64,000 nucleotides of DNA from a virus. How positions within the stretch are numbered: position 1 is the first letter of the stretch; every line of letters begins with the position of its first letter. The stretch lies in IMG/VR virus record IMGVR_UViG_3300021490_000002, positions 1 through 64,000 of that record; one strand, given 5' to 3'. Below, in pieces: positions 1 through 64,000 of the stretch. Position numbers and translations under genes: made by a program. Below the pieces are notes generated by a model that did no database searches, was not told where the DNA came from, and worked only from the letters and a program-made list of their open reading frames with translations.

Positions 1-587
1 CTTACGTAAGACATAGCAAACTTTTGGGAAAAAGGTAAAACTACAAAGATACCTTTTTCCCAATGAGTCCCACCATTGCTGGTGTTTTTCCAGCAATGGT
101 GGAATATAGTATGGTCAAAACTGTCAACTGACAGTTTTGACCAGCTCCCTACCATTGTTTCTTTCTCTTTATATAATCCGATAAATACCTTTGCTTGTTT
201 CTCCTCTTTTAATGGAATCCTTTGTTTTTCAATTACTATTTGATTGACACAGTCAATCAAATAGTAATCCCTAGACAATATTTTTGGTGGACGGACACAC
301 AAGCTGTTTTGGAAGGTTATAAGTAAGGGATAGTCTAAACTATCAAGGGATATATCCCTTGATAGTTTAATTTGCGGATTGTTCTTGTGACTATAAGCAC
401 ACTCCACGTCAAAATAAATCCAGTTATCCGTTTCCTTGAGTTTCCTTAAGGAAACGGATAACTTTAATTCAACAATGTTAAAAAATCTTTTCCTGTATCC
501 CTTGAAACCAATAAGTTTTTTGGCTTCAAGAGGATGTTCTCTTAAAAATTTCCTTGCTTCACTGAAAGAATTAAATTTGTTTTGCAT
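1..587 (-). CDS. Hypothetical protein, partial, hairpin-rich gene
   Basis: An open frame of at least 195 codons starts at the ATG on 585-587 and runs off the left edge without a stop. The start is set by an AAGGGGGG ribosome binding site at about 595-602. The protein begins MQNKFNSFSEARKFL, is rich in K, L, S and F, and resembles no family I recognise. The coding sequence is broken up by strong inverted repeats (24-63, 70-102, 112-143, 232-268, 336-369, 422-463, 501-530), yet the frame stays open through all of them, so both arms encode protein. It follows the HTH gene at 614-1213 by 26 bp in the same direction and is probably co-transcribed with it. The open frame and RBS make it real; the function is unknown. 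Confidence 0.7.
   Translation of the reverse strand, partial: MQNKFNSFSEARKFLREHPLEAKKLIGFKGYRKRFFNIVELKLSVSLRKLKETDNWIYFDVECAYSHKNNPQIKLSRDISLDSLDYPLLITFQNSLCVRPPKILSRDYYLIDCVNQIVIEKQRIPLKEEKQAKVFIGLYKEKETMVGSWSKLSVDSFDHTIFHHCWKNTSNGGTHWEKGIFVVLPFSQKFAMSYV
24..463. repeat. Array of perfect inverted repeats inside the partial gene
   Basis: Hairpin arms read from the sequence: 24-37/50-63 (14 bp), 70-82/90-102 (13 bp), 112-126/129-143 (15 bp), 232-248/252-268 (17 bp), 336-350/355-369 (15 bp, whole 34-nt element palindromic) and 422-437/448-463 (16 bp). Each has its own sequence, so this is not one dispersed repeat. A further stem at 501-510/521-530 has one mismatch, an A-C pair on the plus strand that would be a G-U pair in the minus-strand transcript. 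A perfect 10-bp palindrome lies at 1-10. Confidence 0.9.
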
Positions 588-613
588 AATAAACCCCCCT
601 TAAGTTATTGATT

Positions 614-1213
614 TTATTGACAAATTTCCTTTTGTCCATACATTGTGTTATTGTCCAATGTATGGACAAATTTTATCTCATACCTTTTCAAATAATCTTT
701 AATTTTCCTTTTCAAGGATTTGTACAAGTAAGCGTCAGGGTACTCTATCCCGTCCAGGGATAGCGTATAAGCAAAATTCAAGAGATAATCTTTCAAATGT
801 TCCCTTTCTATCCCGCTTAAGAGATAGGGAACATTTGAAATGATTTTATTTACATAACCATAAACCGATATGGGATTGTCCAAATAATCCCATATCGGTT
901 TAAATTTTTTATTCTTTTTTGTCTTGACAGTTTCAGAGTAGTCTGGATTGTCCATGTACTTTTGGAACAGTCTATGTGCTGTTCCATGTGGACAATCCAA
1001 TATTTCGCCTATCTGACGATAGGTGAAATTAAAGGATTTTCTCAAGACATATACATGCCTTGAGAAAATTCTTCTTTCGTCAAAATTCATTTCATAAATT
1101 TTAGTGATAGTCTTAATCCTTAGTTCGGGATTAAGACTATCACTAAAATTTTTCTCCAGGTTTTTTAACCTGGAGAAAAGATATTTTTTTGTATAGCAAT
1201 TAAGATTTAACAT
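614..1213 (-). CDS. HTH DNA-binding protein, hairpin-rich gene
   Basis: A 199-residue protein. Residues about 57-90 read as a helix-turn-helix of the sigma-70 region 4 / resolvase type (RKSFNFTYRQIGEILDCPHG), where FTYRQIGEIL would be the first helix and the following residues the recognition helix. The rest is basic (K/R-rich) and unrecognised. The start at 1213 is preceded by GGAG about 9 nt upstream. The gene lies just downstream of an intrinsic terminator (1246-1293), with only about 30 nt between, so its expression may depend on read-through. The coding region is packed with hairpins of up to 24 bp. It could be a regulator acting on the repeat-rich region at 1430-1970; that is inference from proximity. 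No paralogue is seen in the window. Confidence 0.65.
   Translation of the reverse strand: MLNLNCYTKKYLFSRLKNLEKNFSDSLNPELRIKTITKIYEMNFDERRIFSRHVYVLRKSFNFTYRQIGEILDCPHGTAHRLFQKYMDNPDYSETVKTKKNKKFKPIWDYLDNPISVYGYVNKIISNVPYLLSGIEREHLKDYLLNFAYTLSLDGIEYPDAYLYKSLKRKIKDYLKRYEIKFVHTLDNNTMYGQKEICQ
631..1179. repeat. Array of inverted repeats inside the HTH gene
   Basis: Arms read directly: 631-645/656-670 (15 bp), 741-751/757-767 (one mismatch), 791-805/826-840 (15 bp), 861-877/886-902 (17 bp), 944-954/989-999 enclosing 963-970/979-986, 1003-1013/1018-1028 (one G-T), 1036-1046/1059-1069 (11 bp), 1096-1119/1128-1151 (24 bp) and 1150-1162/1167-1179 (13 bp). Mean spacing is about 60 nt. Base composition alone would give a 13-bp perfect hairpin with a loop of 20 nt or less roughly once per thousand such regions. 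Confidence 0.9.
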
Positions 1214-1245
1214 CTTTCTTTCTCCAAATTTTTAAAGGTTAAACG

Positions 1246-1293
1246 AAAAAAAAAGGCAATACAATTTTAAGATAAACTTAAAATTGTATTGCC
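1246..1293 (-). terminator. Intrinsic terminator, minus strand
   Basis: A perfect 17-bp stem (1255-1271/1277-1293, 5-nt loop) is followed on the minus strand by nine T residues (1246-1254). This is a strong Rho-independent terminator for leftward transcription. It overlaps the end of the 31-codon gene and lies 33 nt upstream of the HTH gene start, so it separates the two or attenuates the latter. Confidence 0.85.
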
Positions 1294-1373
1294 CACAGAT
1301 AACCAACATAGCAACTAGCGATTATACTAGTTGCTACAAATACAAAATTTTTAACATAGTTTAAAATTTTCAT
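1278..1373 (-). CDS. Small single-pass membrane protein (31 aa)
   Basis: A 31-codon frame begins at the ATG on 1371-1373, with GAGGT about 9 nt upstream inside a purine-rich tract. The product starts MKILNYVKN and continues with a hydrophobic stretch of about 20 residues (FVFVATSIIASCYVGYLWAI), which reads as one transmembrane helix or an uncleaved signal anchor with a short basic N-terminus. The stop lies in the stem of the terminator at 1246-1293. A 10-bp hairpin (1309-1318/1327-1336) falls within the coding sequence, matching the hairpin habit of the next two genes. It could be a holin-like, toxin-like or leader peptide; no homologue is recognised. RBS, start, hydrophobic core and terminator together make it credible. 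Confidence 0.55.
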   Translation of the reverse strand: MKILNYVKNFVFVATSIIASCYVGYLWAIQF

Positions 1374-1638
1374 TTTCCATACCTCTTTTTTTTCTTTTTT
1401 CCTTGACATTACCAACAATCACTTATCTATATGCTATACCCATGCCAAATGTATGATATACACATAATTTATATAAAATTTTTATAAATATGCGGAATCA
1501 CTGGAAAAATTTTAAAATTGCCAAAATATAGACACCAATTTTTTTGATTTTACATTGACATTTATTTTTATATTGACAAAATTTGAAATAGCGATTTTAC
1601 AAAATTTCATAAATGTATAAATTTTTTGAAAAATATTG

Positions 1639-1698
1639 TTGACAAAAATTGTCAAAAAATTACAAAAATTGTCAGCGTAATTACAAAAAAATTGTCAA
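1639..1698. repeat. Three iteron-like units at exact 21-nt spacing
   Basis: Units beginning at 1639, 1660 and 1681 share the pattern TTrCAAAAATTGTCA, the third with two extra A. The 21-nt period is two turns of B-DNA, so a protein bound at each would sit on the same face. The first unit is a near-palindrome (TTGACA...TGTCAA). Confidence 0.75.
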
Positions 1699-1750
1699 TA
1701 TAAAATAGTCAAAAAAGCGACATTATATTCAAAAACCATGCCAAAATTAT

Positions 1751-1824
1751 ATATGCAATGTGTGTGCCATGTGTATGATATATGCAAGAGATGTGCCAAT
1801 GGTGCATATGCAAGGGGTGTGCCA
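1751..1824. repeat. Three 19-nt direct repeats
   Basis: Copies at 1751-1769, 1780-1798 and 1806-1824 follow the consensus ATATGCAA..G.TGTGCCA. Related words (CCATGCCAA, TGTATGATATA) occur near 1440-1460 and 1737-1782. They are likely protein-binding sites. Confidence 0.75.
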
Positions 1825-1851
1825 AGACGGGGGCGGGTGGCGCACTAGGCC

Positions 1852-1964
1852 TCTCTCACATATATAGTAAAATTTTACTATAAAGATTCTTATTAAATTT
1901 TTACCGTAAGAGTTTTTATAAGAGTTTTAGTAAGAATCCTTCTCTCACATATATAGTAAAATTT
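1852..1964. repeat. 24-nt direct repeat pair with palindrome and inverted repeat
   Basis: An identical 24-nt element beginning TCTCTCACATATATAG occurs at 1852-1875 and 1941-1964. The first copy extends into a perfect 20-bp palindrome at 1863-1882. Between the copies lies an inverted repeat, 1885-1897/1926-1938, with one G-T pair. Confidence 0.8.
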
Positions 1965-2249
1965 CATAATGGAAGCTTTGTAGAGACCCACTTCTATACG
2001 CATTAAGTCCGATGGAGCATTCTCCCCTCCAGATGTATGAGGAGTGTGTTAGAATAATTCCGTGTAATCCTGTGTAATCCTGAATTTTCGGGAATTTTGT
2101 ATTTTAAATGATTTCAGTGGGTTAAATGGTAGAATGGGTGTTCTTACAGCGAGGATATGGAGTGAAGTTGGTGTTGTAATGTGTTGAAATTATTGTTTAA
2201 AAAATGAAATTTTGAGGAATTTGAAGGAATATTGAGATTTGTGGAGATT

Positions 2250-2271
2250 GAGGGAGGATTGTTCCTCCCTC
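2250..2271. other. Hairpin downstream of nuclease gene
   Basis: A 9-bp stem (2250-2258/2263-2271) with a 4-nt loop lies 12 nt beyond the stop of the nuclease gene. It lacks a following T-tract on the minus strand, so it is at best a weak terminator or an mRNA 3' end stabiliser. Confidence 0.4.
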
Positions 2272-2282
2272 CAGAGGTTGGT

Positions 2283-2741
2283 TTATTTGTGTGTGCAGTT
2301 TAGGTTGACTATGTTTTCGTGGTAATTTTTCATTATATTGTTGACGTTTAACCACTTGTTTTTTGTTGGGAGGAGTATTGTTCCCGTCAGTCTTCCATAA
2401 AAACCATATCTCCTATCGTGTAGCTGGAGGAGAACTGGGGTGGGAGGATGGAGTAAGGTTTCTAAGTATTCCTTCTCCCCAGTTCCCATTAAAATGACTT
2501 TGTCTATGGATACTCCACATGAGGATGCCTGCCTCTTTCCCTTCCTCCCAGACCTAACCTCAAACGTGTCTATGCCAGATAACCTGACTACACGATTACC
2601 TCTGAATGTGCAATTACACTCAACAGTATCACCATCTATTACCCTGACTAAAATACAATAATCATAAGAAGGTAAAAACGACGAAGAAAACCCAGAGAAA
2701 ATAAAAATTGATGAGATTAATAATAAAAGGTATTTTTTCAT
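2283..2741 (-). CDS. Secreted staphylococcal nuclease-like (SNc) protein
   Basis: A 152-residue protein. Residues 1-22 form a Sec-type signal peptide (MKKYLLLLISSIFIFSG, no lipobox). The rest follows the thermonuclease/SNc fold: VRVIDGDTVEC is the Asp-containing strand that binds calcium, RLSGIDTFEVR carries the IDTxE motif, and the YGFYGRLTG segment matches the DxYGR-type catalytic Arg region. It is short and the C-terminal helix is minimal. An AGGAGG site 10 nt upstream sets the start. Known family members hydrolyse DNA and RNA, and export implies action in the periplasm or outside. A role in degrading incoming rival DNA or released host DNA is inference. It shares an operon with the cell-wall protein at 2782. 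Confidence 0.75.
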   Translation of the reverse strand: MKKYLLLLISSIFIFSGFSSSFLPSYDYCILVRVIDGDTVECNCTFRGNRVVRLSGIDTFEVRSGRKGKRQASSCGVSIDKVILMGTGEKEYLETLLHPPTPVLLQLHDRRYGFYGRLTGTILLPTKNKWLNVNNIMKNYHENIVNLNCTHK

Positions 2742-2781
2742 TTTTGACTTGACCTCCTGTTTTTATAATTTTCCTTGACAA

Positions 2782-3288
2782 TTAGTCCCAGTAGTTTGAT
2801 AAGAGTATAAGCTTTACTTTGACGTTTTTCTTCTTCCCCAGAGTTTTTGCAATGAGAGGGCTGGAGACGAGGATATCTACTGTTCGTGTGTACCTCTTGT
2901 CCATTAAATCAACTACCTTCTTGACACCATAACCCTCTATGTAAATGTACTTCCCTAATAAATGCATTAAATCACGACTGACCGCAACATCCCTCCCAAC
3001 TACAACACGCTTGTTAAGAGCATTTTTGAAAGGAGTGGCGTCACACTCAGACTCCCTGGGAGTGTAAAAAGTGACAGTTACCTCGTAAGACGTTACACTC
3101 CTTAACCTCTCCTTCAACTCCCTTATCCCTCCCTCCAGAAAAGATACCCTGCTCTTTAAACGAATGTTCTCCACAATTAACCTGTCCACCCCTACATCGA
3201 AAATCCTATCATAACATAAAAAACTACATAAAACTAAACTAACTATTAATAGCAATACTACTAACACCTCCTTAACCCTAAAAAACAC
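2782..3288 (-). CDS. 3D-domain membrane-anchored cell-wall protein
   Basis: A 168-residue protein starting at a GTG (3288), with GGAGG 8 nt upstream. Residues about 8-27 are a transmembrane or signal-anchor helix and residues 33-65 are a likely coiled coil. Residues 70-163 resemble a 3D domain, the double-psi beta-barrel found in MltA/RlpA-type murein enzymes: VTFYTPRESECDATPF at the start, VVGRDVAVSRDL, then KKVVDLMDKRYTRTVDILV with the characteristic aspartates. Such domains act on peptidoglycan glycan strands. Membrane anchoring plus proximity to small exported proteins suggests a lysis role, for example a signal-anchor endolysin, but no separate holin is certain. It lies 40 bp upstream of the nuclease gene. 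Confidence 0.65.
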   Translation of the reverse strand: MFFRVKEVLVVLLLIVSLVLCSFLCYDRIFDVGVDRLIVENIRLKSRVSFLEGGIRELKERLRSVTSYEVTVTFYTPRESECDATPFKNALNKRVVVGRDVAVSRDLMHLLGKYIYIEGYGVKKVVDLMDKRYTRTVDILVSSPLIAKTLGKKKNVKVKLILLSNYWD

Positions 3289-3312
3289 CCCTCATACCTC
3301 CTCTTTTTACAT

Positions 3313-3636
3313 TTATTTGTTGACCTTTTCTAAACAGAAGTACGGGAATGTGAATGACCTAGTGTCCTCGTCGTGTAATTCTACCAAAAACCCATAACCA
3401 CCATAGTCATCCTTAATCCTCCCTACCTTCCCAATAAACTTATCCATCTCCTTTACCCAGACATCCTCCCAACCACCTTCCTTGCTCTCTGCCTTCCTCA
3501 CAATCCTCACCTCATCCCCTATAGATAACCCCGAAGCCTTGTGATTTTCTACATATTCCTTGACACTTTCCTCCCTCAATACCTCCCTCTCTAACCTTGC
3601 CCTCAAAGTCCCTCTCCATAATTTCTCCTTCCACAT
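3313..3636 (-). CDS. Small SH3-like hypothetical protein
   Basis: A 107-residue protein with GGAGG 6-7 nt upstream of its ATG. The N-terminal third is charged and helical. Residues 38-105 read as a small beta-barrel (SIGDEVRIVRKAESKEGGW, then MDKFIGKVGRIKDDYGGYGF and FPYFCLEKV), a pattern seen in short phage proteins of SH3-like fold and unknown role. It sits 1 bp from the gene at 3638 and belongs to the same leftward operon. No function is assigned. Confidence 0.6.
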   Translation of the reverse strand: MWKEKLWRGTLRARLEREVLREESVKEYVENHKASGLSIGDEVRIVRKAESKEGGWEDVWVKEMDKFIGKVGRIKDDYGGYGFLVELHDEDTRSFTFPYFCLEKVNK

Positions 3637-3637
3637 A

Positions 3638-4171
3638 CTACACCTCCTTTTTGTTGTTAACCCTTGACATTAATATATCATAAAAAACAAATTCATTAAA
3701 ATAGTCTGCACTGTAAATTGAATATAAATAACCATAATGCGCAGGGACTCCCGTCTTTCCATCTAATAACAAAGCACCCCACACCCTCCTCCTCTCTTCC
3801 CAGTCAGCAGCAGAAATGGTGTCTGGCCTGTCCGTGTTATCCCAATAAGAAAAATCCTCATACTTGACGTTCTTTAACCCAAATGGCGGTAACTCAAAAT
3901 TATCATAAAATAACATGCCATAAATTTTACCCTCAAATGGGAAAATAGCTACATCTAACTCGTAAAACTTCACAAACTCCTTCTTTCGCTTCTCTACCTC
4001 ATCCAAAAAATCCGTTACAGTACCTATCCCAATACCTTTCCTCACATAAAAATCCGCTAACCTGTCATACACCTTCCTCGTCCACCTCTCCCTCTCCTTA
4101 ACCAAATTCCCTAACAATACCTCCATATTACTATCAATAAACCTAACCCCCGTGTAAATCTTTACACTCAT
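3638..4171 (-). CDS. Hypothetical protein, first gene of a leftward operon
   Basis: The frame can open at 4213, but the ATG at 4169-4171 (MSVKIYTGVRF) has GGAGG 7 nt upstream and lies 40-50 nt downstream of a good promoter (4222-4250), so that start is preferred, giving 177 residues. The protein is mixed alpha/beta with many aromatic residues (YGYLYSIYSADYFNEF near the C-terminus) and no recognised motif. It is followed by two small genes, the 3D-domain protein and the nuclease, which form one transcription unit. Confidence 0.6.
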   Translation of the reverse strand: MSVKIYTGVRFIDSNMEVLLGNLVKERERWTRKVYDRLADFYVRKGIGIGTVTDFLDEVEKRKKEFVKFYELDVAIFPFEGKIYGMLFYDNFELPPFGLKNVKYEDFSYWDNTDRPDTISAADWEERRRVWGALLLDGKTGVPAHYGYLYSIYSADYFNEFVFYDILMSRVNNKKEV

Positions 4172-4221
4172 ACTACACCTCCATCCGTTAAAATATAATA
4201 GTATCCTTGCCATCTATGTGG

Positions 4222-4250
4222 AATATACACATGATGTGTCTATTTGTCAA
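4222..4250 (-). promoter_or_regulatory. Sigma-70-type promoter, minus strand
   Basis: On the minus strand TTGACA (4245-4250) is followed by a 17-nt spacer and TATATT (4222-4227). This is close to consensus and correctly placed for the operon starting at 4171. The -35 element overlaps a palindrome (about 4239-4255, TCTATTTG/CAAATAGA), which could be an operator. Confidence 0.7.
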
Positions 4251-4267
4251 ATAGAAATTTTTACTTT

Positions 4268-4759
4268 TTACTCTTGTGGTGGGTTGTTGAGGAGTGAGAC
4301 TACGTATTCAAGTTCTACGTGCTCTGTTTCTTCTACTACACCCCAGTCCCATATTATTTCGTCTAGGGCCTCTTCTGTTTCTGCGTTTCTGATTTCATTC
4401 TTTGTCTGGTAGTAGTATGCCATAACGCTGCTAATCCAGTCCCACACTTTTTGAATTTCATTAATGACATCTGTATTCCCAGAATCTTTAGCAATCTGGT
4501 AGAGGGATAGGAAGCTGGCTTGTGTTCCCTGATTGTAGTGTGAGCATATAAAGTCCTCAAATTCTTTTTTGAGTTTTGCTAATTTATATTCTTTCAATTC
4601 ATCTAGTGTGTACCCTGGAAGGGGTGTGTTTCCTTCCGAAATCCAGTCCATGATTTCATTGTAATGTCTGTTTCCAGGGTCCAGAGGAACAAACATTCCG
4701 TCTAATAAATATCCTTTAAGTTCTTTTGTCTCCATGTCTCTTACTTCTTTTACTTCCAT
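4268..4759 (-). CDS. Tail fibre assembly-like protein, paralogue of 34438
   Basis: A 163-residue protein with GAGGAGG upstream of its ATG. Its C-terminal ~95 residues (from about KLAKLKKEFEDF to the end) closely match those of the plus-strand protein at 34438-35004; both contain SHY..GTQASFLSLYQ.AKD, EIQKVW.W and VEETEH.EL. The N-terminal halves differ, and this one is shorter. It lies 15 bp downstream of a LamG-type fibre, while its paralogue lies directly behind another fibre. That arrangement is typical of fibre assembly chaperones (Caudo_TAP/DUF4376-like organisation), so a chaperone or fibre-cap role is inferred. The conserved helical half probably contacts something common to both fibre sets. 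Confidence 0.6.
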   Translation of the reverse strand: MEVKEVRDMETKELKGYLLDGMFVPLDPGNRHYNEIMDWISEGNTPLPGYTLDELKEYKLAKLKKEFEDFICSHYNQGTQASFLSLYQIAKDSGNTDVINEIQKVWDWISSVMAYYYQTKNEIRNAETEEALDEIIWDWGVVEETEHVELEYVVSLLNNPPQE

Positions 4760-4774
4760 GATTTAACCTCCTCT

Positions 4775-6319
4775 TTATAGTTCAGCATCAAATCTATATG
4801 GACTTGATAAGATTGTAGGTATGGTTCTCATTGGAATAATCCTGTCATTATAGGAATACGTTCCATCATCCGAATACCTGTAATACCTCAAGCACCTTAT
4901 CCTTTGCATATCTGGAGGGATGTATTCATATGCAGTTGCAACATCCCCTTCTTCTAGTTGAACATAATTTACCTTTATCCAATCTCCTACATCTTCCAAG
5001 CAATTCTCTCCGATTACTACCCTAAATGCCTCTTTCTCATAAAAGTGTATCTTATCAATATCAATATCTATTAAATCAAACGTAACTGAGAGCGTCTGAT
5101 ACTCTCCGTTTCCAGTGTACGCAAGCGTCCGAGTCCTATAAACCGTGTCATCTGAATATTTTAAAGAAACCTCAATATTTCTTGGCTTGTTTGAGGCTAG
5201 CTTAAACGAAATCGTGACTGGGCTCTTTTTAATTAAAATGTCCGAAACCATATTCCCTTCTATCCTCTGCTCTAAAGGAATGACTCTGTTGGATGTTCCC
5301 TTCTCCAGTAGAGTTATCTTACATGATTGTTTTTCAACTATTGACTTTCCTGTCTCTTGGACCAGAGATTGGATTTCAAATGGCTGGAGGACTTTGTTGA
5401 AAATTCTTACCTGGTCTATCTTATAGTTTTTGCTGGTCCACTGGTTTCCTATATAAACCCAACCGTCATTATGGTAGAGGTAATTGCTTTCAGTCGCCTC
5501 TACTTCATTATCAAAAGTTCCATCAATGTATAATTTTAGATGGGTTCGGTCTATGGTAACCGTTATATTGTGCCATTGTCTATAATTTAACAGTGTGTTG
5601 GCATATAAGAATTTTAACTTGTCTCTATACCAAGTATTGGCAATATAACGAAATCCGTTTTCAACTACTACTTGCCGATTGTCGGTGCTTACTAACCATA
5701 TACCAGGTTGCCTAGAATTATCCTGCGTAGTCTTCCACTGGTTGGTGTAACGATATGTTGTATCTTTTCCGTCAGGTGTTAGATGAAAGATATTTTGTCC
5801 AGCTCCTATATGTCCATACACATAAATCCATAAAGAGACTGTAAATTCGTTTGTCCCCCCTCTCTGAACCTTGTTTTCCGTTCTGAGCCAGCTACCCGTT
5901 CCTTTGTTGTAGTAATCTATACATCCGCCGAATTTTCCCATTCCCCAAACAATATTATTTTCTATGCAGTTATAGTTTCCCCCTAGGTCCTGTCCGTTTC
6001 CATCCAAAGGCCAGCAGGCAAGACAACTTCCATCTCCTAGAATATCCAGCACATCAACTGTAGCGCCCGCTTCTCCTGCAATCTCTATGTAGTTTAGACA
6101 TTCAATTTTGTTATCGTCAAAAGCTCCGCTCAGCCATCTATCAAAGGTATATTGTTTATTATTCTGAATAATAAATTTTTGTCCTCTTTGCATGACAGTA
6201 AAGTCACCATTAATTATCCTGTTCTTGTATCCAGAAATTGTAATTCTTTCTGTTCCAGGAATTATTGTTTCTAGGTCTCTTATTACTGTCTCTGTTATTG
6301 GGTCGTATATGTAACTCAT
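4775..6319 (-). CDS. Tail fibre with LamG/concanavalin-like domain (copy A)
   Basis: A 514-residue protein. The N-terminus MSYIYDPITETV is a variant of the YNPFT tag shared by other fibres here. Residues 30-52 carry a common fibre motif (RIINGDFTVMQRGQKF, then YTFDRWLSG). Residues about 95-320 form a LamG-type lectin fold, ending with WHNITVTIDRTHLKLYIDG and IDQVRIFNKVL. A second beta domain follows (330-480), with the DWIKVNYVQLEEG and ATAYEYIPPDMQRIRCLRYY region typical of phage tip proteins. It is a tandem paralogue of 6338-7819, 18 bp apart. AAGGAG precedes the ATG. A carbohydrate-binding receptor role is expected from the fold. Confidence 0.75.
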   Translation of the reverse strand: MSYIYDPITETVIRDLETIIPGTERITISGYKNRIINGDFTVMQRGQKFIIQNNKQYTFDRWLSGAFDDNKIECLNYIEIAGEAGATVDVLDILGDGSCLACWPLDGNGQDLGGNYNCIENNIVWGMGKFGGCIDYYNKGTGSWLRTENKVQRGGTNEFTVSLWIYVYGHIGAGQNIFHLTPDGKDTTYRYTNQWKTTQDNSRQPGIWLVSTDNRQVVVENGFRYIANTWYRDKLKFLYANTLLNYRQWHNITVTIDRTHLKLYIDGTFDNEVEATESNYLYHNDGWVYIGNQWTSKNYKIDQVRIFNKVLQPFEIQSLVQETGKSIVEKQSCKITLLEKGTSNRVIPLEQRIEGNMVSDILIKKSPVTISFKLASNKPRNIEVSLKYSDDTVYRTRTLAYTGNGEYQTLSVTFDLIDIDIDKIHFYEKEAFRVVIGENCLEDVGDWIKVNYVQLEEGDVATAYEYIPPDMQRIRCLRYYRYSDDGTYSYNDRIIPMRTIPTILSSPYRFDAEL

Positions 6320-6337
6320 CTTAAGGAACTCCTTTGA

Positions 6338-7819
6338 TTAAAGTTCAGCATCATATATATAATATGACCCTACATGAGAAATTGTTGGGTCTGTTCTCAT
6401 AACGACAAGCTTTTTGAAGTGGTTGTAACTATTATCATCCATTATTCTGTAGTAGCGGATACATCTAAGATACTCCACATCAACAGGAATGTTTTCAAAG
6501 TATGTGGCTTCCTCTCCCTCCTCCATTTGTATGTTTTTTATTTTTATCCAATCTCCCGCATATTCAAGGTCTCCTTCTCCTATAACTAATCTAAAGGCCT
6601 CTCGCTCAGTTAATTTGTCTGGTTCGTTCGTAGTGTCTATGGAACTTAAATCAAACGTGGTTGACAATAACTGATAGTTCCCACTACCAGAGTAAGATAC
6701 TGTATTCTCTGCATAAGTAGATTCATCAGGATTTTTGATAGCTACTTTAAAATCTCTATTGACATTTGAGGCCAGCTCAAATGATACCGTAACTTTTTCT
6801 TTCTGGAGGATTAAGTCGTAGGCAAACGTTCCTTCTATCCTTTGCTCCAGAGGAATAACGTTATTAGAAGACCCCTTATTGACAAGCTTTACTCTATAAA
6901 GCAATCCATATTTTTCCCGTTCTGTCATCTCTTCTATACGAATGTGATTAATCTCTTCTGCCGTTAATATCTTTTTAAAGATTCTTACTTGGTCTATCTT
7001 GAAATTTTTGTAGTGCCATTTATTTCCTATATAAAAATAGCCATCATTGTGTTTGAAATTTTCTGATGCCGTAAATTCGTCTGTAAGCTCTCCATCAATA
7101 TATAGCTGGATGGTTTGAAGGCCTACGGTTACCACAATGTGATGCCATTCATTGAATGTTATCCCTCCAGTCGTCTTATATATTCCAATATCTCCGTGAG
7201 TAACCCCATCATTTTTTATAGTAAATTTTGTATTATCATCATGACAAAGCCATAGAGCTGGCTGGCGAGAATTTCCATTATTGTTATTGTTGTCTGGAGA
7301 TAGATGCCATATGCTAATGCTCTTTCCAAGACTTCCATATACATAAATCCAAGCGCTTATGCTTATCTCATTAGTCCCGCCTCTAGCGATTTTGTTGTTT
7401 GTGACCATGTAACTTGTCTCAGGAGCATTATTGTAATCAATACATTCATATAGCATTCCGTCTTCTGTAAAACTTACATCGTGCCCAGTGAGAGGGTAGT
7501 TCCCGCTGAGGTCCAAAAAATCTCTATCTAAATTCCAGCAGGCCAAGCAACTATTATCGTCCAAAATATCTAAGACATAACCAGGGATTATTGTTGAGCA
7601 TTGAATATCATTATCATCAAAGGCCCCGCTTAACCATCTGTCTGCAGTGTATTTTTTATCATTCTTTATTCTAAATAAACTTCCCCGTTGATAAAATCTA
7701 AAGCTTCCATTTATCAGTCTGTTTTTGAACTCAATAAAAGGTAGGTCGTCTAGGCTGGGACCCTCTGCTCGCTTGGTTTCATATAGTTTCCGTGTGAAAG
7801 GGTTATACTTATAAGCCAT
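6338..7819 (-). CDS. Tail fibre with LamG/concanavalin-like domain (copy B)
   Basis: The frame opens at 7849, but the ATG at 7817-7819 gives MAYKYNPFTRKLYE, aligning with its paralogue and the YNPFT tag, and has GAGGG 7-8 nt upstream; the product is 493 residues. Domain order matches copy A: RLINGSFRFYQRG, YTADRWLSGAFDD, a LamG-like lectin fold (SAWIYVYGSLG to YIDGELTDEF and IDQVRIFKKIL), then a beta domain with NNVIPLEQRIEG and GDWIKIKNIQMEEGE. The copies keep this skeleton but differ in surface loops, as expected for alternative receptor-binding proteins. It is transcribed away from the capsid operon through the divergent region at 7820-7949. Confidence 0.75.
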   Translation of the reverse strand: MAYKYNPFTRKLYETKRAEGPSLDDLPFIEFKNRLINGSFRFYQRGSLFRIKNDKKYTADRWLSGAFDDNDIQCSTIIPGYVLDILDDNSCLACWNLDRDFLDLSGNYPLTGHDVSFTEDGMLYECIDYNNAPETSYMVTNNKIARGGTNEISISAWIYVYGSLGKSISIWHLSPDNNNNNGNSRQPALWLCHDDNTKFTIKNDGVTHGDIGIYKTTGGITFNEWHHIVVTVGLQTIQLYIDGELTDEFTASENFKHNDGYFYIGNKWHYKNFKIDQVRIFKKILTAEEINHIRIEEMTEREKYGLLYRVKLVNKGSSNNVIPLEQRIEGTFAYDLILQKEKVTVSFELASNVNRDFKVAIKNPDESTYAENTVSYSGSGNYQLLSTTFDLSSIDTTNEPDKLTEREAFRLVIGEGDLEYAGDWIKIKNIQMEEGEEATYFENIPVDVEYLRCIRYYRIMDDNSYNHFKKLVVMRTDPTISHVGSYYIYDAEL

Positions 7820-7949
7820 GTTTATACCCTCATTTTTTGCTTGATTCACTTTAAACTATAATCTATTGCTTGACAATAATCTACTTATATCAGTAATATT
7901 GACACAAGTATATAGAACATATAATGATTTTTTTCTCGGAGGATTAGCT
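7820..7949. promoter_or_regulatory. Divergent promoter region
   Basis: This 130-bp gap separates leftward fibre genes from the rightward capsid operon. Plus-strand candidates are TTGACA (7870-7875) with TAATAT (7894-7899) at 18 nt, and TTGACA (7899-7904) with TATAAT (7920-7925) at 15 nt. On the minus strand TTGTCA with a 17-nt spacer and TAAAGT (about 7851-7879) could drive the fibres. A GGAGG at about 7939 serves the gene at 7950. Confidence 0.55.
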
Positions 7950-8690
7950 ATGAGTAAAATTCTGCTTCCTGCAGAAGCGCCTTTAGATTTATACAAGGCA
8001 GCCTTCATATTTTATAAGAAGTATAATCTAAACTTTTGTGACTTTCTTTTTATTTACCCTAACAAACCTTTCACGGTGAGGAATAATGATATTTTACTAG
8101 GTGTAAATATAGAAGTGAACGAAAAAGTTGTCAAACTCAATTCCCTAGAGGAAGCGGTTAGTTATCTAGGAGCATCAGATGAATTTGAATTTCTCTTTTC
8201 CATTCCAGACTCAGTTCTTTTAGGTTTTAGTGTGAAAGACAAAACCCTTACCTTAATAAGATTGTTTGAGTTCTTTTCTACCTACTATAGAAATCTAGTT
8301 AGAAATACGCCTTTGACAGAATTACTTGACAAAATAGACATCGTAAAATATAATAATCTGAAAATAAGTATCCAAAAAGATGGACACTTTATCTCTCCAG
8401 AAGAGCGACTTGTCTTATTCAAAAGTCCTGGAGTGGACTTTTGTATCTTTTATTCCAACGGGACAGTTGGAATACAGAAGAATTTAATTAGAAAGAAGAC
8501 GCCCCTTCTCACACAATTATCTCTGAAGAAATATCTGCCGACCGAATACAATTGGTTTATTCACAGGCGGGGACATCTGCTGGTGTCTAAGTCAAATGTG
8601 AAAGAGGATATGATTGATGTTGTAAGAGAGGCCTTAATTAAGGCCTTGAAAGATTTTAAGCAAGATAAGGAGGAAACTTATGAGGGTTAA
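7950..8690 (+). CDS. Hypothetical protein, first gene of rightward operon
   Basis: The frame is open from 7866, but the ATG at 7950 (MSKILLPAEAPLDL) has GGAGG 7 nt upstream and is preferred, giving 246 residues. It is an alpha/beta protein with no secure family. The C-terminal part (VDFCIFYSNGTVGIQ, then WFIHRRGHLLVSKS) faintly recalls a DHHA1-type module, but the DHH motifs are not visible. The gene carries perfect hairpins within its coding sequence: 8421-8428/8435-8442, 8451-8459/8466-8474, and an 18-bp palindrome at 8629-8646. It overlaps the next gene by 11 bp and precedes the decoration and capsid genes, so a head role such as protease or maturation is possible but unproven. Confidence 0.5.
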   Translation: MSKILLPAEAPLDLYKAAFIFYKKYNLNFCDFLFIYPNKPFTVRNNDILLGVNIEVNEKVVKLNSLEEAVSYLGASDEFEFLFSIPDSVLLGFSVKDKTLTLIRLFEFFSTYYRNLVRNTPLTELLDKIDIVKYNNLKISIQKDGHFISPEERLVLFKSPGVDFCIFYSNGTVGIQKNLIRKKTPLLTQLSLKKYLPTEYNWFIHRRGHLLVSKSNVKEDMIDVVREALIKALKDFKQDKEETYEG

Positions 8691-9156
8691 ATATCCAATG
8701 TGTGTTAGTGGAGATGGCATCGGCAAATGGTTTAAACTAAATGCAAACCTGACAATCAAGCCGATGTCTGGAAGATTTATAGGGATGAACTCTAGCAATG
8801 AACTTGTGCTCATTAATGGAAGTACTGGAGGAAAAATCTTAGGCTGGTTAGACATGCCTAACGATGCTCGTGTATATCAAATGTCTGACATCTTTGAATC
8901 TACCCTTCATCCAGATTACACTTATAAGGCTGGCGACCATGTGTTTTTAATCACTCAAGACTTAGGAGACTCTTTGTTTAGAGTTCCTCTTGTCGGTGGT
9001 TCTTTGAGTGATGTTGTAGAGGGCAAGGCAATGGCCTTAGTAGTAAATAGTGATGGCCTACAGGGTATAGACACTTCCTACAGTGGCACAGAGCAGCACG
9101 TAATTATATTTAGTGCTGAGAGTGAGGAAGATATTATCGTGAAACCTATTGTCTAA
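8680..9156 (+). CDS. Probable head decoration protein, paralogue of 32353
   Basis: A 158-residue beta-rich protein with AAGGAGG before the ATG, lying immediately upstream of the major capsid gene, the usual place for a decoration protein. It shares GWLDMPNDARVYQM and then PDYTYKAGD with the protein at 32353-32823, and both repeat an SGRF(I/V)G segment near residue 30. The overall pattern (a beta-barrel that places a value, reads a default and returns a state) resembles other phage decoration-like domains. Its paralogue sits in the fibre cluster, so an alternative reading is a capping domain used on both head and tail. Confidence 0.55.
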   Translation: MRVKYPMCVSGDGIGKWFKLNANLTIKPMSGRFIGMNSSNELVLINGSTGGKILGWLDMPNDARVYQMSDIFESTLHPDYTYKAGDHVFLITQDLGDSLFRVPLVGGSLSDVVEGKAMALVVNSDGLQGIDTSYSGTEQHVIIFSAESEEDIIVKPIV

Positions 9157-9190
9157 ATTTAAATGAACAAACTACTGGAGGTTATAGACT

Positions 9191-10186
9191 ATGGCTATGA
9201 AAAGAACTGATTTTACTAAATACCTTTTAAAACTTGGTTATGAGGTATTTTGGGATAATTATGATGAAATTGGGTCAGTCTGGGAGCAATTATTTGATGA
9301 AGAAGATACAGATAAGCCCTACGTTGAAAGGATGTCCATGTCTGGACTGGATGACTTAGAGGAAAAGGGCGAGGACGAGCCAATCAAATATGATAAGATG
9401 GCAGACGGTTGGCCAATTCTTGGAAAGGTTAGGACCTTTGCTAAAGGTATCGCTTTCTCTATGGAACTCTATGAAGACACCCAAATTGAGCAATTATTCT
9501 CCCAGGCAGTAGCATCCTGGTCCAAAGCATATACAAGGACTAGGGATAGGTTTTATGCACGCTTCTTTAATGAAGGTGCATTGCTTTCTGGGTCTGATGT
9601 TTTTGATAATAGTATTCCTGGTGTAAAGTTAGACCCGACAGGAAAATTCATTTACGACGGCAAACCTTTCTTTGCTGATGCAGGAAATCCTCATCCATTG
9701 AGGCATTCATCGGATGCAATCGTTAATTATGCACCACTACCTATTGATGAGTCTGTATCTTTGGACGTAGCCACTCAAAATTTAATTGATGTTTACCAGA
9801 AAATGACTATTGACAATGCTAAAGATGAGAAGGGTGATGAGATTTTAGTCACCCCTGATACCATTGTTATTCCCCCAGCACTGAAATTTAGGGTGAACCA
9901 GATATTAAATTCTGACTATTTTCCAAAACTAGATTCCACTCCTTCTGCTATTAACCCATTGAAGGGAATGCTTGATGTTGTTGTATGGCCCAGGTTGAAA
10001 GACCCAACAGGGTGGTTCCTAGTCGAGAGAAAGCGTGGTTTGAAGGCTCTTAACAGGAAAGACGTTACTATAGATGTTTGGGAAGACCCAGAAACAAAAC
10101 AGGTGAAGGCATCTGTAGTATGCAGATTTGGAGGATATGTAGAAGACGTACGTTACACTTTTGGTTGTAACATAGCACAAAGCTAA
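9191..10186 (+). CDS. Major capsid protein (HK97-fold, Mu gpT-like)
   Basis: A 331-residue protein. It follows the Mu gpT-like capsid pattern: an N-terminal helical arm without a long delta domain, TKYLLKLGYEVFWDNYDEIG, then a P-domain helix (FSQAVASWSKAYTRTRDRFYARFFN), the DGKPFFADAGNPHPLRHS segment, LVTPDTIVIPP, a WPRLKDPTGWFLVERKRGLK segment, and an A-domain C-terminus with CRFGGYVEDVRYTFG. It follows the decoration gene and is followed by a small gene and a GC-rich hairpin. It assembles into the procapsid with the scaffold and portal encoded 52 kb away on the other strand. This is the only capsid-like protein in the window. Confidence 0.8.
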   Translation: MAMKRTDFTKYLLKLGYEVFWDNYDEIGSVWEQLFDEEDTDKPYVERMSMSGLDDLEEKGEDEPIKYDKMADGWPILGKVRTFAKGIAFSMELYEDTQIEQLFSQAVASWSKAYTRTRDRFYARFFNEGALLSGSDVFDNSIPGVKLDPTGKFIYDGKPFFADAGNPHPLRHSSDAIVNYAPLPIDESVSLDVATQNLIDVYQKMTIDNAKDEKGDEILVTPDTIVIPPALKFRVNQILNSDYFPKLDSTPSAINPLKGMLDVVVWPRLKDPTGWFLVERKRGLKALNRKDVTIDVWEDPETKQVKASVVCRFGGYVEDVRYTFGCNIAQS

Positions 10187-10198
10187 TAGGAGGTACTT

Positions 10199-10453
10199 AT
10201 GGCAAAGGCTACAGAAGATACGAAACTAAAACCAGGTCAGACTGGGACTCAGGAGTCTAAGCAAAACAACCCACAAGAGTCTGCAGCTAAAAATACTGGC
10301 AGTGGAGAGTCTAGTAAGGCTAAAGATTCGGCAAAGACTAAGTGGGTTGAGGTAAAAGACCCTGCAAAGGCTTTGGCTGCACATAAAGCAGGCAAGTTGG
10401 TTAGGAAGATAAGGAAGGGAATTGGTTTTGTTTATATCATAGAAAATAAATAG
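10199..10453 (+). CDS. Small hypothetical protein, low-complexity N-terminus
   Basis: An 84-residue protein with GGAGG 8 nt upstream of the ATG. The first ~45 residues are low complexity (K, Q, N, S, G and E), probably disordered. The last ~35 form a compact basic segment (KTKWVEVKDPAKALAAHKAGKLV then IGFVYIIENK). It lies 12 bp after the capsid gene. It could be a minor head or capsid-associated protein; the fold is not recognised. Confidence 0.55.
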   Translation: MAKATEDTKLKPGQTGTQESKQNNPQESAAKNTGSGESSKAKDSAKTKWVEVKDPAKALAAHKAGKLVRKIRKGIGFVYIIENK

Positions 10454-10483
10454 CCATACCTCCCTTATCATACAAAACCCACT

Positions 10484-10515
10484 CCCTGCCCCTATGCAGT
10501 TTAGTAGGGGCAGGG
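10484..10515. terminator. GC-rich hairpin after capsid genes
   Basis: An 11-bp stem (10484-10494/10505-10515) with a 10-nt loop lies between the capsid and connector genes. There is no T-tract, so a full intrinsic terminator is unlikely; transcript processing, partial termination or 3' end protection of the abundant capsid message is more likely. Confidence 0.5.
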
Positions 10516-10537
10516 GAAACAAAGGAGGTATCTTAAA

Positions 10538-11566
10538 GTGTCTATTATAGCTACGGTTGCGCACCCTAAAGCAAACTCTTACTTAAGCTTAGAGGAAGCT
10601 AACGAGATATTTTCTGTCTATCCAGACATAGGTTGGGGAGACTTTTCTGACCTTGAAAAGGAAAATATTTTAAGAGCGGTCACGGCTAAAATAGATACTT
10701 TAAGATATCTCGGAAGTAAGTTCTTTGACAATCAGCCGTTAGAATTTCCACGGAAATATGATGTGCGTGTAGTAACTCCTGTATATTCGTCTATTGTAGT
10801 GTCTGGGATAGAACAAACGTCTTCGTTTTCAGTTGTAAGCCAGAATGACTATACTTACACAATATCGAATCCAGGTTCAGCTACGTTCTTACTCCCAGCA
10901 TTCCCCAAACAAAACACACTCTCGCTAATTATTGTAGATACTGGGGATGTCTATGTGGATGACGGTGCAGGCAATTTGTTAGACGTAGGTAGTGGAAGTA
11001 TAGTTGGTACAGTTAATTATCAAGAGAGGACCATCACCCTTTCTTCTCCTCCAGATAGTGACATACAGGCACATGGGGACTGGATACTTGCAGATAAGTT
11101 ATCATCGCAGGCTTTAGTTTTTGATGTTGCTAAGTTTTTGCCTGATTTATTTAAAGGTGGCTCTATACATATAATATATAATGACGGCTCAAGAGAATAT
11201 TTTGATGTTACAGGTCATAATTTGATGACTGGAGAAGTGACTTTGTCGGGTAGCTATAAAAGGTATCCGCCGACGCATATTATATTGTTTGCTCCCTATT
11301 TTCCTGAGTTAAAGAAAGCCGTAGAGTTGCAGGTGTTGGCTCAGTTAGGCGCTGACATTGCTGACTGGGATTCATTAGAAAATCGGGGAATAAAGTCTAT
11401 AAAAATAGGTGATACTGCCCGCTCTTATTCTGGTGTGATGCCTAATACTTCTAAGAATGCTGCGTTAGCTGCCAAGTATAGGATTCATCCTGTAGTCCTA
11501 ACTTTATTGGCACGCTTTACTATATACGGTAAAATGGAAAGTTTTTATGGAAAGATTTCGGTGTAG
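10538..11566 (+). CDS. Head-tail connector (gp6/DnaT-like) with inserted beta domain
   Basis: A 342-residue protein. The first ~75 residues match the head-tail adaptor pattern: ANSYLSLEEANEIF, then a W, a helix with ILRAVTAKIDTL, GSKFFDNQPLEFPRKYDV. The usual C-terminal helix (FPELKKAVELQVLAQLG) appears only after about 165 extra residues of beta-rich insert (about 80-245) with repeated motifs resembling a small beta-sandwich. It then ends with a basic KYRIHPVVLTLL tail. Family members are normally 100-200 residues, so the insertion is notable. It probably forms the ring under the portal. Confidence 0.65.
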   Translation: MSIIATVAHPKANSYLSLEEANEIFSVYPDIGWGDFSDLEKENILRAVTAKIDTLRYLGSKFFDNQPLEFPRKYDVRVVTPVYSSIVVSGIEQTSSFSVVSQNDYTYTISNPGSATFLLPAFPKQNTLSLIIVDTGDVYVDDGAGNLLDVGSGSIVGTVNYQERTITLSSPPDSDIQAHGDWILADKLSSQALVFDVAKFLPDLFKGGSIHIIYNDGSREYFDVTGHNLMTGEVTLSGSYKRYPPTHIILFAPYFPELKKAVELQVLAQLGADIADWDSLENRGIKSIKIGDTARSYSGVMPNTSKNAALAAKYRIHPVVLTLLARFTIYGKMESFYGKISV

Positions 11567-11571
11567 TAGCC

Positions 11572-12294
11572 ATGACTGAGTATTATTCAAAAGCTGACTT
11601 TTTTAGAAAGACTTGTCACGGAGTTCTCCAGAAGGCTAGCTGGTGGAAAGAACAAGACCCTGTAATAATACCGATAGAGCAGGGTGTTGGAGTTAAGCTA
11701 AAGACAGATTATACAAAAATATTTTCGTTTGTTCGTGACCATCACTCTGCGTGTGATTACATGAATCACGGAACTTTCTTTGGGTCAGAATCTTTCAAAT
11801 ATGATATTACTGATTATGTTTGGGCACTGTTTGCAATAGGTGGTTACTCTGGATATGAAATTGTTGATTGTTTATTATTAGAAGACGGTCAGTTTTATTC
11901 ATTACCTTATGGGGCTGAAGTTCCATACAAATACATACGACCTTCTGGGATAGGCCTTATTGACCCAGAAAGTTCACCGTATTTATATGGGTTTCAGCGA
12001 TTGGACTCTGTAGCTTTTAGGATAGAGCCTTATTTAGTAGATAATCAGCATATTTACTTTTACATAACTCGTGACCTTACATACTGTTTGGACTCGGGTT
12101 ATTTTTATGAGTTGGTGGTTATTGCACAACATAAAGATTCCTTAGCTTTAACTTATGGTGAATTTAAAAGGTTATCTCCAATGTGGAGAATTTATATGAG
12201 GCCGTTTACAATACCAACATTGGCTTTTTGCCATGATACTCCCAGAGAGTACATGGATTTCTTTGAGAATGTCATTCCTCAGAGAGGTTTATAA
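11572..12294 (+). CDS. Hypothetical neck/head completion protein
   Basis: A 240-residue protein between connector and head-closure genes. It is rich in aromatics (Y, F, W) with no recognised motif. Its stop overlaps the next start (TAATG), indicating translational coupling. By position it should belong to the neck, but this is not shown by sequence. There is no strong ribosome binding site, consistent with coupling to the connector gene ending 5 nt upstream. Confidence 0.5.
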   Translation: MTEYYSKADFFRKTCHGVLQKASWWKEQDPVIIPIEQGVGVKLKTDYTKIFSFVRDHHSACDYMNHGTFFGSESFKYDITDYVWALFAIGGYSGYEIVDCLLLEDGQFYSLPYGAEVPYKYIRPSGIGLIDPESSPYLYGFQRLDSVAFRIEPYLVDNQHIYFYITRDLTYCLDSGYFYELVVIAQHKDSLALTYGEFKRLSPMWRIYMRPFTIPTLAFCHDTPREYMDFFENVIPQRGL

Positions 12295-12623
12295 TGGCGT
12301 CAAAGACTATAAGCGGTTATACGAGACAAAGGTTTTCGGTTTATCGTAGAGCAGGTGGGGTTTACTCAGACACATCTCTGAGGCCTTTATATGAGAATGT
12401 AGCCTGTAGATTTGTAGAGTATGGGCAAATGACGTATGATAGAACTCAGGAAGTGGAATTGGTAATAGGGAAGGCGCAGGTATGGACTGAGCATGAACTT
12501 CCTGGGGTAAGGAAGGGTGATATTGTAGTTTTACAAAATAGTGATGAATATGTCATTTTAACTATAGAGAGGCGTAGGGATATAACAGGTAAGTTCGACC
12601 ACACTAAACTGATTTTGGCGTAA
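12294..12623 (+). CDS. Head-tail joining (head closure) protein
   Basis: A 109-residue small beta-barrel protein. It begins with a short basic arm (GYTRQRFSVYRRAGGVY), then EVELVIGKAQVWTEHELPGVRKGDIVVLQNSDEYVIL, a pattern of head-closure/stopper proteins (SPP1 gp16 / head-tail joining type). Its size and place after the connector and before tail completion genes fit. The start overlaps the preceding stop. It would seal the portal and accept the tail. Confidence 0.55.
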   Translation: MASKTISGYTRQRFSVYRRAGGVYSDTSLRPLYENVACRFVEYGQMTYDRTQEVELVIGKAQVWTEHELPGVRKGDIVVLQNSDEYVILTIERRRDITGKFDHTKLILA

Positions 12624-12625
12624 CT

Positions 12626-13291
12626 ATGGCAAAGTTTTATTCTTCTTTACCAAAAAGATTTAGGAAGAGCATGAGCATAGATTTGAACTTGGGTTTTGAT
12701 GAAGATGAAGTGGAGCACGCTTTAGCAGACCTGAAACTTAAGCTTTATCACTCAGGTTCGTTTATTGCTTACATAGCTGCTGAAGAATACGGCAAAACGT
12801 TTTATAGAAGTATAGTTAAATATCTTCCCACGGCTACTGGATTACTACAGTTATCTGCCACTCCAGTATCCACGGGAAGCTTAGCGGTAAGAGGTAAAGT
12901 AACTCGGACTTCCAGGGGAACGAGTACACCAATATTTGGTTGGTTGAATAAACACTCCTGGAAAACAAGGAAGGCTTATAATGTAGAACTGAATCCAGAT
13001 TTAGTGGAAGTTCAGTTTTTTATCCCTTATAAAAATTGGAAGCGCAGGCCCATGAAGGAATTGGGTTTTTACGTTACTTTTAAACGTGAGGCCTTTGATG
13101 AACCTGATTTTGAGGCTTATGCCATAATGAAAGGTATAGAAAACTATGATGTTGTATCCAATCATTACGAGTTGATAATGGATGCAATAGCTCAGGGAAG
13201 TGCGGAGTTTGAAAGGTTGGCGAATACAGAGGTTTATAAAACGGTCTTCAACAAAGCCGTTAAGTGGATAGAGCGTCATGTATGGTCTTAG
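12626..13291 (+). CDS. Tail completion/minor tail protein (gp10-like)
   Basis: A 221-residue protein. The N-terminus (DLNLGFDEDEVEHALADLKLKLYHSGSFI) and the central ATGLLQLSATPVSTGSLAVRGKV segment recall HK97 gp10-like neck proteins. It is larger than the usual 130-170 residues, with a long C-terminal helical part. It lies 2 bp after the head-closure gene and 13 bp before the tail terminator candidate. The assignment rests mainly on gene order. Confidence 0.45.
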   Translation: MAKFYSSLPKRFRKSMSIDLNLGFDEDEVEHALADLKLKLYHSGSFIAYIAAEEYGKTFYRSIVKYLPTATGLLQLSATPVSTGSLAVRGKVTRTSRGTSTPIFGWLNKHSWKTRKAYNVELNPDLVEVQFFIPYKNWKRRPMKELGFYVTFKREAFDEPDFEAYAIMKGIENYDVVSNHYELIMDAIAQGSAEFERLANTEVYKTVFNKAVKWIERHVWS

Positions 13292-13304
13292 GAGGAGGTA
13301 GAAG

Positions 13305-13799
13305 ATGAATATTATAGATTATGTAGCTACATATTTATCTAATCTTCCTCCAGACCATCCTATTAATGAAGCTTTTGGGCAGAAGTTGAATTTTTTGATG
13401 GACGACGAATTAAATTTAGATAATAATATCTTCCTATATAGATTTCCTATAACAGAGTATTCAGAGACTACTGTAGATATTGAGGGGGTTTCGGCAGATA
13501 TTATATCTTCAGAGAGGTTTGGAATTTGCTTAATTCCATTGTCGGGAAGGGGCATTAATTTAACCGACTATTCTACTTATCCAGCGTTTCTTTGTCGCTG
13601 TCGTCACAAATTGCCTGGACGGGCGTGGCGGACATTAGAAGAAATAATTTACGAACTTCACGATAATGCTAGGGTTTTTCCCCAGAATGGCGTTATCTAC
13701 TCCACTCAGACTAACCCATCTTTGTTGTATGCAGATAAACGTTTGATTTATTGTTTTCAGGCAGCTTTTAAAGTAATTGTTGCAGAACGAATTAAATAA
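13305..13799 (+). CDS. Probable tail terminator protein
   Basis: A 164-residue protein with a strong GGAGGAGGT upstream. It occupies the position of the tail terminator/tail completion gene just before the tube genes. It has the usual pattern of such proteins: a helical N-terminus (IIDYVATYLSNLPP), a central beta-strand part, and RTLEEIIYELHDNARVF as the C-terminal helix before a last strand (IYCFQAAFKVIVAERIK). A hexameric ring that stops tube growth is expected. Confidence 0.55.
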   Translation: MNIIDYVATYLSNLPPDHPINEAFGQKLNFLMDDELNLDNNIFLYRFPITEYSETTVDIEGVSADIISSERFGICLIPLSGRGINLTDYSTYPAFLCRCRHKLPGRAWRTLEEIIYELHDNARVFPQNGVIYSTQTNPSLLYADKRLIYCFQAAFKVIVAERIK

Positions 13800-13811
13800 G
13801 GAGGGCTTTTT

Positions 13812-15413
13812 ATGGGCATTGTAGCTAAAAATGTTAATTTTTATACCGTAGGCATTCCTTTTCTATTTTTATATAAGGTAGATGATTGGAATGATGAAAA
13901 TAGGGTTGATTGGGCTGCTCTTTGGAGGGCCTACACTGGAGTCGTGGACTATGATTCAGGCCACGTGTTGAATGCAAACTCAATCACCACTTGTAAGACT
14001 CCAGAGGAAATTTTATCTAAAGCTTATGTAGGAAACCTGGCGTCTGCTGAAGTAAGTGGTGATATTAAAACTGTAGAGCACACTGTATCTGTTTTAGGTA
14101 GGAAAGAGACAGATAAGGTTGTGCTTATTAGAAAGGCCATTGATTACAACATCTCATTTGATGAGATGGATGTACATTTGAAAAATTATCTTATCTCTAA
14201 AGATGTAAACTATCCAGACAGGAAAAAGATAGTGGCCAAAACTATCGCCAGAGCTCCACAGGGAGGAGCGGATGACTTTGGAGAAGGCGAAATTGAAATT
14301 ATGGAAAACGCATTGATTCAGGTTGGTGAGGACTGTTCAAGCTTAGAATATGTCCTTACCAGAAGGTTGCGTGACCAGGGCACTCATTTTGGACCTTTTA
14401 CAGACAGTGGAACCGATTATTACTTGGGCGGTATTTTTTACTTCTTAGTTGCTGACAAGGAAAGAGAACCGCAGATAGAAGACGAGTTGGAGAAATATCG
14501 CAGCAGGATAATTTGTGGATATTTCGTTTATGACCCAAACGAGCAACTGATGAAACTCCAACCATTTCCTAGCGGGATGGATACTTCTGCCTACTCTTAT
14601 GAGGATACTACAATCCATAGTAATATCAAAATGTTGGTGAACAAGGCTGAGTCTCCAGTAGGTATTGAAACAAATGCTATAGCTGCAGACAGAAGTATCT
14701 TAGAAGTTTCTGTTGAACATTATAGCTGGGATGTAGATAGTGGTGATACTACTACTCAAGTATTTAGTGTATCTTTACCTCCTGCATTAATGCGTGGGAC
14801 ACTAACTTTAACTATTACTGGAAAGTATTGGGATGGTACTGAGTGGAAAGAGAGGACTGAAGTATTGTATGGCCTTCCAACATCATCTGCTGCCACTGGC
14901 GATACTGCACCTATTGGACTAACTGATGGTACTGGTTCGGTGCTAACTGATTCTACTGCCTGTAGTGTAAACTACAAGACTGGAAATGTAACTTTAACAA
15001 TTAATTCAACTCTGGTTTCCGATATGCAGTCTAATTCTATGCCCACACAGACAATGCAGATAAGCTTGTCTTTTGTATCCAGTGAGAATTCATATATTCT
15101 CTGGACTGGATTGACCTGGGCTAAAGACTCTAAGATGTTTAATTCAGCCAGAGTGGTTCGTCCAAGGCTAGAGATTGAGGGTACGGCTTTGGTAGTGTTT
15201 AAGAATAACGTAGGTGTCTCTTTTGTTCATGTCTTACCCAGAGTTGTATTTAAGCCAGATGGGACAATTGACTTTGCGAAGGATGACTGGGAGAAGGGCT
15301 CTTTTGTAGTATCGGTAATTAGAGATGATACGGCGTTTATTCCTTACTTACCAACTAAGGTTAGAGTGCCTTTTGGCTTTATTAACACTTTTAGGATTTA
15401 TGAGGAAGAGTAA
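13812..15413 (+). CDS. Major tail tube protein with beta insert (paralogue 1)
   Basis: A 533-residue protein. Residues 10-105 align with the protein at 15473 (FYTVGIP, RVDWAALWRAYTGVVDYDSGHVLN, PEEILSKAYVGNL, GDIKTVEHTVSVLGRKETDKV), and both end with VHVLPR / VHVIPRC, PDG and a VPFGF(I/Y)xTF C-terminus. It carries an extra ~130-residue beta-rich insert (about 295-425, with SLPPALMRGTLTLTITGKYW) that could be a surface Ig-like domain. GGAGG precedes the ATG. A 7-bp hairpin lies just after the stop. It is likely one of two tube or tube-associated proteins. Confidence 0.6.
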   Translation: MGIVAKNVNFYTVGIPFLFLYKVDDWNDENRVDWAALWRAYTGVVDYDSGHVLNANSITTCKTPEEILSKAYVGNLASAEVSGDIKTVEHTVSVLGRKETDKVVLIRKAIDYNISFDEMDVHLKNYLISKDVNYPDRKKIVAKTIARAPQGGADDFGEGEIEIMENALIQVGEDCSSLEYVLTRRLRDQGTHFGPFTDSGTDYYLGGIFYFLVADKEREPQIEDELEKYRSRIICGYFVYDPNEQLMKLQPFPSGMDTSAYSYEDTTIHSNIKMLVNKAESPVGIETNAIAADRSILEVSVEHYSWDVDSGDTTTQVFSVSLPPALMRGTLTLTITGKYWDGTEWKERTEVLYGLPTSSAATGDTAPIGLTDGTGSVLTDSTACSVNYKTGNVTLTINSTLVSDMQSNSMPTQTMQISLSFVSSENSYILWTGLTWAKDSKMFNSARVVRPRLEIEGTALVVFKNNVGVSFVHVLPRVVFKPDGTIDFAKDDWEKGSFVVSVIRDDTAFIPYLPTKVRVPFGFINTFRIYEEE

Positions 15414-15417
15414 TGGT

Positions 15418-15441
15418 GAAGGGGGTATTAACATCCCCTTC
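15418..15441. terminator. GC-rich hairpin after first tube gene
   Basis: A 7-bp stem (15418-15424/15435-15441) with a 10-nt loop follows the first tube gene by 4 nt. There is no T-tract. It resembles hairpins after the capsid (10484) and second tube (16660) genes. Confidence 0.45.
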
Positions 15442-15472
15442 CTGTTATAAACATAAGAGGAGGTAAATTGAT

Positions 15473-16645
15473 ATGGCTACAAAAGAAAGGATGAATTTGA
15501 GAAATCCTGATTCATATACCCTGGGTATTCCTAAAATATACTTTTCTCCAATCCCTTACTCTGGAAACTTTTCAAGGTGGGTGGATTGGAAGGCCTTGGT
15601 CAACGGGATTTTCGGTATTACCGATACCACAGGGCAGGTGATTAATTATCACGGTAATGCTGTTGGAACTCCAGACGACATTAGGAAGAAGTATTACCTT
15701 GGGTCTATAAGCAATCCAAGTCTGGGAGGAGACCTACAGACTTTGGAGCATACAATATCTAACTTAGGCTATGAGGAGACTGACAGAGTTATTGTTTTAC
15801 AAAGGCCGATTGAATATAGTTTCAGCTTTGAAGAGCCTGAGATTGAAAACTTGGGTAAGTTCTTTGTCTCCCAGCCAACGGATTTAGGTGTTACTTTACA
15901 CCTTATGGAAGACCCAAGCTATACTTTCCAAGGTTCTTACAATTCAACTATAACTGTAATAAACAAGAGCATCGGCGACCCTGCAGAAGCTCTTGACGCA
16001 GTAAGGTCTGTATGGTTGAATGCTGGAAAGACAGGGGAACCACCAAATGGTGTTTATGGTTTTATAATTGGTGGAAACTATGAAGCTCCTTTGGTAGGAG
16101 ACTGGGAAAGAAAGAGGCAGTGGTTGGCTTATGCAAATCTTGACTTTGCTACTGAAACAATTGGAACATGGACATATATCAGGCCTAAAGGAACTGCAGC
16201 CAATGACTCTTATGGTAGTGACCCTCTCTTTAGTGTCAACGATGCTGTTCTATCTATTGTGGATAGTCGTCCTTGTGTTGATGACTGTTCTGACTTATGG
16301 CGTGCAGATACTATTCTCTCTTGGAACGGTTTTGAGTGGGTACTTGCAGACGAGGGTTTTTACGGTTTTGCAGTGACTGGAACTAGAAGGGCGTTCAAGA
16401 GAGTGTTCGGTTGCGCTGTAATGACTATGGCCACTGAAATCGGAACATCTATGATTCATGTAATTCCTCGTTGTTCTCTTGTTCCAGATGGTAACTTCAC
16501 TTTTGATATGGAAAACTGGATTACTGGTGGCTTTAGGTTATTCTGTCAGAGGGATGTTTCTGCAAAACTACTTGACAGAAAGCCTGTTGTTTCAATACCA
16601 TTTGGATACCTACAGACTTTTGAGCTTATGCCTTTTAGTGGCTAA
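15473..16645 (+). CDS. Major tail tube protein (paralogue 2)
   Basis: A 390-residue protein preceded by GGAGG. It shares the N-terminal and C-terminal signature with its neighbour at 13812 (LGIPKIYFSPI, RWVDWKALVNGIFGITDTTGQVIN, GDLQTLEHTISNLGYEETDRV) but lacks the long insert. The centre is beta-rich with Cys residues (DSRPCVDDCSDLW). The compact form and position directly before the chaperone suggest that this copy is the main tube subunit. A 9-bp hairpin follows the stop. Two adjacent tube-type paralogues could form a mixed tube or a special ring; which one dominates cannot be read from sequence. Confidence 0.6.
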   Translation: MATKERMNLRNPDSYTLGIPKIYFSPIPYSGNFSRWVDWKALVNGIFGITDTTGQVINYHGNAVGTPDDIRKKYYLGSISNPSLGGDLQTLEHTISNLGYEETDRVIVLQRPIEYSFSFEEPEIENLGKFFVSQPTDLGVTLHLMEDPSYTFQGSYNSTITVINKSIGDPAEALDAVRSVWLNAGKTGEPPNGVYGFIIGGNYEAPLVGDWERKRQWLAYANLDFATETIGTWTYIRPKGTAANDSYGSDPLFSVNDAVLSIVDSRPCVDDCSDLWRADTILSWNGFEWVLADEGFYGFAVTGTRRAFKRVFGCAVMTMATEIGTSMIHVIPRCSLVPDGNFTFDMENWITGGFRLFCQRDVSAKLLDRKPVVSIPFGYLQTFELMPFSG

Positions 16646-16659
16646 AGCTATAGGGAGTT

Positions 16660-16681
16660 GGCCCCTGACATTTCAGGGGCC
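16660..16681. terminator. GC-rich hairpin after second tube gene
   Basis: A 9-bp stem (16660-16668/16673-16681) with a 4-nt loop. No T-tract follows. It is the third such hairpin placed behind a high-abundance structural gene. Confidence 0.5.
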
Positions 16682-16727
16682 TTCAGAGTAAAAGATAACA
16701 TTCAGATAGATTTGGGGGGTTTTGGTT

Positions 16728-17105
16728 ATGCCGACAACTAATCAGCATAGTGATGATACTTTATTTCAGATTGAAGAGATAGAAGGTTATAAGATAACGC
16801 CATTGAGTTTTGGAAAGCTTACTCTAATATCTCAAGACTTAATTCCTTTAGTTGACAAAATAGCAGACGCTTTCCCTCAGCTTACAATGAGTCCATCTTT
16901 GACTCTTAGAGACATAATTAAAATCGCTTTCTTCATTCTCCCAGATATAACTCCTATACTCGCTAAGGTGCTGGACGTGCCTACAAAGGAAATTGAGAAC
17001 TTGCGTGCCGATGTAGCTGTTAAGATTGCTGCTGCAGTATGGCGTTTAAATAAAGAGGTTCTTATAAATTTTTTTTCAATAGGATTCGGGGAGACGAACA
17101 GTTAA
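16728..17105 (+). CDS. Tail assembly chaperone (gpG-like), zero-frame product
   Basis: The ATG at 16728 (MPTTNQHSDDTL) has GGGGG about 8 nt upstream; the earlier TTG at 16722 is less likely. The product is 125 residues. It has the alpha-helical pattern of siphovirus G-type chaperones: LSFGKLTLISQDLIPLVDKI, then LRDIIKIAFFILPDITPILAKVL and AVKIAAAVWRLNKEVLINFF. It sits directly upstream of the tape measure. Near its 3' end lies a tandem slippery sequence (17066-17075), and the -1 frame beyond is open. Family knowledge: G and GT coat the tape measure before tube assembly. Confidence 0.75.
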   Translation: MPTTNQHSDDTLFQIEEIEGYKITPLSFGKLTLISQDLIPLVDKIADAFPQLTMSPSLTLRDIIKIAFFILPDITPILAKVLDVPTKEIENLRADVAVKIAAAVWRLNKEVLINFFSIGFGETNS

Positions 17106-17548
17106 GTTCTCCTCTTCCAGAAGAAGTAACAATAACTCAGATATTTTCGTACCTCATCTCCAAAGGCCATTCATATAACGACCTTTACTGGGTCTATCCC
17201 ATTCAATTGGTTTATCAATTCTACAACCATACCTATAATGAAGAGAAACGTGATTGGTTAGTCTTAGCTAATCTTTTGCGTGTTGCTGCTTATACTGCTA
17301 AAGACTTGACTAAAGAGGGTAATGTAGAGATAAATAAGTTATGGACAAAATTGACGGATACTCTTAAACCAAGTAATATAATTAGAGAAATAAAAACAGA
17401 TAGGAAAAGACCTAAGAAAAAAGTAGAGGCTAAAAACGTGAATGAAGCTGTAATGTCTGAGGATGATGATATTGTAAAAACTTTTGTTGGGTCTATTGGA
17501 GCACAGGTTCAAACGCCATTAAAAATAACTAAGAAGAGGGTGAGATAA
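16728..17548 (+). CDS. Tail assembly chaperone fusion (gpGT-like) by -1 frameshift
   Basis: A -1 shift at A AAT TTT (17066-17072) or T TTT TTT (17069-17075) joins the zero frame to a frame that is open without a stop to 17548, predicting about 273 residues. The extension reads NRIRGDEQLSSPLPEEV, then ITQIFSYLISKGHSYNDLYW and a basic region KTDRKRPKKKVEAKN, ending 9 nt before the ORF of the tape measure. The independent ATG at 17207 has no good RBS, so translation by frameshift is the better model. The order and mechanism match the conserved G/GT pair of long-tailed phages. Frameshift efficiency and the exact slip codon cannot be read here. Confidence 0.75.
17066..17075 (+). other. -1 ribosomal frameshift slippery sequence
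   Basis: An A3T8 tract contains two overlapping X-XXY-YYZ heptamers in the correct phase with the zero frame (AAT TTT TTT). The -1 frame downstream stays open for about 158 codons. No stable pseudoknot is obvious by eye directly downstream. Confidence 0.75.
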
Positions 17549-20500
17549 ATGCCTAACATGGAAGGTTTTACTGTTCCGTTTAAATTGATTGTAGATGCAG
17601 CGGGAAGTATTGACAAAGTAATTAACGAACTGCTGGGACAGTTAAGGCAGTTACAGAATAATGTTAATATCAAAATTGATGCAGACTTAGGTATAGATAC
17701 GGCTAGGTTCATAAAGGACCTAAATAAAGTAAAGCTAGACGTTTCAAGATTTAAAATTGACATTCCTGTTTATGCAAATACAAAGGCCTTAGAATTAGTA
17801 AAAAAGACGGTAAAAGTTGACGTTGAAGCTGTCAAGGAATCTCTTACATCTTTAGTTGACTCCTACACAAAAAGGTTCGAGCAACTTGTAAATACAACCA
17901 AAGCTATTTCTAAACTTAAGCTCACTTCTCCTTCCCAGCAGAAAGAGTTTGAGGCACTTTTCCAAGAAGGTGTTAGGCAGTTAAATATGATGAAGACTGC
18001 CATTGAAAACGTGTATGCTCATCTCCAGCATTTATCTGTAAGGTTGGCTTCTGCTGCATCTGCAGGAAATAAACAATTGATAACGGAGATAGCTGGGCAG
18101 TATAGTCAGCTATCCAAAATTTCCGCAGAAGTTACAAAACGGATAGAGGAACGTTTTTCCAAATCATTTGACTCCTTATTGAAACAAGCAACGGCTTTTG
18201 CAAATGAAATAAATACTATTAGTGGAAGCTTAGTCATACCAACGTTCTTGACTGGGGAGGGAATACATAGGGGTGGATATTTTAAGGAGCTGATTGCAGA
18301 GGCTGAAAAATTTAAACGGGTTTTGATGAGCGTTACGATGGACGAAAAGCAGGTTGGGGAGTTACTGCAAGGGTTTGACTATAGTGGTATTTCTGCAATG
18401 CGGGCTGAAGTTAGTAGGTTACAAGGAGAAATGTCTTTCCTTATTGATACTATACAAAAAGTAAAAGGGGAAGGAGGAGAGGAAGGAGCAAAGAAAGAAA
18501 TTGATATTTCCCCGTATTTAAAGAAGTTCAAGGAAATTCGCTCCCAATTACTTCGTGTAAGTGAGGAATATAAAGCTTTTGTTTCCCAGCAATTAGAAAG
18601 TAACCTGCAGCTAAAAACTGGGGAAGAAGGTTGGAGAAAGAGTTTAAATGTAATCTCATCTATTGTTGACATGGCTGCTAAGTACAAGAGCCAAATACTT
18701 ACCCTAACCGAATATTTGAAAGAAGGATACAATATTTTAAAGGTGCAGGATAGTTTCTATAGCGCCCTATTATCTCTGGCCAGAAGTGGTCAGGAAGTGG
18801 AAGCTAAGAAGGTTGCTGACTTAGTTAAAGAGTCGAAATTTTTAGAGCAAGCAGAACAATACCTCAGTAACTTAGTTAGATATGAAAGAGAATACTCAGA
18901 GGCTCTAGGAAGTTCATTGGTTGGTGTGAGAGGGCGGAAGGTGTTTCTTGAAGAGCAGCTAAGGGTATTGAAGTCAATGTTTGTTTTAACTGAGGGGACG
19001 AATGCTGCAAATATATTTGACCAGTTAGTGCAGACTCAGGAAAAGCTAGCCGAAACAACTGCTCTTGAGAAATTTAAAAATGACTTAGCTTCCATCGGGA
19101 CGACTATATCTTCTTCTCCTTTAGCTGCTACAAAACGTTTAATCAAGGCCGTAAACGAATATAGCTTGGCTACAGGGAAGTCTGCTGCTGAATCTGAAAC
19201 TACACTTTCTGCTATCACTACGCTAATCAACCAACTTGTTACAAATTATAAGAAATTGGACAATTTGAAACTCCCGACTGAGACTGTACTAAACTTTAAA
19301 AAACAGATTGTGGACTCTCTTGATATAATTACTCAATTAGGAGTTGTTAGTGAATCTACTGCAAAAGAGATAAGAAAGGCCTTTGGAAGTGAACAAATAA
19401 AACTGGAATCTCTTTCCTTCCAGTTATCTGCCCAGAAGGATATTGCTCGTAATCTGGAAAAGGTTCTTGCTTTACAAGTGGCTGGAGTTGATGTGGTTAA
19501 GAACTTAGAGGAGATGGAACGCCAGTATATTAGAGCTAAGAGAGATGGTGTAGATATAGAAAATTTTCTCCTGAAGGCCGTTGAGAATAGATATGCTGTT
19601 ACGAATAACTTAGTGGAAGTTTACAGGAGGTTTGTAGAATTAGGTAAAGATGTGAACTTGATGCCTAAGCAACAACTAGCTCAGTTGGAATCTGCAAAGA
19701 AAACTCTGGAATTAATTGTTGGGTTGTCAAAGAAGTTGTCCGAGGAAGAGCGTCTAAAACTTGGAGTGGATACGGAATCTATCAAGACCTATAAAACTGA
19801 ACTTATGAGCTTAATTGCCGAGAGAACAAAAGAGGTTGAGCAGATAAAAGTATCGGAAGAATTTGAGTCTAAGGCCATAGAGCTGATACGGCGTAGAAGT
19901 AGGCTTGAAGCCGAAGTAAGACAATCTCTAGCTGAAGGGACTAAACTAATCTCGGAGGCTACCAACCAGTATAGAGAGTATTTGTCAGTCGTAGATAAGG
20001 TTATACTAGCTATTCAGAAAGGGGTGATAGGAGTTGAAGAAGACCTCAGCTTAAGCGAAGTAAAGAAAAATGTAGTGTCCTCTATAGCCAAAGAATATCA
20101 AACCCTAGTTTCTCTTTCCCAGAAGTATGAGGCAGGCTCTATTGAGCACATACGTATTCTGGAGCAACAAAAGAATCTGTTGAAGGGAATGTTAGACCTG
20201 GTTGGGACAGGTAAGTTTGAATTTCCTGTAGGTGGTTTTGAAAATGTGGAAGCTATTAAAAAGGCATACCAGTCTGTCGTAGAAACTATCCAGAGGCTTA
20301 CAATTCCTACAAAAGAATCTATGTTTGCTATTGACACAAGTAAGTTGGTTGCTCTGGAAGAAAAGGTAAAGGTAATTAAAAGGAACCTGGAAGCCACAGA
20401 ATTTAAAATTTCTATTGACACTTCGGATTTCATTAAAACTATTGATTCAACCGAACAGGTAAAAACTTCCTTGCGCAGTTACGCTTCTGCACTCCGTTCT

Positions 20501-23500
20501 CTATACACAGAACAACTTAGGAATAAGGCAGCAACGGATGAGCAGAGGATATCCACACTTAAAACACTCACTTCTGTAGAACAAGAGTTAAACATAACTA
20601 CTGAATTTGAGCGTAGGTTGAAGTCTTTAAGCGACTATCTTGCATCTAAGAGTACAACCCTAGAGCAGTTCTTTTCTTCTCCAGAAACAGTCTTACAAAG
20701 ACTTACTACGACTGAATTGAATACTTTGCAGAGGCGTCTTACTGACGTTGGCGTTGTTTTGCAGAAAGTATTTACAGTCACCCCCACAACTAATCCTTTT
20801 AAGGCCCTAGCTGACTCTGCAAAGGTTTTAGAGGATAGAATAAAAGGGGTGCGTGAAGTAATGGCAGGGCTGAAGGAAGTTAGCTTTGCTGATATTCTTA
20901 AGGAGCGTGAAGCTACCCTTACTGCCCAGATTAAAGAGAGAATAGCAGACCTGCAGCAAGGTGGAAATGTTATTGAAAAATGGCGGAGGCTGATAGAATC
21001 TGTAAATACTGCTCTTAAAGAAGGCGTGTCTATAAACGATGAAATGCTATCTGTCTTGTTTAAAGAAGAAACTATTTACAGAAAAATTTATGAGTATGCT
21101 CAGCAATTAGTTAATTATGCGACTGCAAATATAGATAAGCTTCCAAAAAACATACAACAAACCTTAGCCACTCAAGCAAACGAGGCTAAGAAAATCTTAG
21201 AGCAATATTCTGGAGTAGGAAATTTTGAAGGATACTCGGAATTCACTAAGTCCCTGACTTCTTTAAATAAACAGGTTGGTGTTGGAGAGTTTGAGAATAT
21301 TACAAAGGCAATGAATCAGTTAGAAGAGGTTAGGCGTGTTATTAGTGAAATGGGAGAGGCATTTATTGGTCCTACTAGAAAAATCAAGAGCGACTATGAA
21401 GCTGTAGGTGGCTTTGTAGATGCTACCGTTAAAGAGATAAAGAAGTGGAGGGATTTAAATGACCAGATTTTGAAAGATGCTAACTTTATTAAAAATGTTG
21501 ATGAAGAGACTTACAATATCAAACGGAAGGATGTTCAAGAGCTAAACAACATGGTTCGTCTTCTCCAGAGGGCACAAGAGCTTAACGCTCGTCTCCAATC
21601 ATATTCAGTCAAGACAGGCGTTTCTCTGGAGGAGATGAAGACTCCAGAGGGTTTGTTGAAGCTAAACGAAGCTACTAAAAGCACACCTAAGCTCTACCTT
21701 GACATTCTGAAGGCGAACGATGAGTACGCAAAGTTATTGAAGCAGATTTCTGACACTATCCCAAAATCTAAGGAACTTCAGGAAATTTTTGGGGCTTACG
21801 CTAGTGCCTTTGATAAGGCTGCTAGAGAAGCAGATGAGGTTAATACAAAGTTAAAGACTTTAGAAACATTAAAAGAAAAGCAAGTCAGACGGGAAGCTGG
21901 TGCATCTATCTTGGATATATTTAGACTTAATTGGTTTATCCAGCTACGTTTATTCTGGCAGGCATACTTGTTCCTCGGAAGATTAAATGAGGAAGCTATA
22001 GAATTCCTACATAACATGAAACTTTTAGGCGCAATTACTCAAGCCTCCTCTCAAGATATCGAAACCTTAACTAATGCTTTTGATGAGCTAGGAAAGACTG
22101 TTGCCTATTCTATGTCTGAGTTGGCAAAAGCTGGAACAGAGATAGCTAAGGCTGGTTATTCTATCCAGGATACAATTAAGATTTTAGAAACAGGGTCTAA
22201 GCTAGCGTACACAACGGGTGCATCTATAGAAGATTCAGCAAACGTTATTACTACTGTATTACGTGCATGGAGTATGGATGCAGGTAGGGCAGAAGAGGTT
22301 TCCAACATTCTTTTTAATACAATTGTTAATTCTAAAGCCTCTCTCGATGGGTTAAAGACGGCTATTGGATATGTTGCAGGTATTGCTCCGCAGGCAAATG
22401 TTACTTTTTCTGAAATATCTGCTATGTTAGGTATTCTTACAAACGCTGGATTACAAGCGTCTAAAGCAGGTACATACACTAGACAGTTTATTAATGCACT
22501 TTTAAACCCGTCAGCCAAACTCATAGATTCTCTACATAAAGTCGGATTATCTTTGTCTGATGTTGACATAAAGTCAGGAGGAATAATTAAGGTCTTGCAA
22601 CGGATGCACGATGCTGGTTTTAATGTAGCGGATGCTTTTGATAGTATGAATGTGAGAGCAGCATCGGCGTTCTCTGTATTGATTAGAAATACTGATATTT
22701 TAGAGGAATTTACAAATACGTTGGAGTCCCAGCAGGTATTGTTAGATGCATTTGGCGAGAGTGCTGATTCCTTAAAAGCGCATTTAACACTTATGGTAAA
22801 TAGTCTGGTTACTGAGTTTGCAAAGAATATGGATTCGTTGAGTCCTGTTATAGAAGGTGTACTGGCTGGAGCTGAGGATATGATAACGGGCGTCTTACGC
22901 CTTGTAGAGTTATTTATTGGATGGATGGATAATCTTGGCTATACAGGGAAACAGACGGCAGTTAAATTTTCTGAAATAACCACTGTTATGCTTGCCTTAG
23001 TTAGTGCTATGGGACTCCTAAGTAAAATAATGCCCAAACTTATCGGCCTTTTTGAACTTTTCGCAGGTGCTCTTAATCCCTGGGTTTTTGTTGCTCTTAC
23101 AACGGCCTTTGGGAGTTTCTTGGCATTGGCCCGAGCCTCTATCTCTGATATTGATGAGGTGACAGGAAAACTCTCAGACTTACGTGATTCTTTAAAAGAG
23201 CTCCAGAGTATAGCTAAAGAGGGTATAAATATAAGGGTGAAGCTAGAACGTGGAATAGAGATAGCGAATTTGGGAAATGTGTTTCGGGATAAACTGCAGG
23301 AGTTTTATAAAGTTGCATCTTCAGGGAACCAGAAGTTAATTCAAAAGATGTTTTCCCGTGGAGATGTAAAAGTAGTAGTTAGAGCTTTTATGGAGTCTGT
23401 AACTTCTGCACTCATGAACTATCCTGATAAAGATATACAGGAGATAGGTAAGCGCCTTCGTGACCAGATATTTACAATGGAAGCTGGACCAGAAGAAGTG

Positions 23501-26500
23501 GCAAGAACTGTTGAACAATTTTATACGACACTGACAAAGTTAAATGGTGCCTTCCTGAAAAACGCCGATATTTTGAAAGGTAAGTGGACTTCAGCGTTAG
23601 AAAAAGGGACTACAGTTCTTGAAAAGTTAGATGATACAATGCACCAGTTAATTGATTCGTTTAAAGTTTTGAAAGAAAAGAAAGCTGACCTTGAATCTTT
23701 GGATTGGGAAGCTAGCCCTCAAACAATAGATACGGTTACAAAGGCTTTTACTGAGAGTAGGAAGCAATATCTTGAAAATCTTAAAAAGACTTTTGCTATC
23801 ATCCAAGCATCTTTCTCTGCAATTCCAAAAACTAAAGAGGGGATTCCACAACTAGAGATACTGCAGGGACAATTAGAAAGGTTAAAAATTATAATTTCAG
23901 AAGTTACTAGTTTAAAGGGCGAGAATGCTATCTTTTCTAAAGACGAAGTGGCTAAGTTAAAAGAGATGACAAACGCAATAGATGAATTTGAAAATAAGAT
24001 TAATGTAACAAAGGCTACTATACAAAAAACTGTAGATGAGACTATAACTGATATATCGAGTAAGGTTACACAAAAGACTAAGGAAAGTATTCAACAAGCA
24101 GACATGGCTATTTTAAAGGAGGTTGATAAACTACTTAAAGACCTAAAAAGTCTAACCTCAAAAGTTACTGTCGGCGTTAAACTTACTCTTCTTTCTCCCC
24201 AGAAAGGGAATATTGCCAACTTGAAAAAGGACCTCTCTGATGTTTACGAGAAGACTCAAACAATATTAGCTTCTATCACACATCTATCTCGTGGAGTATT
24301 TTCTTTATCCTCTTCACAAGCAAAAGAGCTAGTACAATCCCTTGAACAGATATGGACGGCCATTTCTACGGATTTGAAGAGGACTGCAAAAGATGGGGTG
24401 GTTACCTTTGATGAAATAACTAAAGCAGCCGAAAGATTAAGAAGCAGCACATCCTTACGTCAATTTAGCTTAGAAGGTTTAATGCGTGTTCTGGGAGTAG
24501 GAAGAGAGGCAGTGCAGGCTCTTGAGAATGAGGTAAATGCAGGTCTCCTAGATACTTTCAGTAATTTGGAATTTAAGATTAATGAAGTGGGTAAGGCCCT
24601 TGAGTATATTCAAAAGCATCGGAAGGCTTTTGATGCCAAGGATGTGAAACAAGTTGTTAATCTCTTGGATAATCTCTTAAATAAGCAAGTTCAGTTCTTA
24701 CAAACTATAACTCAAGCCTCCACTTCTATCTTCCAGAGCGCTAACTATGCTATGTCGATTTCTTCTTCCATACGGGAGGCATTTACAGGGACGGCCTCTT
24801 TGGACGATTTACTAGGTGTTTCTGATACTATCAAGTCGCTGGAAAAACTAAAGGGGAATGTAACTGATGTAATAATTGAGTTTGATGCGCTTCATAGTAA
24901 GTTTGGTGACTTATCAGCGCTTTTAGGGAAGAATGCAGAGAATTCTATGATTGCGCAACAGGCATTCGCTAAGCTGGGACGAACTGCCTCACAAAGGTTG
25001 GATGGTCTTGTGGATAGTTTGAGAAGTAGTGCTACTGAAATAAAGAACATTACAAATGAAATCAAAAATCTTAATGTTGAAATAGCAAAGATAAAATTTG
25101 ATTGGCTAAAGACCTTAGAAGAATTTAAAGTTAAGTATAAAGGACCTGAATATGAATTTAAGGCACAACAAGAGAATTTAATAAATCAAGGAAAGTATGT
25201 TCAGGAAGTTCTACAAAATAACCCTTCCATAGATACTGTTGTCTCTGCATTAACTGAATTTAGAAATAGCTTGATAGAGTTTGCAAAAGCTAACGCCTAT
25301 CAACGTGTAGGAAAAGAATCTTTTACAAGGGCGGAGGAGATTACTAAAGCTATCATTCAACTGCGGGAGAAGCAAAAAGCTCTACTAGAGGCAAGACTTC
25401 AGATTCAGTTGAACTATTATGCTATGGTCTCAAAATTTGCATTGTCGGTGATTGACTTGCTGGGAAGGATTAAAGGAATTCTTGGAGAGCTTTACAAAGT
25501 AACGGCAGGGCAAAAAGCAGCAGGAGAAGCTGCTACTAAGGGTCAAGAGGGAGTTAAAGCACCAAAAGCACCTACTGGAGTGAAGCCAGAGGCAGGTAAG
25601 CTACAACCGCCAACTAAAGCAACTAAACCAACTACACCGCCAGCTCCTACTACTACTCCAGAAGTTGCAAAGACCCCCAACATAAATACACAAAGTTTAC
25701 AGGAATACGCACAAAAGTTGATGGAGTCATCCCAGAGGTTAAAACAGTCTTCTGCTGATTTGAATAGTTTTATCAATAGTTTAAGTAAGTTAGGTGGGGC
25801 TTTAAAGAGACAGAAAGTGAATGTGTTGTCAGCTAAAGAAGCCTTGATGAATTATTCAGCTAGTCTCGGGACTATTAATAGTATAATTCAGCAAACTTTT
25901 AATTCAATGGCAGACACTATTAGGGGAACTTTAGCTAATGTTATGACCTCAGCACTAAAGCAAGCATTTGAAGGTGACGTGGATTGGTATGGATTGTTTA
26001 GTGCTTTTTACTACCAGATTATGCAAATGTATTTTGATATGCTGCTAAAGATAATGATGCAGGCGATGATTCAAAAGTTAGGCGGGAAAGAGTTAATGGA
26101 TACTTTGTTCGGAACGTCAAATGCTTCGGCTTTTCAATCAGCGGTAGCTTCTAGTGCCACGTCTTTTTCATCTGCAGTTAATAATGCGTCAACTGAAATT
26201 ATAACGGCTGGGCAAACATTTCATTACTATGTAGCTAACGCTGCTTTAGCTATCCAAAACGCTGCTGCTTCCTTGGCTGCAGCGTCAGCGTCAAGTGCAG
26301 CTAGTACTGCTTTTAATCCAGTTTCTTTGATGGGTCCGATGATGTCTTTACTATCTGGAGCTGCTGGAGCTGGTGCGCCTGGAGGCGGTGGAGCCAAGCC
26401 TCCTTCTGGTCCTTATAATAATCTTCAACTACCTAAGCCTCAATTCCCGTCATATAAGGTATTTAAAGGCGGTTTAATTCCAGGCTATTATACTGGGGGT

Positions 26501-27073
26501 GTAGTTTTAGATTCATTTGATGACAGTGAATTGCCCGCTTTTGCCTCTGGAGGATTTGCGGGATTGGTAAGGAAAGGGCAGACAGATAAAGATTCCGTTG
26601 TAGCAAAGCTTGCAAAAAATGAATTTGTAGTAAATAATAGGATTGTCAGCGAACTCGGGGTGGATTTTTTTGAAAAGATAAACCAGGGTGATTTTGTAAG
26701 TGCACAATCGTTACTAAATAAAAAGATAATACATACGCCAACTGCAAATCCTGTTAATACTGGAAGAGAAGTTATGAAGTTTGCAAATACATTTAGTAGC
26801 ATAAAAACCCAGGAAGTAAGACCTATTAATGTAGGGCTGGAAATACCCGAAGCTGGAAAGTTCTCAAGGCGGGAGCCTTCAAAAGAAACAACAAAAGAGC
26901 AACCATCTAAAACGTTTCCTTCCCCAGAAACAGAGGCTCCAAGAGTTGAGGTGGTAAATATAGCAGAGCCTGCAATAGCCAGAAGGTATATTAATTCTAC
27001 TGAGGGTAAGGAGCGGATTGTGAACATAATAACAGGACAACCATTATTTAAACGATACTTTTCAAAATTTTAA
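17549..27073 (+). CDS. Tail tape measure protein (TP901 type)
   Basis: A 3,174-residue protein, by far the largest in the window. Most of it is predicted alpha-helical coiled coil with heptad-like K/E/L patterns. Residues about 1470-1700 hold the TP901 core (FLHNMKLLGAITQASSQDIE, AKAGTEIAKAGYSIQDT, AMLGILTNAGLQASKAGTY). Hydrophobic segments follow (about 1785-1850), typical of the membrane-inserted part. A Pro/Thr/Lys-rich linker lies at about 2665-2730. The C-terminus has the GGFAGLVRKGQTDKDSVVAKL and NEFVVNNRIV pattern of tape measures. At about 1.5 angstrom per residue the tail would be near 470 nm, a rough rule only. No lysozyme or peptidase domain was recognised. Confidence 0.9.
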   Translation: MPNMEGFTVPFKLIVDAAGSIDKVINELLGQLRQLQNNVNIKIDADLGIDTARFIKDLNKVKLDVSRFKIDIPVYANTKALELVKKTVKVDVEAVKESLTSLVDSYTKRFEQLVNTTKAISKLKLTSPSQQKEFEALFQEGVRQLNMMKTAIENVYAHLQHLSVRLASAASAGNKQLITEIAGQYSQLSKISAEVTKRIEERFSKSFDSLLKQATAFANEINTISGSLVIPTFLTGEGIHRGGYFKELIAEAEKFKRVLMSVTMDEKQVGELLQGFDYSGISAMRAEVSRLQGEMSFLIDTIQKVKGEGGEEGAKKEIDISPYLKKFKEIRSQLLRVSEEYKAFVSQQLESNLQLKTGEEGWRKSLNVISSIVDMAAKYKSQILTLTEYLKEGYNILKVQDSFYSALLSLARSGQEVEAKKVADLVKESKFLEQAEQYLSNLVRYEREYSEALGSSLVGVRGRKVFLEEQLRVLKSMFVLTEGTNAANIFDQLVQTQEKLAETTALEKFKNDLASIGTTISSSPLAATKRLIKAVNEYSLATGKSAAESETTLSAITTLINQLVTNYKKLDNLKLPTETVLNFKKQIVDSLDIITQLGVVSESTAKEIRKAFGSEQIKLESLSFQLSAQKDIARNLEKVLALQVAGVDVVKNLEEMERQYIRAKRDGVDIENFLLKAVENRYAVTNNLVEVYRRFVELGKDVNLMPKQQLAQLESAKKTLELIVGLSKKLSEEERLKLGVDTESIKTYKTELMSLIAERTKEVEQIKVSEEFESKAIELIRRRSRLEAEVRQSLAEGTKLISEATNQYREYLSVVDKVILAIQKGVIGVEEDLSLSEVKKNVVSSIAKEYQTLVSLSQKYEAGSIEHIRILEQQKNLLKGMLDLVGTGKFEFPVGGFENVEAIKKAYQSVVETIQRLTIPTKESMFAIDTSKLVALEEKVKVIKRNLEATEFKISIDTSDFIKTIDSTEQVKTSLRSYASALRSLYTEQLRNKAATDEQRISTLKTLTSVEQELNITTEFERRLKSLSDYLASKSTTLEQFFSSPETVLQRLTTTELNTLQRRLTDVGVVLQKVFTVTPTTNPFKALADSAKVLEDRIKGVREVMAGLKEVSFADILKEREATLTAQIKERIADLQQGGNVIEKWRRLIESVNTALKEGVSINDEMLSVLFKEETIYRKIYEYAQQLVNYATANIDKLPKNIQQTLATQANEAKKILEQYSGVGNFEGYSEFTKSLTSLNKQVGVGEFENITKAMNQLEEVRRVISEMGEAFIGPTRKIKSDYEAVGGFVDATVKEIKKWRDLNDQILKDANFIKNVDEETYNIKRKDVQELNNMVRLLQRAQELNARLQSYSVKTGVSLEEMKTPEGLLKLNEATKSTPKLYLDILKANDEYAKLLKQISDTIPKSKELQEIFGAYASAFDKAAREADEVNTKLKTLETLKEKQVRREAGASILDIFRLNWFIQLRLFWQAYLFLGRLNEEAIEFLHNMKLLGAITQASSQDIETLTNAFDELGKTVAYSMSELAKAGTEIAKAGYSIQDTIKILETGSKLAYTTGASIEDSANVITTVLRAWSMDAGRAEEVSNILFNTIVNSKASLDGLKTAIGYVAGIAPQANVTFSEISAMLGILTNAGLQASKAGTYTRQFINALLNPSAKLIDSLHKVGLSLSDVDIKSGGIIKVLQRMHDAGFNVADAFDSMNVRAASAFSVLIRNTDILEEFTNTLESQQVLLDAFGESADSLKAHLTLMVNSLVTEFAKNMDSLSPVIEGVLAGAEDMITGVLRLVELFIGWMDNLGYTGKQTAVKFSEITTVMLALVSAMGLLSKIMPKLIGLFELFAGALNPWVFVALTTAFGSFLALARASISDIDEVTGKLSDLRDSLKELQSIAKEGINIRVKLERGIEIANLGNVFRDKLQEFYKVASSGNQKLIQKMFSRGDVKVVVRAFMESVTSALMNYPDKDIQEIGKRLRDQIFTMEAGPEEVARTVEQFYTTLTKLNGAFLKNADILKGKWTSALEKGTTVLEKLDDTMHQLIDSFKVLKEKKADLESLDWEASPQTIDTVTKAFTESRKQYLENLKKTFAIIQASFSAIPKTKEGIPQLEILQGQLERLKIIISEVTSLKGENAIFSKDEVAKLKEMTNAIDEFENKINVTKATIQKTVDETITDISSKVTQKTKESIQQADMAILKEVDKLLKDLKSLTSKVTVGVKLTLLSPQKGNIANLKKDLSDVYEKTQTILASITHLSRGVFSLSSSQAKELVQSLEQIWTAISTDLKRTAKDGVVTFDEITKAAERLRSSTSLRQFSLEGLMRVLGVGREAVQALENEVNAGLLDTFSNLEFKINEVGKALEYIQKHRKAFDAKDVKQVVNLLDNLLNKQVQFLQTITQASTSIFQSANYAMSISSSIREAFTGTASLDDLLGVSDTIKSLEKLKGNVTDVIIEFDALHSKFGDLSALLGKNAENSMIAQQAFAKLGRTASQRLDGLVDSLRSSATEIKNITNEIKNLNVEIAKIKFDWLKTLEEFKVKYKGPEYEFKAQQENLINQGKYVQEVLQNNPSIDTVVSALTEFRNSLIEFAKANAYQRVGKESFTRAEEITKAIIQLREKQKALLEARLQIQLNYYAMVSKFALSVIDLLGRIKGILGELYKVTAGQKAAGEAATKGQEGVKAPKAPTGVKPEAGKLQPPTKATKPTTPPAPTTTPEVAKTPNINTQSLQEYAQKLMESSQRLKQSSADLNSFINSLSKLGGALKRQKVNVLSAKEALMNYSASLGTINSIIQQTFNSMADTIRGTLANVMTSALKQAFEGDVDWYGLFSAFYYQIMQMYFDMLLKIMMQAMIQKLGGKELMDTLFGTSNASAFQSAVASSATSFSSAVNNASTEIITAGQTFHYYVANAALAIQNAAASLAAASASSAASTAFNPVSLMGPMMSLLSGAAGAGAPGGGGAKPPSGPYNNLQLPKPQFPSYKVFKGGLIPGYYTGGVVLDSFDDSELPAFASGGFAGLVRKGQTDKDSVVAKLAKNEFVVNNRIVSELGVDFFEKINQGDFVSAQSLLNKKIIHTPTANPVNTGREVMKFANTFSSIKTQEVRPINVGLEIPEAGKFSRREPSKETTKEQPSKTFPSPETEAPRVEVVNIAEPAIARRYINSTEGKERIVNIITGQPLFKRYFSKF

Positions 27074-27085
27074 GGAGGAGATTGT

Positions 27086-28669
27086 ATGGCTGTTCAGTGT
27101 GATTATATTAAAGGGCTGGCCTCTGACTATAAAGATATGTTATCTATTATAGTCGGCTGGCTTACAGGAGTAGTTGAAGGGCAACCTCCGTGTAGTTCAG
27201 CGTCTTGGACTAAACTACAGGATTATGTGGACTCGGATGGGGAACGATGTGTAATTTTAAAGAGTCAACCTGCTGATGAGTTACCTTTGTATGTGGGCCT
27301 CAAGACCTTTCGTGGATATGAGGGATTTCAACAGGAAGGGATTCAAATAAATGCCTACACTAATTTTGACCCCGATTTAGAATGGGATTGTCAGGCTGGC
27401 TCTTTAGCGGTAAGGGACAACTATAATTCCCAGTCTCATTTTTATGAGGGATGCCCTGCCGTTTTAGTAGGTAATCAACCCGTTTGTTATTGGTTGAAGG
27501 CTACAGACACACATATAGTTTGTATGATAAGGACTCCCACGGTTCCGCTAACATCCGATTATACTAAGTATAGAGGAGCGTTTGTTAATGAAATGTTCTA
27601 CTTGGGATGGGGTAAGAGATTAGTGCCTAAAGAAGGTTATCCGTATCCTATGGTGTGTAGCGGAACTACTTATACCCTCGGAACTCCAACACGTCCTATT
27701 CAAAGGAATTTTGTCTATGATAATGTATATGGGTCGCTCAGACATATTCCTCCATTTTATTGGGACTACATGATGTATGAGGGGATACAGAGTTTGGTGT
27801 TTTGCTATTTAGAATACACCACTACGATTAATAGAGAACCCCATATAAAAACTCGCTGGCCTTTTGAGCACGTTCCCCCGACAAACTCCTATGAACCACA
27901 CCATCCTGGGTCATTACCCTTAGCTGATTTTACTAACCCAATTTGCGGGCCTAAAGATTCAGAGGTTACTGCTTTGCTATCCATTCCTACAGTGCCTTTT
28001 CATGATGGTGAAAATGTTCCTTTTGGTGAAATGAGTCGTAAAGAGTCTTTATACGATGGGAAGCTTATATTCACTTACGACCAGGTTCAACTATCTAACA
28101 GGGCTTTGTACTTTGATGGCCTATGGGGTTGGTTTTCAACTTATCCTGTTAGAAATTCTTTTGTTCAAAGCTTATGTCATTGCACCTTAAAAGTATATGA
28201 ATGTGGCTCGCATAATTACTTAAACGATATCGGTGTTCCTCTCCCAGTATCCGCCTACCCTCTGGGAGTGAAACACGACCAAATACAAGCACACTTTGGG
28301 TGGAATCCAGCAGAGATAGTAGAGTCGTTTAATGATAGACGTCTGCTTATCCCAGTTTACTATTCTGTTGTTAATTCTATTATGGAAATGCAATCGTGTA
28401 CTCGTGAGGAATTTGGTGGTAGTGGTATATCTTATGATGATGAACAAGACAGAATACAAATAGCTGGAATCCTTGATGACTTATATTTTGTTCCAGGTTT
28501 AGGTCTTTCAGCACAAGATTTACTTAAAATAAGCACCCCAGATGGTGACCTTAATTTTATTGTAGTTCAAGATGTATATAGGTCAGGACCGTTTAATTTG
28601 GCAGTTATGAAATTAGGTATAAAAGAATGGCATGAAGAAAACCCTGGGCTAGAAGCTCCCAGAGGGTAA
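27086..28669 (+). CDS. Cys-rich virion tail protein (distal tail region)
   Basis: A 527-residue protein with GGAGG upstream, directly after the tape measure. It contains about 16 cysteines. A recognisable pattern found in large phage structural proteins occurs at about 170-235 (FYLGWGKRLVPKEGYPYP, then a G, and RNFVYDNVYGSLRHIPPFYW), and the C-terminus has INFIVVQDVYRSGPFNLAVMKL-type strands (DLNFIVVQDVYRSG here). Position suggests a distal tail or tape-measure-associated protein. The high Cys content suggests disulfides or metal sites in the virion. The function is not proven. Confidence 0.55.
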   Translation: MAVQCDYIKGLASDYKDMLSIIVGWLTGVVEGQPPCSSASWTKLQDYVDSDGERCVILKSQPADELPLYVGLKTFRGYEGFQQEGIQINAYTNFDPDLEWDCQAGSLAVRDNYNSQSHFYEGCPAVLVGNQPVCYWLKATDTHIVCMIRTPTVPLTSDYTKYRGAFVNEMFYLGWGKRLVPKEGYPYPMVCSGTTYTLGTPTRPIQRNFVYDNVYGSLRHIPPFYWDYMMYEGIQSLVFCYLEYTTTINREPHIKTRWPFEHVPPTNSYEPHHPGSLPLADFTNPICGPKDSEVTALLSIPTVPFHDGENVPFGEMSRKESLYDGKLIFTYDQVQLSNRALYFDGLWGWFSTYPVRNSFVQSLCHCTLKVYECGSHNYLNDIGVPLPVSAYPLGVKHDQIQAHFGWNPAEIVESFNDRRLLIPVYYSVVNSIMEMQSCTREEFGGSGISYDDEQDRIQIAGILDDLYFVPGLGLSAQDLLKISTPDGDLNFIVVQDVYRSGPFNLAVMKLGIKEWHEENPGLEAPRG

Positions 28670-28690
28670 AGTATAAATGGAGGTAAACTT

Positions 28691-29857
28691 ATGGCAGTAC
28701 ATTATGAATACAGAACTAATATAAGCCTGCCCGATTTAGTTAGAAACATAAAGGACTTCCTTACTACTTATTCTCCTCCAGATGTTTCTACATTAATGTG
28801 GACGCTGGAGTACTCGTTAGATGCTGACCCTGGTAATTCCTTTTATACAGGCCCTATAGTATATATCTTAAGTAAGACCGTAGATGGAGGGGACAACAAG
28901 ATTTATGCTAAAATTGTTTATCAGAACGATACTATTTATATTCTAGCATCTCCTGATTATGATGACACGACAGATAATACTGCTGACTTGATTTTGAAGG
29001 GTTCGCAGAAGAATGAGGCTGAAACACACAATGATGATGTAGCAGTGTATTTGGTGGATGAAACCTTAGTAACTCCTCAAGATGCTTTGGTCTGTAGAAT
29101 AAAAATGAATGCTGACTTTGACCCTGCCAATGACCTTATAGCAAAAGCATGGTATGTTAGACAGTTAGCTCCTTTACTAGATAGTCCTAATATAACTGAT
29201 AGGAAAGAGACGGATATATTTTTCTGGCTATCGTTCGTTCGGGAAGAGGTTGGGGATAATCCAATTGATGTAAAAGGCTACTTTCAACATTTATCATTTG
29301 GAGTGTGTGGAGAAATTTTAACCGCAGATGTTGACCAGGGTAATGGTGTTGGCGTATATACCGCAGCAAGTTCTTTTGCGTTAGATAGTGAGTTGGATGA
29401 AGATGAGTCTCCTAGGACATATTGCGGTTGTGGCAACACTGATGATACTGCGGGCGCATGTATTTGTGTAGGTAACTGGGAAGGGAAGAAAACATGGTAT
29501 TATCCAGGCACTATGTATGGATATGCTAGAGACCCCTTTGATGTACGCTTTTTTGTAAACCCTGCAAATGTCGGGTTTGACTTTACAGAACTTTGTAAAT
29601 ATTCCAACTATGCAGGAGTTAGGATATTGACTCCAAGTTATGTCTTTGGAAAGTATGCAGGTCTCTGGAGGATAATTGCACGACTTCCGTTTTATTACAC
29701 TGATTTGCTTGGCCTGTATGCAGGGGATATTGTTACTCATACAGATGAGAGTGGCGACACACACTCTTTCATTTTATTCCCGTTTGTACATTACAACTGT
29801 TCCATTGCTGCAGGCGCAAGACGTGGGTATGGAGTTCCTTTACCAACAGAAGAATAA
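28691..29857 (+). CDS. Hypothetical tail protein
   Basis: A 388-residue protein with GGAGG upstream. Its first ~150 residues are mixed helix and strand (LPDLVRNIKDFLTTYSPPDV, then TLEYSLDADPGNSFYTGPIVYIL). A Cys-rich patch occurs at about 240-262 (YCGCGNTDDTAGACICVG), possibly a metal-binding or disulfide knot. The C-terminal half is beta-rich. It lies between two other Cys-containing tail genes and probably forms part of the same structure. The family is not recognised. Confidence 0.5.
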   Translation: MAVHYEYRTNISLPDLVRNIKDFLTTYSPPDVSTLMWTLEYSLDADPGNSFYTGPIVYILSKTVDGGDNKIYAKIVYQNDTIYILASPDYDDTTDNTADLILKGSQKNEAETHNDDVAVYLVDETLVTPQDALVCRIKMNADFDPANDLIAKAWYVRQLAPLLDSPNITDRKETDIFFWLSFVREEVGDNPIDVKGYFQHLSFGVCGEILTADVDQGNGVGVYTAASSFALDSELDEDESPRTYCGCGNTDDTAGACICVGNWEGKKTWYYPGTMYGYARDPFDVRFFVNPANVGFDFTELCKYSNYAGVRILTPSYVFGKYAGLWRIIARLPFYYTDLLGLYAGDIVTHTDESGDTHSFILFPFVHYNCSIAAGARRGYGVPLPTEE

Positions 29858-29870
29858 TTGGACGGCGTGA

Positions 29871-32327
29871 ATGTATGGAGATTGTTACTTTTATGGATTC
29901 TCTAATTTTTATGGTGGGCCTGAGCTTGTTGGAGTTACTCGGGCCCCTGTCCAATACATTTTACCTCCATTTGCCTGCCCAGAGTCAGGCGCTCCTAAAA
30001 TACAATCACAAATATTACCTACCTACACTCCCGTAGGACAAGCTTTAGCGCCAAATTCATCTGCCAATGAACTGGTTCGTACTTCAATAGAATTCCCTAA
30101 AGCGAAAATCCAAAAAGATTTTGTTAACATCCACGGACAAGAGCTAGATGTTACTTTTTGTGGTTTTGGTATCTTTGGTCCTCCCTGCTTCTTCGGAGGC
30201 CACACGTATGTTTATGTAAATTTAAGACCATTTCTTTACGACAGTGAAATTTATGATTTATACGCATACGAACAATCCATAGAAAACGTTCATGTTTATA
30301 AGGTTTTTCACGGTATTTCCGTTCTTAATTTTACTGAAGTTAAAACTAACTTTTCTGCGCCAGCAATAGAAACTTACGCAGTACTTTGTGATTCTTTTAA
30401 AAGTAGTGTTGACAACTTAATAGGAGTGACAGAGAAAAATTTTGTTGAAGTCTTACTCACACTTCCTCAACCTAAACTGGATTTATTAGGTGGACCTGCG
30501 TGGAGGGGGCATTTATTTAAAGACCTCCCTACACCATTTCATCTTTTCTCCCCAGCTTTTTCAGATGCTATTGACATAGCTAAGGGACTGCATCCTAAGT
30601 ATGCTTTTGGTTCAGAGTATAAGATTCCGACCCATATTCTTTCCTGGACGCAACTATATACTGAATCAATGATTCTGTTTTCTACGGTTACAGGAGATAT
30701 AATCCAATTAAGTTGGGATATGATTCCCCGCTCTGCTATTTACGGTGGAAATGTCCTTTACAGAAATTTTTATGGGACGCTCTACAGAGGTTTTTGGTAT
30801 GACTTCGTAATGTATGTTGGTAAGGGCGTTCCTTCTACCTTATTTTTAACTGCGGACTTGACATGCGTTAGCAAACCAAATCTACCTGACATAGAGGTAT
30901 TAGATTCTATTAAACACAGCCATACTGGAAACGAAGTCGCTCCTTTAATTCTTCGGGATTTATACGCAGCTACATTCCCTCAAAGAGATTTTATCGTACC
31001 TCATTTGAACTACAAAGATTATAGAGGGGTGATAGACTTTTTAGATAGTCTGACTTTTACAGACGTGGGTGGTATTAAGCCTCCACTTTACGATATTTCT
31101 CTTGCTGGTTTGCCTAGTATTCTACTCACACCTTATTCTCCTTTAGATTCTGGAAAGAGCATATGCTATGGAACGGATTTGTTAGATACATTTATGGCTA
31201 CACTGACATATCCTTTTTTGAGTGAAAACTTTAACATGGGTGCTTCTGCTTCCAGAATCATATATCCGACTCCAGAGTGGGTTGGGTTTACGGAGTATAG
31301 TTGTTTTGGTCTTGACAATCTGGACTCTATAGAACTTTCCTATAATTTAAATGCGCCGTCTCTTGTGGGGAATGACTATAGTTACCTACAGATGTTTGAT
31401 GCCGATTTAAGTTGTAAAGTTTACGCTGATTTTGGGATGGATATTCTTGAAGAATATAAAGTTTTAAATAACTTATGGAGTAGCGGTCCTATAAATGTAG
31501 TGTCAGATTGCCCTTCTTTTGAGCTTGCAGATTTTTGTTACGCTGAATTTACATATCGTATTGACATTATAGATTCTATTGATTCGGCAGTCCACTTAGC
31601 ATCGCCCGAACACGGCCTTTATATCCATTCAATTCCATTGTTTACAACTACTTTCTGCAATCCTTCTGGATATGAGGAAGATGCGCAGGAAGCTATGATT
31701 ATACATACATATGACAGCGACTTAGTTCCTGTTCCTTACGAAGCTATTGTATGTCCTCCACTGGAAGAGACTGAACTTTGCCCTGATGGTGCGCCGATAT
31801 ATTCGTTTGATACAGTAGAGTCATTTGAATACTTATATGAGCCGTACGGAGGGAATCTATATGACCGTATGGCTATTCCTTTAAAAACCATAGAAGTGGA
31901 ATCAAATTATTGCGCTTTTAAAGGAACTATTCCAACATTTATATTTTATATTCCAAATACAGTTGAAGGTAGGCCTGTCCATGCTTACAACATAACAAGT
32001 ACGATAGAGTCATTTGAATTTCCGACAGTAACATGCTTTCAAAGTGTCTGTATTTTTAATAATATTACTGACATCCTTGACAATGTTGTTTTCTTATCCC
32101 AGCCAAAACCAAATTACTTGCGAGATTTTACAAATATTGTTAAGTTTTTCATAACAGCAAAAACCGATATCATTGAGTATTATTGTGTAAATCCTTTTGT
32201 TGATATAATTGACTCAGTCTTATATACTGACTTTGAGCCTTTAATATGGTGGTTTGATTTTGCCTTGGAGTATGACTATGAGGATACTGGAAGGGAAGAG
32301 GTTTTATTGGGAATTCCCTTTGTATAA
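29871..32327 (+). CDS. Large beta-repeat tail protein
   Basis: An 818-residue protein, acidic, with many aromatic residues and about 20 cysteines. Short phrases of the form D.(I/L)DS and (V/I)ESFE(Y/F) recur every 25-60 residues throughout (FLDSLTF, NLDSIELS, IIDSIDSA, TVESFEYL, TIESFEFP, IIDSVLYT), indicating a degenerate beta repeat. The start ATG at 29871 is about 13 nt after the previous stop. It may be a side fibre or a straight fibre. No receptor domain is recognised. Confidence 0.5.
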   Translation: MYGDCYFYGFSNFYGGPELVGVTRAPVQYILPPFACPESGAPKIQSQILPTYTPVGQALAPNSSANELVRTSIEFPKAKIQKDFVNIHGQELDVTFCGFGIFGPPCFFGGHTYVYVNLRPFLYDSEIYDLYAYEQSIENVHVYKVFHGISVLNFTEVKTNFSAPAIETYAVLCDSFKSSVDNLIGVTEKNFVEVLLTLPQPKLDLLGGPAWRGHLFKDLPTPFHLFSPAFSDAIDIAKGLHPKYAFGSEYKIPTHILSWTQLYTESMILFSTVTGDIIQLSWDMIPRSAIYGGNVLYRNFYGTLYRGFWYDFVMYVGKGVPSTLFLTADLTCVSKPNLPDIEVLDSIKHSHTGNEVAPLILRDLYAATFPQRDFIVPHLNYKDYRGVIDFLDSLTFTDVGGIKPPLYDISLAGLPSILLTPYSPLDSGKSICYGTDLLDTFMATLTYPFLSENFNMGASASRIIYPTPEWVGFTEYSCFGLDNLDSIELSYNLNAPSLVGNDYSYLQMFDADLSCKVYADFGMDILEEYKVLNNLWSSGPINVVSDCPSFELADFCYAEFTYRIDIIDSIDSAVHLASPEHGLYIHSIPLFTTTFCNPSGYEEDAQEAMIIHTYDSDLVPVPYEAIVCPPLEETELCPDGAPIYSFDTVESFEYLYEPYGGNLYDRMAIPLKTIEVESNYCAFKGTIPTFIFYIPNTVEGRPVHAYNITSTIESFEFPTVTCFQSVCIFNNITDILDNVVFLSQPKPNYLRDFTNIVKFFITAKTDIIEYYCVNPFVDIIDSVLYTDFEPLIWWFDFALEYDYEDTGREEVLLGIPFV

Positions 32328-32352
32328 AAAATTTTAAAAAAGGAGTTGGGTT

Positions 32353-32823
32353 ATGGCTTTACTATATCCACGTCCAGTGACTGCCTGTTACGGCGTTTGG
32401 TTTACACTGGAAAACGACATAACTTTACTTAAGTATTCGGGAAGGTTTGTTGGGTATTCTATTGACACGGGCGAGCTAGTTTTAGCTAATGGTCCAAATG
32501 TTAAGGAGATAATCGGTTGGTTAGATATGCCCAACGATGCTCGTGTGTATCAGATGGAAAATGCGTATGAATCCATGAACAATCCAGATTACACTTACAA
32601 AGCTGGGGACCAGGTATTTCTAATTAATTCTATTCAGACTCGTTTTCTTATCCCAGCGGGAAGTGTGGCTGATTTGAAAGTTGGTATGTCTTATTCCTTG
32701 ACAATTGATTCTGACGGAAATCAAGTATTAGGACCACCCACACAATTACCTTCGTACGTTGTCTTGGATAAGGTTGAGGCCGATAACTATGTTATGGTAC
32801 ATCTACTAACAACACATTATTAA
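32353..32823 (+). CDS. Decoration-like protein, paralogue of 8680
   Basis: A 156-residue protein with AAGGAG upstream. It shares GWLDMPNDARVYQM and NPDYTYKAGDQVFLI with the protein upstream of the capsid gene, with a similar length and overall pattern; the sequences outside these blocks have diverged. It sits between the large beta protein and a repeat fibre. Either a decoration-type domain was duplicated and moved to the tail or the family has a role in both. It is a good marker for internal gene duplication. Confidence 0.55.
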   Translation: MALLYPRPVTACYGVWFTLENDITLLKYSGRFVGYSIDTGELVLANGPNVKEIIGWLDMPNDARVYQMENAYESMNNPDYTYKAGDQVFLINSIQTRFLIPAGSVADLKVGMSYSLTIDSDGNQVLGPPTQLPSYVVLDKVEADNYVMVHLLTTHY

Positions 32824-32840
32824 TTTAGAGGAGGTAAAGG

Positions 32841-34418
32841 ATGACTACTTTTTCTGAATGGTTCAACGTAAATTATCCAGGAGCGGGTGGTGGTAGCGGT
32901 GGTGGAAATATGAATACAGAGACTTATGACCCTGATGAGGATGGTATAGTTTCCAAGGCGGAGGCTCTCAGCGACGGAAACACTGAGGTTACTGCTTCTG
33001 AAGCTGCCGATGCAGTGTCTAAGTCTCACGAACAAAATACAGATACTGGAACAACTGCTGAAGAGTTTTATATTGAACTTGATGGAGCTCAAATTCCAGT
33101 TAGAGCACATATTGAAAGCACTAATAATCCTCACCATGTTACTAAGTTTCAGATAGGGTTAGGGAATGTAGAGAATATAAAAAATAATCTGAATGCTACA
33201 CAACCACCCACAACAGTAGATGATGAAGGGGAAGGTTATTCTGTTGGTTCTAGGTGGATTGATGTTAATGAAAAGAAAGAATATGTTTGCTTAGATGCAA
33301 CCGAAGGTGCTGCTATCTGGAAAGAGACAACATATATAGCTAGTGTCATCAATTCTTTTTTAGGCCTTTCAGATACTCCATCCACTTATAATGGAAGTGG
33401 AGGAAAGTTCTTACGTGTCTCTGATAGTGAGGATGGGATAGTTTTTGACACTGTACCTGAAGGTAATGAAGGAGATATGCGCACAGATGTTTATGACCCC
33501 GACAAAGATGGTATAGTAACTAAAGCAGAGATTCTTAGTAATGGAAGTACTGAGGTTACTGCTTCTGAGGCTGCTGATGCGGTAGGAAAAGCACACAATC
33601 AAAATACAGATACGGGAACAACTGCTGAAGAGTTTTACATAGATACTGAAAATGCTAATATTCCTGTTAGGGCCCACATAGAGAACACCAACAATCCGCA
33701 TCACGTGACAAAGAGTCAAATAGGTCTGGGTAATGTTGAAAACATAAAAAATAACTTAAACGCTACAGTATCTCCTTCTTCCAGTAACGATAGTAGTGAG
33801 GGTTACTCTGTAGGTTCTAGGTGGGTTAATGTTGACTCAAAAAAGGAATACGTTTGTCTGGATGCGACTGAGGGTGCTGCTATCTGGAAAGAGACAACAT
33901 ACATAGCAGACGTTATTACCACGTTTTTAGGATTGTCTGATACTCCAGATACCTACAGTGGAAGTGGAGGAAAGTTTGTTCAAGTTTCTGAGAATGAAGA
34001 TGGCTTAGTTTTTACTGAGTCCGCTCCAAACGATATAACTGCCCTGGAGATTCTAAATAAACTAAAAACGGTTGACGGAGCTGGTAGCGGACTTGATACT
34101 GATTTTATTAGAGGCCTTCCTGGGGATTTCACTTGCAGTAAGAATCCAATTGGATTTACTAAACTTCCAAACGGTATAATAATCCAATGGGGTAGAGTGG
34201 AAGAAGTTGAAGACGAACTTTGGGTTGTTTTTTATCCTATAGTTTTTCCAAATGACGTGTTATTTATTACCTTATCTACTCCCGTTAGATATAATACACA
34301 TATTCGTATGAAAAAAGATGAGGCTAATGTACTTGTTGAGGTGACAGATGCCTGGTTTTCTTTTAAAGGCGCACATAAAGAAGAAGCAGATTATTATTGG
34401 ATAGCGTTAGGCTACTAA
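32841..34418 (+). CDS. Tail fibre with duplicated ~195-residue module
   Basis: A 525-residue protein with GAGGAGG before the ATG. After a short anchor (FSEWFNVNYPGAG plus Gly-rich linker) two near-identical modules follow, each running from TYDPDEDGIVSKAE / VYDPDKDGIVTKAE through the (H.QNTDTGTTAEEFYI) and NNPHHVTK.QIGLGNVENIK blocks to FLGLSDTP.TY and GSGGKF. The last ~130 residues form a different beta tip domain with IIIQWGRVEE. Modules repeat at a period of about 585 bp in DNA. NPHHVTK.QIGLGNV is a common collagen-like phage fibre motif. The FLGLSDTP motif recurs in other fibres here. Confidence 0.75.
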   Translation: MTTFSEWFNVNYPGAGGGSGGGNMNTETYDPDEDGIVSKAEALSDGNTEVTASEAADAVSKSHEQNTDTGTTAEEFYIELDGAQIPVRAHIESTNNPHHVTKFQIGLGNVENIKNNLNATQPPTTVDDEGEGYSVGSRWIDVNEKKEYVCLDATEGAAIWKETTYIASVINSFLGLSDTPSTYNGSGGKFLRVSDSEDGIVFDTVPEGNEGDMRTDVYDPDKDGIVTKAEILSNGSTEVTASEAADAVGKAHNQNTDTGTTAEEFYIDTENANIPVRAHIENTNNPHHVTKSQIGLGNVENIKNNLNATVSPSSSNDSSEGYSVGSRWVNVDSKKEYVCLDATEGAAIWKETTYIADVITTFLGLSDTPDTYSGSGGKFVQVSENEDGLVFTESAPNDITALEILNKLKTVDGAGSGLDTDFIRGLPGDFTCSKNPIGFTKLPNGIIIQWGRVEEVEDELWVVFYPIVFPNDVLFITLSTPVRYNTHIRMKKDEANVLVEVTDAWFSFKGAHKEEADYYWIALGY

Positions 34419-34437
34419 TTAAAAGGAGGTTATTAGC

Positions 34438-35004
34438 ATGAAATACGGTGTTTTTGATGAGAAAGGATTACCACAGGGATTTTACGATAGTAAAATTCAC
34501 GGTTCTAACATTCCGACAGATGCGGTAGAAATTTCCGATAGTGTATGGTTGGAGCTTATTCAAAATCCTGGGAAAAGGGCTTATGTTGGTGGGACTATTA
34601 TTGACATTTCTGCTAAGAAGTGGGACTCTTCTACAAATCAATGGGTAGATAAAAGCACAGACGAAATTTTGAATCCTTTGAAGGAAGCAAAAGCTGCTAA
34701 GCTAAAGGCAGAACTTCAGGACTTTGTATATTCGCATTATGATAACGGCACACAAGCTAGTTTCCTTTCTCTTTACCAGCTTGCAAAGGATAAAGGCAGA
34801 ACCGATATAATTACTGAAATCCAAAAGGTATGGGCATGGGTGAATACCGTCATGAATTACTACTACAACAAAAAATCCAGCATCCTAAACGCAACATCAA
34901 TAGATGAGTTGAATGCTATAACATGGGATTGGAGTGAAGTAGAGGAGACGGAGCATATTGAACTATCCACAATTATGGCAATGTTTAATCAAGAACAGCA
35001 ATAA
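34438..35004 (+). CDS. Tail fibre assembly-like protein, paralogue of 4268
   Basis: A 188-residue protein with AAGGAGG upstream. The N-terminal ~80 residues (YGVFDEKGLPQGFYDSKI, VEISDSVWLELIQNPGKRAY) follow the tail-fibre-assembly pattern (Caudo_TAP), and the C-terminal ~95 residues are a conserved helical module shared with the minus-strand protein at 4268. It lies 19 bp after the fibre gene. Chaperone or trimer-cap roles are expected by analogy. The paralogue lacks part of the N-terminal domain. Confidence 0.65.
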   Translation: MKYGVFDEKGLPQGFYDSKIHGSNIPTDAVEISDSVWLELIQNPGKRAYVGGTIIDISAKKWDSSTNQWVDKSTDEILNPLKEAKAAKLKAELQDFVYSHYDNGTQASFLSLYQLAKDKGRTDIITEIQKVWAWVNTVMNYYYNKKSSILNATSIDELNAITWDWSEVEETEHIELSTIMAMFNQEQQ

Positions 35005-35019
35005 TAAAGGGGGCATAAA

Positions 35020-35202
35020 ATGAAGATTTCGTTTTTTAAAGCAATTTCTTTGGTAGGTCTTTTGGCAGAGGAATTAACTGAAATCGCAGCGGACGGAAAA
35101 ATAACTATCAAAGAGGCTATCGGTTTGGTAGAGAAAATTTGTGAAAAACTTGGAATAGACTTTGATAAAGAGGGGATAGATATTATAAAAAAGGAGGGCT
35201 AA
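35020..35202 (+). CDS. Small helical phage protein (60 aa)
   Basis: A 60-residue protein with AAGGGGG upstream. The sequence (FKAISLVGLLAEELTEIAAD, then GKITIKEAIGLVEKICEKLG) matches a short two-helix pattern common beside phage lysis and fibre genes, sometimes with the phrase DGKIT. There is no clear transmembrane segment. Stop and next start are 4 bp apart. The function is unknown. Confidence 0.55.
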   Translation: MKISFFKAISLVGLLAEELTEIAADGKITIKEAIGLVEKICEKLGIDFDKEGIDIIKKEG

Positions 35203-35206
35203 CGAA

Positions 35207-35632
35207 ATGCCTTTCATTGGCGACATTATAACAAAACAACTTCCCCCAAGAATAGAGAAAAGGAAACTTTTTGGAATAATTCCTTATAAGAAAACTATTC
35301 TTGAGTGGGAAGTTTATGAGCCCTTGACATATGTGGATGAAATTTTTGAAATAAAAATTACAGTTCCGAAGGGAGCTACGACAGATTTCGCATCTACGCC
35401 TCGTATTGTCTGGCCTGTTCTTCCTCCAGTAGGACGCTACAGCGGGCCTGCTATAGTTCATGACTATATGTATAGGCATGGACTATATAATAGAAAGATA
35501 GCTGACTTTGTATTTCTTCATGCCATGATGGACATTGGAGTTCCTACCTGGAAACAAGTTGTAATGTTTGAGGCAGTCAGATTATTTGGGTGGAAATCAT
35601 ATAGAAAGTTGGAAAAACTCAGAGAGGGTTAG
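35207..35632 (+). CDS. DUF1353 phage protein
   Basis: A 141-residue protein with GGAGG before its ATG. It follows the DUF1353 pattern: ITVPKGATTDFASTPRIVWP, then PVGRYSGPAIVHDYMYRHGL and ADFVFLHAMMDIGVPTWK, ending MFEAVRLFGWKSY. The conserved TDFAS and HDY.Y residues are all present. The family is widespread in phages near fibre and lysis genes and of unconfirmed function. It is unfused and of normal length. Confidence 0.8.
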   Translation: MPFIGDIITKQLPPRIEKRKLFGIIPYKKTILEWEVYEPLTYVDEIFEIKITVPKGATTDFASTPRIVWPVLPPVGRYSGPAIVHDYMYRHGLYNRKIADFVFLHAMMDIGVPTWKQVVMFEAVRLFGWKSYRKLEKLREG

Positions 35633-35634
35633 TA

Positions 35635-36336
35635 ATGCAATTTGCATTTAATCCATTTACAGATTCTTTAGATGCCGTTGGAGGTGGGGGAGCTGGGTTT
35701 GCATCAGGAAGCATTATATGGTGGCCAGATACACTAGCTCCTCCATCTGGATGGTTAAAATGCGATGGGTCTTTGGTCAGCAAAGAAGATTACCCTGCTT
35801 TATTTGAAGTTATTGGATATACTTTTGGACAGGATAATGGTCGAAACATACCATTAATCGTAGAGCATTCTGACTACACATCATCTACTGGAACTGTAAG
35901 AGCATCTTCTGAGTATAGCTCAAGCTATCGTGCCTGGTATCCACTTACTACTTCCCAGCCCACCTACTGTTCTGCAACTACAAGTTCTGGAGAATGGTGG
36001 GAGTATGAATTTACAGAACCAAAATTAGTTGCCAAGTTTACTATTAATGTGAAAGCTAATTCTTTTACAATTAGATTAGAAGGCAGTAACGACGGCTCAA
36101 CATATACAACGTTAATGGAAGGTGTATCCATAAATAATGGAACACATACTGTTGACATCCCAGAAGCTGCTCAAGCTGAGTTTTTAATTTATCGGTTGAC
36201 AATGACAAGTTCTGGGAATTGGTTCTGGTTTGATGACTTCCAATTTTATGACTATATTCCTCCTGACCCTAATCTTTTTGGTCTTCCTAATATTAATACT
36301 GGAATTAGTAACATAATAGCAATAATCAGAGTTTAA
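35635..36336 (+). CDS. Tail collar fibre with nested discoidin-like domain
   Basis: A 233-residue protein. It begins with the tag FAFNPFTDSLDAV and a Gly linker, then a phage tail collar half (SIIWWPDTLAPPSGWLKCDG, EDYPALFEVIGYTFG). Instead of finishing the collar domain, a ~145-residue insert follows that reads as an F5/8 type C (discoidin) fold (ASSEYSSSYRAWYPLT, YEFTEPKLVAKFTIN, IRLEGSNDGSTYTTL, FLIYRLTMTSSG). The collar resumes at FGLPNINTG and ends IIAIIRV. The nested lectin-like domain is a plausible receptor binder. It is short and overlaps nothing. Confidence 0.7.
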   Translation: MQFAFNPFTDSLDAVGGGGAGFASGSIIWWPDTLAPPSGWLKCDGSLVSKEDYPALFEVIGYTFGQDNGRNIPLIVEHSDYTSSTGTVRASSEYSSSYRAWYPLTTSQPTYCSATTSSGEWWEYEFTEPKLVAKFTINVKANSFTIRLEGSNDGSTYTTLMEGVSINNGTHTVDIPEAAQAEFLIYRLTMTSSGNWFWFDDFQFYDYIPPDPNLFGLPNINTGISNIIAIIRV

Positions 36337-36350
36337 GGAGTGTTGGTCTT

Positions 36351-37433
36351 ATGGGACTCGTATATAATCCTTTTACTAATAACTTAGATTATGTAAGAGA
36401 TGCTGAAAGCGGTGGGGGAGCTAATCTCTTTCCAGGCGATATAATCACTACATTAAACTGGACAGACAGAAGTCCCGATGACTTTGACATATTTGGATAT
36501 ACAAAGTCATTTCCCTTAAATGTGACTAACGGAGCTAACCATCCTTATGGAAATCAAGTGCGTGTGCCATATCAACATGATGTTAGAACTGTTGATAACA
36601 CATTCTGGATGTTTTCAGGTTGTAATAATGCTGGCTTGACATCTTTAGTTAGATACTACGACCCAAAAACAAATAGCTGGACCAGTAGGGGAAATGCTCC
36701 TATCACTATCCGCAGTGGGATTACATTATACGACTCTAACAGAGATGTTTTTTATTATGGAATGGGATATACAAATTATAATGCTACGAATTATACGAAC
36801 AGATTCTTTGTTTATAGTCCTTCAACAAATACGTGGATGGAGCTCTCTCCTTTTCCAGAAAGTGAGGATGCAACAAGGGCATGTGCAATCGTCGAAGGGA
36901 GCTACGTTTATGTGTTTGGCGGGCCGTTGCGTAAAATTTATAGGTATGATATAGACACAGATACTTGGGAATATTTAGATGAATATACTGATGGGACTGT
37001 TCAACTCGCCACAAAAGTTTCTGATGGAAGTATTATTTGCAAAAAATTTGTTAATGCTACGTTGCGAAAGATTATAAAGTTTAGAATTCCCGATTTTCAC
37101 AACTATGAGGAGGTCTGCTCAGATACTTCTGCTCTTACCAATGGTAGTGATGTTGGAAGTGAGAAGTTTGCTGAATTCAACGGGCTTTTGGTAATGTCTT
37201 ATGTGGACTATTCAGCACAATACTATGAAAACCCTCATATTATTGCTTTTGATTTATTTAATAACAAGTATCTTGGGACAATAGCTAATAAAACGTTAGC
37301 TTGTTTAAACACAGCTTATGGATTTACCTCCGATGGAACTTTAATAGCAATAGGAGGGACTACGTTTAATAACCAACACGTGTGGCTGGTAAAGGACTTT
37401 GGAAGGGTGGCAAGAATGCTTATTAAGAAATAA
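36351..37433 (+). CDS. Kelch-type beta-propeller fibre
   Basis: A 360-residue protein. It starts with the tag LVYNPFTNNLDYV and an acidic/Gly linker. From about residue 75 Kelch-type blades follow: VRYYDPKTNSWTSRG, FFVYSPSTNTWMELSPF, YVYVFGGPLRKIYRYDIDTD, IIAFDLFNNKYLG, then ending TLIAIGGTTFNNQHVWLVK. Kelch propellers bind proteins or glycans. The shared tag with the preceding collar protein and two minus-strand fibres suggests a common attachment site on the virion. It is the last fibre before the moron cassette. Confidence 0.7.
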   Translation: MGLVYNPFTNNLDYVRDAESGGGANLFPGDIITTLNWTDRSPDDFDIFGYTKSFPLNVTNGANHPYGNQVRVPYQHDVRTVDNTFWMFSGCNNAGLTSLVRYYDPKTNSWTSRGNAPITIRSGITLYDSNRDVFYYGMGYTNYNATNYTNRFFVYSPSTNTWMELSPFPESEDATRACAIVEGSYVYVFGGPLRKIYRYDIDTDTWEYLDEYTDGTVQLATKVSDGSIICKKFVNATLRKIIKFRIPDFHNYEEVCSDTSALTNGSDVGSEKFAEFNGLLVMSYVDYSAQYYENPHIIAFDLFNNKYLGTIANKTLACLNTAYGFTSDGTLIAIGGTTFNNQHVWLVKDFGRVARMLIKK

Positions 37434-37447
37434 TAAGGGTTTAAGCT

Positions 37448-37798
37448 ATGGGAGATTTTTCGAGCCAATTAGTGCAGATAGTTGATGCGATTGACTCTAC
37501 TATTTTGTGGTTGAGCCTAAAAATATTCCTTGCCGTTTTGTTAGGATTGTTTCTTAAAAATATGGCTCAGAGTATTTTTGCTTACTTGGACTTTCGCTCC
37601 AACAAATACGTTTGCGTTGGAAGAAAAGTCCTCGTAAACAACTTTGAAGGCGTAATTACAAGCATTACGTTTAAATTCATAATTATAGAAAATAAAGAAC
37701 AAAGCCTACTCCTTCCAACTACCAGATGGAAGGAGTACGACTGGAAATTTTTTCATAATATTAGTCGGGAAGATTCAATAACCTTAAGTTACTTTTAA
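37448..37798 (+). CDS. One-pass membrane protein with MscS-like beta domain
   Basis: A 116-residue protein. Residues about 20-45 form a transmembrane helix (LSLKIFLAVLLGLFL). Residues 52-95 resemble the beta domain of MscS-type channels (KYVCVGRKVLVNNFEGVITS, then IIIENKEQSLLLPTTRW, matching the G.V..I and iPN pattern). Only one helix precedes it, so it is not a full channel. It shares layout with the protein at 43210. The coding sequence holds strong hairpins (37588-37631 nested; 37707-37717/37727-37737). It sits between fibre and tail-tip genes and converges with the gene at 37800. A moron is likely. Confidence 0.5.
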   Translation: MGDFSSQLVQIVDAIDSTILWLSLKIFLAVLLGLFLKNMAQSIFAYLDFRSNKYVCVGRKVLVNNFEGVITSITFKFIIIENKEQSLLLPTTRWKEYDWKFFHNISREDSITLSYF

Positions 37799-37802
37799 CT
37801 TA
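37785..37802. terminator. AT-rich hairpin at convergent gene ends
   Basis: A 7-bp stem (37785-37791/37796-37802) with a 4-nt loop includes both stop codons of the converging genes. It is weak because it is AT-rich, but position suggests a bidirectional terminator. Confidence 0.35.
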
Positions 37803-38780
37803 CAAAATTGGATATATTGCATTAACCTCAATAGGCCTATTCCTAACATAGGGATTATCAGGCTCTAAAACAATAAAGTAAGTTGAGCAATCATAAACCT
37901 TTTCCACCCTGAACTCTTTTAACTTTCTAGTTGACAATTTTGTCTCCTTAAAGTTTTCCAACTTTAATTCTCCTCCCGTGGAAAATGTGACGTCAGTTTC
38001 CGAAAATAGACTTACTAAAGTCATTAACCTATCAACTGTTTTAATTTGAAGCTTTTTGATTAGAAGCTTGACAAGATAAATCAGGTCTGTCTTCTTAAAC
38101 CTCCATTCTACTATCCCAGAAGTAATACTTTTCTGGGAAACGAGAGGAAGGAGGTTGAGAGACTTACAGATTATATCGTAATAGTCTTTCCACCAAGAAG
38201 ACGTTAAACGGAATATGAAAAAGTTACTTTTTAACTTGACTTTTTTCAATATGAACGAAAGTTTTAAGAATAAATATAGCGACATATAATAATTTTCAAC
38301 GGAGTAGTTGATAAATGTTGTATCTACTTCATTGTAATTTTTGTGGATGTCTGGAGGGATAAAGTCTTCCCATTGAGGATAGTTCTTAACTATCCTTGAC
38401 ACCAGAGATTGTGTTCTTCCGTTTTGTGTGTATAAGGATACTAATGATTTTATGACGTTTGTAATTAATACGTCTTTTGTAACCCCTAATGTATGTGTGT
38501 CTCTTAGACTAAAATTCCCTCTAACGGCAAGCTTTTTAATATTTATTTTTCTTTCTTGCGAATGATGAAGGACGTAGTAACCATAAGTACCTACAGACAC
38601 ATATCCTCTAGTTTTACCTAATACTTGGACTGTTCTTACTGGTATCACCGTCCTATTCCCAGATAAAATAAATACAGGCTTGCTTAACTGGTGGATACCT
38701 TGTATATTAGGACACAAGTTGAATGCAGGTAAAAGGCCATCTCTTGTTCTGAAAATTGAGGTTATGGGATACGCAAGCAT
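37800..38780 (-). CDS. Isolated minus-strand gene, candidate moron
   Basis: A 326-residue basic protein, the only leftward gene between 7.9 and 57.6 kb. GGAGG lies 9 nt before the ATG. No family is certain. Some segments (FIFRLTSSWWKDYYDIICKS, WRFKKTDLIYLVKLLIKKL) faintly recall the C-terminal half of LAGLIDADG-type homing endonucleases, and free-standing homing genes often sit this way, but the signature motif is not visible. The coding sequence holds several hairpins (37948-37955/37960-37967; 38377-38384/38388-38395). Its ribosome binding site overlaps that of the divergent gene at 38810. Confidence 0.5.
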   Translation of the reverse strand: MLAYPITSIFRTRDGLLPAFNLCPNIQGIHQLSKPVFILSGNRTVIPVRTVQVLGKTRGYVSVGTYGYYVLHHSQERKINIKKLAVRGNFSLRDTHTLGVTKDVLITNVIKSLVSLYTQNGRTQSLVSRIVKNYPQWEDFIPPDIHKNYNEVDTTFINYSVENYYMSLYLFLKLSFILKKVKLKSNFFIFRLTSSWWKDYYDIICKSLNLLPLVSQKSITSGIVEWRFKKTDLIYLVKLLIKKLQIKTVDRLMTLVSLFSETDVTFSTGGELKLENFKETKLSTRKLKEFRVEKVYDCSTYFIVLEPDNPYVRNRPIEVNAIYPIL

Positions 38781-38809
38781 AAATCAGAACCTCCAGGAGT
38801 TTAATTGCT
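38781..38809. promoter_or_regulatory. 29-bp divergent gap with overlapping ribosome binding sites
   Basis: The near-palindrome CCTCCAGGAG at about 38792-38801 gives GGAGG to the leftward gene and GGAG to the rightward gene. The gap is too short for promoters, so these must lie within the opposite genes. Confidence 0.6.
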
Positions 38810-39382
38810 ATGATATCCTCTAGTGGGAAAAAGGTTAAACTAACTATAGATTTTGTCAACGAGATAGTTCCTGCGATTAATGACGAGGATATTTCCAGAA
38901 TCAGCTTTAACATTCCTAGTATTTATTACACAATTTCTGTTGACATTATTGACTCTATGATGGCTAACTGGCTTTACGTTGTCTCTTGTAATAAAAGCGT
39001 TGGGAATCTTATAAACAATTTCTCTCTAGTTCCGTTTAGACTGGATGCACTTTCTGTCAAGGATGCATACTTTGTACAAGAAGAGAATAGAATGGTTTGG
39101 ACAGTAGAGGAACTTATAGAAGAAAGGCTCACTTGGAAGATAGCAAGCAAAGTCTTAGTCATAAATACAAACGAAAGTTATGGAGGTATTGTTGACTTTG
39201 TGTCTGGGAGCCAACACGTATTGATTACCTCTTCTCCTTATGACCATAGAACTGTTTATGAATCCACGTTTTTAACTCCTTTAATTAAAGGCAGATTTAT
39301 AACTCATGAAAGGAGAGGACGAGAGTTCATAGCTAAAATAGAGATAGATGCAGAGGAGTTTAAAAGATGCCTAACATCATAG
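38810..39382 (+). CDS. Hypothetical minor tail protein
   Basis: A 190-residue protein that opens the tail-tip gene series. It is alpha/beta with no recognised motif; the C-terminal part (TVYESTFLTPLIKGRFITHE) has a feel similar to distal tail proteins. It overlaps the next gene by 16 bp (start inside the end of this one), so the two are translationally coupled. A minor tail role is inferred from the run of coupled tail genes. Confidence 0.45.
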   Translation: MISSSGKKVKLTIDFVNEIVPAINDEDISRISFNIPSIYYTISVDIIDSMMANWLYVVSCNKSVGNLINNFSLVPFRLDALSVKDAYFVQEENRMVWTVEELIEERLTWKIASKVLVINTNESYGGIVDFVSGSQHVLITSSPYDHRTVYESTFLTPLIKGRFITHERRGREFIAKIEIDAEEFKRCLTS

Positions 39383-40038
39383 TAATACCGTTGGTGTATC
39401 TGGAAAGAAAAAAGACGCCTGAAGTAAGGCCCAACATGGAACAACCAGAGACTATCGTTGAACAACAAGAATTTGAATCTCGTGTTGTGTTTAAGGTGGA
39501 CGTTGCAGTGGCAAATCCTAAAATAAAGGTTCCCTTTAAAAGCACTGTATCATACTTACATGCAAAATATATTCGCAACCTTGTATTATCCGCTAGAGCT
39601 AAAAGTTTGTATGAGGCTGGATACGAAATTTATGTAACACATCCACTAAGGCATTTTACACCTGTATCTATCGAACCTCCTTACATCTTGACAGAATCGG
39701 AAGAGTTTAATGAGTATATTGAAACAACATATCAGACATTTGATAACTTTGTTGCTTGTCTCGTTATTGACACATTCTACACCGTCCACTCGTACTATTT
39801 AACCTGCAAACGTGTAATAAGCGATGATATGCCTGAATTTACAAAAATAGAAATCTTGTCTTCTTCTCCAGAACTCAACATAATTGAGGGGACTATTGAT
39901 AGGGCATACCTAAGCTACCCTGTTAAATTACTTCCTACTGACTTTACTGTTACTATAACTCATAGTGAAGGAAATGCGTATGATGTAACCGTAAGCGCAA
40001 GTGTTGACGGAACTATTGACAAGCGTATTTTACTGTAA
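39367..40038 (+). CDS. Hypothetical minor tail protein
   Basis: A 223-residue protein whose ATG lies inside the previous gene, after GGAG. It contains (VNTFYTVHSYYLTCKRV-like) strands, here IDTFYTVHSYYLTCKRV, and a C-terminal beta part (FTVTITHSEGNAYDVTVSAS). It is followed by a TTG-start gene 12 bp later. Probably part of the tail tip with its neighbours; no family was recognised. Confidence 0.45.
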   Translation: MPNIIVIPLVYLERKKTPEVRPNMEQPETIVEQQEFESRVVFKVDVAVANPKIKVPFKSTVSYLHAKYIRNLVLSARAKSLYEAGYEIYVTHPLRHFTPVSIEPPYILTESEEFNEYIETTYQTFDNFVACLVIDTFYTVHSYYLTCKRVISDDMPEFTKIEILSSSPELNIIEGTIDRAYLSYPVKLLPTDFTVTITHSEGNAYDVTVSASVDGTIDKRILL

Positions 40039-40050
40039 AGGAGTGAGGCC

Positions 40051-40803
40051 TTGATACATAATAAAATTTACATATTTGGAAAATCTAGCGTCACTTACCA
40101 TAATATCCCGCTACATTATGATATTATGGTGATTCCCTATCCGCAGGCGATAGATTATAAGAATATTGCAGATAGAATGGATTTTACTGGCGTATTAATG
40201 GACATGGGCACTGGAACGTTTGAGCCTATATTTCTTAGGAAACTACCTATATTTCAAAAAATCTTTAATGTATTTCTCCCTAATAGAGCTGAAATAAACA
40301 AAATGTTGGACCTCCAGTTTTTGATAGAGGGGCGTTACCTATCCTTTTGGTTTACTGCTATGGAAGAGGATTTTAGACCTGTTGGCTATGCTCCTTTCCA
40401 TGTTCCAGATGAATTTGAGATTTATAAGTACGAAGCTGGGATGCAGTATTTTTATAGTTTAAACTGGGGTCAGAAATCAATTGAGGATGTTTATAAGCAG
40501 AGAATGGTCGCTATTGTATATGATGGATTTTCCAAAATTCACTTTAACCAAATTTCGTCTATGGAAATTCAATTAGACTATAGGGTTCTAAAAGTAAACT
40601 TGGATTATCCTATGCCAGAAATAATCGTAAGTGATATTGATGTAATTACTACGTTTTTGTATGTGCGAAGTAATAAGGAAGATATTACTTTTAACTTTGT
40701 TACGTCTGATATTGCCTATGTTACTTTGGACTTGGTTGAGGACTACAAAAATTATTATAACCCATTTACTGAGTCTCCAAAGATTTACCCTGAAGGAGTG
40801 TAA
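40051..40803 (+). CDS. Distal tail protein-like (Dit/DUF2460-type position)
   Basis: A 250-residue protein that appears to start at a TTG (40051) behind GGAGTGAGG; no better start is seen. The segment (IFQKIFNVFLPNRAEINKML, then LIEGRYLSFWFTAMEED) resembles the R..ELx.FL...GR...FW pattern of distal tail proteins that precede BR0599/DUF2163 proteins. It is followed 2 bp later by such a protein, supporting the call. A 9-bp hairpin (40098-40106/40121-40129) lies in its coding sequence. Confidence 0.5.
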   Translation: MIHNKIYIFGKSSVTYHNIPLHYDIMVIPYPQAIDYKNIADRMDFTGVLMDMGTGTFEPIFLRKLPIFQKIFNVFLPNRAEINKMLDLQFLIEGRYLSFWFTAMEEDFRPVGYAPFHVPDEFEIYKYEAGMQYFYSLNWGQKSIEDVYKQRMVAIVYDGFSKIHFNQISSMEIQLDYRVLKVNLDYPMPEIIVSDIDVITTFLYVRSNKEDITFNFVTSDIAYVTLDLVEDYKNYYNPFTESPKIYPEGV

Positions 40804-40805
40804 AT

Positions 40806-41783
40806 ATGTCTTGGCAAACCTGGGAAGAAGCAGTAACCGTAGGCCACGTTATTTACCTGTATCAGTTTGACTTCTATTCTACTTATAGTGATACTACTTC
40901 GGTCGGATTCTGTACTGGGCGGAGTGAAATTGTGTATAACGGATTGACATTTTACCCACGTCCAATAGTTCACTCGGCTATAAAGTTTACTTACGGAGAT
41001 GTAGATACTACAATCCATCTTCCAGCTACAAAGTACTGGATAGATATATTTTTTAAGACAGAGTTTCTTAAGTGTGACCTTACTATTTATCGCTATAAGG
41101 AGGAGTTGAACGGAGCTATTATTCTTTTCAAAGGAAAATACAAAAAAGCTTCACTAAAAACGACTACTATTGATGTAGAGTTCGGATTAGGTCTTAACCT
41201 TGCTAACTCCGAAGTCATTACTTATTGGGTCCAGCGATACTGTAATCATATTATCTATGATAAATATTGTGGCCTTTCACAAGATGCCTACAAGGCGGAA
41301 TATACTAATTTTAACATTACTGGAGACAATGTGGTAGAGTTGCCTAGCTCTCCATATTTTTTAGGAGATTCCTTTGATGACTTTTGGAGAGAAGGGTTGG
41401 TCATCCTTATGGGAGGTGTGGAGATACCTAACGTCACTTTTTTTGAGCTTCCTGTCCCAAATTTAATAGCTTCTGTTTTATCACCGACTTCGTTTTCACT
41501 TAAATGGAATATTCCAGACTATGTTATGAATTATGCTAACAAAAAGATTACTATACTTCCCAATTGCATAGGTGACTTAGATAGATGTAAGCTACTTTTT
41601 GGCAATCTTCCCAGGGCATGTGGGTGGCCCGATATGCCGTCAAATATGCTTACAAGCGATACTCTTAGCGATACGTCGGTGCGTAATAGAGGCAATATCG
41701 GTCAGATGTGCTTGGGCGATGAATCTGAAAACAATGATAATAATGACGACAATCCAGACCATAGTGGAGATTGGGGTCCATGA
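40806..41783 (+). CDS. BR0599/DUF2163-type tail-tip protein
   Basis: A 325-residue protein with GGAG upstream. It follows the BR0599/DUF2163 pattern known from gene transfer agents and siphoviruses: an N-terminal VYNGLTFYPRPIVHSAIKF segment, the TYWVQRYCNHIIYDKYCGLS centre with paired cysteines, and a C-terminal DLDRCKLLFGNLPRACGWPDMPS. In gene transfer agent tails the family forms the hub ring with the distal tail protein. The last ~25 residues are an acidic N/D-rich tail (ENNDNNDDNPDH). Its stop overlaps the next start (ATGA). Confidence 0.75.
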   Translation: MSWQTWEEAVTVGHVIYLYQFDFYSTYSDTTSVGFCTGRSEIVYNGLTFYPRPIVHSAIKFTYGDVDTTIHLPATKYWIDIFFKTEFLKCDLTIYRYKEELNGAIILFKGKYKKASLKTTTIDVEFGLGLNLANSEVITYWVQRYCNHIIYDKYCGLSQDAYKAEYTNFNITGDNVVELPSSPYFLGDSFDDFWREGLVILMGGVEIPNVTFFELPVPNLIASVLSPTSFSLKWNIPDYVMNYANKKITILPNCIGDLDRCKLLFGNLPRACGWPDMPSNMLTSDTLSDTSVRNRGNIGQMCLGDESENNDNNDDNPDHSGDWGP

Positions 41784-42178
41784 GCGTAATTGTCGGTAGA
41801 TTTAAACAAATTTTAAGAAATAACCCCAAGTTGCGAAAGGTTCTCAAGTTACGATATAATCGCCCCACCAATGAACTTTTCTCATACTTACTTGACAAAA
41901 GAAATAGAATGGCTGACAATTTATCTGAATGTTTAAGTTATAATAGACGTAACTTAAAGGAATGTCTGGAGAAAAAGTTAGGATTACAATTGGAATGGGT
42001 AGATGACATTGCAGATAGCGGAACATATATATTAATCCAAAATGCTAGAGTATCAATTATCACAAACAAATTAGTTATCGGTCGGACCTGTGCTGACGAA
42101 ATAACTCTTAGGCAGAAGTATTCGAACGAGGGATTAAGATTGTTTAAAAAGCTTAAAGTGGTGGAATATGAGACATAA
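41780..42178 (+). CDS. Hypothetical protein in tail-tip/membrane cluster
   Basis: The ATG at 41780 overlaps the preceding stop as ATGA, giving 132 residues; an upstream TTG at 41771 is less likely. It is a basic helical protein (RFKQILRNNPKLRKVLKLRY). It carries cysteines at CLSYNRRNLKECLEKK and a beta-strand C-terminus. It overlaps the periplasmic binding protein gene by 11 bp, so it belongs to the same translational unit. A 9-bp hairpin (41932-41940/41950-41958) is in its coding sequence. In GTA-type tips this position is taken by an NlpC/P60 peptidase, but no Cys-His catalytic pattern is visible here. Confidence 0.45.
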   Translation: MSVIVGRFKQILRNNPKLRKVLKLRYNRPTNELFSYLLDKRNRMADNLSECLSYNRRNLKECLEKKLGLQLEWVDDIADSGTYILIQNARVSIITNKLVIGRTCADEITLRQKYSNEGLRLFKKLKVVEYET

Positions 42179-43223
42179 AGAAGTATTCGTATTTTGTGCT
42201 ACAATATTTATGTATGTTCTACTATCCCCACATATACTAATTTCTACTGGAAATCGTAATTTAGTAAACAAAAAAGTTGTTATAGTTTCATCTTATAATC
42301 CATTCAATGTATGTTATAGGCCACAAATGCTTGGAATTATAGATTGCCTACGAGATAAACATTATATAAGAGACGATGAAGTTGTTCAAATATACTATTT
42401 AAGAGCGAAAACTAAAAATATTAATCCCGCAGATATTAGTGATGTTGCTGATGATATTGTAAAAAACATAATCGAAAACTTTCCTAATCTAAGTTTTGTG
42501 GTTACCGTAGATGATATTGCTTTTAACTATGTTGGTATTAGGCTGGCAAATATAGGTTATAAAGTTATATTCAGTGGATTAAATCTTCCACTGACTTTTT
42601 ACAAAAGTAGATTAAACAACAACGCCGAGGTGGCTGGAGTAGAGGAAATAATAAGACTAGAAAAACTTTGGGACCTTTTAGATTTGGCTGCATTGACGCC
42701 AAAGACTTATTATGTTGTCACAAGTTCCTGCACTTTTATGTCATATACCGAAAAGGCCTTGATTGATACCCTATCAAACGAATTTAATAAACGAGGTATT
42801 TCAAACATCCAAACTATTTCCTTCCCAGATACAACATCTTTGACTGATTTTATTCAGAAACTACAAAAAGAGGAATTTTCAGTAATTTTTATAACTGCTC
42901 AGCGATTATACGACCCTCCCACTAGAAGACTTGTAAGTATGGAAAAGATAGTTAAGATTGTTACAAGTTTAAATATGCGTCATTTGGAAGTAGTATTCAA
43001 CTTACTCTTAAGCAAAGAGTACAATGCAGCTATTTCTACCTCTGTTAATTTTTATAATATGGGCATGTTAGCTGGGAATATCCTGATAAATTTTCAGTCT
43101 GGCAAAATAAAACAACCAGAGGTACGTCTTGGCTGTAATGTGTCACGCTTAGAAGCGTTGGGGTTGTTTTATAAAATATTTTCAAATAAAGATATAAGGG
43201 AGAGGATAGATGAACTTTATTAA
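42168..43223 (+). CDS. Periplasmic substrate-binding protein (ABC_sub_bind-like)
   Basis: A 351-residue protein. Residues 1-27 are a signal peptide or N-terminal anchor (VFVFCATIFMYVLLSPHIL). The rest matches the ABC transporter substrate-binding family PF04392: VVIVSSYNPF, MLGIIDCLRDKHYI, YLRAKTKNINPADIS, IIENFPNLSFVVTVDDIAF, KVIFSGLNLPLTFYKS, later FLITAQ-type strands and VVFNLLLSKEYNAAIST. Two alpha/beta lobes are evident. No permease or ATPase gene is nearby. Its start overlaps the upstream gene and its end overlaps a membrane protein gene, so it is not a passive insertion. An 8-bp hairpin is at 42571-42578/42587-42594. Function in a phage is unknown. Confidence 0.65.
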   Translation: MRHKEVFVFCATIFMYVLLSPHILISTGNRNLVNKKVVIVSSYNPFNVCYRPQMLGIIDCLRDKHYIRDDEVVQIYYLRAKTKNINPADISDVADDIVKNIIENFPNLSFVVTVDDIAFNYVGIRLANIGYKVIFSGLNLPLTFYKSRLNNNAEVAGVEEIIRLEKLWDLLDLAALTPKTYYVVTSSCTFMSYTEKALIDTLSNEFNKRGISNIQTISFPDTTSLTDFIQKLQKEEFSVIFITAQRLYDPPTRRLVSMEKIVKIVTSLNMRHLEVVFNLLLSKEYNAAISTSVNFYNMGMLAGNILINFQSGKIKQPEVRLGCNVSRLEALGLFYKIFSNKDIRERIDELY

Positions 43224-43533
43224 AAACTACATACTATCGGATTACTCAATTATTCTCCAGGGATTGGTTATACTTATTATTTTATTGTTTCTCTCAGGAC
43301 GTGTCGTATCTTCGGTGAAAAAAGATACTATAACTTACTTGCAAAGTATGTCTGTAAAAGGTAAAGGGGTAGTAAATGTTTACAAGAATGTGAGAGAGAT
43401 AGTGATTGAAGGTTCTAATGTAGGGCAGAATTCCCAGTCCTTCGTTTTCCCAAAAAGTCGTTGGGTGACTATCAAAGCGAAAAAAGATGTTACTACAGAT
43501 GAGGAGCAAATTCTAATAATTGAATTAAAATAA
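43210..43533 (+). CDS. One-pass membrane protein, layout like 37448
   Basis: A 107-residue protein with a transmembrane helix at about 12-32 (IILQGLVILIILLFLSG) followed by a small beta-rich domain (VKGKGVVNVYKNVREIVIEG, then SFVFPKSRWVTIKAKK). The FVFPKSRW turn corresponds to LLLPTTRW of the protein at 37448, so the two may be distant paralogues with an MscS-like beta domain. It overlaps the binding protein gene by 14 bp. Interaction with that protein at the inner membrane is a reasonable guess. Confidence 0.45.
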   Translation: MNFIKNYILSDYSIILQGLVILIILLFLSGRVVSSVKKDTITYLQSMSVKGKGVVNVYKNVREIVIEGSNVGQNSQSFVFPKSRWVTIKAKKDVTTDEEQILIIELK

Positions 43534-43554
43534 ATTTGCACTTTGGAGGGTTAA

Positions 43555-43827
43555 ATGCTTGACGTATTGAACTTATCTAACGTTACTCTTGTAGCTCTAA
43601 CCAAACTTCTTTTGATTTTTGCAGCAATTTGTGTCTTTGTTATCTATATACTGGGAAAGGGAGTAAGTTCGTTGGATAAACGAATGGAAAATATCGAGGA
43701 AACATTGTCTCAGTTATCTCCCGCTATTACTGAAATAAACATAATACTTTCTGCTCTACTTAAGATTTCTAACATAGAAAAAAGTAGTTTGATTAAAAAT
43801 AAAAAGGAGGTAGATGATGTCAACTAA
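43555..43827 (+). CDS. Small membrane protein with coiled coil
   Basis: A 90-residue protein with GGAGG upstream. A transmembrane helix spans about residues 15-33 (LLLIFAAICVFVIYILG), and a predicted coiled coil follows (VSSLDKRMENIEETLSQLS). The C-terminus is basic. Such a layout is common in spanin-like, holin-like and tail-anchored phage proteins. It overlaps the next gene by 11-14 bp. Confidence 0.5.
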   Translation: MLDVLNLSNVTLVALTKLLLIFAAICVFVIYILGKGVSSLDKRMENIEETLSQLSPAITEINIILSALLKISNIEKSSLIKNKKEVDDVN

Positions 43828-44119
43828 GGGAGGAGATAAGGCTGTAGGCGGTTCTGGCGGTGCTGGTAATATGTCTGCATTTGGATGGATTTCGATGGGC
43901 GTAACCTTATTGACTGTAGTGTTTGCGTTATTTTCTAAGGGCCATAATGATAAGACCGAAACGGCAGATGTTTCTGTAGAAATTACTCCGCCCCATACGG
44001 ATTCGCAACCTCTGCCCAGAACTTACGGTACGTGTAAGGTTAGGGCTAACACAGTTTGGTGGGGAAATCTTGTGATTAAAGACAGTACTATGGACGAAAT
44101 AAACAAACGCTACTACTAG
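43817..44119 (+). CDS. N-terminal piece of tail hub, membrane-helix containing
   Basis: Two adjacent ATGs (43814, 43817) follow AAGGAGGT; the second gives better spacing. The product of about 100 residues has a Gly-rich start, a hydrophobic helix (FGWISMGVTLLTVVFALF) and then PLPRTYGTCKVRANTVWWGN, which matches the (y)G...v.gn.iw.g signature at the start of hub/host-specificity proteins (GTA gp15, lambda gpJ type). The remainder of the hub seems to be encoded by the following genes, so the hub looks split into separate polypeptides. Confidence 0.5.
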   Translation: MSTKGGDKAVGGSGGAGNMSAFGWISMGVTLLTVVFALFSKGHNDKTETADVSVEITPPHTDSQPLPRTYGTCKVRANTVWWGNLVIKDSTMDEINKRYY

Positions 44120-44131
44120 AGGAGATAGACT

Positions 44132-45439
44132 ATGCCTGCATTATCAACCGCTTTTACTGTAGTTAGCATAGCAGCCTCGCTAATTCTTCTAATGGGAGGA
44201 AAAAAGAAAGCTAAAAAGGCGAAGAATAAACCCGTAGGAAAGCGTATTTGGTCCGACCACTTACTTGCTTGTGCTTATTATTCTCCCAGAACTGTATGTC
44301 TATACTTTAATGTCATCTTAGTAACTGGTGATAGATTTTTATTTACAGACCCGATGCCTATGGCCGAATTCTGGGGACACGAATATGACATAGGGCACGC
44401 TATATACGATACAAGTACTAACGCATACACAAATGTGGGCATAGCAGATTGCTTCACCATAGAATACCCTGGTTCGTCTATGCCTGATAATTTCTTTGAT
44501 ACGCTAGATGAGTTGGAGCGAGCAAATAGAATACCAAAATTTAGTAGAGGTGACGGTGCAAACCCACAATATAAAACACATTCGTTAGGAGTCGCCACAT
44601 TTGCCGTCAATCAGGGATTTATGGGGGTTAATAACGGAGCTATTCCTGGCTACCAAGCGATACTAACAATAATTCCAGGAACAGTTTACTTACTCATGAA
44701 GTATGGGGAACCATTAGGTCTAGGAGACTCCTCATATTGGGTTCGGTTTAGGAAGTCTAATTATTGCGGAGATGTAGTAGATTTAAACCCTATCGCAATA
44801 GTTACAGATATCCTACTAGACTTGTATAGAGTAGAGGATATTGATTGGACGTCAGCAGCATCTATAGGAGGAAGATTAATCACAACATTTCCATATATGT
44901 GGTTTTCTCTTGCTTACAAAAATAACAGATATTCGGATGTTCTGGAAACCATGTCTAAAATAGCTCGTATAGCCGTGAATCTTTCTAGTGATGGAAAGAT
45001 TAGGTTTAAACTCCTGTATGACCCTTACGAGGACGTATCTTCTCTTCCAGTAGTAAGACTTGAACGCATGACGGACGTTACGATAGAAAAGCCATCAACA
45101 GATTCGTCAGATGTGATAAACGAATTTAAGGCAAGATACCTTGCTTGTCGTATTGATGAAGTATATGACGGAACTGGAGATGATGCTTACGAATACTTAT
45201 ATAATAGCGCTGCTGCCCCTCCAGTTGCGAATATGGCTCATGCGATGCTTATAGGAGCTAGAAAAAGACAATCTTTAAACCTAGATTACTTACATTGGAT
45301 AGACGATGTAAAGGCCTACCTGGAAGATATGCTTGACATATTCAGTAAACCAACAATTAGTGGGTCTATTAAAACTTCCTTCGCCTACAACTACTTAAAT
45401 GTAGGTGATGGGTTTACCATAGAAGTTCCTCTGGAGTAG
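44132..45439 (+). CDS. Tail hub protein (gpJ/GTA hub-like)
   Basis: A 435-residue protein with GGAG upstream. It begins with a hydrophobic stretch (AFTVVSIAASLILLMGG) and a basic patch. The central part follows a hub/gp27-like pattern: NPIAIVTDILLDLYRVEDID, then YSDVLETMSKIARIAVNLSS and DGKIRFKLLYDP, with the C-terminal NYLNVGDGFTIEV strand. The start-terminal helix resembles that of the preceding gene, as if each hub piece kept an anchor. It probably forms the conical tip with the 43817 and 45444 proteins. Confidence 0.6.
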   Translation: MPALSTAFTVVSIAASLILLMGGKKKAKKAKNKPVGKRIWSDHLLACAYYSPRTVCLYFNVILVTGDRFLFTDPMPMAEFWGHEYDIGHAIYDTSTNAYTNVGIADCFTIEYPGSSMPDNFFDTLDELERANRIPKFSRGDGANPQYKTHSLGVATFAVNQGFMGVNNGAIPGYQAILTIIPGTVYLLMKYGEPLGLGDSSYWVRFRKSNYCGDVVDLNPIAIVTDILLDLYRVEDIDWTSAASIGGRLITTFPYMWFSLAYKNNRYSDVLETMSKIARIAVNLSSDGKIRFKLLYDPYEDVSSLPVVRLERMTDVTIEKPSTDSSDVINEFKARYLACRIDEVYDGTGDDAYEYLYNSAAAPPVANMAHAMLIGARKRQSLNLDYLHWIDDVKAYLEDMLDIFSKPTISGSIKTSFAYNYLNVGDGFTIEVPLE

Positions 45440-45443
45440 AACT

Positions 45444-46814
45444 ATGAGCGAAAATTTATTAAAAATTTATGCAACTGTAATAAGTAAAACCATTAACGAG
45501 TATCCTAGCGAGACTATTGATATTGAATTTAAAGAGTATAGGGAGATTGCAGAACAAGGAGAATTATATATTCCTTCTGTTCCTCCTCTTCCAAGTCCTT
45601 TAGCTGAGGATAAACCCCTTCCCTTTTTGGTCGTTAAAACATCTCCCTTAATAACAGGCGTTTCCAACGTAATGTTCCCAGCGCATATTACAAGTGGTAC
45701 ATTTAACTCATTTTCAGTCTTTGAAAAGAATGAATATACAAACGACCCTGTTAACGCTGAGGCCATCGCATCTTACGGGTCTCCTGAAGCTACATTAATT
45801 GGAAAATTGGCGACGCCTGTAGATTTGAGGGAAAGTATCGACACCGTAGAAGTTACACTAGAGGGAGTAAGTAGTGAAAACGAAAGACTTCCTGAAGATT
45901 ATTACAATAGACTGGGGGAATTTTTTGAGGAAGATACCCTAACAAATTGGGTCTTACTTACAGATATTGACTACCCAGAAATAGGTGAAGACGAGGATTC
46001 TACTCCTGTTATCCATGCCTTTGGTATAGGATACTTATTCAGAGTATTTCGCAGCGTAATTTTATCTCCAGAAGAACCTATTAGAATCCAATTACAAGGT
46101 TTTCTTAATGTAGATGTCGGAGCGGACCGTTACTTAAAACTATTGGATATGGGAAAGTCAGTAGTATTTTTAAATAGTACTTCCACCGCCTCAAGCTACG
46201 GCATTACCCTTGCTCCAGTAACTAATGTTTTTTTCTGTGACCTTGCCCTTGTTGGTGTTGAATCTAATGTGATTGGGATAGCCTATTCTATGTTTTCTAC
46301 TGAAGGAAAAAAGACCGAAAACGATGGAATTGTACCTGCCGAATATTCGTCGTACCCCAAACCGTACATAACAGTGAATAGTGAGTTAAATCCTATTCCT
46401 GGAGGGACAGACACTTATTTGATAGTTAGAAGTGTAGATACACTTGACTTGAGGTTTTTTTATTATTCACCTAGAATGTTAGATAACTCACAAAATCCGT
46501 TGGATATAACGCCTTCTAACGGTATTGAACCGACCACTTCAATTAATGAAGTTGCATTACATGGTGTAACTGAAAATGTTAACGTGATTTTTAAGTTTAC
46601 TGCTGTCGCTCCAGATGGAACTCCTACGGGAGAAGTATATACTAAAGTATTCCAGATACAAACTATAGGGTATAGGATATCTATAGGTGAAATTATAGGG
46701 GCATTAGGAGGGGCTCCTAGATTCGACATTACGGCATATCCTGACCTTACAGGAAATTTATACTACACAACGTCAGAAAGTAATAAAGTGCATGTGGAGG
46801 TATCCGATGTATAA
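45444..46814 (+). CDS. Tail tip/hub protein
   Basis: A 456-residue beta-rich protein 4 bp after the hub gene, with GGAG upstream. It carries fibronectin-like or Ig-like strand patterns in its C-terminal half (DTYLIVRSVDTLDLRFFYY, NVNVIFKFTAVAPDG) but no certain domain. In lambda-type J proteins such domains follow the hub part in one chain, so this may be the continuation of the split hub. Its end overlaps the next gene. Confidence 0.5.
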   Translation: MSENLLKIYATVISKTINEYPSETIDIEFKEYREIAEQGELYIPSVPPLPSPLAEDKPLPFLVVKTSPLITGVSNVMFPAHITSGTFNSFSVFEKNEYTNDPVNAEAIASYGSPEATLIGKLATPVDLRESIDTVEVTLEGVSSENERLPEDYYNRLGEFFEEDTLTNWVLLTDIDYPEIGEDEDSTPVIHAFGIGYLFRVFRSVILSPEEPIRIQLQGFLNVDVGADRYLKLLDMGKSVVFLNSTSTASSYGITLAPVTNVFFCDLALVGVESNVIGIAYSMFSTEGKKTENDGIVPAEYSSYPKPYITVNSELNPIPGGTDTYLIVRSVDTLDLRFFYYSPRMLDNSQNPLDITPSNGIEPTTSINEVALHGVTENVNVIFKFTAVAPDGTPTGEVYTKVFQIQTIGYRISIGEIIGALGGAPRFDITAYPDLTGNLYYTTSESNKVHVEVSDV

Positions 46815-47154
46815 ATTTGCACTGGAAGACAAACCAGTTTTAAATAAAGACTTGATGTTTGTCAGATTAGTCAAAGTAGATAATTTTTTAGAGATTGAAC
46901 GCTTATACCAGGATAAAGTAATTTCCACAATTTTTCCTCCTTTATTTAATAACTATATTTTAGTGTTCGCAGAAAACGATAACTCAAAACTAAACGGAAT
47001 TGTGTTGTGGCTGGAGGGAAACGCAGGAAAAGCAAAGTTAGTAAAGCCAAGTAGTTTACCTGAAGAGCAACTACGTCTCTTGGCAAAAAATGCGTTGGGG
47101 TTGGCTTATAACACACCATATACATCTATAGACCTAAATCCATTAGAGAGGTAG
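46807..47154 (+). CDS. Hypothetical small protein
   Basis: A GTG at 46792 is possible, but the ATG at 46807 (MYKFALEDKPVLNKDL) has GGAGG 6 nt upstream and is preferred; 115 residues. It is a small alpha/beta protein with no recognised motif, overlapping the end of the tip gene by 8 bp. It is followed 3 bp later by the next gene. It may be a tip accessory or assembly factor. Confidence 0.45.
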   Translation: MYKFALEDKPVLNKDLMFVRLVKVDNFLEIERLYQDKVISTIFPPLFNNYILVFAENDNSKLNGIVLWLEGNAGKAKLVKPSSLPEEQLRLLAKNALGLAYNTPYTSIDLNPLER

Positions 47155-47157
47155 ATA

Positions 47158-47982
47158 ATGCTGAAAAAGATAGAATACGATACTGTTGGTTGGAATATGT
47201 TAATTCATTTAAATATGATGAATTATGTGTATAAGTACGGGTCAAATTTTTTTGCGACTGATAAGGTTATGGGAAATGTTGATGAAAAACGTGTGGTAAC
47301 TATAAATTCAGCAGGATTTCTAGCTTTATGTGAGCCTGACCAATATCCTGTTGGTGTGTGTACCTTATTGGAAGATGGATTAGCTTATGTTCAAATATTG
47401 GGAGAAGCTACGGTTGCTACTTCGACTGGAATAGATACAACTTTAATAGGAAAATACGCCTATGTAGATGACACAGGATATGTAAATGTATCTCAGTCTA
47501 TGTCAGACCTATACCCACCATATCGTATTATAGGAGTATGTACAGAAGTTATTAACGCAAGTACAATTAAGGTAGTATTAGAGGGACGAGCAAACCACCC
47601 CGCTTTGTTCCCAGAATATGTAACTCCAGCTACTTTATTTTACGAAGGGTCGTCTGACTCTCCTTTATATGTAGTAAAACTTACTGGTGAAGTTGACTTA
47701 GCGACGGGAAACGTAAACGTCGGAGACTATTTATATGAAGGAACTGAAGGAGTAAGCTCTACGGAAATCGTAGGTAATCGTCTATCTATTGAATTTATAC
47801 CTACATTTAGTTTTACTCCAGTATATTTGGCGTCACATTATCATTCAACACCATCAAGCATTAGTGTAAATTGCTCATCAACTGTTGCTGACATTTTCTT
47901 GTTTGATTTGAACGGTAATCCTTTAGACTGGTTAAGTGGAAGTGAAAATCCTAAAATATTTTTTCTAGCACACGGGGAGTAA
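47158..47982 (+). CDS. Tail-tip receptor-type protein 1
   Basis: A 274-residue protein. The N-terminus (VGWNMLIHLNMMNYVYKY) matches the WN.LI.LN opening common to short tip proteins. Residues 35-150 form a decoration-like beta domain (VVTINSAGFLALCEPDQYPVG, then TTLIGKYAYVDDTGYVNVS), and the C-terminus is another beta domain. The next gene has the same layout, so they are tandem paralogues. Receptor binding or tip plug roles are inferred. Confidence 0.5.
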   Translation: MLKKIEYDTVGWNMLIHLNMMNYVYKYGSNFFATDKVMGNVDEKRVVTINSAGFLALCEPDQYPVGVCTLLEDGLAYVQILGEATVATSTGIDTTLIGKYAYVDDTGYVNVSQSMSDLYPPYRIIGVCTEVINASTIKVVLEGRANHPALFPEYVTPATLFYEGSSDSPLYVVKLTGEVDLATGNVNVGDYLYEGTEGVSSTEIVGNRLSIEFIPTFSFTPVYLASHYHSTPSSISVNCSSTVADIFLFDLNGNPLDWLSGSENPKIFFLAHGE

Positions 47983-47986
47983 TGCA

Positions 47987-48880
47987 ATGTCCGCATATTT
48001 AATGTTTCACCCATCAACTTTACATTGGATAGATTCGGGAAATAAATTTTTCATAAACTTATTGAATGACAACTTTTTACTAATGTCAAAATATTTAACC
48101 CCCTACTGCATCTTTATTCCTAGTGTGGGGTCGGCACCTATAAAAATGCACGAGATAGCATATGCGGTTTTCTTTGAAAATATGACAAGACTGGCCTGTA
48201 GTAATGTGGATAATGGTTGTGGGATAGCAGGTGTTGTTGTAGGAAGAGATGAAGAGAGGAGACACCTATTGTTAAAGATGGGGGGAGTAGCCTATGTAAG
48301 ATACGTTGGAGAGGTCTCTCCAGGAGACTTGCTCGGCGTGGCTGGAACCAAAGCTATAAAAATCACAAGCCCTGTAGATAAACGCTATGTAGTCGGAACC
48401 TGTATTAAGGTTTTATCAAACTACAATTTGGCACTAGTAAGATTAAGAAATTTTGCTACACATACAGACTTAGTTAATGTGGATAGCTTCCTACTTCCAC
48501 CCCAGCTATTCGCTGGAGCAAGCTCTGGAAGTAGAACTGCAGTCTTCTTTGTGTATGCAAAATATACGGCTGCAGATAATTCCGTTCACATAATTTCCAC
48601 AACAGAAAAACAATTTACTGCTGACGGAAATGTAAGTGGTTTCACCAAACATCCTCTCCATCCAGATATTCTTCTTTCTGATATAAACGGCGATGAAATT
48701 GTATTATACTTAAAAACTTCCTTACATAAATCCTTCACAACCTTGCGTATGGAATCTACTCCACCCAGGTACAACATTAAGCAAATAGACGACACCGTGA
48801 TTCTTACACCAAAACCTGGAGCTAGTATAGCAGATTTAGATGATAAACCATTTACTATAACTATATGGGGGGTCTGCTGA
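47987..48880 (+). CDS. Tail-tip receptor-type protein 2
   Basis: A 297-residue protein starting MSAYLMFHPSTLHWIDSGN, with the same opening layout as the 47158 protein (W..... N..FL....), a middle beta domain with AGVVVGRDEERRHLLLKMGG and SPGDLLGVAGTK, and a C-terminal beta domain ending FTITIWGVC. The order of domains matches the neighbouring genes, suggesting duplication and divergence. The stop overlaps the next ATG (TGATG). Family not recognised. Confidence 0.5.
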   Translation: MSAYLMFHPSTLHWIDSGNKFFINLLNDNFLLMSKYLTPYCIFIPSVGSAPIKMHEIAYAVFFENMTRLACSNVDNGCGIAGVVVGRDEERRHLLLKMGGVAYVRYVGEVSPGDLLGVAGTKAIKITSPVDKRYVVGTCIKVLSNYNLALVRLRNFATHTDLVNVDSFLLPPQLFAGASSGSRTAVFFVYAKYTAADNSVHIISTTEKQFTADGNVSGFTKHPLHPDILLSDINGDEIVLYLKTSLHKSFTTLRMESTPPRYNIKQIDDTVILTPKPGASIADLDDKPFTITIWGVC

Positions 48881-49707
48881 TGACTTTATCTATGGAAAAG
48901 GAAAATGGCTTATGGCTTCCAACAGTTGATATATCTCTAACATATAATGTTGGCGAAAACATTGACTTAATTGCTTTCTTTCCAGAAGTGGATGATAATT
49001 TTGGCCATTTAAATACCATGAGCGGATTTGCAACCACAACATTGGGATTCATTCCAGATTATAGTATTCATAAAGGAATTAGATTAACGTCATATGGGAA
49101 CGAATTACACGATTCTAACAGTGACTTTCCTTGCTTTTATATAGGTTGTACCTGGAATTTCGACTTTACAGAAAGTAAACTTGTTCCTCCAGTAGTTCCT
49201 TTCGTTGGAAGGCTTGACATTCCTCTAAACCAGACATTTGATGATGGGAGGCTTGTCTATTATGTTGATGGTAACTTCACGGAGGAATCTGACGGAACTG
49301 AAGTAGCGGGATTGGTTTCCAAGGACCAACCTTTTGTATTCCCACTATCTTGTTTTATCTCTCTATTTGGGACCGCAGCTACCTCAAAACAGTTGTTTAG
49401 AGATAATGAACCTAGGCAGGTTATTTTCCTGCATTACGATAGTGAAAGCGGAACTGGAGGAGGTGTAGCTAACATAAGATATGACGCTATAGAAAATCGT
49501 CATGTGCTGGATATAAGTACTGACAAGGCCTTGTTTAAACCTCCAATAGTTTTTGCTCAAGTTACTGGTGGGGATTTAGGAACTGTTATGGTCCAAGAAA
49601 CAACAGTAGATTCTATCTATTTGAAAATTTATAAAACAGATGGTACTATAGATACCAACGATAATCCTCAAACCTTTACCTTATTCGGAGTAGGAAGCTA
49701 TGTATAA
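48880..49707 (+). CDS. Tail-tip receptor-type protein 3
   Basis: The ATG at 48880 overlaps the preceding stop and has GGGGG upstream; an ATG at 48865 is less likely. About 275 residues. It lacks the WN opening but ends with the same C-terminal beta domain type (IVFAQVTGGDLGTVMVQETT, then YLKIYKTDGTID and FTLFGVGSYV). It overlaps the spermidine-synthase-like gene by 8 bp. It may be a third member of the tip set. Confidence 0.45.
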   Translation: MTLSMEKENGLWLPTVDISLTYNVGENIDLIAFFPEVDDNFGHLNTMSGFATTTLGFIPDYSIHKGIRLTSYGNELHDSNSDFPCFYIGCTWNFDFTESKLVPPVVPFVGRLDIPLNQTFDDGRLVYYVDGNFTEESDGTEVAGLVSKDQPFVFPLSCFISLFGTAATSKQLFRDNEPRQVIFLHYDSESGTGGGVANIRYDAIENRHVLDISTDKALFKPPIVFAQVTGGDLGTVMVQETTVDSIYLKIYKTDGTIDTNDNPQTFTLFGVGSYV

Positions 49708-50437
49708 TATTTTAGCCTCAGAACAAAGTGAATACCAACATATAATGGTAATTGAATTTTCTGGAGAAAAAAGATTATATTTAGATAACATTTTTCAGAC
49801 ATCCTTGCCCAACGACGACTACTACGAAATCTTACTGGATGGCGCCGAGCCTTCTGATGATATTTTAATTCTTGGAGGAGGTGACCTTACTTCTGTCCCA
49901 GTACTTCGTAGAAAAGGAATACAGAATTATAAGATTGTTGAAATTGACGAAATGGTGATAAATGTGTGTAAAATTTTTTGTCCAGTAAGAGAGGAGCGGT
50001 ATAAAGATAAAATTGTAATTGGGGATGCATTTGAATACATACAAAGGGATGAATCGTATGATGTGATTGCTATTGATTTATTGGGTTTTGCAGATTTAAA
50101 TAAGTTATCTGATTTGTTGACATTAGAAGAATTTTTACGGAAAATTATTGACAGAACAAAAAAGTATTTTTCGGGTTTTATCGGATGTGGTATAAATGGA
50201 TTAACTGCAGGAATTATACTGCGTGATTGGATAAGTAAGATAAACAAAGTGAAGAAGTTTTTTCTTATGTGTGATGAAGCTGGACAGATATTTTTTACTG
50301 CACACATAAACCCGAATATAAAGATGAGTCCAGCTACATTAGCAAAAACAATCTTTTACCCAACTTGGATTAATATTCCAAAGGTGCTGACAAATAAAAG
50401 TTTAACCGATAAAATGGCCTACTGCTCGGCTATTTAA
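49700..50437 (+). CDS. Spermidine synthase-like methyltransferase-fold protein
   Basis: A 245-residue protein. It follows the polyamine aminopropyltransferase pattern: SEYQHIMVIEFSGEKRLYLDN, FQTSLPNDDYYEILLDGAEP, ILILGGGDLTSVPVLRRKGI, YKIVEIDEMVINVCKIF, IVIGDAFEYIQRDESYDVIAIDL. The nucleotide-binding GGGD is present but the usual GGGDG has L in place of the last G, and the catalytic DSTDP-type motif is reduced to IDLLGFADL. It may be an active variant with altered substrate or a catalytically changed relative. It lies between tail-tip and terminase genes and is translationally coupled upstream. Virus-encoded polyamine enzymes are known in other phages. Confidence 0.65.
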   Translation: MYNILASEQSEYQHIMVIEFSGEKRLYLDNIFQTSLPNDDYYEILLDGAEPSDDILILGGGDLTSVPVLRRKGIQNYKIVEIDEMVINVCKIFCPVREERYKDKIVIGDAFEYIQRDESYDVIAIDLLGFADLNKLSDLLTLEEFLRKIIDRTKKYFSGFIGCGINGLTAGIILRDWISKINKVKKFFLMCDEAGQIFFTAHINPNIKMSPATLAKTIFYPTWINIPKVLTNKSLTDKMAYCSAI

Positions 50438-50454
50438 TATAGAAGGGGTTGGAG

Positions 50455-50862
50455 ATGAGTGATAGTTACAACTTAGTTGACCCAACAGTTCCAGATATAT
50501 CTGCTGAGGATGTATCTTCCGAAAAGCCAGACGGTGTTTTAGATTTTTGCGTCCGTAACATTTCTTATGTAATCGGCAAGAATAGACAACTCATAGAAGA
50601 AGCTGAAGTTGGTTTTGATTCTTACATAGGTAAAAAACCTCATGTCGCTGCTCAATTTCAAAACAATATGTTAAAGGCCCTTCAACTAGAAGCTGATTTA
50701 GTAAAGCTACTTCTAACTATCCGAGAATATACAAGAAAAGAAACCAAAGAATCTGGAGAGGATAGTAAGTATGTAGATAATAGAAAAATTGTAATAAATT
50801 TAGATAGTAATTCCAGGAGGATGTTGGCTGATGTTATCAGCGGAAAATTCTCTCATAAGTAA
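50455..50862 (+). CDS. Terminase small subunit (candidate)
   Basis: The ATG at 50455 (MSDSYNLVDPTVPDI) follows AAGGGG; the TTG at 50449 is less likely. The product is 135 residues: an acidic N-terminus and then long helices (LDFCVRNISYVIGKNRQLIEEAE, and VAAQFQNNMLKALQLEADLVKLL). No clear HTH is seen. The call relies on size, helix content and the 32-bp overlap with TerL. An alternative is an unrelated packaging accessory. Confidence 0.5.
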   Translation: MSDSYNLVDPTVPDISAEDVSSEKPDGVLDFCVRNISYVIGKNRQLIEEAEVGFDSYIGKKPHVAAQFQNNMLKALQLEADLVKLLLTIREYTRKETKESGEDSKYVDNRKIVINLDSNSRRMLADVISGKFSHK

Positions 50863-52444
50863 AGATGGGAAAATACAGGAAGAAATTCCTCGTGAAATTC
50901 TAGCCGAAGTGTGTGCTTTCCATTACGATGCGTTTATGTATTCTGTTCTTCCAGACTTATTTTATACAAAGTCTTTTAGCCCATTCCATCGCTATCTACT
51001 AAAACTAATAGAAGATAATCAAAAAACGAGAAGGAGACGTGTTGTTGCAGGTCCCAGGGGATGGGGTAAATCCACTACTATTTCCGAAGGTGGTCCACTG
51101 TGGATTGTATGCAGAAATGATTATTTACCACCAAAGAAGCGTTATAAATATATTTTGCTAGTTTCTGACACGCAACCCCAAGCAGAAAAGAGATTGACAA
51201 CCATAAAGGAATATTTGGAGTCCGATATAATTGCCTATTTATTTCCACACGCCCACGGTCCTGGAAAAAAATGGAAAAGCTCAGAAATAATAACTAAAAA
51301 CGATATCTTGATTGGAACTGCTGGTTTGAAATCTTCCATACGTGGAACTAAATATAAAAATAGGAGGCCAGACCTTATTATAGTAGATGACCCTGACAAC
51401 TTAGAATCTGTTACCTCTCCATCACTATCAGCAACTGTTGAAGAAGTGTTTACAAGAGACCTTGTAAAAGCAGGAAGTGAAGATGCAGACATTTTAGTAG
51501 TCGGAACTGTCCTTGCTAAAACTGCCTTAGTATATAAATTACTTTATAGTGAGGACTACGCTGCCTGGGAAGGAAAGATTTTCAAAGCCCTTGTTTCTTT
51601 CCCAGAACGAATGGACTTATGGGATGAATTTGGAGAGATATTAAAAGACAGGGAGAATAAGTTTAGGAAAAAAGATGCTCTAAAATTTTATTTCGCACAT
51701 AAGGAGGAGATGCTCAAAGGAGCTAAGTCATTATGGGAGGAAGTCTATCCAGTCAGAAAGCTAATGGAAGAATACTACTTAGAAGGCAGAAGAGCCTTTA
51801 TGCTTGAAAAACAGAATGAGATAATTGAAGATGAGGAAGGAGTATTTAGACCAGAAAAATACAAGTATTACGAAGACGAAGAATTGGAAAAAATATATGC
51901 TTACCATCCTCTCATATATGTTTATGTTGACCCAACTGGAGGGAAACAGAAAAGCAGAGGAATTGGAAGAAGGAAAGGCGATTCCGACTTGTTTAGTTTA
52001 TGTGCTTTAGCGAAACTGGATAATAATTTGATTTATTTTATTGACAATAAGGTAGGTCAATTAAGACAAAGCGAGCAGTATTTTCTAATATACAAGTTTA
52101 TAAAAGAGTATGAGGAAAAAGGGTTAAGAATTTTTAAGTTGCTTGTAGAAGATAGAGGGGATAATTATTATGTCAACGGCCTAAAGGAATTTCTAACGAG
52201 ACGTGGTTTACGCAGGCCTGTCCCACAAGTTGTTACCCATAGAGTGAATAAGGTTGAGAGGATATCAATGTTAGAGCCATACCTTGACAATTGGACTCTT
52301 ATTCTTCCAGCTAACAGAAGGCGTTTTAAAGAATTTTACACTGAATTGGAAACATATCCCTATTGTGATTTTGATGATGTTCTGGATAGTTTGTCTGGAT
52401 GCTTCTTTGCAGCATATAAAACCTTTAGACTGAGGTATGCCTGA
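50831..52444 (+). CDS. Terminase large subunit
   Basis: A 537-residue protein. It has a Walker A (AGPRGWGKST, about residue 75), a Walker B (PDLIIVDDPDNL), a coupling segment (ILVVGTVLAKTALV), and the RNase H-like nuclease domain from YVYVDPTGGKQKSRG, with acidic residues at YVDP, KLLVEDRGDN and YCDFDDVLDSLSG. AGGAGG lies 10 nt before the ATG. The size is normal for the TerL family. It drives DNA into the head through the portal encoded on the other strand. The stop overlaps the next gene's start (ATGA). Confidence 0.9.
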   Translation: MLSAENSLISKDGKIQEEIPREILAEVCAFHYDAFMYSVLPDLFYTKSFSPFHRYLLKLIEDNQKTRRRRVVAGPRGWGKSTTISEGGPLWIVCRNDYLPPKKRYKYILLVSDTQPQAEKRLTTIKEYLESDIIAYLFPHAHGPGKKWKSSEIITKNDILIGTAGLKSSIRGTKYKNRRPDLIIVDDPDNLESVTSPSLSATVEEVFTRDLVKAGSEDADILVVGTVLAKTALVYKLLYSEDYAAWEGKIFKALVSFPERMDLWDEFGEILKDRENKFRKKDALKFYFAHKEEMLKGAKSLWEEVYPVRKLMEEYYLEGRRAFMLEKQNEIIEDEEGVFRPEKYKYYEDEELEKIYAYHPLIYVYVDPTGGKQKSRGIGRRKGDSDLFSLCALAKLDNNLIYFIDNKVGQLRQSEQYFLIYKFIKEYEEKGLRIFKLLVEDRGDNYYVNGLKEFLTRRGLRRPVPQVVTHRVNKVERISMLEPYLDNWTLILPANRRRFKEFYTELETYPYCDFDDVLDSLSGCFFAAYKTFRLRYA

Positions 52445-55170
52445 TGACTGACCCTTCTTATATTTATAGACCAAATTTTCCTTTAGTAGGGGCTAGACGG
52501 AATATTAAAGGCGAATACGAGCCTCAATTTAAAAGGGAAACTAAAACCATTTTTGGAGGCATCGTAAAGTTAAGGGAAGTCCCTCAGTTCTCTGGGATAG
52601 GAACCTCCATCTTTATAGATGGATTTACTGAAGTAACTACAGACCCAGGCCCCTTGCAGTTTAGAACAAACTACATAACAGGAAGGCTTTACTTTAATGC
52701 AGCCGATAATGGTAAAACAGTAACTATAGAATACTATGGGCTGGGCTCTCTAGTTGCGATAGATGAAATTAACTATATATGGTATCTCATAACAAAGAAA
52801 TTCAGGTTCTTGTCACTATTTGATACCCCAGAATCGTATAACGAGGCCAGCTACAAATATTTGCGAGTCAATAAAACAGGAACAGGCCTAATTTTCTCTG
52901 TCCCAGAATTAGGCGAAAGTATGTCAAGACTGGGAGTTTTTTATATCCCTGCTAATGAAATTATTTCAGTTTCATCCGACTCTCTAAGTAAAGTTGATAT
53001 TGTTAAAATTTATGAGGTAACTAACGGAGAAAGTACGTCTGGAGGCATAGAAAACTCTAGCAGTTATGTGGAAGAGGTAGATGAGGCCACGGTTACTACT
53101 GTCGATAATTATTGGACATTATCTCTTCCAGTGATAGAAGCTGGAAAAGGATACTACATTGAATGTAATGATGAGATAGATACATCGGATTGGAATTATA
53201 TTGACAAAATATATTTTGATGAAAGTGTTTCGGCAGACGAGAAAATAAGGTATTTAATTAAGGCCGATGACGAATATTATGGCTGGAGTGGCTCTTACTT
53301 TTTTAAGCTAAATTCGTTTACGGGAGATTCTATCTTAGTAAATGGAATTTCAAATGATGCCATACAGGCTCTAGGACCACAACATTTTGAAATTTTTGTA
53401 GGGAAAAGATTATCGTTTGTGGCATCTTTATCAACCCTTAGCGAAGACCACGCTCCTACTTTTAGAAATAAAATGACCGTAGAAGGATGGAAGGGAAAGA
53501 CTTATCAAGAAACAAACGTGGTGAATGCTACATACTTTCCATCTGAAAATACATGGAACTTGGAAAATACGTCAGATGAAGCTATTAATGTGGTTGCTAT
53601 CTTTGGTTCTGGAAGGGACGACTCTTGTTGTAGTGTGTCTGCATTTACCTTTGAAGACCTTGCCCCAGATACTCCTGTGGAGATAAAAGCTAACATACAA
53701 ACAACCTGTCAAGTAATGCAGTCTGTAACAGGCGAGACAGTTAGAGAAGGTATATTATTACCAACTACTCCTGGTAGCTGGGAAGTAGTTGATAATCCTT
53801 ATGCACTTCTGTTCGTAGAATATAGCGATACGTTTGCTTTAGAATTTGAAGAGTGTAAAAACATAGAAAACACGGGATATAACTTTAAAAGCATATTCAA
53901 GTTTAAAGATGGAAAAGTTGTTGATAGCTTAGGTAATTTTGTAAACTATGACATAATAGGTGAAGTAGCTCCTGTTCCGACCCCGTTTGGAGTTGGCATC
54001 ACTCTAAGACACCTACAAAGTCACGGCGTGAGGATATCAGACGACGGTAATGATAATTGTGGTATTTGCTTCTTTATTAGAAGTTCTAACAATTACGTAA
54101 CTTATTATATATTATCTACGAACAACCTTGTCTTAATGAGCGACATATATTCAAAGCTTGCTGTTACTGATAATACTTCTACCCGCACAGTTATTATGAA
54201 TTATACAGACTCCAGAATCACAACACTTGGAAACTTTAGCTTTGCGGGGATTGGTCCTGGAGCTAGGGGATGGGCATACAATCCATCAAGTGATTCAATT
54301 ATCGTAAAAACTAGAAATTCTACGGGAAATTGTATTTATATCGGTAGAGCACCTAACCAGCCAAGTCGCTGGGGGTCTGGGAATACAAATGCGACAGACC
54401 CTACAAAAGTACTTGATGTAGCTCTAGCGTGGGTTGGAGATGATGTAAATAACTTAGAGGTCATAAGATACGTGATTGACCAGTACCAATCCTTAATGTC
54501 TTACTATTCCAGTGCGTTCGGACAATACACAAAAACTAGACTACATCCCCCATTCAATTCGTCCGACATAACTGTTGACAATGTTTCTCCCAGAAACTTC
54601 TCTACTGATGAATTACTGAACTTTAATCCAAATAGGTATCTCGTGGAGCTAGACGGTATCTTGTATAGATGGGATACCACAAATTTAGTCTTTGAAGAGG
54701 TCTCCTCTACAAGTAGTGCAGAAAATTTATATAACGCAGGAAATACTCTGGAGGAGATAGGAAACATTCCAGAGGATGCTTGGCATGACAAGAATCCTAG
54801 CACATTGGCGATATGGATAATAGCTTACACTGATTGGAATAGAGCTCCTGTAGTTCCTACTAAAGTAGATATTAACAAAACTGAGGTAACTGCTGATGGT
54901 TGGCGTGTGTTAAAGGCAGGTGAAGAATGTACGGTAGAGTGGTATCCAGGCAGAAGGATTTGGAGGGTAAAGCATCACCTACCAGAAAATTACACAATTA
55001 AGGTTATTGTAGCAGGACTTACAACCACAAATGTAAGGGCTCAGTACTTTACAGAATTGCTTGATACACCAGATTCTTTGGATTATCATACTCCCCAAGT
55101 ATTAGCAGCAAAGAACGGCAGAGTTACAACAATCCCTTACATTAATCCGTGGATATTTCTTAGACCTTAA
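52444..55170 (+). CDS. Large fibre/adaptor protein with DTP motifs
   Basis: A 908-residue protein. Residues 1-115 share a module with the minus-strand protein at 59682 (strands ending YITGRLYFNAADNGKTVTIEYYGLGS, then AIDEIN). A motif FLSLFDTPESYNEASYKYLRV follows (about 122-145) and a second variant FTELLDTPDSLDYHT near the C-terminus. The middle is beta-rich, with Cys-containing segments. The N-terminus probably docks on the virion and the C-terminus binds the next protein. It is translationally coupled to TerL. Confidence 0.55.
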   Translation: MTDPSYIYRPNFPLVGARRNIKGEYEPQFKRETKTIFGGIVKLREVPQFSGIGTSIFIDGFTEVTTDPGPLQFRTNYITGRLYFNAADNGKTVTIEYYGLGSLVAIDEINYIWYLITKKFRFLSLFDTPESYNEASYKYLRVNKTGTGLIFSVPELGESMSRLGVFYIPANEIISVSSDSLSKVDIVKIYEVTNGESTSGGIENSSSYVEEVDEATVTTVDNYWTLSLPVIEAGKGYYIECNDEIDTSDWNYIDKIYFDESVSADEKIRYLIKADDEYYGWSGSYFFKLNSFTGDSILVNGISNDAIQALGPQHFEIFVGKRLSFVASLSTLSEDHAPTFRNKMTVEGWKGKTYQETNVVNATYFPSENTWNLENTSDEAINVVAIFGSGRDDSCCSVSAFTFEDLAPDTPVEIKANIQTTCQVMQSVTGETVREGILLPTTPGSWEVVDNPYALLFVEYSDTFALEFEECKNIENTGYNFKSIFKFKDGKVVDSLGNFVNYDIIGEVAPVPTPFGVGITLRHLQSHGVRISDDGNDNCGICFFIRSSNNYVTYYILSTNNLVLMSDIYSKLAVTDNTSTRTVIMNYTDSRITTLGNFSFAGIGPGARGWAYNPSSDSIIVKTRNSTGNCIYIGRAPNQPSRWGSGNTNATDPTKVLDVALAWVGDDVNNLEVIRYVIDQYQSLMSYYSSAFGQYTKTRLHPPFNSSDITVDNVSPRNFSTDELLNFNPNRYLVELDGILYRWDTTNLVFEEVSSTSSAENLYNAGNTLEEIGNIPEDAWHDKNPSTLAIWIIAYTDWNRAPVVPTKVDINKTEVTADGWRVLKAGEECTVEWYPGRRIWRVKHHLPENYTIKVIVAGLTTTNVRAQYFTELLDTPDSLDYHTPQVLAAKNGRVTTIPYINPWIFLRP

Positions 55171-55182
55171 AGGAGAGAAAGC

Positions 55183-55488
55183 ATGATTCATAGGGAAAAA
55201 CCAGGGGCAGATACCGAAGTCGTACTTTACACTTCCATCTCCAGAACGTATAATATTTTGTATATAGCTAATAACTCAGAAGAGGAAGACTTCGCTACTG
55301 TCGCTCTTCTTAAGTCTGGAGAGACAGGTGTCCAGGATAAAGAAATCTACCCATCTCTAAGAATACCTCCACACGACACATTTATTACATCACCAATTCC
55401 CCTAGACCAGACAGAATCAATCGCAGTCAAATCAGCAGGCGGAAACCTGGTATTTACATTGTTAGTATCAAGTGTTTACGAAGGGTAA
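55183..55488 (+). CDS. Small beta-sandwich structural protein
   Basis: A 101-residue protein with GGAG upstream. The sequence reads as alternating strands (VVLYTSISRTYNILYIANNS, FATVALLKSGETGV, LRIPPHDTFITSPIPL, LVFTLLVSSVYEG). Small proteins of this type often join fibre genes and may form tail-tip or neck plugs. No family was recognised. It lies between the adaptor and the basic protein genes. Confidence 0.5.
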   Translation: MIHREKPGADTEVVLYTSISRTYNILYIANNSEEEDFATVALLKSGETGVQDKEIYPSLRIPPHDTFITSPIPLDQTESIAVKSAGGNLVFTLLVSSVYEG

Positions 55489-55518
55489 CATTAAACGTTT
55501 AAAGGGGGTCTTGACAAA

Positions 55519-55845
55519 ATGGCTAGAAGAAAAGTTAGAAAAAAGACAACGAGGGTAAAAAACAGAAGTAAATTCCCAAAGTCTCTAAAGAAGATGTTTC
55601 AAAAGGGTGGGAAACTACTAACACAAAAGAGACGTAGGGAACTCCCAGCCAGGTATTTTTTACTTCCAAAGCAACGGAAGTATCCGTACGTGAATCCAAA
55701 TACTGGGAAGCCTTCTGTTTATCTTTTAACTGCAGCTTATAGAAGGGCCAAACAATATCATAGAAATGATATAGCTGCCAAAGCTGCAAGATTGTTGAAA
55801 AGATATTTTGGAATAACTCCTGGAGAAAGAAGGAGAAGAAGGTAG
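55519..55845 (+). CDS. Highly basic protein with DUF6582-like segment
   Basis: A 108-residue protein whose first ~50 residues are mostly K and R (RRKVRKKTTRVKNRSKFPKS). It continues with ARYFLLPKQRKYPYVNPNTG, then LLTAAYRRAKQYHRNDIAAK and ends GERRRRR. The middle follows the (F.LP..RKYP.......A..RA.Q) pattern of a small domain seen attached to phage head proteins (DUF6582-like). It may bind DNA or the capsid interior. GGGGGT lies upstream. The pI must be very high. Confidence 0.55.
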   Translation: MARRKVRKKTTRVKNRSKFPKSLKKMFQKGGKLLTQKRRRELPARYFLLPKQRKYPYVNPNTGKPSVYLLTAAYRRAKQYHRNDIAAKAARLLKRYFGITPGERRRRR

Positions 55846-55851
55846 TAAGAT

Positions 55852-57570
55852 ATGTTCCAAAAGTTTGGTAGAGGCCTAACCCAACCCTGGTCATTTTTGG
55901 ATTTAAATGACACACCCAACTCATACTCCCTACCAGAGGGCCTGTTTCAAATAGCCAAAACAGGCGACCAAGTAGTGGTAGCTCCTGTAGTTCCCGTTTA
56001 TCGTATGGGAACTGCAGGAGAAAATATTAGTAAAGGGAATGTTGTCTATATTGGGTCGGATGGAAATTATTATCAGCCAACTGAATATTCTAAGGATTAT
56101 GACATAGTTGGAGTGGCTTATAATGATGCTGCTGAAGGCGATTCATTACTAATTATTGTCTTCGGCATTATTAATGGTTTTGAAAATTTAAAAACAGGGA
56201 AGAAGTATTTTCTCGATAAAAACTTGCACTTAACTACAGATACATTAAAAGGTAAAATTCAGTATGGTATCGCAGTCTCAGAGACTGAAATATTAATAGA
56301 ATTATTTTCAGGAACAAGTACCTTCGGAGGTGGTGGAATGATAGATATGTTTGAAAAAAGGGAGGAGTATGATTCCAACGGAAACCTTATTTTTGAAGGT
56401 TCTGCTCCTCCAGGAAGTAAGGAGTCAGACCCTGTTTGGTTTATCCAAAGATATATCTATGAATCAAACAGTAGAAAAGTAACCCGTTTGTTTGCAAATA
56501 GAGATACTGAATTCAACAAGGTTTGGCGCTATAGGGAATACTATAATTACTTTGATGTTTTTAGCGAATTATACGAATATGACGAAAATGGATTTTTGAA
56601 GTATAAAGGGAAAGGAATTCCTGGAGCTACACCTGACTCTCTAGGCTGGGTAATTGCAAGAAATACGGCTGATGCTAACGGTAACACCATTGAGCTGGGG
56701 TATGCTGAAGGAAATCGTATAACGCATAAGAACATCTGGAACAACAGAGAGTCTTACAATTACGAGGTTGGGCACGTTGTTCTCATAGAATATGATACGC
56801 ATGGATATATTGTATATAAAGGCACAAGCGAAGCTGGAAAACAAACAGATAAACCTATTTGGACCATAGAAAAGTATGTTTATTACGGAAATAAGTTGTA
56901 TTCAATTGGCGTCGAAGAGAACGTTGCGTGGGATAATAGGGAAGCATATGACTACTCTTCCAAATATATCTACTTATCCTCTGCAGATGGGACTTACATT
57001 GGAGTCGCTGAGTCTCCAGCTTACCCTACAGACCCTGTGTGGGAGATAACTAAAGTTGTGACTGACCCAGATACAGGCAACGTTATCAAAATCCAAAAGA
57101 GGACTTCAGTTCGCTGGAGTGAAAAAGAAACGCTAGACTATACTCAGGAATATTGTGAGCTTTATGATTACGATGACGACGGAAAGCTTATTTATGTAGG
57201 TAAAACTAATACTCCTGGGCATGAAGAATGGAAGAATATTTGGGTAATAGAAAAGAATGTTATAGATGAAGCTACAGGACAATTGTTGCACGTATCAGTT
57301 GCTAACAAGAACCTAGAAAGCGACAACGTTTGGTCTCTCAGAGAGTCATATAATTATGATGAAGGAATCATTAGAATATATGATTACGATACTGACGGAA
57401 AAGTAATTTACGAAGGACATACAGTTGCAGGCGCTAAAACATCAGACCCTGCGTTTTTAATATATAAATTTAACTATGATGTTGACAGGAATATTGTCTC
57501 AAAACTATTACCAAATACAGACCCACAGGAATATAATAAAGTATGGGACGATAGGGCCACATACTTTTAA
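55852..57570 (+). CDS. Fibre with decoration-like head and six ~66-residue repeats
   Basis: A 572-residue protein. Residues 14-35 hold the DTP motif (FLDLNDTPNSYSLPEGLF). Residues 45-155 form a decoration-like beta domain (GENISKGNVVYIGSDGNYYQ, then YDIVGVAYNDAAEGD). From about 165 to the end six repeats follow, each with YD.(D/N)G...Y.G, then P.W.I and W..RE.Y.Y; the last ends KVWDDRATYF. This repeat type is common in phage tail proteins. It is the last gene of the rightward unit and ends in the bidirectional terminator. Confidence 0.65.
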   Translation: MFQKFGRGLTQPWSFLDLNDTPNSYSLPEGLFQIAKTGDQVVVAPVVPVYRMGTAGENISKGNVVYIGSDGNYYQPTEYSKDYDIVGVAYNDAAEGDSLLIIVFGIINGFENLKTGKKYFLDKNLHLTTDTLKGKIQYGIAVSETEILIELFSGTSTFGGGGMIDMFEKREEYDSNGNLIFEGSAPPGSKESDPVWFIQRYIYESNSRKVTRLFANRDTEFNKVWRYREYYNYFDVFSELYEYDENGFLKYKGKGIPGATPDSLGWVIARNTADANGNTIELGYAEGNRITHKNIWNNRESYNYEVGHVVLIEYDTHGYIVYKGTSEAGKQTDKPIWTIEKYVYYGNKLYSIGVEENVAWDNREAYDYSSKYIYLSSADGTYIGVAESPAYPTDPVWEITKVVTDPDTGNVIKIQKRTSVRWSEKETLDYTQEYCELYDYDDDGKLIYVGKTNTPGHEEWKNIWVIEKNVIDEATGQLLHVSVANKNLESDNVWSLRESYNYDEGIIRIYDYDTDGKVIYEGHTVAGAKTSDPAFLIYKFNYDVDRNIVSKLLPNTDPQEYNKVWDDRATYF

Positions 57571-57606
57571 AATACAGTGGGGTCTAAGTCAGCCCCACTG
57601 TATTTT
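57569..57606. terminator. Bidirectional intrinsic terminator
   Basis: A perfect 14-bp stem (57569-57582/57593-57606) with a 10-nt loop separates convergent genes. AAAA and TTTT at the stem ends give T-rich tails in both directions. The stop codons of both genes lie at or within it. Confidence 0.85.
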
Positions 57607-58351
57607 GGTACAACATCTTTTCTGCACTTAAATCAAAGTCGATATAAATTCCACTTACACCCCTTCCTTTCCTTTCCAGAATCTTACTTACATAGAATGG
57701 GTATGTTAAGGTAAAGTTGCTCTCATACTTCTTTCCTATATGGTAAGGTAAGACGACAAACCAGCAATTATCAATAATTGGAGAGGGAATATGAACGTGG
57801 TAAACTATCTTGTTTTCTACAAAATAGTTAAAAAAGTTGATAAAATTCTTAGCTACTCCTATTGTAGCTCCTGGAAGGATGAAAATCTTATCATCTATAG
57901 CGTTAATGACGTCCAGATTCACCTGACTTAGTCTCAGTTCATGAAATGCAGTTACTGGAGGACAAAAGCAAATAAGGTCGTGTTCTTTTAAAGGGAAGTC
58001 AGCCGTGTCAGGAATTTCTTTCGGAATCGTTGGAATATTTTTACTCTCAACACTTTCCAATGTATATAAAAACTTATTAGTTAAATTAACCCTTTCAACG
58101 TTTACGTCTCTTACCAGATAGAATAGGTCATCCACAACGAGAGGCCTCTTTATATTAAACGCCTTGATAATATCTGTAAGAAAGGTACTAAAACAATTAT
58201 AAACTGGAACTGATATTATATCTACATACGCAACACAACCATTTAACACATATATTGTCTGACCTAACTTTTTCAAAATAAGAAAAGAATATGGAAAAGT
58301 CTCGTAATATTTTAATGCGTTATCATCTTTTATCTCAATGAGAAAGCTCAT
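57584..58351 (-). CDS. Hypothetical protein
   Basis: A TTG at 58357 is possible, but the ATG at 58351 (MSFLIEIKDDNALKYY) has AAGGAG 7 nt upstream and is preferred; 255 residues. It is a mixed alpha/beta protein with no certain motif (ICFCPPVTAFHELRLSQVNL in the middle). The start overlaps the end of the 58335 gene, so they are coupled. It is the last gene of the leftward unit that begins with the polymerase. A 7-bp hairpin lies in its coding sequence. Confidence 0.5.
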   Translation of the reverse strand: MSFLIEIKDDNALKYYETFPYSFLILKKLGQTIYVLNGCVAYVDIISVPVYNCFSTFLTDIIKAFNIKRPLVVDDLFYLVRDVNVERVNLTNKFLYTLESVESKNIPTIPKEIPDTADFPLKEHDLICFCPPVTAFHELRLSQVNLDVINAIDDKIFILPGATIGVAKNFINFFNYFVENKIVYHVHIPSPIIDNCWFVVLPYHIGKKYESNFTLTYPFYVSKILERKGRGVSGIYIDFDLSAEKMLYQNTVGLT

Positions 58352-58568
58352 CTCCAACTCCTTTTGAACACACTTCGTCCTCTAGGGCCTGTAAAGCATC
58401 CCAAAATCTTCTCCGCATTTCCCTATTGAATTCATCTTCCAACTGAGGATTTCCTGTCGGATTATTTTGTGTTGGAAAAGGATTCTGCATTAAGGCCTTT
58501 AGCCAATAGTACTCTTCTTCAGTTAGTTCTAATATTAATTTCTTTTCTACCTTGACACTCATTTTCAT
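58335..58568 (-). CDS. Small hypothetical protein
   Basis: The ATG at 58568 (MKMSVKVEKKLILELT) has GAGGAGG 6 nt upstream; an upstream TTG at 58583 is less likely. The product is 77 residues, mainly helical (EEEYYWLKALMQNP, then LEDEFNREMRRRFWDALQAL). It may be a regulator or a small accessory protein. The C-terminus overlaps the start of the next gene. Confidence 0.5.
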   Translation of the reverse strand: MKMSVKVEKKLILELTEEEYYWLKALMQNPFPTQNNPTGNPQLEDEFNREMRRRFWDALQALEDEVCSKGVGDELSH

Positions 58569-58579
58569 ACCATACCTCC

Positions 58580-59107
58580 TCAAAAGTTTATGTTAATTGC
58601 CCTAGTCGTCCCATTTTTTTCAATCTCAAATTTACTATGTATGAGGCTTAAAAAGGATAGAGGAAGATGAATAGGCTTGTAGTAAAATTCTGGAGGCACA
58701 TAAGAATAATGTTTGATGGTAATACATGGAACCTCCTTTTTGTTGTACTCCTCTATAGCCCAGTATATGTTATAAAACCCTGCAATAAGAACAGGCGTAT
58801 TTTTATAAATCTCAACTACTGGAGGTAGTAATAATTTCCTTCCAAACTTTACTGCTTTACAATCATCTGAGACGTCAATACTTTTTTCTAAAAGTAAAGC
58901 ATAAAAAAGCTTATGTGCCTGCTCCTTCTCCGAATTATTGTCCTCTTTATCTGGGTATGTTGTAAATAAAGAATCTACGGAAAGGTACTCTATCTGGATT
59001 AAAGAAGACTTATATAAAGGAAGCTTCTTATCAGATATAGTTAAATTCCTAATGGCATTTGTAACTTCATTTCCATTAAATACTTTGTATGTATTTAAAG
59101 ATTTCAT
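58580..59107 (-). CDS. ParB/Srx-like hypothetical protein
   Basis: A 175-residue protein with GGGAGG upstream. Residues about 88-130 (KLLLPPVVEIYKNTPVLIAG, then FYNIYWAIEEYNKKEVPCIT) resemble the ParB/sulfiredoxin-like core of the type P.V....g.pVLIdG..R..A....g...VP..v. The catalytic-type GhxxR is replaced by GFYNI, so it may be inactive as a nuclease or CTPase. The N-terminus (NGNEVTNAIRNLT) is unrecognised. The call is tentative. Confidence 0.45.
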   Translation of the reverse strand: MKSLNTYKVFNGNEVTNAIRNLTISDKKLPLYKSSLIQIEYLSVDSLFTTYPDKEDNNSEKEQAHKLFYALLLEKSIDVSDDCKAVKFGRKLLLPPVVEIYKNTPVLIAGFYNIYWAIEEYNKKEVPCITIKHYSYVPPEFYYKPIHLPLSFLSLIHSKFEIEKNGTTRAININF

Positions 59108-59129
59108 TGTTCCCTCCCTATGCCAAAAA

Positions 59130-59669
59130 TTATTTATTGTTAGTTTGTGTTGGCCTATAAGGAGAGGTTGGTTTTATAGAAAAACGACCTCCGATAATCC
59201 CTGTTTCCTTTAATACTAACTCCGACTCCTCTTTAATAGGCAACTTTCCGTGTTCTTTCGTATATTTGCGAACAAAGGCAAGGTAATCTTCAGGTTCGAC
59301 TGCTGCTCTCATAGGGGATGGCTTCCTATTTAATAACTCTTGCTTTCTCCTAAGACCTCTAATTTCTTCCCCCAGAATAAACCTAAAATTTGTGACAAAA
59401 CTTTCAGGCATGTCTAAAAATCCATCTATTTTATCTTTAGGAACGTTTAACCTTTGAATCAAACCTCCAACTGGAGAAAAGGGCTGGTAAACTACTTTTC
59501 CTTTATGCTTAACTTCTTTGTATGCTTCGTTTGTATTCTCGTGTAATTCCAATTGGATATAACAACCTTCAACTTCATAATACGTGTTTTTCTCCGTAAC
59601 AAAACCACCTATCACCTTCCCAGAGCTCATTAAGATAAATTTTAGTTCCTTCCCATAAAGTTCGCCCAT
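59130..59669 (-). CDS. Hypothetical protein
   Basis: A 179-residue protein with AAGGAG upstream. The N-terminal half is beta-rich (LKFILMSSGKVIGGFVTEKN, YEVEGCYIQLELHEN), the middle has a basic helix (EEIRGLRRKQELLNRKP) and the C-terminus a helix with KEHGKLPIKEESELVLKE. It may be a regulator or an assembly factor. No motif was recognised. It lies 12 bp after the stop of the 59682 gene. Confidence 0.5.
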   Translation of the reverse strand: MGELYGKELKFILMSSGKVIGGFVTEKNTYYEVEGCYIQLELHENTNEAYKEVKHKGKVVYQPFSPVGGLIQRLNVPKDKIDGFLDMPESFVTNFRFILGEEIRGLRRKQELLNRKPSPMRAAVEPEDYLAFVRKYTKEHGKLPIKEESELVLKETGIIGGRFSIKPTSPYRPTQTNNK

Positions 59670-59681
59670 AGAAATTCTCCT

Positions 59682-60329
59682 TTACTTTTCAGGGATGAAT
59701 AAATGTGTAGCCCTATATTTTACAGTAACTGAATTATTTGCGTCATTATTGACAATAGTTGAGTAATAATTATCCATGTCGTCTGGATAATGAATAAATA
59801 TGTCAACTTCGGTAGTAGCTAATTTATATACATGCTCTTCAACTAAGACATATACCTCTGTTACTAAAGTCTCTTCCAAAGTAAGCGTAGCTCCTGCACC
59901 TATTTCTATATCTCCAGATAGGAACTTGTTTACTGCAGCCAGTTCATAGACATAATTAAAATCTATTGCGTCTATGATTGAGCCCATGCCTGTATAATCT
60001 ACCCTTACAGTGGTCCCAATTTTACTTTCATTAAAAAATACTAATTGTTGGTAAGGAGCAACAAAATATTGGTCCACACCTGGAGGGAAAGTGTTAGTTC
60101 CAGTTATTAACTCACCTGTATCCATGTTAATTACAGTAATCATTCCACTTGTTCCGAGGGCAGATACAGGACGCTCATATAGCCTTACATATCCAACATT
60201 ACTATATTTTGGATGCTCAACTATTTCAAGCACATCTGACCTGGGCTGAAAATCATTACCCTCTGTAGGAGTAGCTCTTCTATTGATTACAGGAATACGA
60301 GGACCAACACCATGACTTGCAACATACAT
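59682..60329 (-). CDS. Adaptor-like structural protein sharing module with 52444
   Basis: A 215-residue protein with AAGGAGG upstream. It shares the strand pattern (QQLVFFNESKIGTTVRVDYTGMGS, then AIDFNYVYEL) with the N-terminal module of the plus-strand 908-residue protein (GRLYFNAADNGKTVTIEYYGLGS, AIDEINYIWYL). This module is common in phage adaptor and fibre proteins, so a role in tail or neck is likely. Its position in the portal operon suggests a neck or portal-proximal structure. An 8-bp hairpin lies in its coding sequence (59769-59776/59784-59791). Confidence 0.55.
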   Translation of the reverse strand: MYVASHGVGPRIPVINRRATPTEGNDFQPRSDVLEIVEHPKYSNVGYVRLYERPVSALGTSGMITVINMDTGELITGTNTFPPGVDQYFVAPYQQLVFFNESKIGTTVRVDYTGMGSIIDAIDFNYVYELAAVNKFLSGDIEIGAGATLTLEETLVTEVYVLVEEHVYKLATTEVDIFIHYPDDMDNYYSTIVNNDANNSVTVKYRATHLFIPEK

Positions 60330-60330
60330 C

Positions 60331-61176
60331 CTAAGTCCTCCTTATTTTAAAATAAAGTTTATAAACGACATCTATAAAACTTCCCGTATCTGTTGCCCGA
60401 CCTATTTCACCAAGTATTTCAGAAGTCTCCAAAACTTCTTTTTCACTAATTTGATAGTTGGCCTTGAGCTCACTAAAGAAGGCATTTTTAAAATAGTCTA
60501 AAAGAGCTATTTTCAATGGAAATATGCCAAACTTTTGCAAATACGACTCAAATAATTCGCTGAATTCATTTATTGGCGACTCCAGCAGAGCTGCAATGAA
60601 TTCTTTTTGCTCTGTTTGATAGTTACTAAGTTGCGTCATTACTTCTCTCCTATTCGTAGCCCTTTGTAGATGTTTGGCAAAGAACTTTAAAACACTTATT
60701 CTTCCTTGACTCACATCATATAATTTTTCTGCTATGGCCTTATTGTATTTCCATAAACATTTTTTAGCCAAATTCTTGGTGACAAAATCCACTGCATCCA
60801 GAGTCAAGTTCCCAATAATAATTCTATTGGGAGATACTATTTCATCTTCAAAAAATATTCCTACATTACTTTTGTCAATGAAATACGATACAAACTTTCT
60901 GTCTGGGATATGGACAAAAAAATAAATTTCCTTTATGGCGGGAGACTTTAATACTCGTAAAGTCTTATCTGTTCTAACACATAGAGCCATTTTATCTATA
61001 TAAACTACATTTTCACTTCCTAAAATATTCTGGAGGAGTAGCAAAGGAATGTCAGGTTCGCTTGCAACAAATTGGGTGCAGGGGAGGATTCCCTCCCCCA
61101 GCTCATATTCATCTAAATGTTTGTTTGACTGCATTAAGGCAGAGAATAATTCCAAAGGGTCTTTATTCTTCCTCAT
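60331..61176 (-). CDS. Hypothetical protein in portal operon
   Basis: A 281-residue protein whose start overlaps the end of the scaffold gene. It contains mixed alpha/beta sequence (KEIYFFVHIPDRKFVSYFID, then VDFVTKNLAKKCLWKYNKAI) and no recognised motif. Position next to scaffold and portal would suit a head morphogenesis protease or chaperone, but no catalytic signature is apparent. Hairpins occur in its coding sequence (60810-60817/60825-60832, and a GC-rich one near 61081). Confidence 0.45.
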   Translation of the reverse strand: MRKNKDPLELFSALMQSNKHLDEYELGEGILPCTQFVASEPDIPLLLLQNILGSENVVYIDKMALCVRTDKTLRVLKSPAIKEIYFFVHIPDRKFVSYFIDKSNVGIFFEDEIVSPNRIIIGNLTLDAVDFVTKNLAKKCLWKYNKAIAEKLYDVSQGRISVLKFFAKHLQRATNRREVMTQLSNYQTEQKEFIAALLESPINEFSELFESYLQKFGIFPLKIALLDYFKNAFFSELKANYQISEKEVLETSEILGEIGRATDTGSFIDVVYKLYFKIRRT

Positions 61177-62008
61177 CCTTCTTCCCTAGCTTTCTTTCTC
61201 TTGGTTGAATTACAAATTCATAATATTCCTCATCTGTAAGTCCCATTGAAGCAGCCCTTCTTTTATCTTCTGGACTCAACTCTACTTTCTTTCCTCCTTC
61301 TCCGCCACCTCCACCTTCACCAGTGTCTTCTCTAGGAGTCTTCTTTTGAGGTGGTTCGCCCTTAACTAAATTTGAATTCTCTGGAGCAGATAAGAATTTT
61401 TCTAAGAATTCCTTTGGAGATAATTCTGCGATACCGCCAGACTCTGTTTTCTCTTCTACGACATATTCTCCATCCTCATTCACCTTAAAGAAATGTTTTG
61501 TAATTAAATATATTTGTTCTGGATTGACTGCGTTCATCTGCGTGGCAAGGTTTACCAGCTCAGCTTTCAACTTATAATCACTAAGTTCTCTTACTTTTTG
61601 TTCCCTTTCTTCTAATGCGCTTTTCACCTTCTCATACTCATCTTTAGGGACATAGTTCTCTAGCTGCTTTTTCAGCTTATCTAGCTCTCCAAGTAATTTC
61701 TCCTTTTCGTAGCGCTCCTTCTCCAACTCGTCCATCCGCTTCTTTTTCTCTTCCTCTTCCTTCTCCTTATACTTCTGCAATTCCTCTTCCAAAGACTTAT
61801 ACTTTTCCAGTTCTTCCTGTAGGGACTGTAAAGAATTTAGCTGTTCTTGAAGGTCGTTCATTTGTTTTTGAAGCTCACGGCGCTCTTTCTTTAACTTGTC
61901 TCTCTGTTCTATAACCTTCTTAAACTCAGTTTCAGGAATATACTTCCCTTCACCACCTCCACCTTCAGGTGGAGTAGGATTGTTGTTATTAACTTTTCCA
62001 TCACCCAT
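61163..62008 (-). CDS. Probable capsid scaffold protein
   Basis: A 281-residue protein with AAGGAGG upstream. It starts MGDGKVNNNN and a Pro/Gly-rich stretch, then a long charged coiled coil (residues about 30-145, dense in E, K, L and Q), and a C-terminal part with Gly-rich linker (GGGGGEGGKK) and basic residues. This layout matches scaffold proteins beside portals. It lies 42 bp downstream of the portal gene. A separate internal protease was not found. It would template the procapsid with the capsid protein encoded on the other strand. Confidence 0.7.
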   Translation of the reverse strand: MGDGKVNNNNPTPPEGGGGEGKYIPETEFKKVIEQRDKLKKERRELQKQMNDLQEQLNSLQSLQEELEKYKSLEEELQKYKEKEEEEKKKRMDELEKERYEKEKLLGELDKLKKQLENYVPKDEYEKVKSALEEREQKVRELSDYKLKAELVNLATQMNAVNPEQIYLITKHFFKVNEDGEYVVEEKTESGGIAELSPKEFLEKFLSAPENSNLVKGEPPQKKTPREDTGEGGGGGEGGKKVELSPEDKRRAASMGLTDEEYYEFVIQPRERKLGKKDEEE

Positions 62009-62050
62009 AGTTTATACCTCCTTCATATATGATTTCTGTTGATTATATAT

Positions 62051-63511
62051 TTATTTCTTATTGCTGTCAACTGCAGAAAAGGAAACCATCTTAGCTAATT
62101 TACCTTTTTGTATCTGGGAAATAGGAAGAGGAAGGATATACGTTAGTTCTCTAATTAATTCGGAGACGTATTCTGGGGATAAACCTGTTTGCACTAAATT
62201 GGAAATATTTAAAGTTGATACAATCCAGGACTGTAGTGAGTCTAAGGAAAAAGTATCTGGGTATAATATTTCAAGGTCATCCCCTGCTTCTTTACCTATA
62301 TACTTTCCAATCGTCTGGAATATTCTTTTTTCAACTAGGGCCATACTTTTACAAAATTTTGCAAGCTTATTAGATACATACTCCATATCAAACGAACCGT
62401 CGTATCTCTGTATCCCAGACAAATACATTGCAAAAAATATTGCGTCTCTCACAATCTTCCACACATTTCCCATACCGCTGACTGGAGGGGAAATGTAGTT
62501 TGGAGGATGTCCTGTATTTGCAGGAAATGTTAGAACAGTGGACTTTGCTAATCTCCGTAATGCAGGGTCCAGCCCTTGTTCAATAAATGAGTCTGCATTA
62601 GCTAGTTCAAGGTAGAGGTTATATTCTTCATCGTATTGCATCTGTCTTAATTCAGATTGTTTGGCTTGCCATTCTTCAATACTTCCATCGTCTGGAAGTG
62701 TAAGCTGGTAAAATGCATTTCTTTCCCCCAGCTCCTCTGCGAGCGAGATGTTGTTTAAAATTCCTTTCATTATGTAAGCTAATCCCAAACCTAATCCTTG
62801 GCGTCTATTGATTCTGAAAGAAGACGGAAAGTTGAGCTGAAACACAGGTGTGTAGCCTAACCCATGCTCAAATGGCTTTACGATATTGTTACCGTTCTCA
62901 TCAACTTCATAAATTTTTTCGTAATCTACGATAATATAAACATCTACTTCATCTCCCTCAACAACTTTTGTTGTTTTAAAGGTTGCCCACATAAATCCAT
63001 GCCGTCTCCTCTTATCCCAATTGATTAACTGGGTAGGAGAAAATAAGGAAACTGTAGGCATTATTTCTTCCGCAGAACTACTATACTCTGGAAAGTCCAC
63101 CCCTTCGTCTATAGAGGTAAATGCGTAATCAACAAAGATATATGCCGAGCCAAAGTAAGCAGATAAGATTCCTGCCTCACACATAAAGTCGTCCAACGGG
63201 TCTCCATAACCCGTAGCATCGTCAATAAAATCCAAATATTCATCTACGCCTTTTCTAATTACACCCTCTTTAAAAATTGGCTCTACAAAAGAATTCAAAA
63301 CCTTTCTAGCTATGTCAAAGTACCATGCTCTTTTCAAACGAGTTTGATAGGCAGAAGAGTCTTCAAAGCTATGTTGTAATAAATAATCTTTCGTAACAAA
63401 GTCTTCCCCACCTTCAAGAGCATCTAATAGAAAGTCATATTCGTTGGCATATTTATCATACAAAGGATGATTGTCCATGCGGTCTTTTATACCAGGTAAT
63501 TTGTAACCCAT
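62051..63511 (-). CDS. Portal protein (DUF4055-like)
   Basis: The ATG at 63511 (MGYKLPGIKDRMDNHPLY) has GGGGGG 8 nt upstream; a TTG at 63526 is less likely. The product is 486 residues. It follows the DUF4055/SPP1-type portal pattern: DNHPLYDKYANEYDFLLDAL, RAWYFDIARKVLNSFVEPIF, AYFGSAYIFVDYA, then a central NWDKRRRHGFMWATFKTTK, LNFPSSFRINRRQGLGLGLA and the C-terminal clip helix ERNAFYQLTLPDDGSI. Normal length for the family. It forms the dodecameric head vertex for DNA entry. Confidence 0.75.
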   Translation of the reverse strand: MGYKLPGIKDRMDNHPLYDKYANEYDFLLDALEGGEDFVTKDYLLQHSFEDSSAYQTRLKRAWYFDIARKVLNSFVEPIFKEGVIRKGVDEYLDFIDDATGYGDPLDDFMCEAGILSAYFGSAYIFVDYAFTSIDEGVDFPEYSSSAEEIMPTVSLFSPTQLINWDKRRRHGFMWATFKTTKVVEGDEVDVYIIVDYEKIYEVDENGNNIVKPFEHGLGYTPVFQLNFPSSFRINRRQGLGLGLAYIMKGILNNISLAEELGERNAFYQLTLPDDGSIEEWQAKQSELRQMQYDEEYNLYLELANADSFIEQGLDPALRRLAKSTVLTFPANTGHPPNYISPPVSGMGNVWKIVRDAIFFAMYLSGIQRYDGSFDMEYVSNKLAKFCKSMALVEKRIFQTIGKYIGKEAGDDLEILYPDTFSLDSLQSWIVSTLNISNLVQTGLSPEYVSELIRELTYILPLPISQIQKGKLAKMVSFSAVDSNKK

Positions 63512-63526
63512 ACGAGTACCCCCCAA

Positions 63527-64000
63527 TTATTTTTGCCAAATTTCTGTTGCCTTACAATCGGCCTCTAGTGGAATCTTCCACATAAAATCCTTTACAAACG
63601 GATATTTCTCTTTGATTTTATTTTCCATACAATCCTTGACTAGACTTTTTATGTAATCTTGAGGGACGTCATTTCTGACTTCTAAGATGACTTCATCATG
63701 AACTTCTCCCCAGAAATTTACCTTATTTATGTATAAAGGGCAACTTATCTTTTTTCCAGCCCTTCTTACAATTACCTTTTCCGACCTTAGCCTCTCCATA
63801 ATAGTATTGAGAGCCATCAAGAAAATGTCTGATGCAGTAGATTGGACGCATGTATTGACCGCTTTTCTGTAAACACTAGCATCCAACTTATTAAACCTTC
63901 TGATTCTTCCAGTAGCCGTCCTAATAAAAAGATTTTTTTCTACAAATGCATGGACTTCTTGTATCCAATTGTATATAGATTGCATTCCCTCAAAATAATC
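63527..64000 (-). CDS. polA: DNA polymerase, family A, C-terminal part (partial)
   Basis: The frame is open at the right edge (codons D Y F E G precede an internal Met at 63985), so the gene continues beyond 64000; 157 C-terminal residues are seen. They include the end of the O-helix region (RRFNKLDASVYRKAVNTCVQ, TASDIFLMALNT) and palm motif C (WGEVHDEVILEV) with the catalytic His-Asp-Glu, matching the PolA/T7-type polymerase. The stop lies 15 bp upstream of the portal start, so head genes share its leftward transcript. It probably replicates the phage genome. Confidence 0.85.
   Translation of the reverse strand, partial: DYFEGMQSIYNWIQEVHAFVEKNLFIRTATGRIRRFNKLDASVYRKAVNTCVQSTASDIFLMALNTIMERLRSEKVIVRRAGKKISCPLYINKVNFWGEVHDEVILEVRNDVPQDYIKSLVKDCMENKIKEKYPFVKDFMWKIPLEADCKATEIWQK

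Follow-up and report, generated by a model that had tools for sequence, protein, structure and literature searches.

Introduction

Sigma-54 (RpoN) promoters stay off unless opened by an ATP-driven activator, and the usual cues are nitrogen, stress, and motility. The activators usually bind upstream of the promoter. In the phage literature, work on phage-encoded sigma-54-like proteins (PMC7693777, PMC3391216) and on the role of host rpoN in phage susceptibility (PMC8744999) has been published. Sigma-54 promoter arrays in phages were not described in the open-access literature that we searched, so that any novelty is provisional. With that proviso, the control of a phage gene block by host sigma-54 in the manner proposed here was not previously known.

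Here we analyze a non-coding gap of a phage genome which a first-pass annotation had regarded as a candidate replication origin or control center with iteron-like repeats. The idea of a control center is retained, in the form of sigma-54 promoter boxes, whereas iterons and an origin find little support. That the "iterons" look like sigma-54 boxes suggests that the phage probably switches on a gene block through the sigma-54 system of its host.

Results

The phage and its composite map. The window, the whole stretch of 64,000 nucleotides that was analyzed, corresponds to positions 1 to 64,000 at the left end of the 81,254-bp IMG/VR contig IMGVR_UViG_3300021490_000002. Two other contigs, IMGVR_UViG_3300021482_000007 and 3300021494_000001, derive from the same virus and overlap the window's contig and one another, with identities of 98.4-100% to the former and 94% to each other. 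Together, the three contigs close a circular composite of 101,895 bp (the map), with coordinate 1 at window position 1. The source is a tailed phage. It encodes a terminase-like protein at 50.8-52.4 kb (its tblastn relatives are annotated as large terminase), a PolA-family DNA polymerase, a DnaB-like primase-helicase, SbcC/SbcD-like proteins, and a ribonucleotide-reductase-like protein. The first 4 kb of the window had no match in the phage collection searched, and region 1214-2282 was found only in contigs of the same virus, as near-identical copies (99.9%). Distant relatives identified via terminase, polymerase, tail protein, and ribonucleotide reductase displayed no locus with this region, and the pattern TATGCAAN4TGTGCCA produced scattered matches in unrelated contigs. 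Over 11.2 kb, two of the contigs differ at 11 positions, three of which (window 1493, 1510, and 1521) are non-coding and fall just outside the repeats.

Repeats in the non-coding gap. The gap between called genes at 1214-2282 comprises 1,069 bp with 30% GC. It had been described as non-coding and AT-rich; it is AT-rich, but it is not empty, as it holds a plausible 31-aa ORF and a strong intrinsic terminator. We recovered the three 19-nt repeats, which start at 1751, 1780, and 1806 (spacings of 29 and 26), the exact 24-nt direct pair, and the perfect 20-bp palindrome (Table 1). A 13-bp inverted repeat (1870-1882/1952-1964) is also present, but it is not an independent element because it pairs one arm of the palindrome with the second 24-nt copy. 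The units reported with a 21-nt period (1639, 1660, 1681) begin roughly at these positions, but their TTGTCA cores are spaced by 20 and 23 nt, and Tandem Repeats Finder did not report a 21-nt array there. Two copies of the 19-nt repeat had been missed, a degenerate fourth one 26 bp further on and a fifth at 1432-1448, and all copies are on the minus strand.

The repeats of the region exceed chance. Exact repeats reach 24 nt in length, compared to at most 14 nt in 200 dinucleotide shuffles, and TTGACA/TGTCAA-type words occur 10 times, compared to a mean of 0.75 and a maximum of 5 in 500 shuffles. No structured-RNA family of Rfam was detected at gathering score, and sliding folds gave values similar to those of shuffled sequences except at the terminator and for a weak signal around 2161-2360.

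The 19-nt repeats resemble sigma-54 promoters. On the minus strand, the 19-nt repeats read TGGCAC-N5-TTGCA, the -24/-12 pattern of sigma-54. We scanned the 101.9-kb map with a matrix built from the 39 E. coli ChIP-seq sites printed in PMC4591121. Ranks 1 to 5 were all on the minus strand at 1432-1825, with scores of 20.2, 19.5, 18.2, 14.5, and 13.0 for boxes 1 to 5, the fifth tying with a site at map 76115. Scores of 18 or above are expected at 0.08 sites per shuffled genome, as against three observed within 72 bp. In a consensus scan of the map, two sites scored 13/13 and one scored 12/13, each of them in this region, while 20 shuffled genomes gave no site at 13/13 and two at 12. Of the six sites with two or fewer mismatches in the 64-kb window, five are in this same 394-bp stretch (1432-1825).

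Boxes 1 to 3 all display the -24 GG and the -12 GC at fixed spacing within YTGGCACR-N4-TTGCW, and over the 15-nt core, box 1 is identical to the prpB site of E. coli given in PMC4591121. The upper four boxes form a series at 26, 29, and 26 bp, and the start predicted from box 5 is situated 48 nt upstream of the ATG of the 31-aa ORF. The boxes are in non-coding DNA and face downstream genes, with the ORF at 1278-1373 and the gene at 614-1213 on the same strand. The test is post hoc, because the idea of sigma-54 was prompted by viewing the sequence itself; the matrix is independent of the phage genome. In our judgment, the boxes are very probably sigma-54 sites. The three records of the virus gave no match to PF00158 or PF04552, and neither sigma-54 nor an activator was found in them, using an activator search that was positive in 14 of 14 control genomes; both proteins would therefore come from the host.

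Table 1 Observed and predicted features in and around the gap at 1214-2282 (window coordinates)
Feature	Position	Strand	Remarks
Sigma-54 box 1 (putative), TTGGCACACCCCTTGCA	1809-1825	-	Predicted +1 at 1798; rank 1 of map; 13/13 consensus
Sigma-54 box 2 (putative), TTGGCACATCTCTTGCA	1783-1799	-	Predicted +1 at 1772; rank 2; 13/13 consensus
Sigma-54 box 3 (putative), ATGGCACACACATTGCA	1754-1770	-	Predicted +1 at 1743; rank 3; 12/13 consensus
Degenerate box 4, TTGGCATGGTTTTTGAA	1728-1744	-	Rank 4; 2 mismatches
Weak box 5, TTGGCATGGGTATAGCA	1432-1448	-	Predicted +1 at 1421; tied rank 5; 11/13 consensus
24-nt direct repeat, copy 1	1852-1875		Overlaps palindrome 1863-1882; center at roughly -65 to -120 relative to the predicted starts of boxes 1-3
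24-nt direct repeat, copy 2	1941-1964		Center at roughly -155 to -210 relative to the predicted starts of boxes 1-3
20-bp perfect palindrome, TATAGTAAAATTTTACTATA	1863-1882		Overlaps 24-nt repeat copy 1
Three units of ~21 nt sharing a TTGTCA core, with palindrome TTGACAAAAATTGTCAA at 1639-1655	1639-1701		Candidate operator
Word TGTCAATATAAAA	1566-1578	-	Second copy at 1693-1705 (+); two more in gene leaders at map 99.6 and 100.2 kb
Lowest-GC 400 bp of the 101.9-kb map	1335-1734		20.7% GC
31-aa ORF with one hydrophobic stretch (MKILNYVKNFVFVATSIIASCYVGYLWAIQF) and GAGGT ahead	1278-1373	-	Inside ORF 1278-1418; putative gene
Intrinsic terminator, 17-18-bp perfect stem followed by T run	1254-1294	-	Fold z about -8
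199-aa protein with sigma-70-region-4-like HTH	614-1213	-	Coding sequence full of perfect hairpins

Elements flanking the boxes. Upstream of the boxes, the 24-nt pair is a candidate activator (enhancer) site, since it is found at the distance where sigma-54 activators usually bind. Downstream, the TTGACA/TGTCAA repeats are possibly operator or leader elements. The word TGTCAATATAAAA is present exactly four times on the 101.9-kb map, always between genes, with two of the copies in this gap in inverted orientation. Several early-region genes have related TGTCAATA words 32-47 nt ahead of their starts. When the TTGACA repeats were considered as sigma-70 promoters, 7 promoter-like sites were counted against 9.0 expected, and this reading was rejected.

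In several libraries, the HTH of the protein encoded at 614-1213 (residues ~51-86) showed similarity to sigma-70 region 4, below every curated cut-off (TIGR02937, E=6.7e-5, below cut-off; PHROG sigma factor, E=0.0036). As sigma-70 region 4 reads TTGACA, the natural target of this HTH would be the TTGACA/TGTCAA repeats and not the 19-nt repeats. An AlphaFold model of the protein alone had a mean pLDDT of 43 and was discarded.

Window 24-1293 contains, within 1.3 kb, 13 of the 33 perfect hairpins (stem of at least 11 bp) of the map, mostly within two coding genes. Several small genes at map 95.9-101.7 kb (upstream part of L019), as well as window 601-670, have a common leader consisting of a hairpin, a TGTCAATA-type word 32-47 nt ahead of the start, and a GGGG-type ribosome site. 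Between strains L028 and L019 (94% identical), one leader-hairpin stem at map ~95,946-95,978 is altered on both sides, from TAGAAAG/CTTTCTA to TGGAAAG/CTTTCCA, with pairing kept. On the other side of the gap, window 2283-2741 encodes a protein that is leader-like at its N terminus and weakly similar to nucleases.

Tandem boxes in other viruses. Scanning IMG/VR for two tandem boxes gave at least 120 stretches, 117 of which were analyzed. Tandem box pairs are thus present at 117 or more loci, compared to 8 in all for a control spacer one base shorter, indicating that such arrays recur in viruses. Among the matches listed, the 117 stretches correspond to 105 distinct arrays, of which 15 fall within an ORF of at least 150 aa; this is not a count of independent origins, because some of the contigs may be mutual relatives or prophages and some matches are coding repeats. 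The positions left free in the search match the sigma-54 consensus among the matches listed, with Y before TGG, G/A after TGGCAC, and A/T after TTGC. Also among these matches, the commonest box spacing is 26 bp, and about one third of the spacings up to 60 bp are 25-29 bp.

The arrays vary in size and direction. One contig (L264) has up to ten boxes in a single direction, box direction alternates in L168 and L173, and a 147-kb virus contig (L288:15203-15972) has ~25 boxes in 800 bp with a ~27-bp period on both strands. Where both neighbors were called, 14 of 19 two-way arrays among the matches listed sit between divergent genes. Arrays are found near terminase or portal genes in L173, L166, and L203. 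No boxes were found near the terminase genes of three named phages with terminase relatives. No sigma-54 activator was found in eleven viral records with box arrays. A bacterial background sample of 7 genomes, too small to support a conclusion, gave no tandem-box match.

A tentative reading, to which we give somewhat less than even weight, is that packed sigma-54 box arrays (2 to more than 20 copies, often ~26-28 bp apart) may represent an undescribed recurrent viral device with which phages would take over, or soak up, host sigma-54 polymerase. The array in the window would then be a small one-direction member.

Discussion

We propose that region 1214-2282 would be the transcriptional control region of a leftward gene block, with sigma-54 promoters, three of them strong and one or two weak, all pointing left, the upper four 26-29 bp apart. 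Host RNA polymerase with host sigma-54 would wait at the boxes in closed complexes, to be opened by a host AAA+ activator, perhaps from the 24-nt pair 65-210 bp upstream. The leader RNA would then span the TTGACA/TGTCAA repeats, which may be an operator, followed by the 31-aa ORF and the terminator (1294-1254); read-through past the terminator would allow expression of the HTH gene as well as of the small genes rich in hairpins. On the basis of the nucleotide sequence, we consider it likely, with less assurance than the identity of the boxes themselves, that they act as promoters of this block. The strong terminator preceding the first large gene counts against this reading. In E. coli, sigma-54 binds many intragenic sites (PMC4591121), so that the presence of a box does not by itself imply promoter activity. 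The boxes cannot all be used at once, because a spacing of 26 bp overlaps the polymerase footprint.

The same boxes might instead be a decoy, holding host sigma-54 or its polymerase off host genes, or forming a roadblock. A packing of 26-29 bp is near one sigma-54 footprint, and sigma-54 complexes bind stably without an activator, both of which would suit such a function. So would the far larger two-strand arrays of other viral contigs, such as that with ~25 boxes in 800 bp, which show no clear link to gene starts (of 55 boxes, 24 face a gene on the same strand). In this phage, however, there are only four or five boxes, directed one way toward downstream genes, and few copies per genome would bring about little titration; two-way arrays elsewhere are mostly between divergent genes (14 of 19), as expected of promoters. 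We regard a decoy as unlikely. Somewhat less probable still is that the 19-nt repeats are sites for a phage DNA-binding protein (terminase small subunit/pac, recombinase, or repressor) that merely look like sigma-54 boxes. The proximity of some arrays elsewhere to terminase or portal genes points in this direction, but the terminase-like protein of this phage is encoded far from the array, and one consensus across viruses of 34-65% GC favors a conserved host factor over a fast-changing phage protein.

The origin put forward in the first-pass annotation, with iterons beside AT-rich unwinding DNA, has several features in its favor. Positions 1335-1734 are the most AT-rich stretch of the map, the repeats are above chance, and hairpin-rich DNA lies alongside. 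Against this, the best repeats, although regularly spaced (29 and 26 bp), fit sigma-54 boxes at nearly every fixed position, and no initiator was recognized among the neighboring genes, whose products show similarity to a nuclease and to an HTH protein of the sigma-70 region 4 kind. The cumulative GC skew has no inflection at the region; its turns, near 8 kb and 57.4 kb, coincide with changes of gene orientation. Moreover, a larger non-coding region of 1.9 kb (L028:8424-10350; map 88,852-90,776) is richer in iteron-like repeats. A ~24-nt TTGAAATTATTA-type repeat occurs there five times in direct and several times in inverted orientation, and this region is a better origin candidate than 1214-2282. 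An origin at 1214-2282 thus seems improbable to us, and sigma-54 promoters remain the preferred reading.

A phage gene block under tandem sigma-54 promoters would couple the phage program to the physiological state of the host. If the other viral arrays work alike, RpoN-based phage regulation would be widespread, and this is directly testable.

Compared with the sigma-54 promoters of E. coli prpB, glnK, and glnA (PMC4591121), the phage boxes have the same TGGCAC-N5-TTGC core with fixed GG and GC. Possible activator sites 65-210 bp upstream and the orientation toward a downstream gene are likewise shared with E. coli. The phage differs in having four boxes in tandem 26-29 bp apart and in that no sigma-54 or activator of its own was found. 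With iteron origins of the P1 and lambda O type, the region shares short direct repeats beside AT-rich DNA, but its repeats fit sigma-54 boxes, there is no skew turn and no recognized initiator, and a better candidate is present elsewhere on the phage's own map. As in the T7-type origin, the phage has a PolA-family polymerase, a DnaB-like primase-helicase, and promoters, here predicted ones, beside its AT-richest tract; where the T7 type has promoters for the phage polymerase, this phage has sigma-54 boxes.

Follow-up and report, generated by a model that had tools for sequence, protein, structure and literature searches.

How can receptor-binding heads of unrelated types be attached to the particle of a single phage? 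The question is raised by the stretch of DNA analysed here (hereafter the window), which comprises bases 1-64000 of a viral record of 81254 bases and carries two fibre cassettes, one on the minus strand (7819 down to 4268) and one on the plus strand (32841 to 37433). The sample numbers of near-identical relatives suggest that the phage comes from vent sediment. A first-pass annotation had proposed that four fibres, at 4775 and 6338 on the minus strand and at 35635 and 36351 on the plus strand, share a short peptide tag that joins different heads to one site, and that they form a receptor-swap system. All four open reading frames (ORFs) were found, and Pfam backs the assignment of their heads.

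Tagged fibres in two cassettes

The minus-strand cassette contains a LamG fibre (6338..7819; an alternative upstream GTG start at 7849 is possible), its paralogue (4775..6319) and, 3′ of both, a gene at 4268..4759 that is homologous to the tail fibre assembly-like gene of the plus strand (57% identity over 95 aa). The plus-strand cassette runs from a Gp53-like_C fibre through this tail fibre assembly-like gene (34438..35004; phrog_188, 1.6e-08) and two small genes to a tagged collar-discoidin protein (35635..36336) and a tagged Kelch-repeat protein (36351..37433). Pfam detected Laminin_G_3 in both minus-strand proteins, 4775 and 6338 (3.6e-14 and 6.1e-21, respectively), Collar and F5_F8_type_C in 35635 (2.1e-15 and 2.6e-07), and Kelch motifs in 36351 (1.8e-15). 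Because the two LamG fibres share 43% identity over their whole length, they are counted as one duplicated head and not as two independent cases.

The four proteins begin with MSYIYDPITETVIRDLE (4775), MAYKYNPFTRKLYETKR (6338, with the start at 7819), MQFAFNPFTDSLDAVGGGG (35635) and MGLVYNPFTNNLDYVRD (36351). Residue 5 is F or Y in all of them, and [FY]NPFT is present in three. The tag, residues 5-16, reads YNPFTRKLYETK in 6338 (7772..7807, minus strand), FNPFTDSLDAVG in 35635 (35647..35682) and YNPFTNNLDYVR in 36351 (36363..36398). Tags were scored with a matrix of 12 columns derived from the tagged N-termini of a set of 92 viral stretches (48 training tags; see below). Among the 162 ORFs of the record, the highest scores belonged to 36351 (37.6 bits), 35635 (23.8), a tag-like gene beyond the window at record position 77366-78052 (10.1; N-terminus MPFKYNPFLGNLSWW) and 6338 (8.9); the fifth-best ORF reached 0.1 bits, leaving four tags above background. 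The first of these was represented among the training tags by near-identical copies (L081/L098), and the other three were absent from training. In a comparison set of 3345 ORFs, four true tags scored 17.7-28.4 and all others at most 5.4. The separation in both sets led us to reject chance as an explanation of the tag. A further YNPFT at 40756 was rejected as well, as it sits at the C-terminus of another ORF.

A shared tag is thus confirmed: 6338, 35635 and 36351 carry it, and 4775, which has YDPIT instead, scores -13.9. Judged by its sequence, this segment (residues 5-16; 6272..6307, minus strand) is a decayed copy of the tag, with which it aligns in 6338, and it is recognisable through this paralogy only.

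Docks upstream of the tag in other phages

Encoded as a DNA pattern, the motif [FY]NPFT-x-x-[L/F]-D-[F/Y]-V matched 92 stretches of the viral collection, where about one chance match is expected by our own uniform-base estimate; bacterial and archaeal genomes, 257 Gb in all, gave 11 matches. Of the 92 viral matches, 88 are preceded by a start codon no more than 11 residues away, the distance being exactly four in 61. The viral and cellular counts, together with these start-codon positions, argue that the tag is a feature of phages and of protein N-termini. Conservation of the tag in relatives, on which the first-pass annotation had made its reading depend, thus extends to unrelated phages. Among cultured phages, the LamG fibre had no tblastn match, and the tag peptide matched Synechococcus phages and otherwise mostly baseplate-wedge proteins; the latter matches (E 5-9) were set aside as chance.

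The gene directly 5′ of the tagged genes is usually small, with a conserved, beta-rich C-terminal stretch, here called the dock, which occurs in two types. Type A (consensus approximately YDYIxLSYTGxNLTxVVYKxGG..VATLTLTYDGxxNLTSVTKS) corresponds to phrog_26903, a family of unknown function matched by 31 of the 38 dock proteins. Type B has the approximate consensus YIGxAxPG....VWxIxKLxYxG...ITWADG..FDxVWDNRASYTYS, and none of 13 such docks matched PHROG. In 79 of the 92 tag matches, a dock is encoded on the same strand no more than 1200 nt before the tag; 65 of these docks are of type A and 14 of type B, with two weak matches among them (L062 and L034, E 0.21 and 0.09). In 74 cases, the dock is within 120 nt of the tag. 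Dock gene and tagged gene are tightly coupled in translation, with frequent overlaps of 1 or 4 nt. Among the 13 tag matches lacking a dock are two frames that lie away from a start codon; the other 11, two of which come from copies of the window phage, have a start codon within 30 residues, and some of them are likely due to chance. Two of the 11 matches from the genome collection lie behind a dock, in the Bacteroidales/Bacteroidetes MAGs L303 and L306. In three loci (L016, L038 and L087), an ORF that looks GIY-YIG-like by eye is inserted between dock and tag.

The linkage was also examined in reverse, in loci fetched by DNA patterns of the dock alone and excluding members of the tag set (L014, L024, L077, L061 and L078). 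Of 73 type-A dock ORFs, 70 had a tagged gene immediately after them (51/53 when distinct downstream N-termini were counted), the exceptions being L227, L228 and the truncated L251. For type B, the tag came next in 8 of 88 dock ORFs; of the 80 not followed by it, three lie at a record edge. The short tag DNA pattern occurred anywhere in 2 of 49 type-B records lacking an adjacent tag, the 49 being part of an initial list of 67. Another N-terminal motif, K[FY]DY[VI]LGKLRE, follows the type-B docks of L114, L127, L131 and L142, and a similar one that of L150. Since so few type-B docks are linked to the tag and this second motif recurs, we regard them as a broader class. Eight further dock-bearing records came from cultured phages; six pass the tag matrix, and two have variant tags recognised by eye. 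In one of the six (L291), the tag lies about 22 residues into the annotated gene. Type-A docks are present in the cultured Synechococcus phages KBS-S-2A, S-RIP1 and S-CBS4. The type-A dock of phage S-TIM5 is followed by an intermediate N-terminal form, MTAHFNFVSGKLRY, and the product after the dock is annotated as ‘virion structural protein and packaging’.

Behind similar docks, the heads vary widely. We collected 162 dock-tag pairs (139 type A, 23 type B); in 153 the head is 50 residues or longer, and 120 of these pairs are nonredundant. At E<=1e-3, single linkage grouped their heads into 35 clusters, of which the largest has 75 members. A list of 1228 pairs with alike docks and unlike heads is inflated by repeat masking and cut-off heads, and we rely on two pairs read by eye: L260 and L287 have the same dock over 48 compared residues, and the docks of L232 and L246 are 94% alike, with undetectable head similarity in both cases. 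In a set of 69 proteins, composed of 65 from the tag scan and the four of the window, the heads include collagen repeats (10), K1-lyase_C (2) and others; 69 of the 92 scan matches are distinct and long enough, and some of them were omitted by hand. These findings support the view that the tag behaves as a module, defined by its place at the extreme N-terminus, its conservation across unrelated phages, the unrelated heads that follow it and its tie to the dock in gene order.

AlphaFold models were computed for single chains in which dock and tag were read through the in-frame stop. The dock is four-stranded in both types (pLDDT about 83-95 for type B and 89-91 for type A), and the tag was modelled as a hairpin (pLDDT about 57 with type B and about 74 with type A) whose position relative to the dock was placed without confidence. 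Although both dock models are four-stranded, we do not call types A and B homologous, because the comparison of their profiles failed (hhalign probability 6%). Sequence searches of the PDB matched no chain with the type-A profile and yielded best matches at E 0.66-0.92 for type B; Foldseek with the type-B model gave none at E<=0.001 (best 0.53). For type A, teneurin, DUF3836 and Rhs chains were rejected as fold relatives (best Z 4.0, too weak to claim). In BFVD, the type-A model had six matches at E<=0.001, the named ones being the docks of S-TIM5 and S-SRP01 and an uncultured phage protein. Syn5 gp52 is a weak fold match that looks YD-like by eye and is encoded directly 5′ of the structural gp53, which lacks the tag; we note it as a lead only.

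A candidate scaffold with six dock repeats

In the window phage, no dock adjoins a tagged gene, and the type-A profile matched nowhere in its record. Eleven docks from other phages served to build a type-B profile, which matched the plus-strand ORF 55852-57570 six times (162.1 bits in total; 500 shuffles gave at most 9.1 bits). The repeats lie in tandem at 56350..56550 (43.9 bits), 56569..56763 (35.5), 56785..56958 (25.1), 56965..57135 (16.1), 57145..57357 (25.7) and 57382..57564 (33.7). They follow a domain resembling Phage_cement_2 at residues 55-144 (56014..56283; PF09956, 26.2 bits, cut-off 24), and we propose that the protein is a scaffold with a cement-like N-terminal domain and six docks. 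A reciprocal profile made from the six repeats only retrieved 99 ORFs at E<=1e-3, all 99 of which are type-B docks.

With near-identical copies of the window phage left out of the count, more than one dock per ORF was found in none of the 105 type-B and 146 type-A ORFs fetched, and the window phage is alone among these phages in having several. A DNA pattern for two docks had one match, L309, which lies in the wrong frame and was rejected as due to chance. Tags are likewise mostly single: the short DNA pattern matched 27 of 32 tag-bearing records, 26 of them once, compared with the four tags found by the matrix in the record of the window phage. The second short-pattern match in G026 is a frame of 13 residues.

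The scaffold gene, the last on the plus strand before a block of minus-strand genes, lies at least about 18 kb from any tagged gene in the window. Its product matched neither phrog_26903 at E<=0.05 nor any PDB chain by sequence; Pfam and PHROG gave no hit to a T4gp10-like docking domain in it, and fold look-ups with the dock models listed no convincing relative, although a more remote one may exist. In cultured phages, neither the dock repeats of the window nor the type-B dock used as a query had a tblastn match. Terminase relatives comprised 14 loci, three of them copies of the window phage, and none of the 11 distant ones has a dock. Phage_cement_2 suggests a location on the capsid. One of the 69 tag-set proteins also matches this domain (8.1e-4), however, which makes a tail location of the scaffold equally possible.

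A proposed plug and socket, and rival readings

The first ~16 residues of the tagged proteins would act as a plug, in which x-[FY]-N-P-F-T-[GN]-x-[LF]-D-[FY]-V probably folds into a short beta-hairpin with its turn at NPFTG. This hairpin may lie on, or extend the beta-sheet of, the small four-stranded YD-like dock. In most phages, the dock is the C-terminus of the small protein translated just before the tagged gene, giving one dock per fibre. The docks of the window phage are instead gathered on the proposed scaffold, 55852-57570, so that one particle could carry Kelch, collar-discoidin and LamG heads. We favour, with moderate confidence, the reading of the tag as a beta-hairpin plug and of the scaffold as its six-way socket, both the binding and the place in the virion being inferred. 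The assignment of the window-phage tags to its six type-B docks is the weakest link; it is suggested by the tag-dock rule in other phages, the lack of a type-A dock in this one, and the coincidence of several tags and several docks in a single phage. The first-pass annotation was accordingly right in having a short modular peptide join different heads, whereas its ‘one site’ is probably a dock domain in six copies.

Peptide-docked receptors are known in principle. According to PMC6872550, second receptor-binding proteins (RBPs) of K1-5, K1E, SP6, KP32 and PhiK64-1 attach by an N-terminal peptide of 7 to 29 residues, with several peptides and several docks in PhiK64-1; in these anchor-branched systems the dock is a T4gp10-like domain that forms part of the anchor RBP or of an adaptor, and the peptides vary from one phage group to another. 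The likeness lies in the short conserved N-terminal peptide before variable heads, and the differences probably in the YD-like beta-meander, which is mostly encoded by a separate small gene directly upstream, and in the recurrence of the same peptide in unrelated phages. TSP4 of CBA120 is, according to PMC8825819, a multi-domain scaffold whose XD domains are beta-jellyrolls that bind folded head domains. It resembles the proposed scaffold in recruiting several different heads by several similar beta-domains, and differs in that here the ligand would be a peptide and the repeats number six. While phrog_26903 covers the type-A dock, the scaffold docks are of type B and do not match it. A literature search that covered few subscription papers did not find the peptide, the YD-like dock or the six-fold array in print.

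An architectural parallel lies in a different field of biology. In the cellulosome, cohesin-dockerin pairs join many plug-bearing proteins to repeated sockets of one scaffold, and we liken the two by their architecture. A fuller picture can be drawn only tentatively, and we would sooner doubt than assert it: a cement-anchored scaffold with six sockets would display mixed adhesins (LamG, Kelch, collar-discoidin and at least one more) through one 12-residue hairpin plug, and this plug, with single-socket adaptors, would be the currency in which environmental siphoviruses, podoviruses and myoviruses trade heads. If true, the six-socket scaffold would be a compact natural route to a multi-receptor particle, and its repeats permit a direct binding test. 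Most fibres of environmental phages are annotated as hypothetical, and a portable plug with an adjacent dock gene offers a simple sequence handle that finds RBPs invisible to domain searches and predicts which protein holds them.

The tag of the window phage could also dock elsewhere, on an unrecognised virion protein, with type B serving as a general structural building block that holds other partners here. The many type-B dock ORFs without a downstream tag fit this idea, as do the several that precede K[FY]DY[VI]LGKLRE instead, and the window repeats are no nearer to the 23 tag-linked type-B docks (mean 34.3 bits) than to the 83 without a linked tag (37.4 bits). We nevertheless consider it unlikely, given that the neighbour of the tag in other phages is a type-A or type-B dock in the great majority of matches, that type A is missing from this record, and that the sole multi-tag phage seen is also the sole multi-dock phage seen. 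More improbable still is that the tag serves the assembly of its own fibre from the N-terminus, as a trimer cap or chaperone signal, with the upstream small protein as assembly factor instead of virion dock. Tight translational coupling of the two genes is in keeping with this and is also typical of chaperone pairs; yet fibre chaperones are usually encoded downstream and act on the C-terminus, very different head architectures share the same peptide and the same partner, and a separate fibre-assembly-like gene, 34438, exists here.

An active receptor-swap system within the window phage, as the first-pass annotation envisaged, is very improbable. Several heads with one tag, and paralogous genes in the cassettes of both strands, are what such a system might leave. 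However, all close relatives in which reassortment of heads was sought are near-identical copies, about 99.9% identical in the fibre region, which is unchanged among them. Inverted repeats do not frame the cassettes either: the interval of 2-40 kb holds one imperfect inverted pair of 20 nt, which flanks neither of them. The coding of the fibres on both strands seems to reflect two operons.

Signal-peptide-like leaders and a second motif at N termini

In nine of the fetched stretches (L018, L034, L047, L061, L071, L116, L158, L161 and L179), the tag, a short N-terminal peptide of the [FY]NPFT type, is directly preceded by a signal-peptide-like N terminus, so that the mature protein would start near the tag, which is odd for a virion protein. 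Downstream of type-B docks (small beta-rich domains), some proteins start with a different motif, K[FY]DY[VI]LGKLRE, seen in L114, L127, L131 and L142 and in similar form in L150; an intermediate form is found in gp054 of the cultured phage S-TIM5 (L294), located after a type-A dock.

Gene arrangement around docks and tags

A GIY-YIG-like ORF sits between dock and tagged gene in L016, L038 and L087. In phage Syn5 (L314), gp52, a small protein judged YD-like by eye, is directly followed by the structural protein gp53, in the same layout as the dock-tag pairs and without the tag.

Further genes of the viral record

Outside the window, the minus strand carries a further tag-like gene (record positions 77366-78052, about 14366-15052 of the fetched stretch L107; MPFKYNPFLGNLSWW), whose product had no match in Pfam. 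Its directly adjoining upstream neighbour, in the early region, appeared by eye to be nucleotide-metabolism-like.

Within the window, 8680-9156 and 32353-32823 are paralogous genes (41% identity). The former lies just ahead of a gene at 9191 that, by eye, looks to encode the major capsid protein; the latter precedes the plus-strand fibres.
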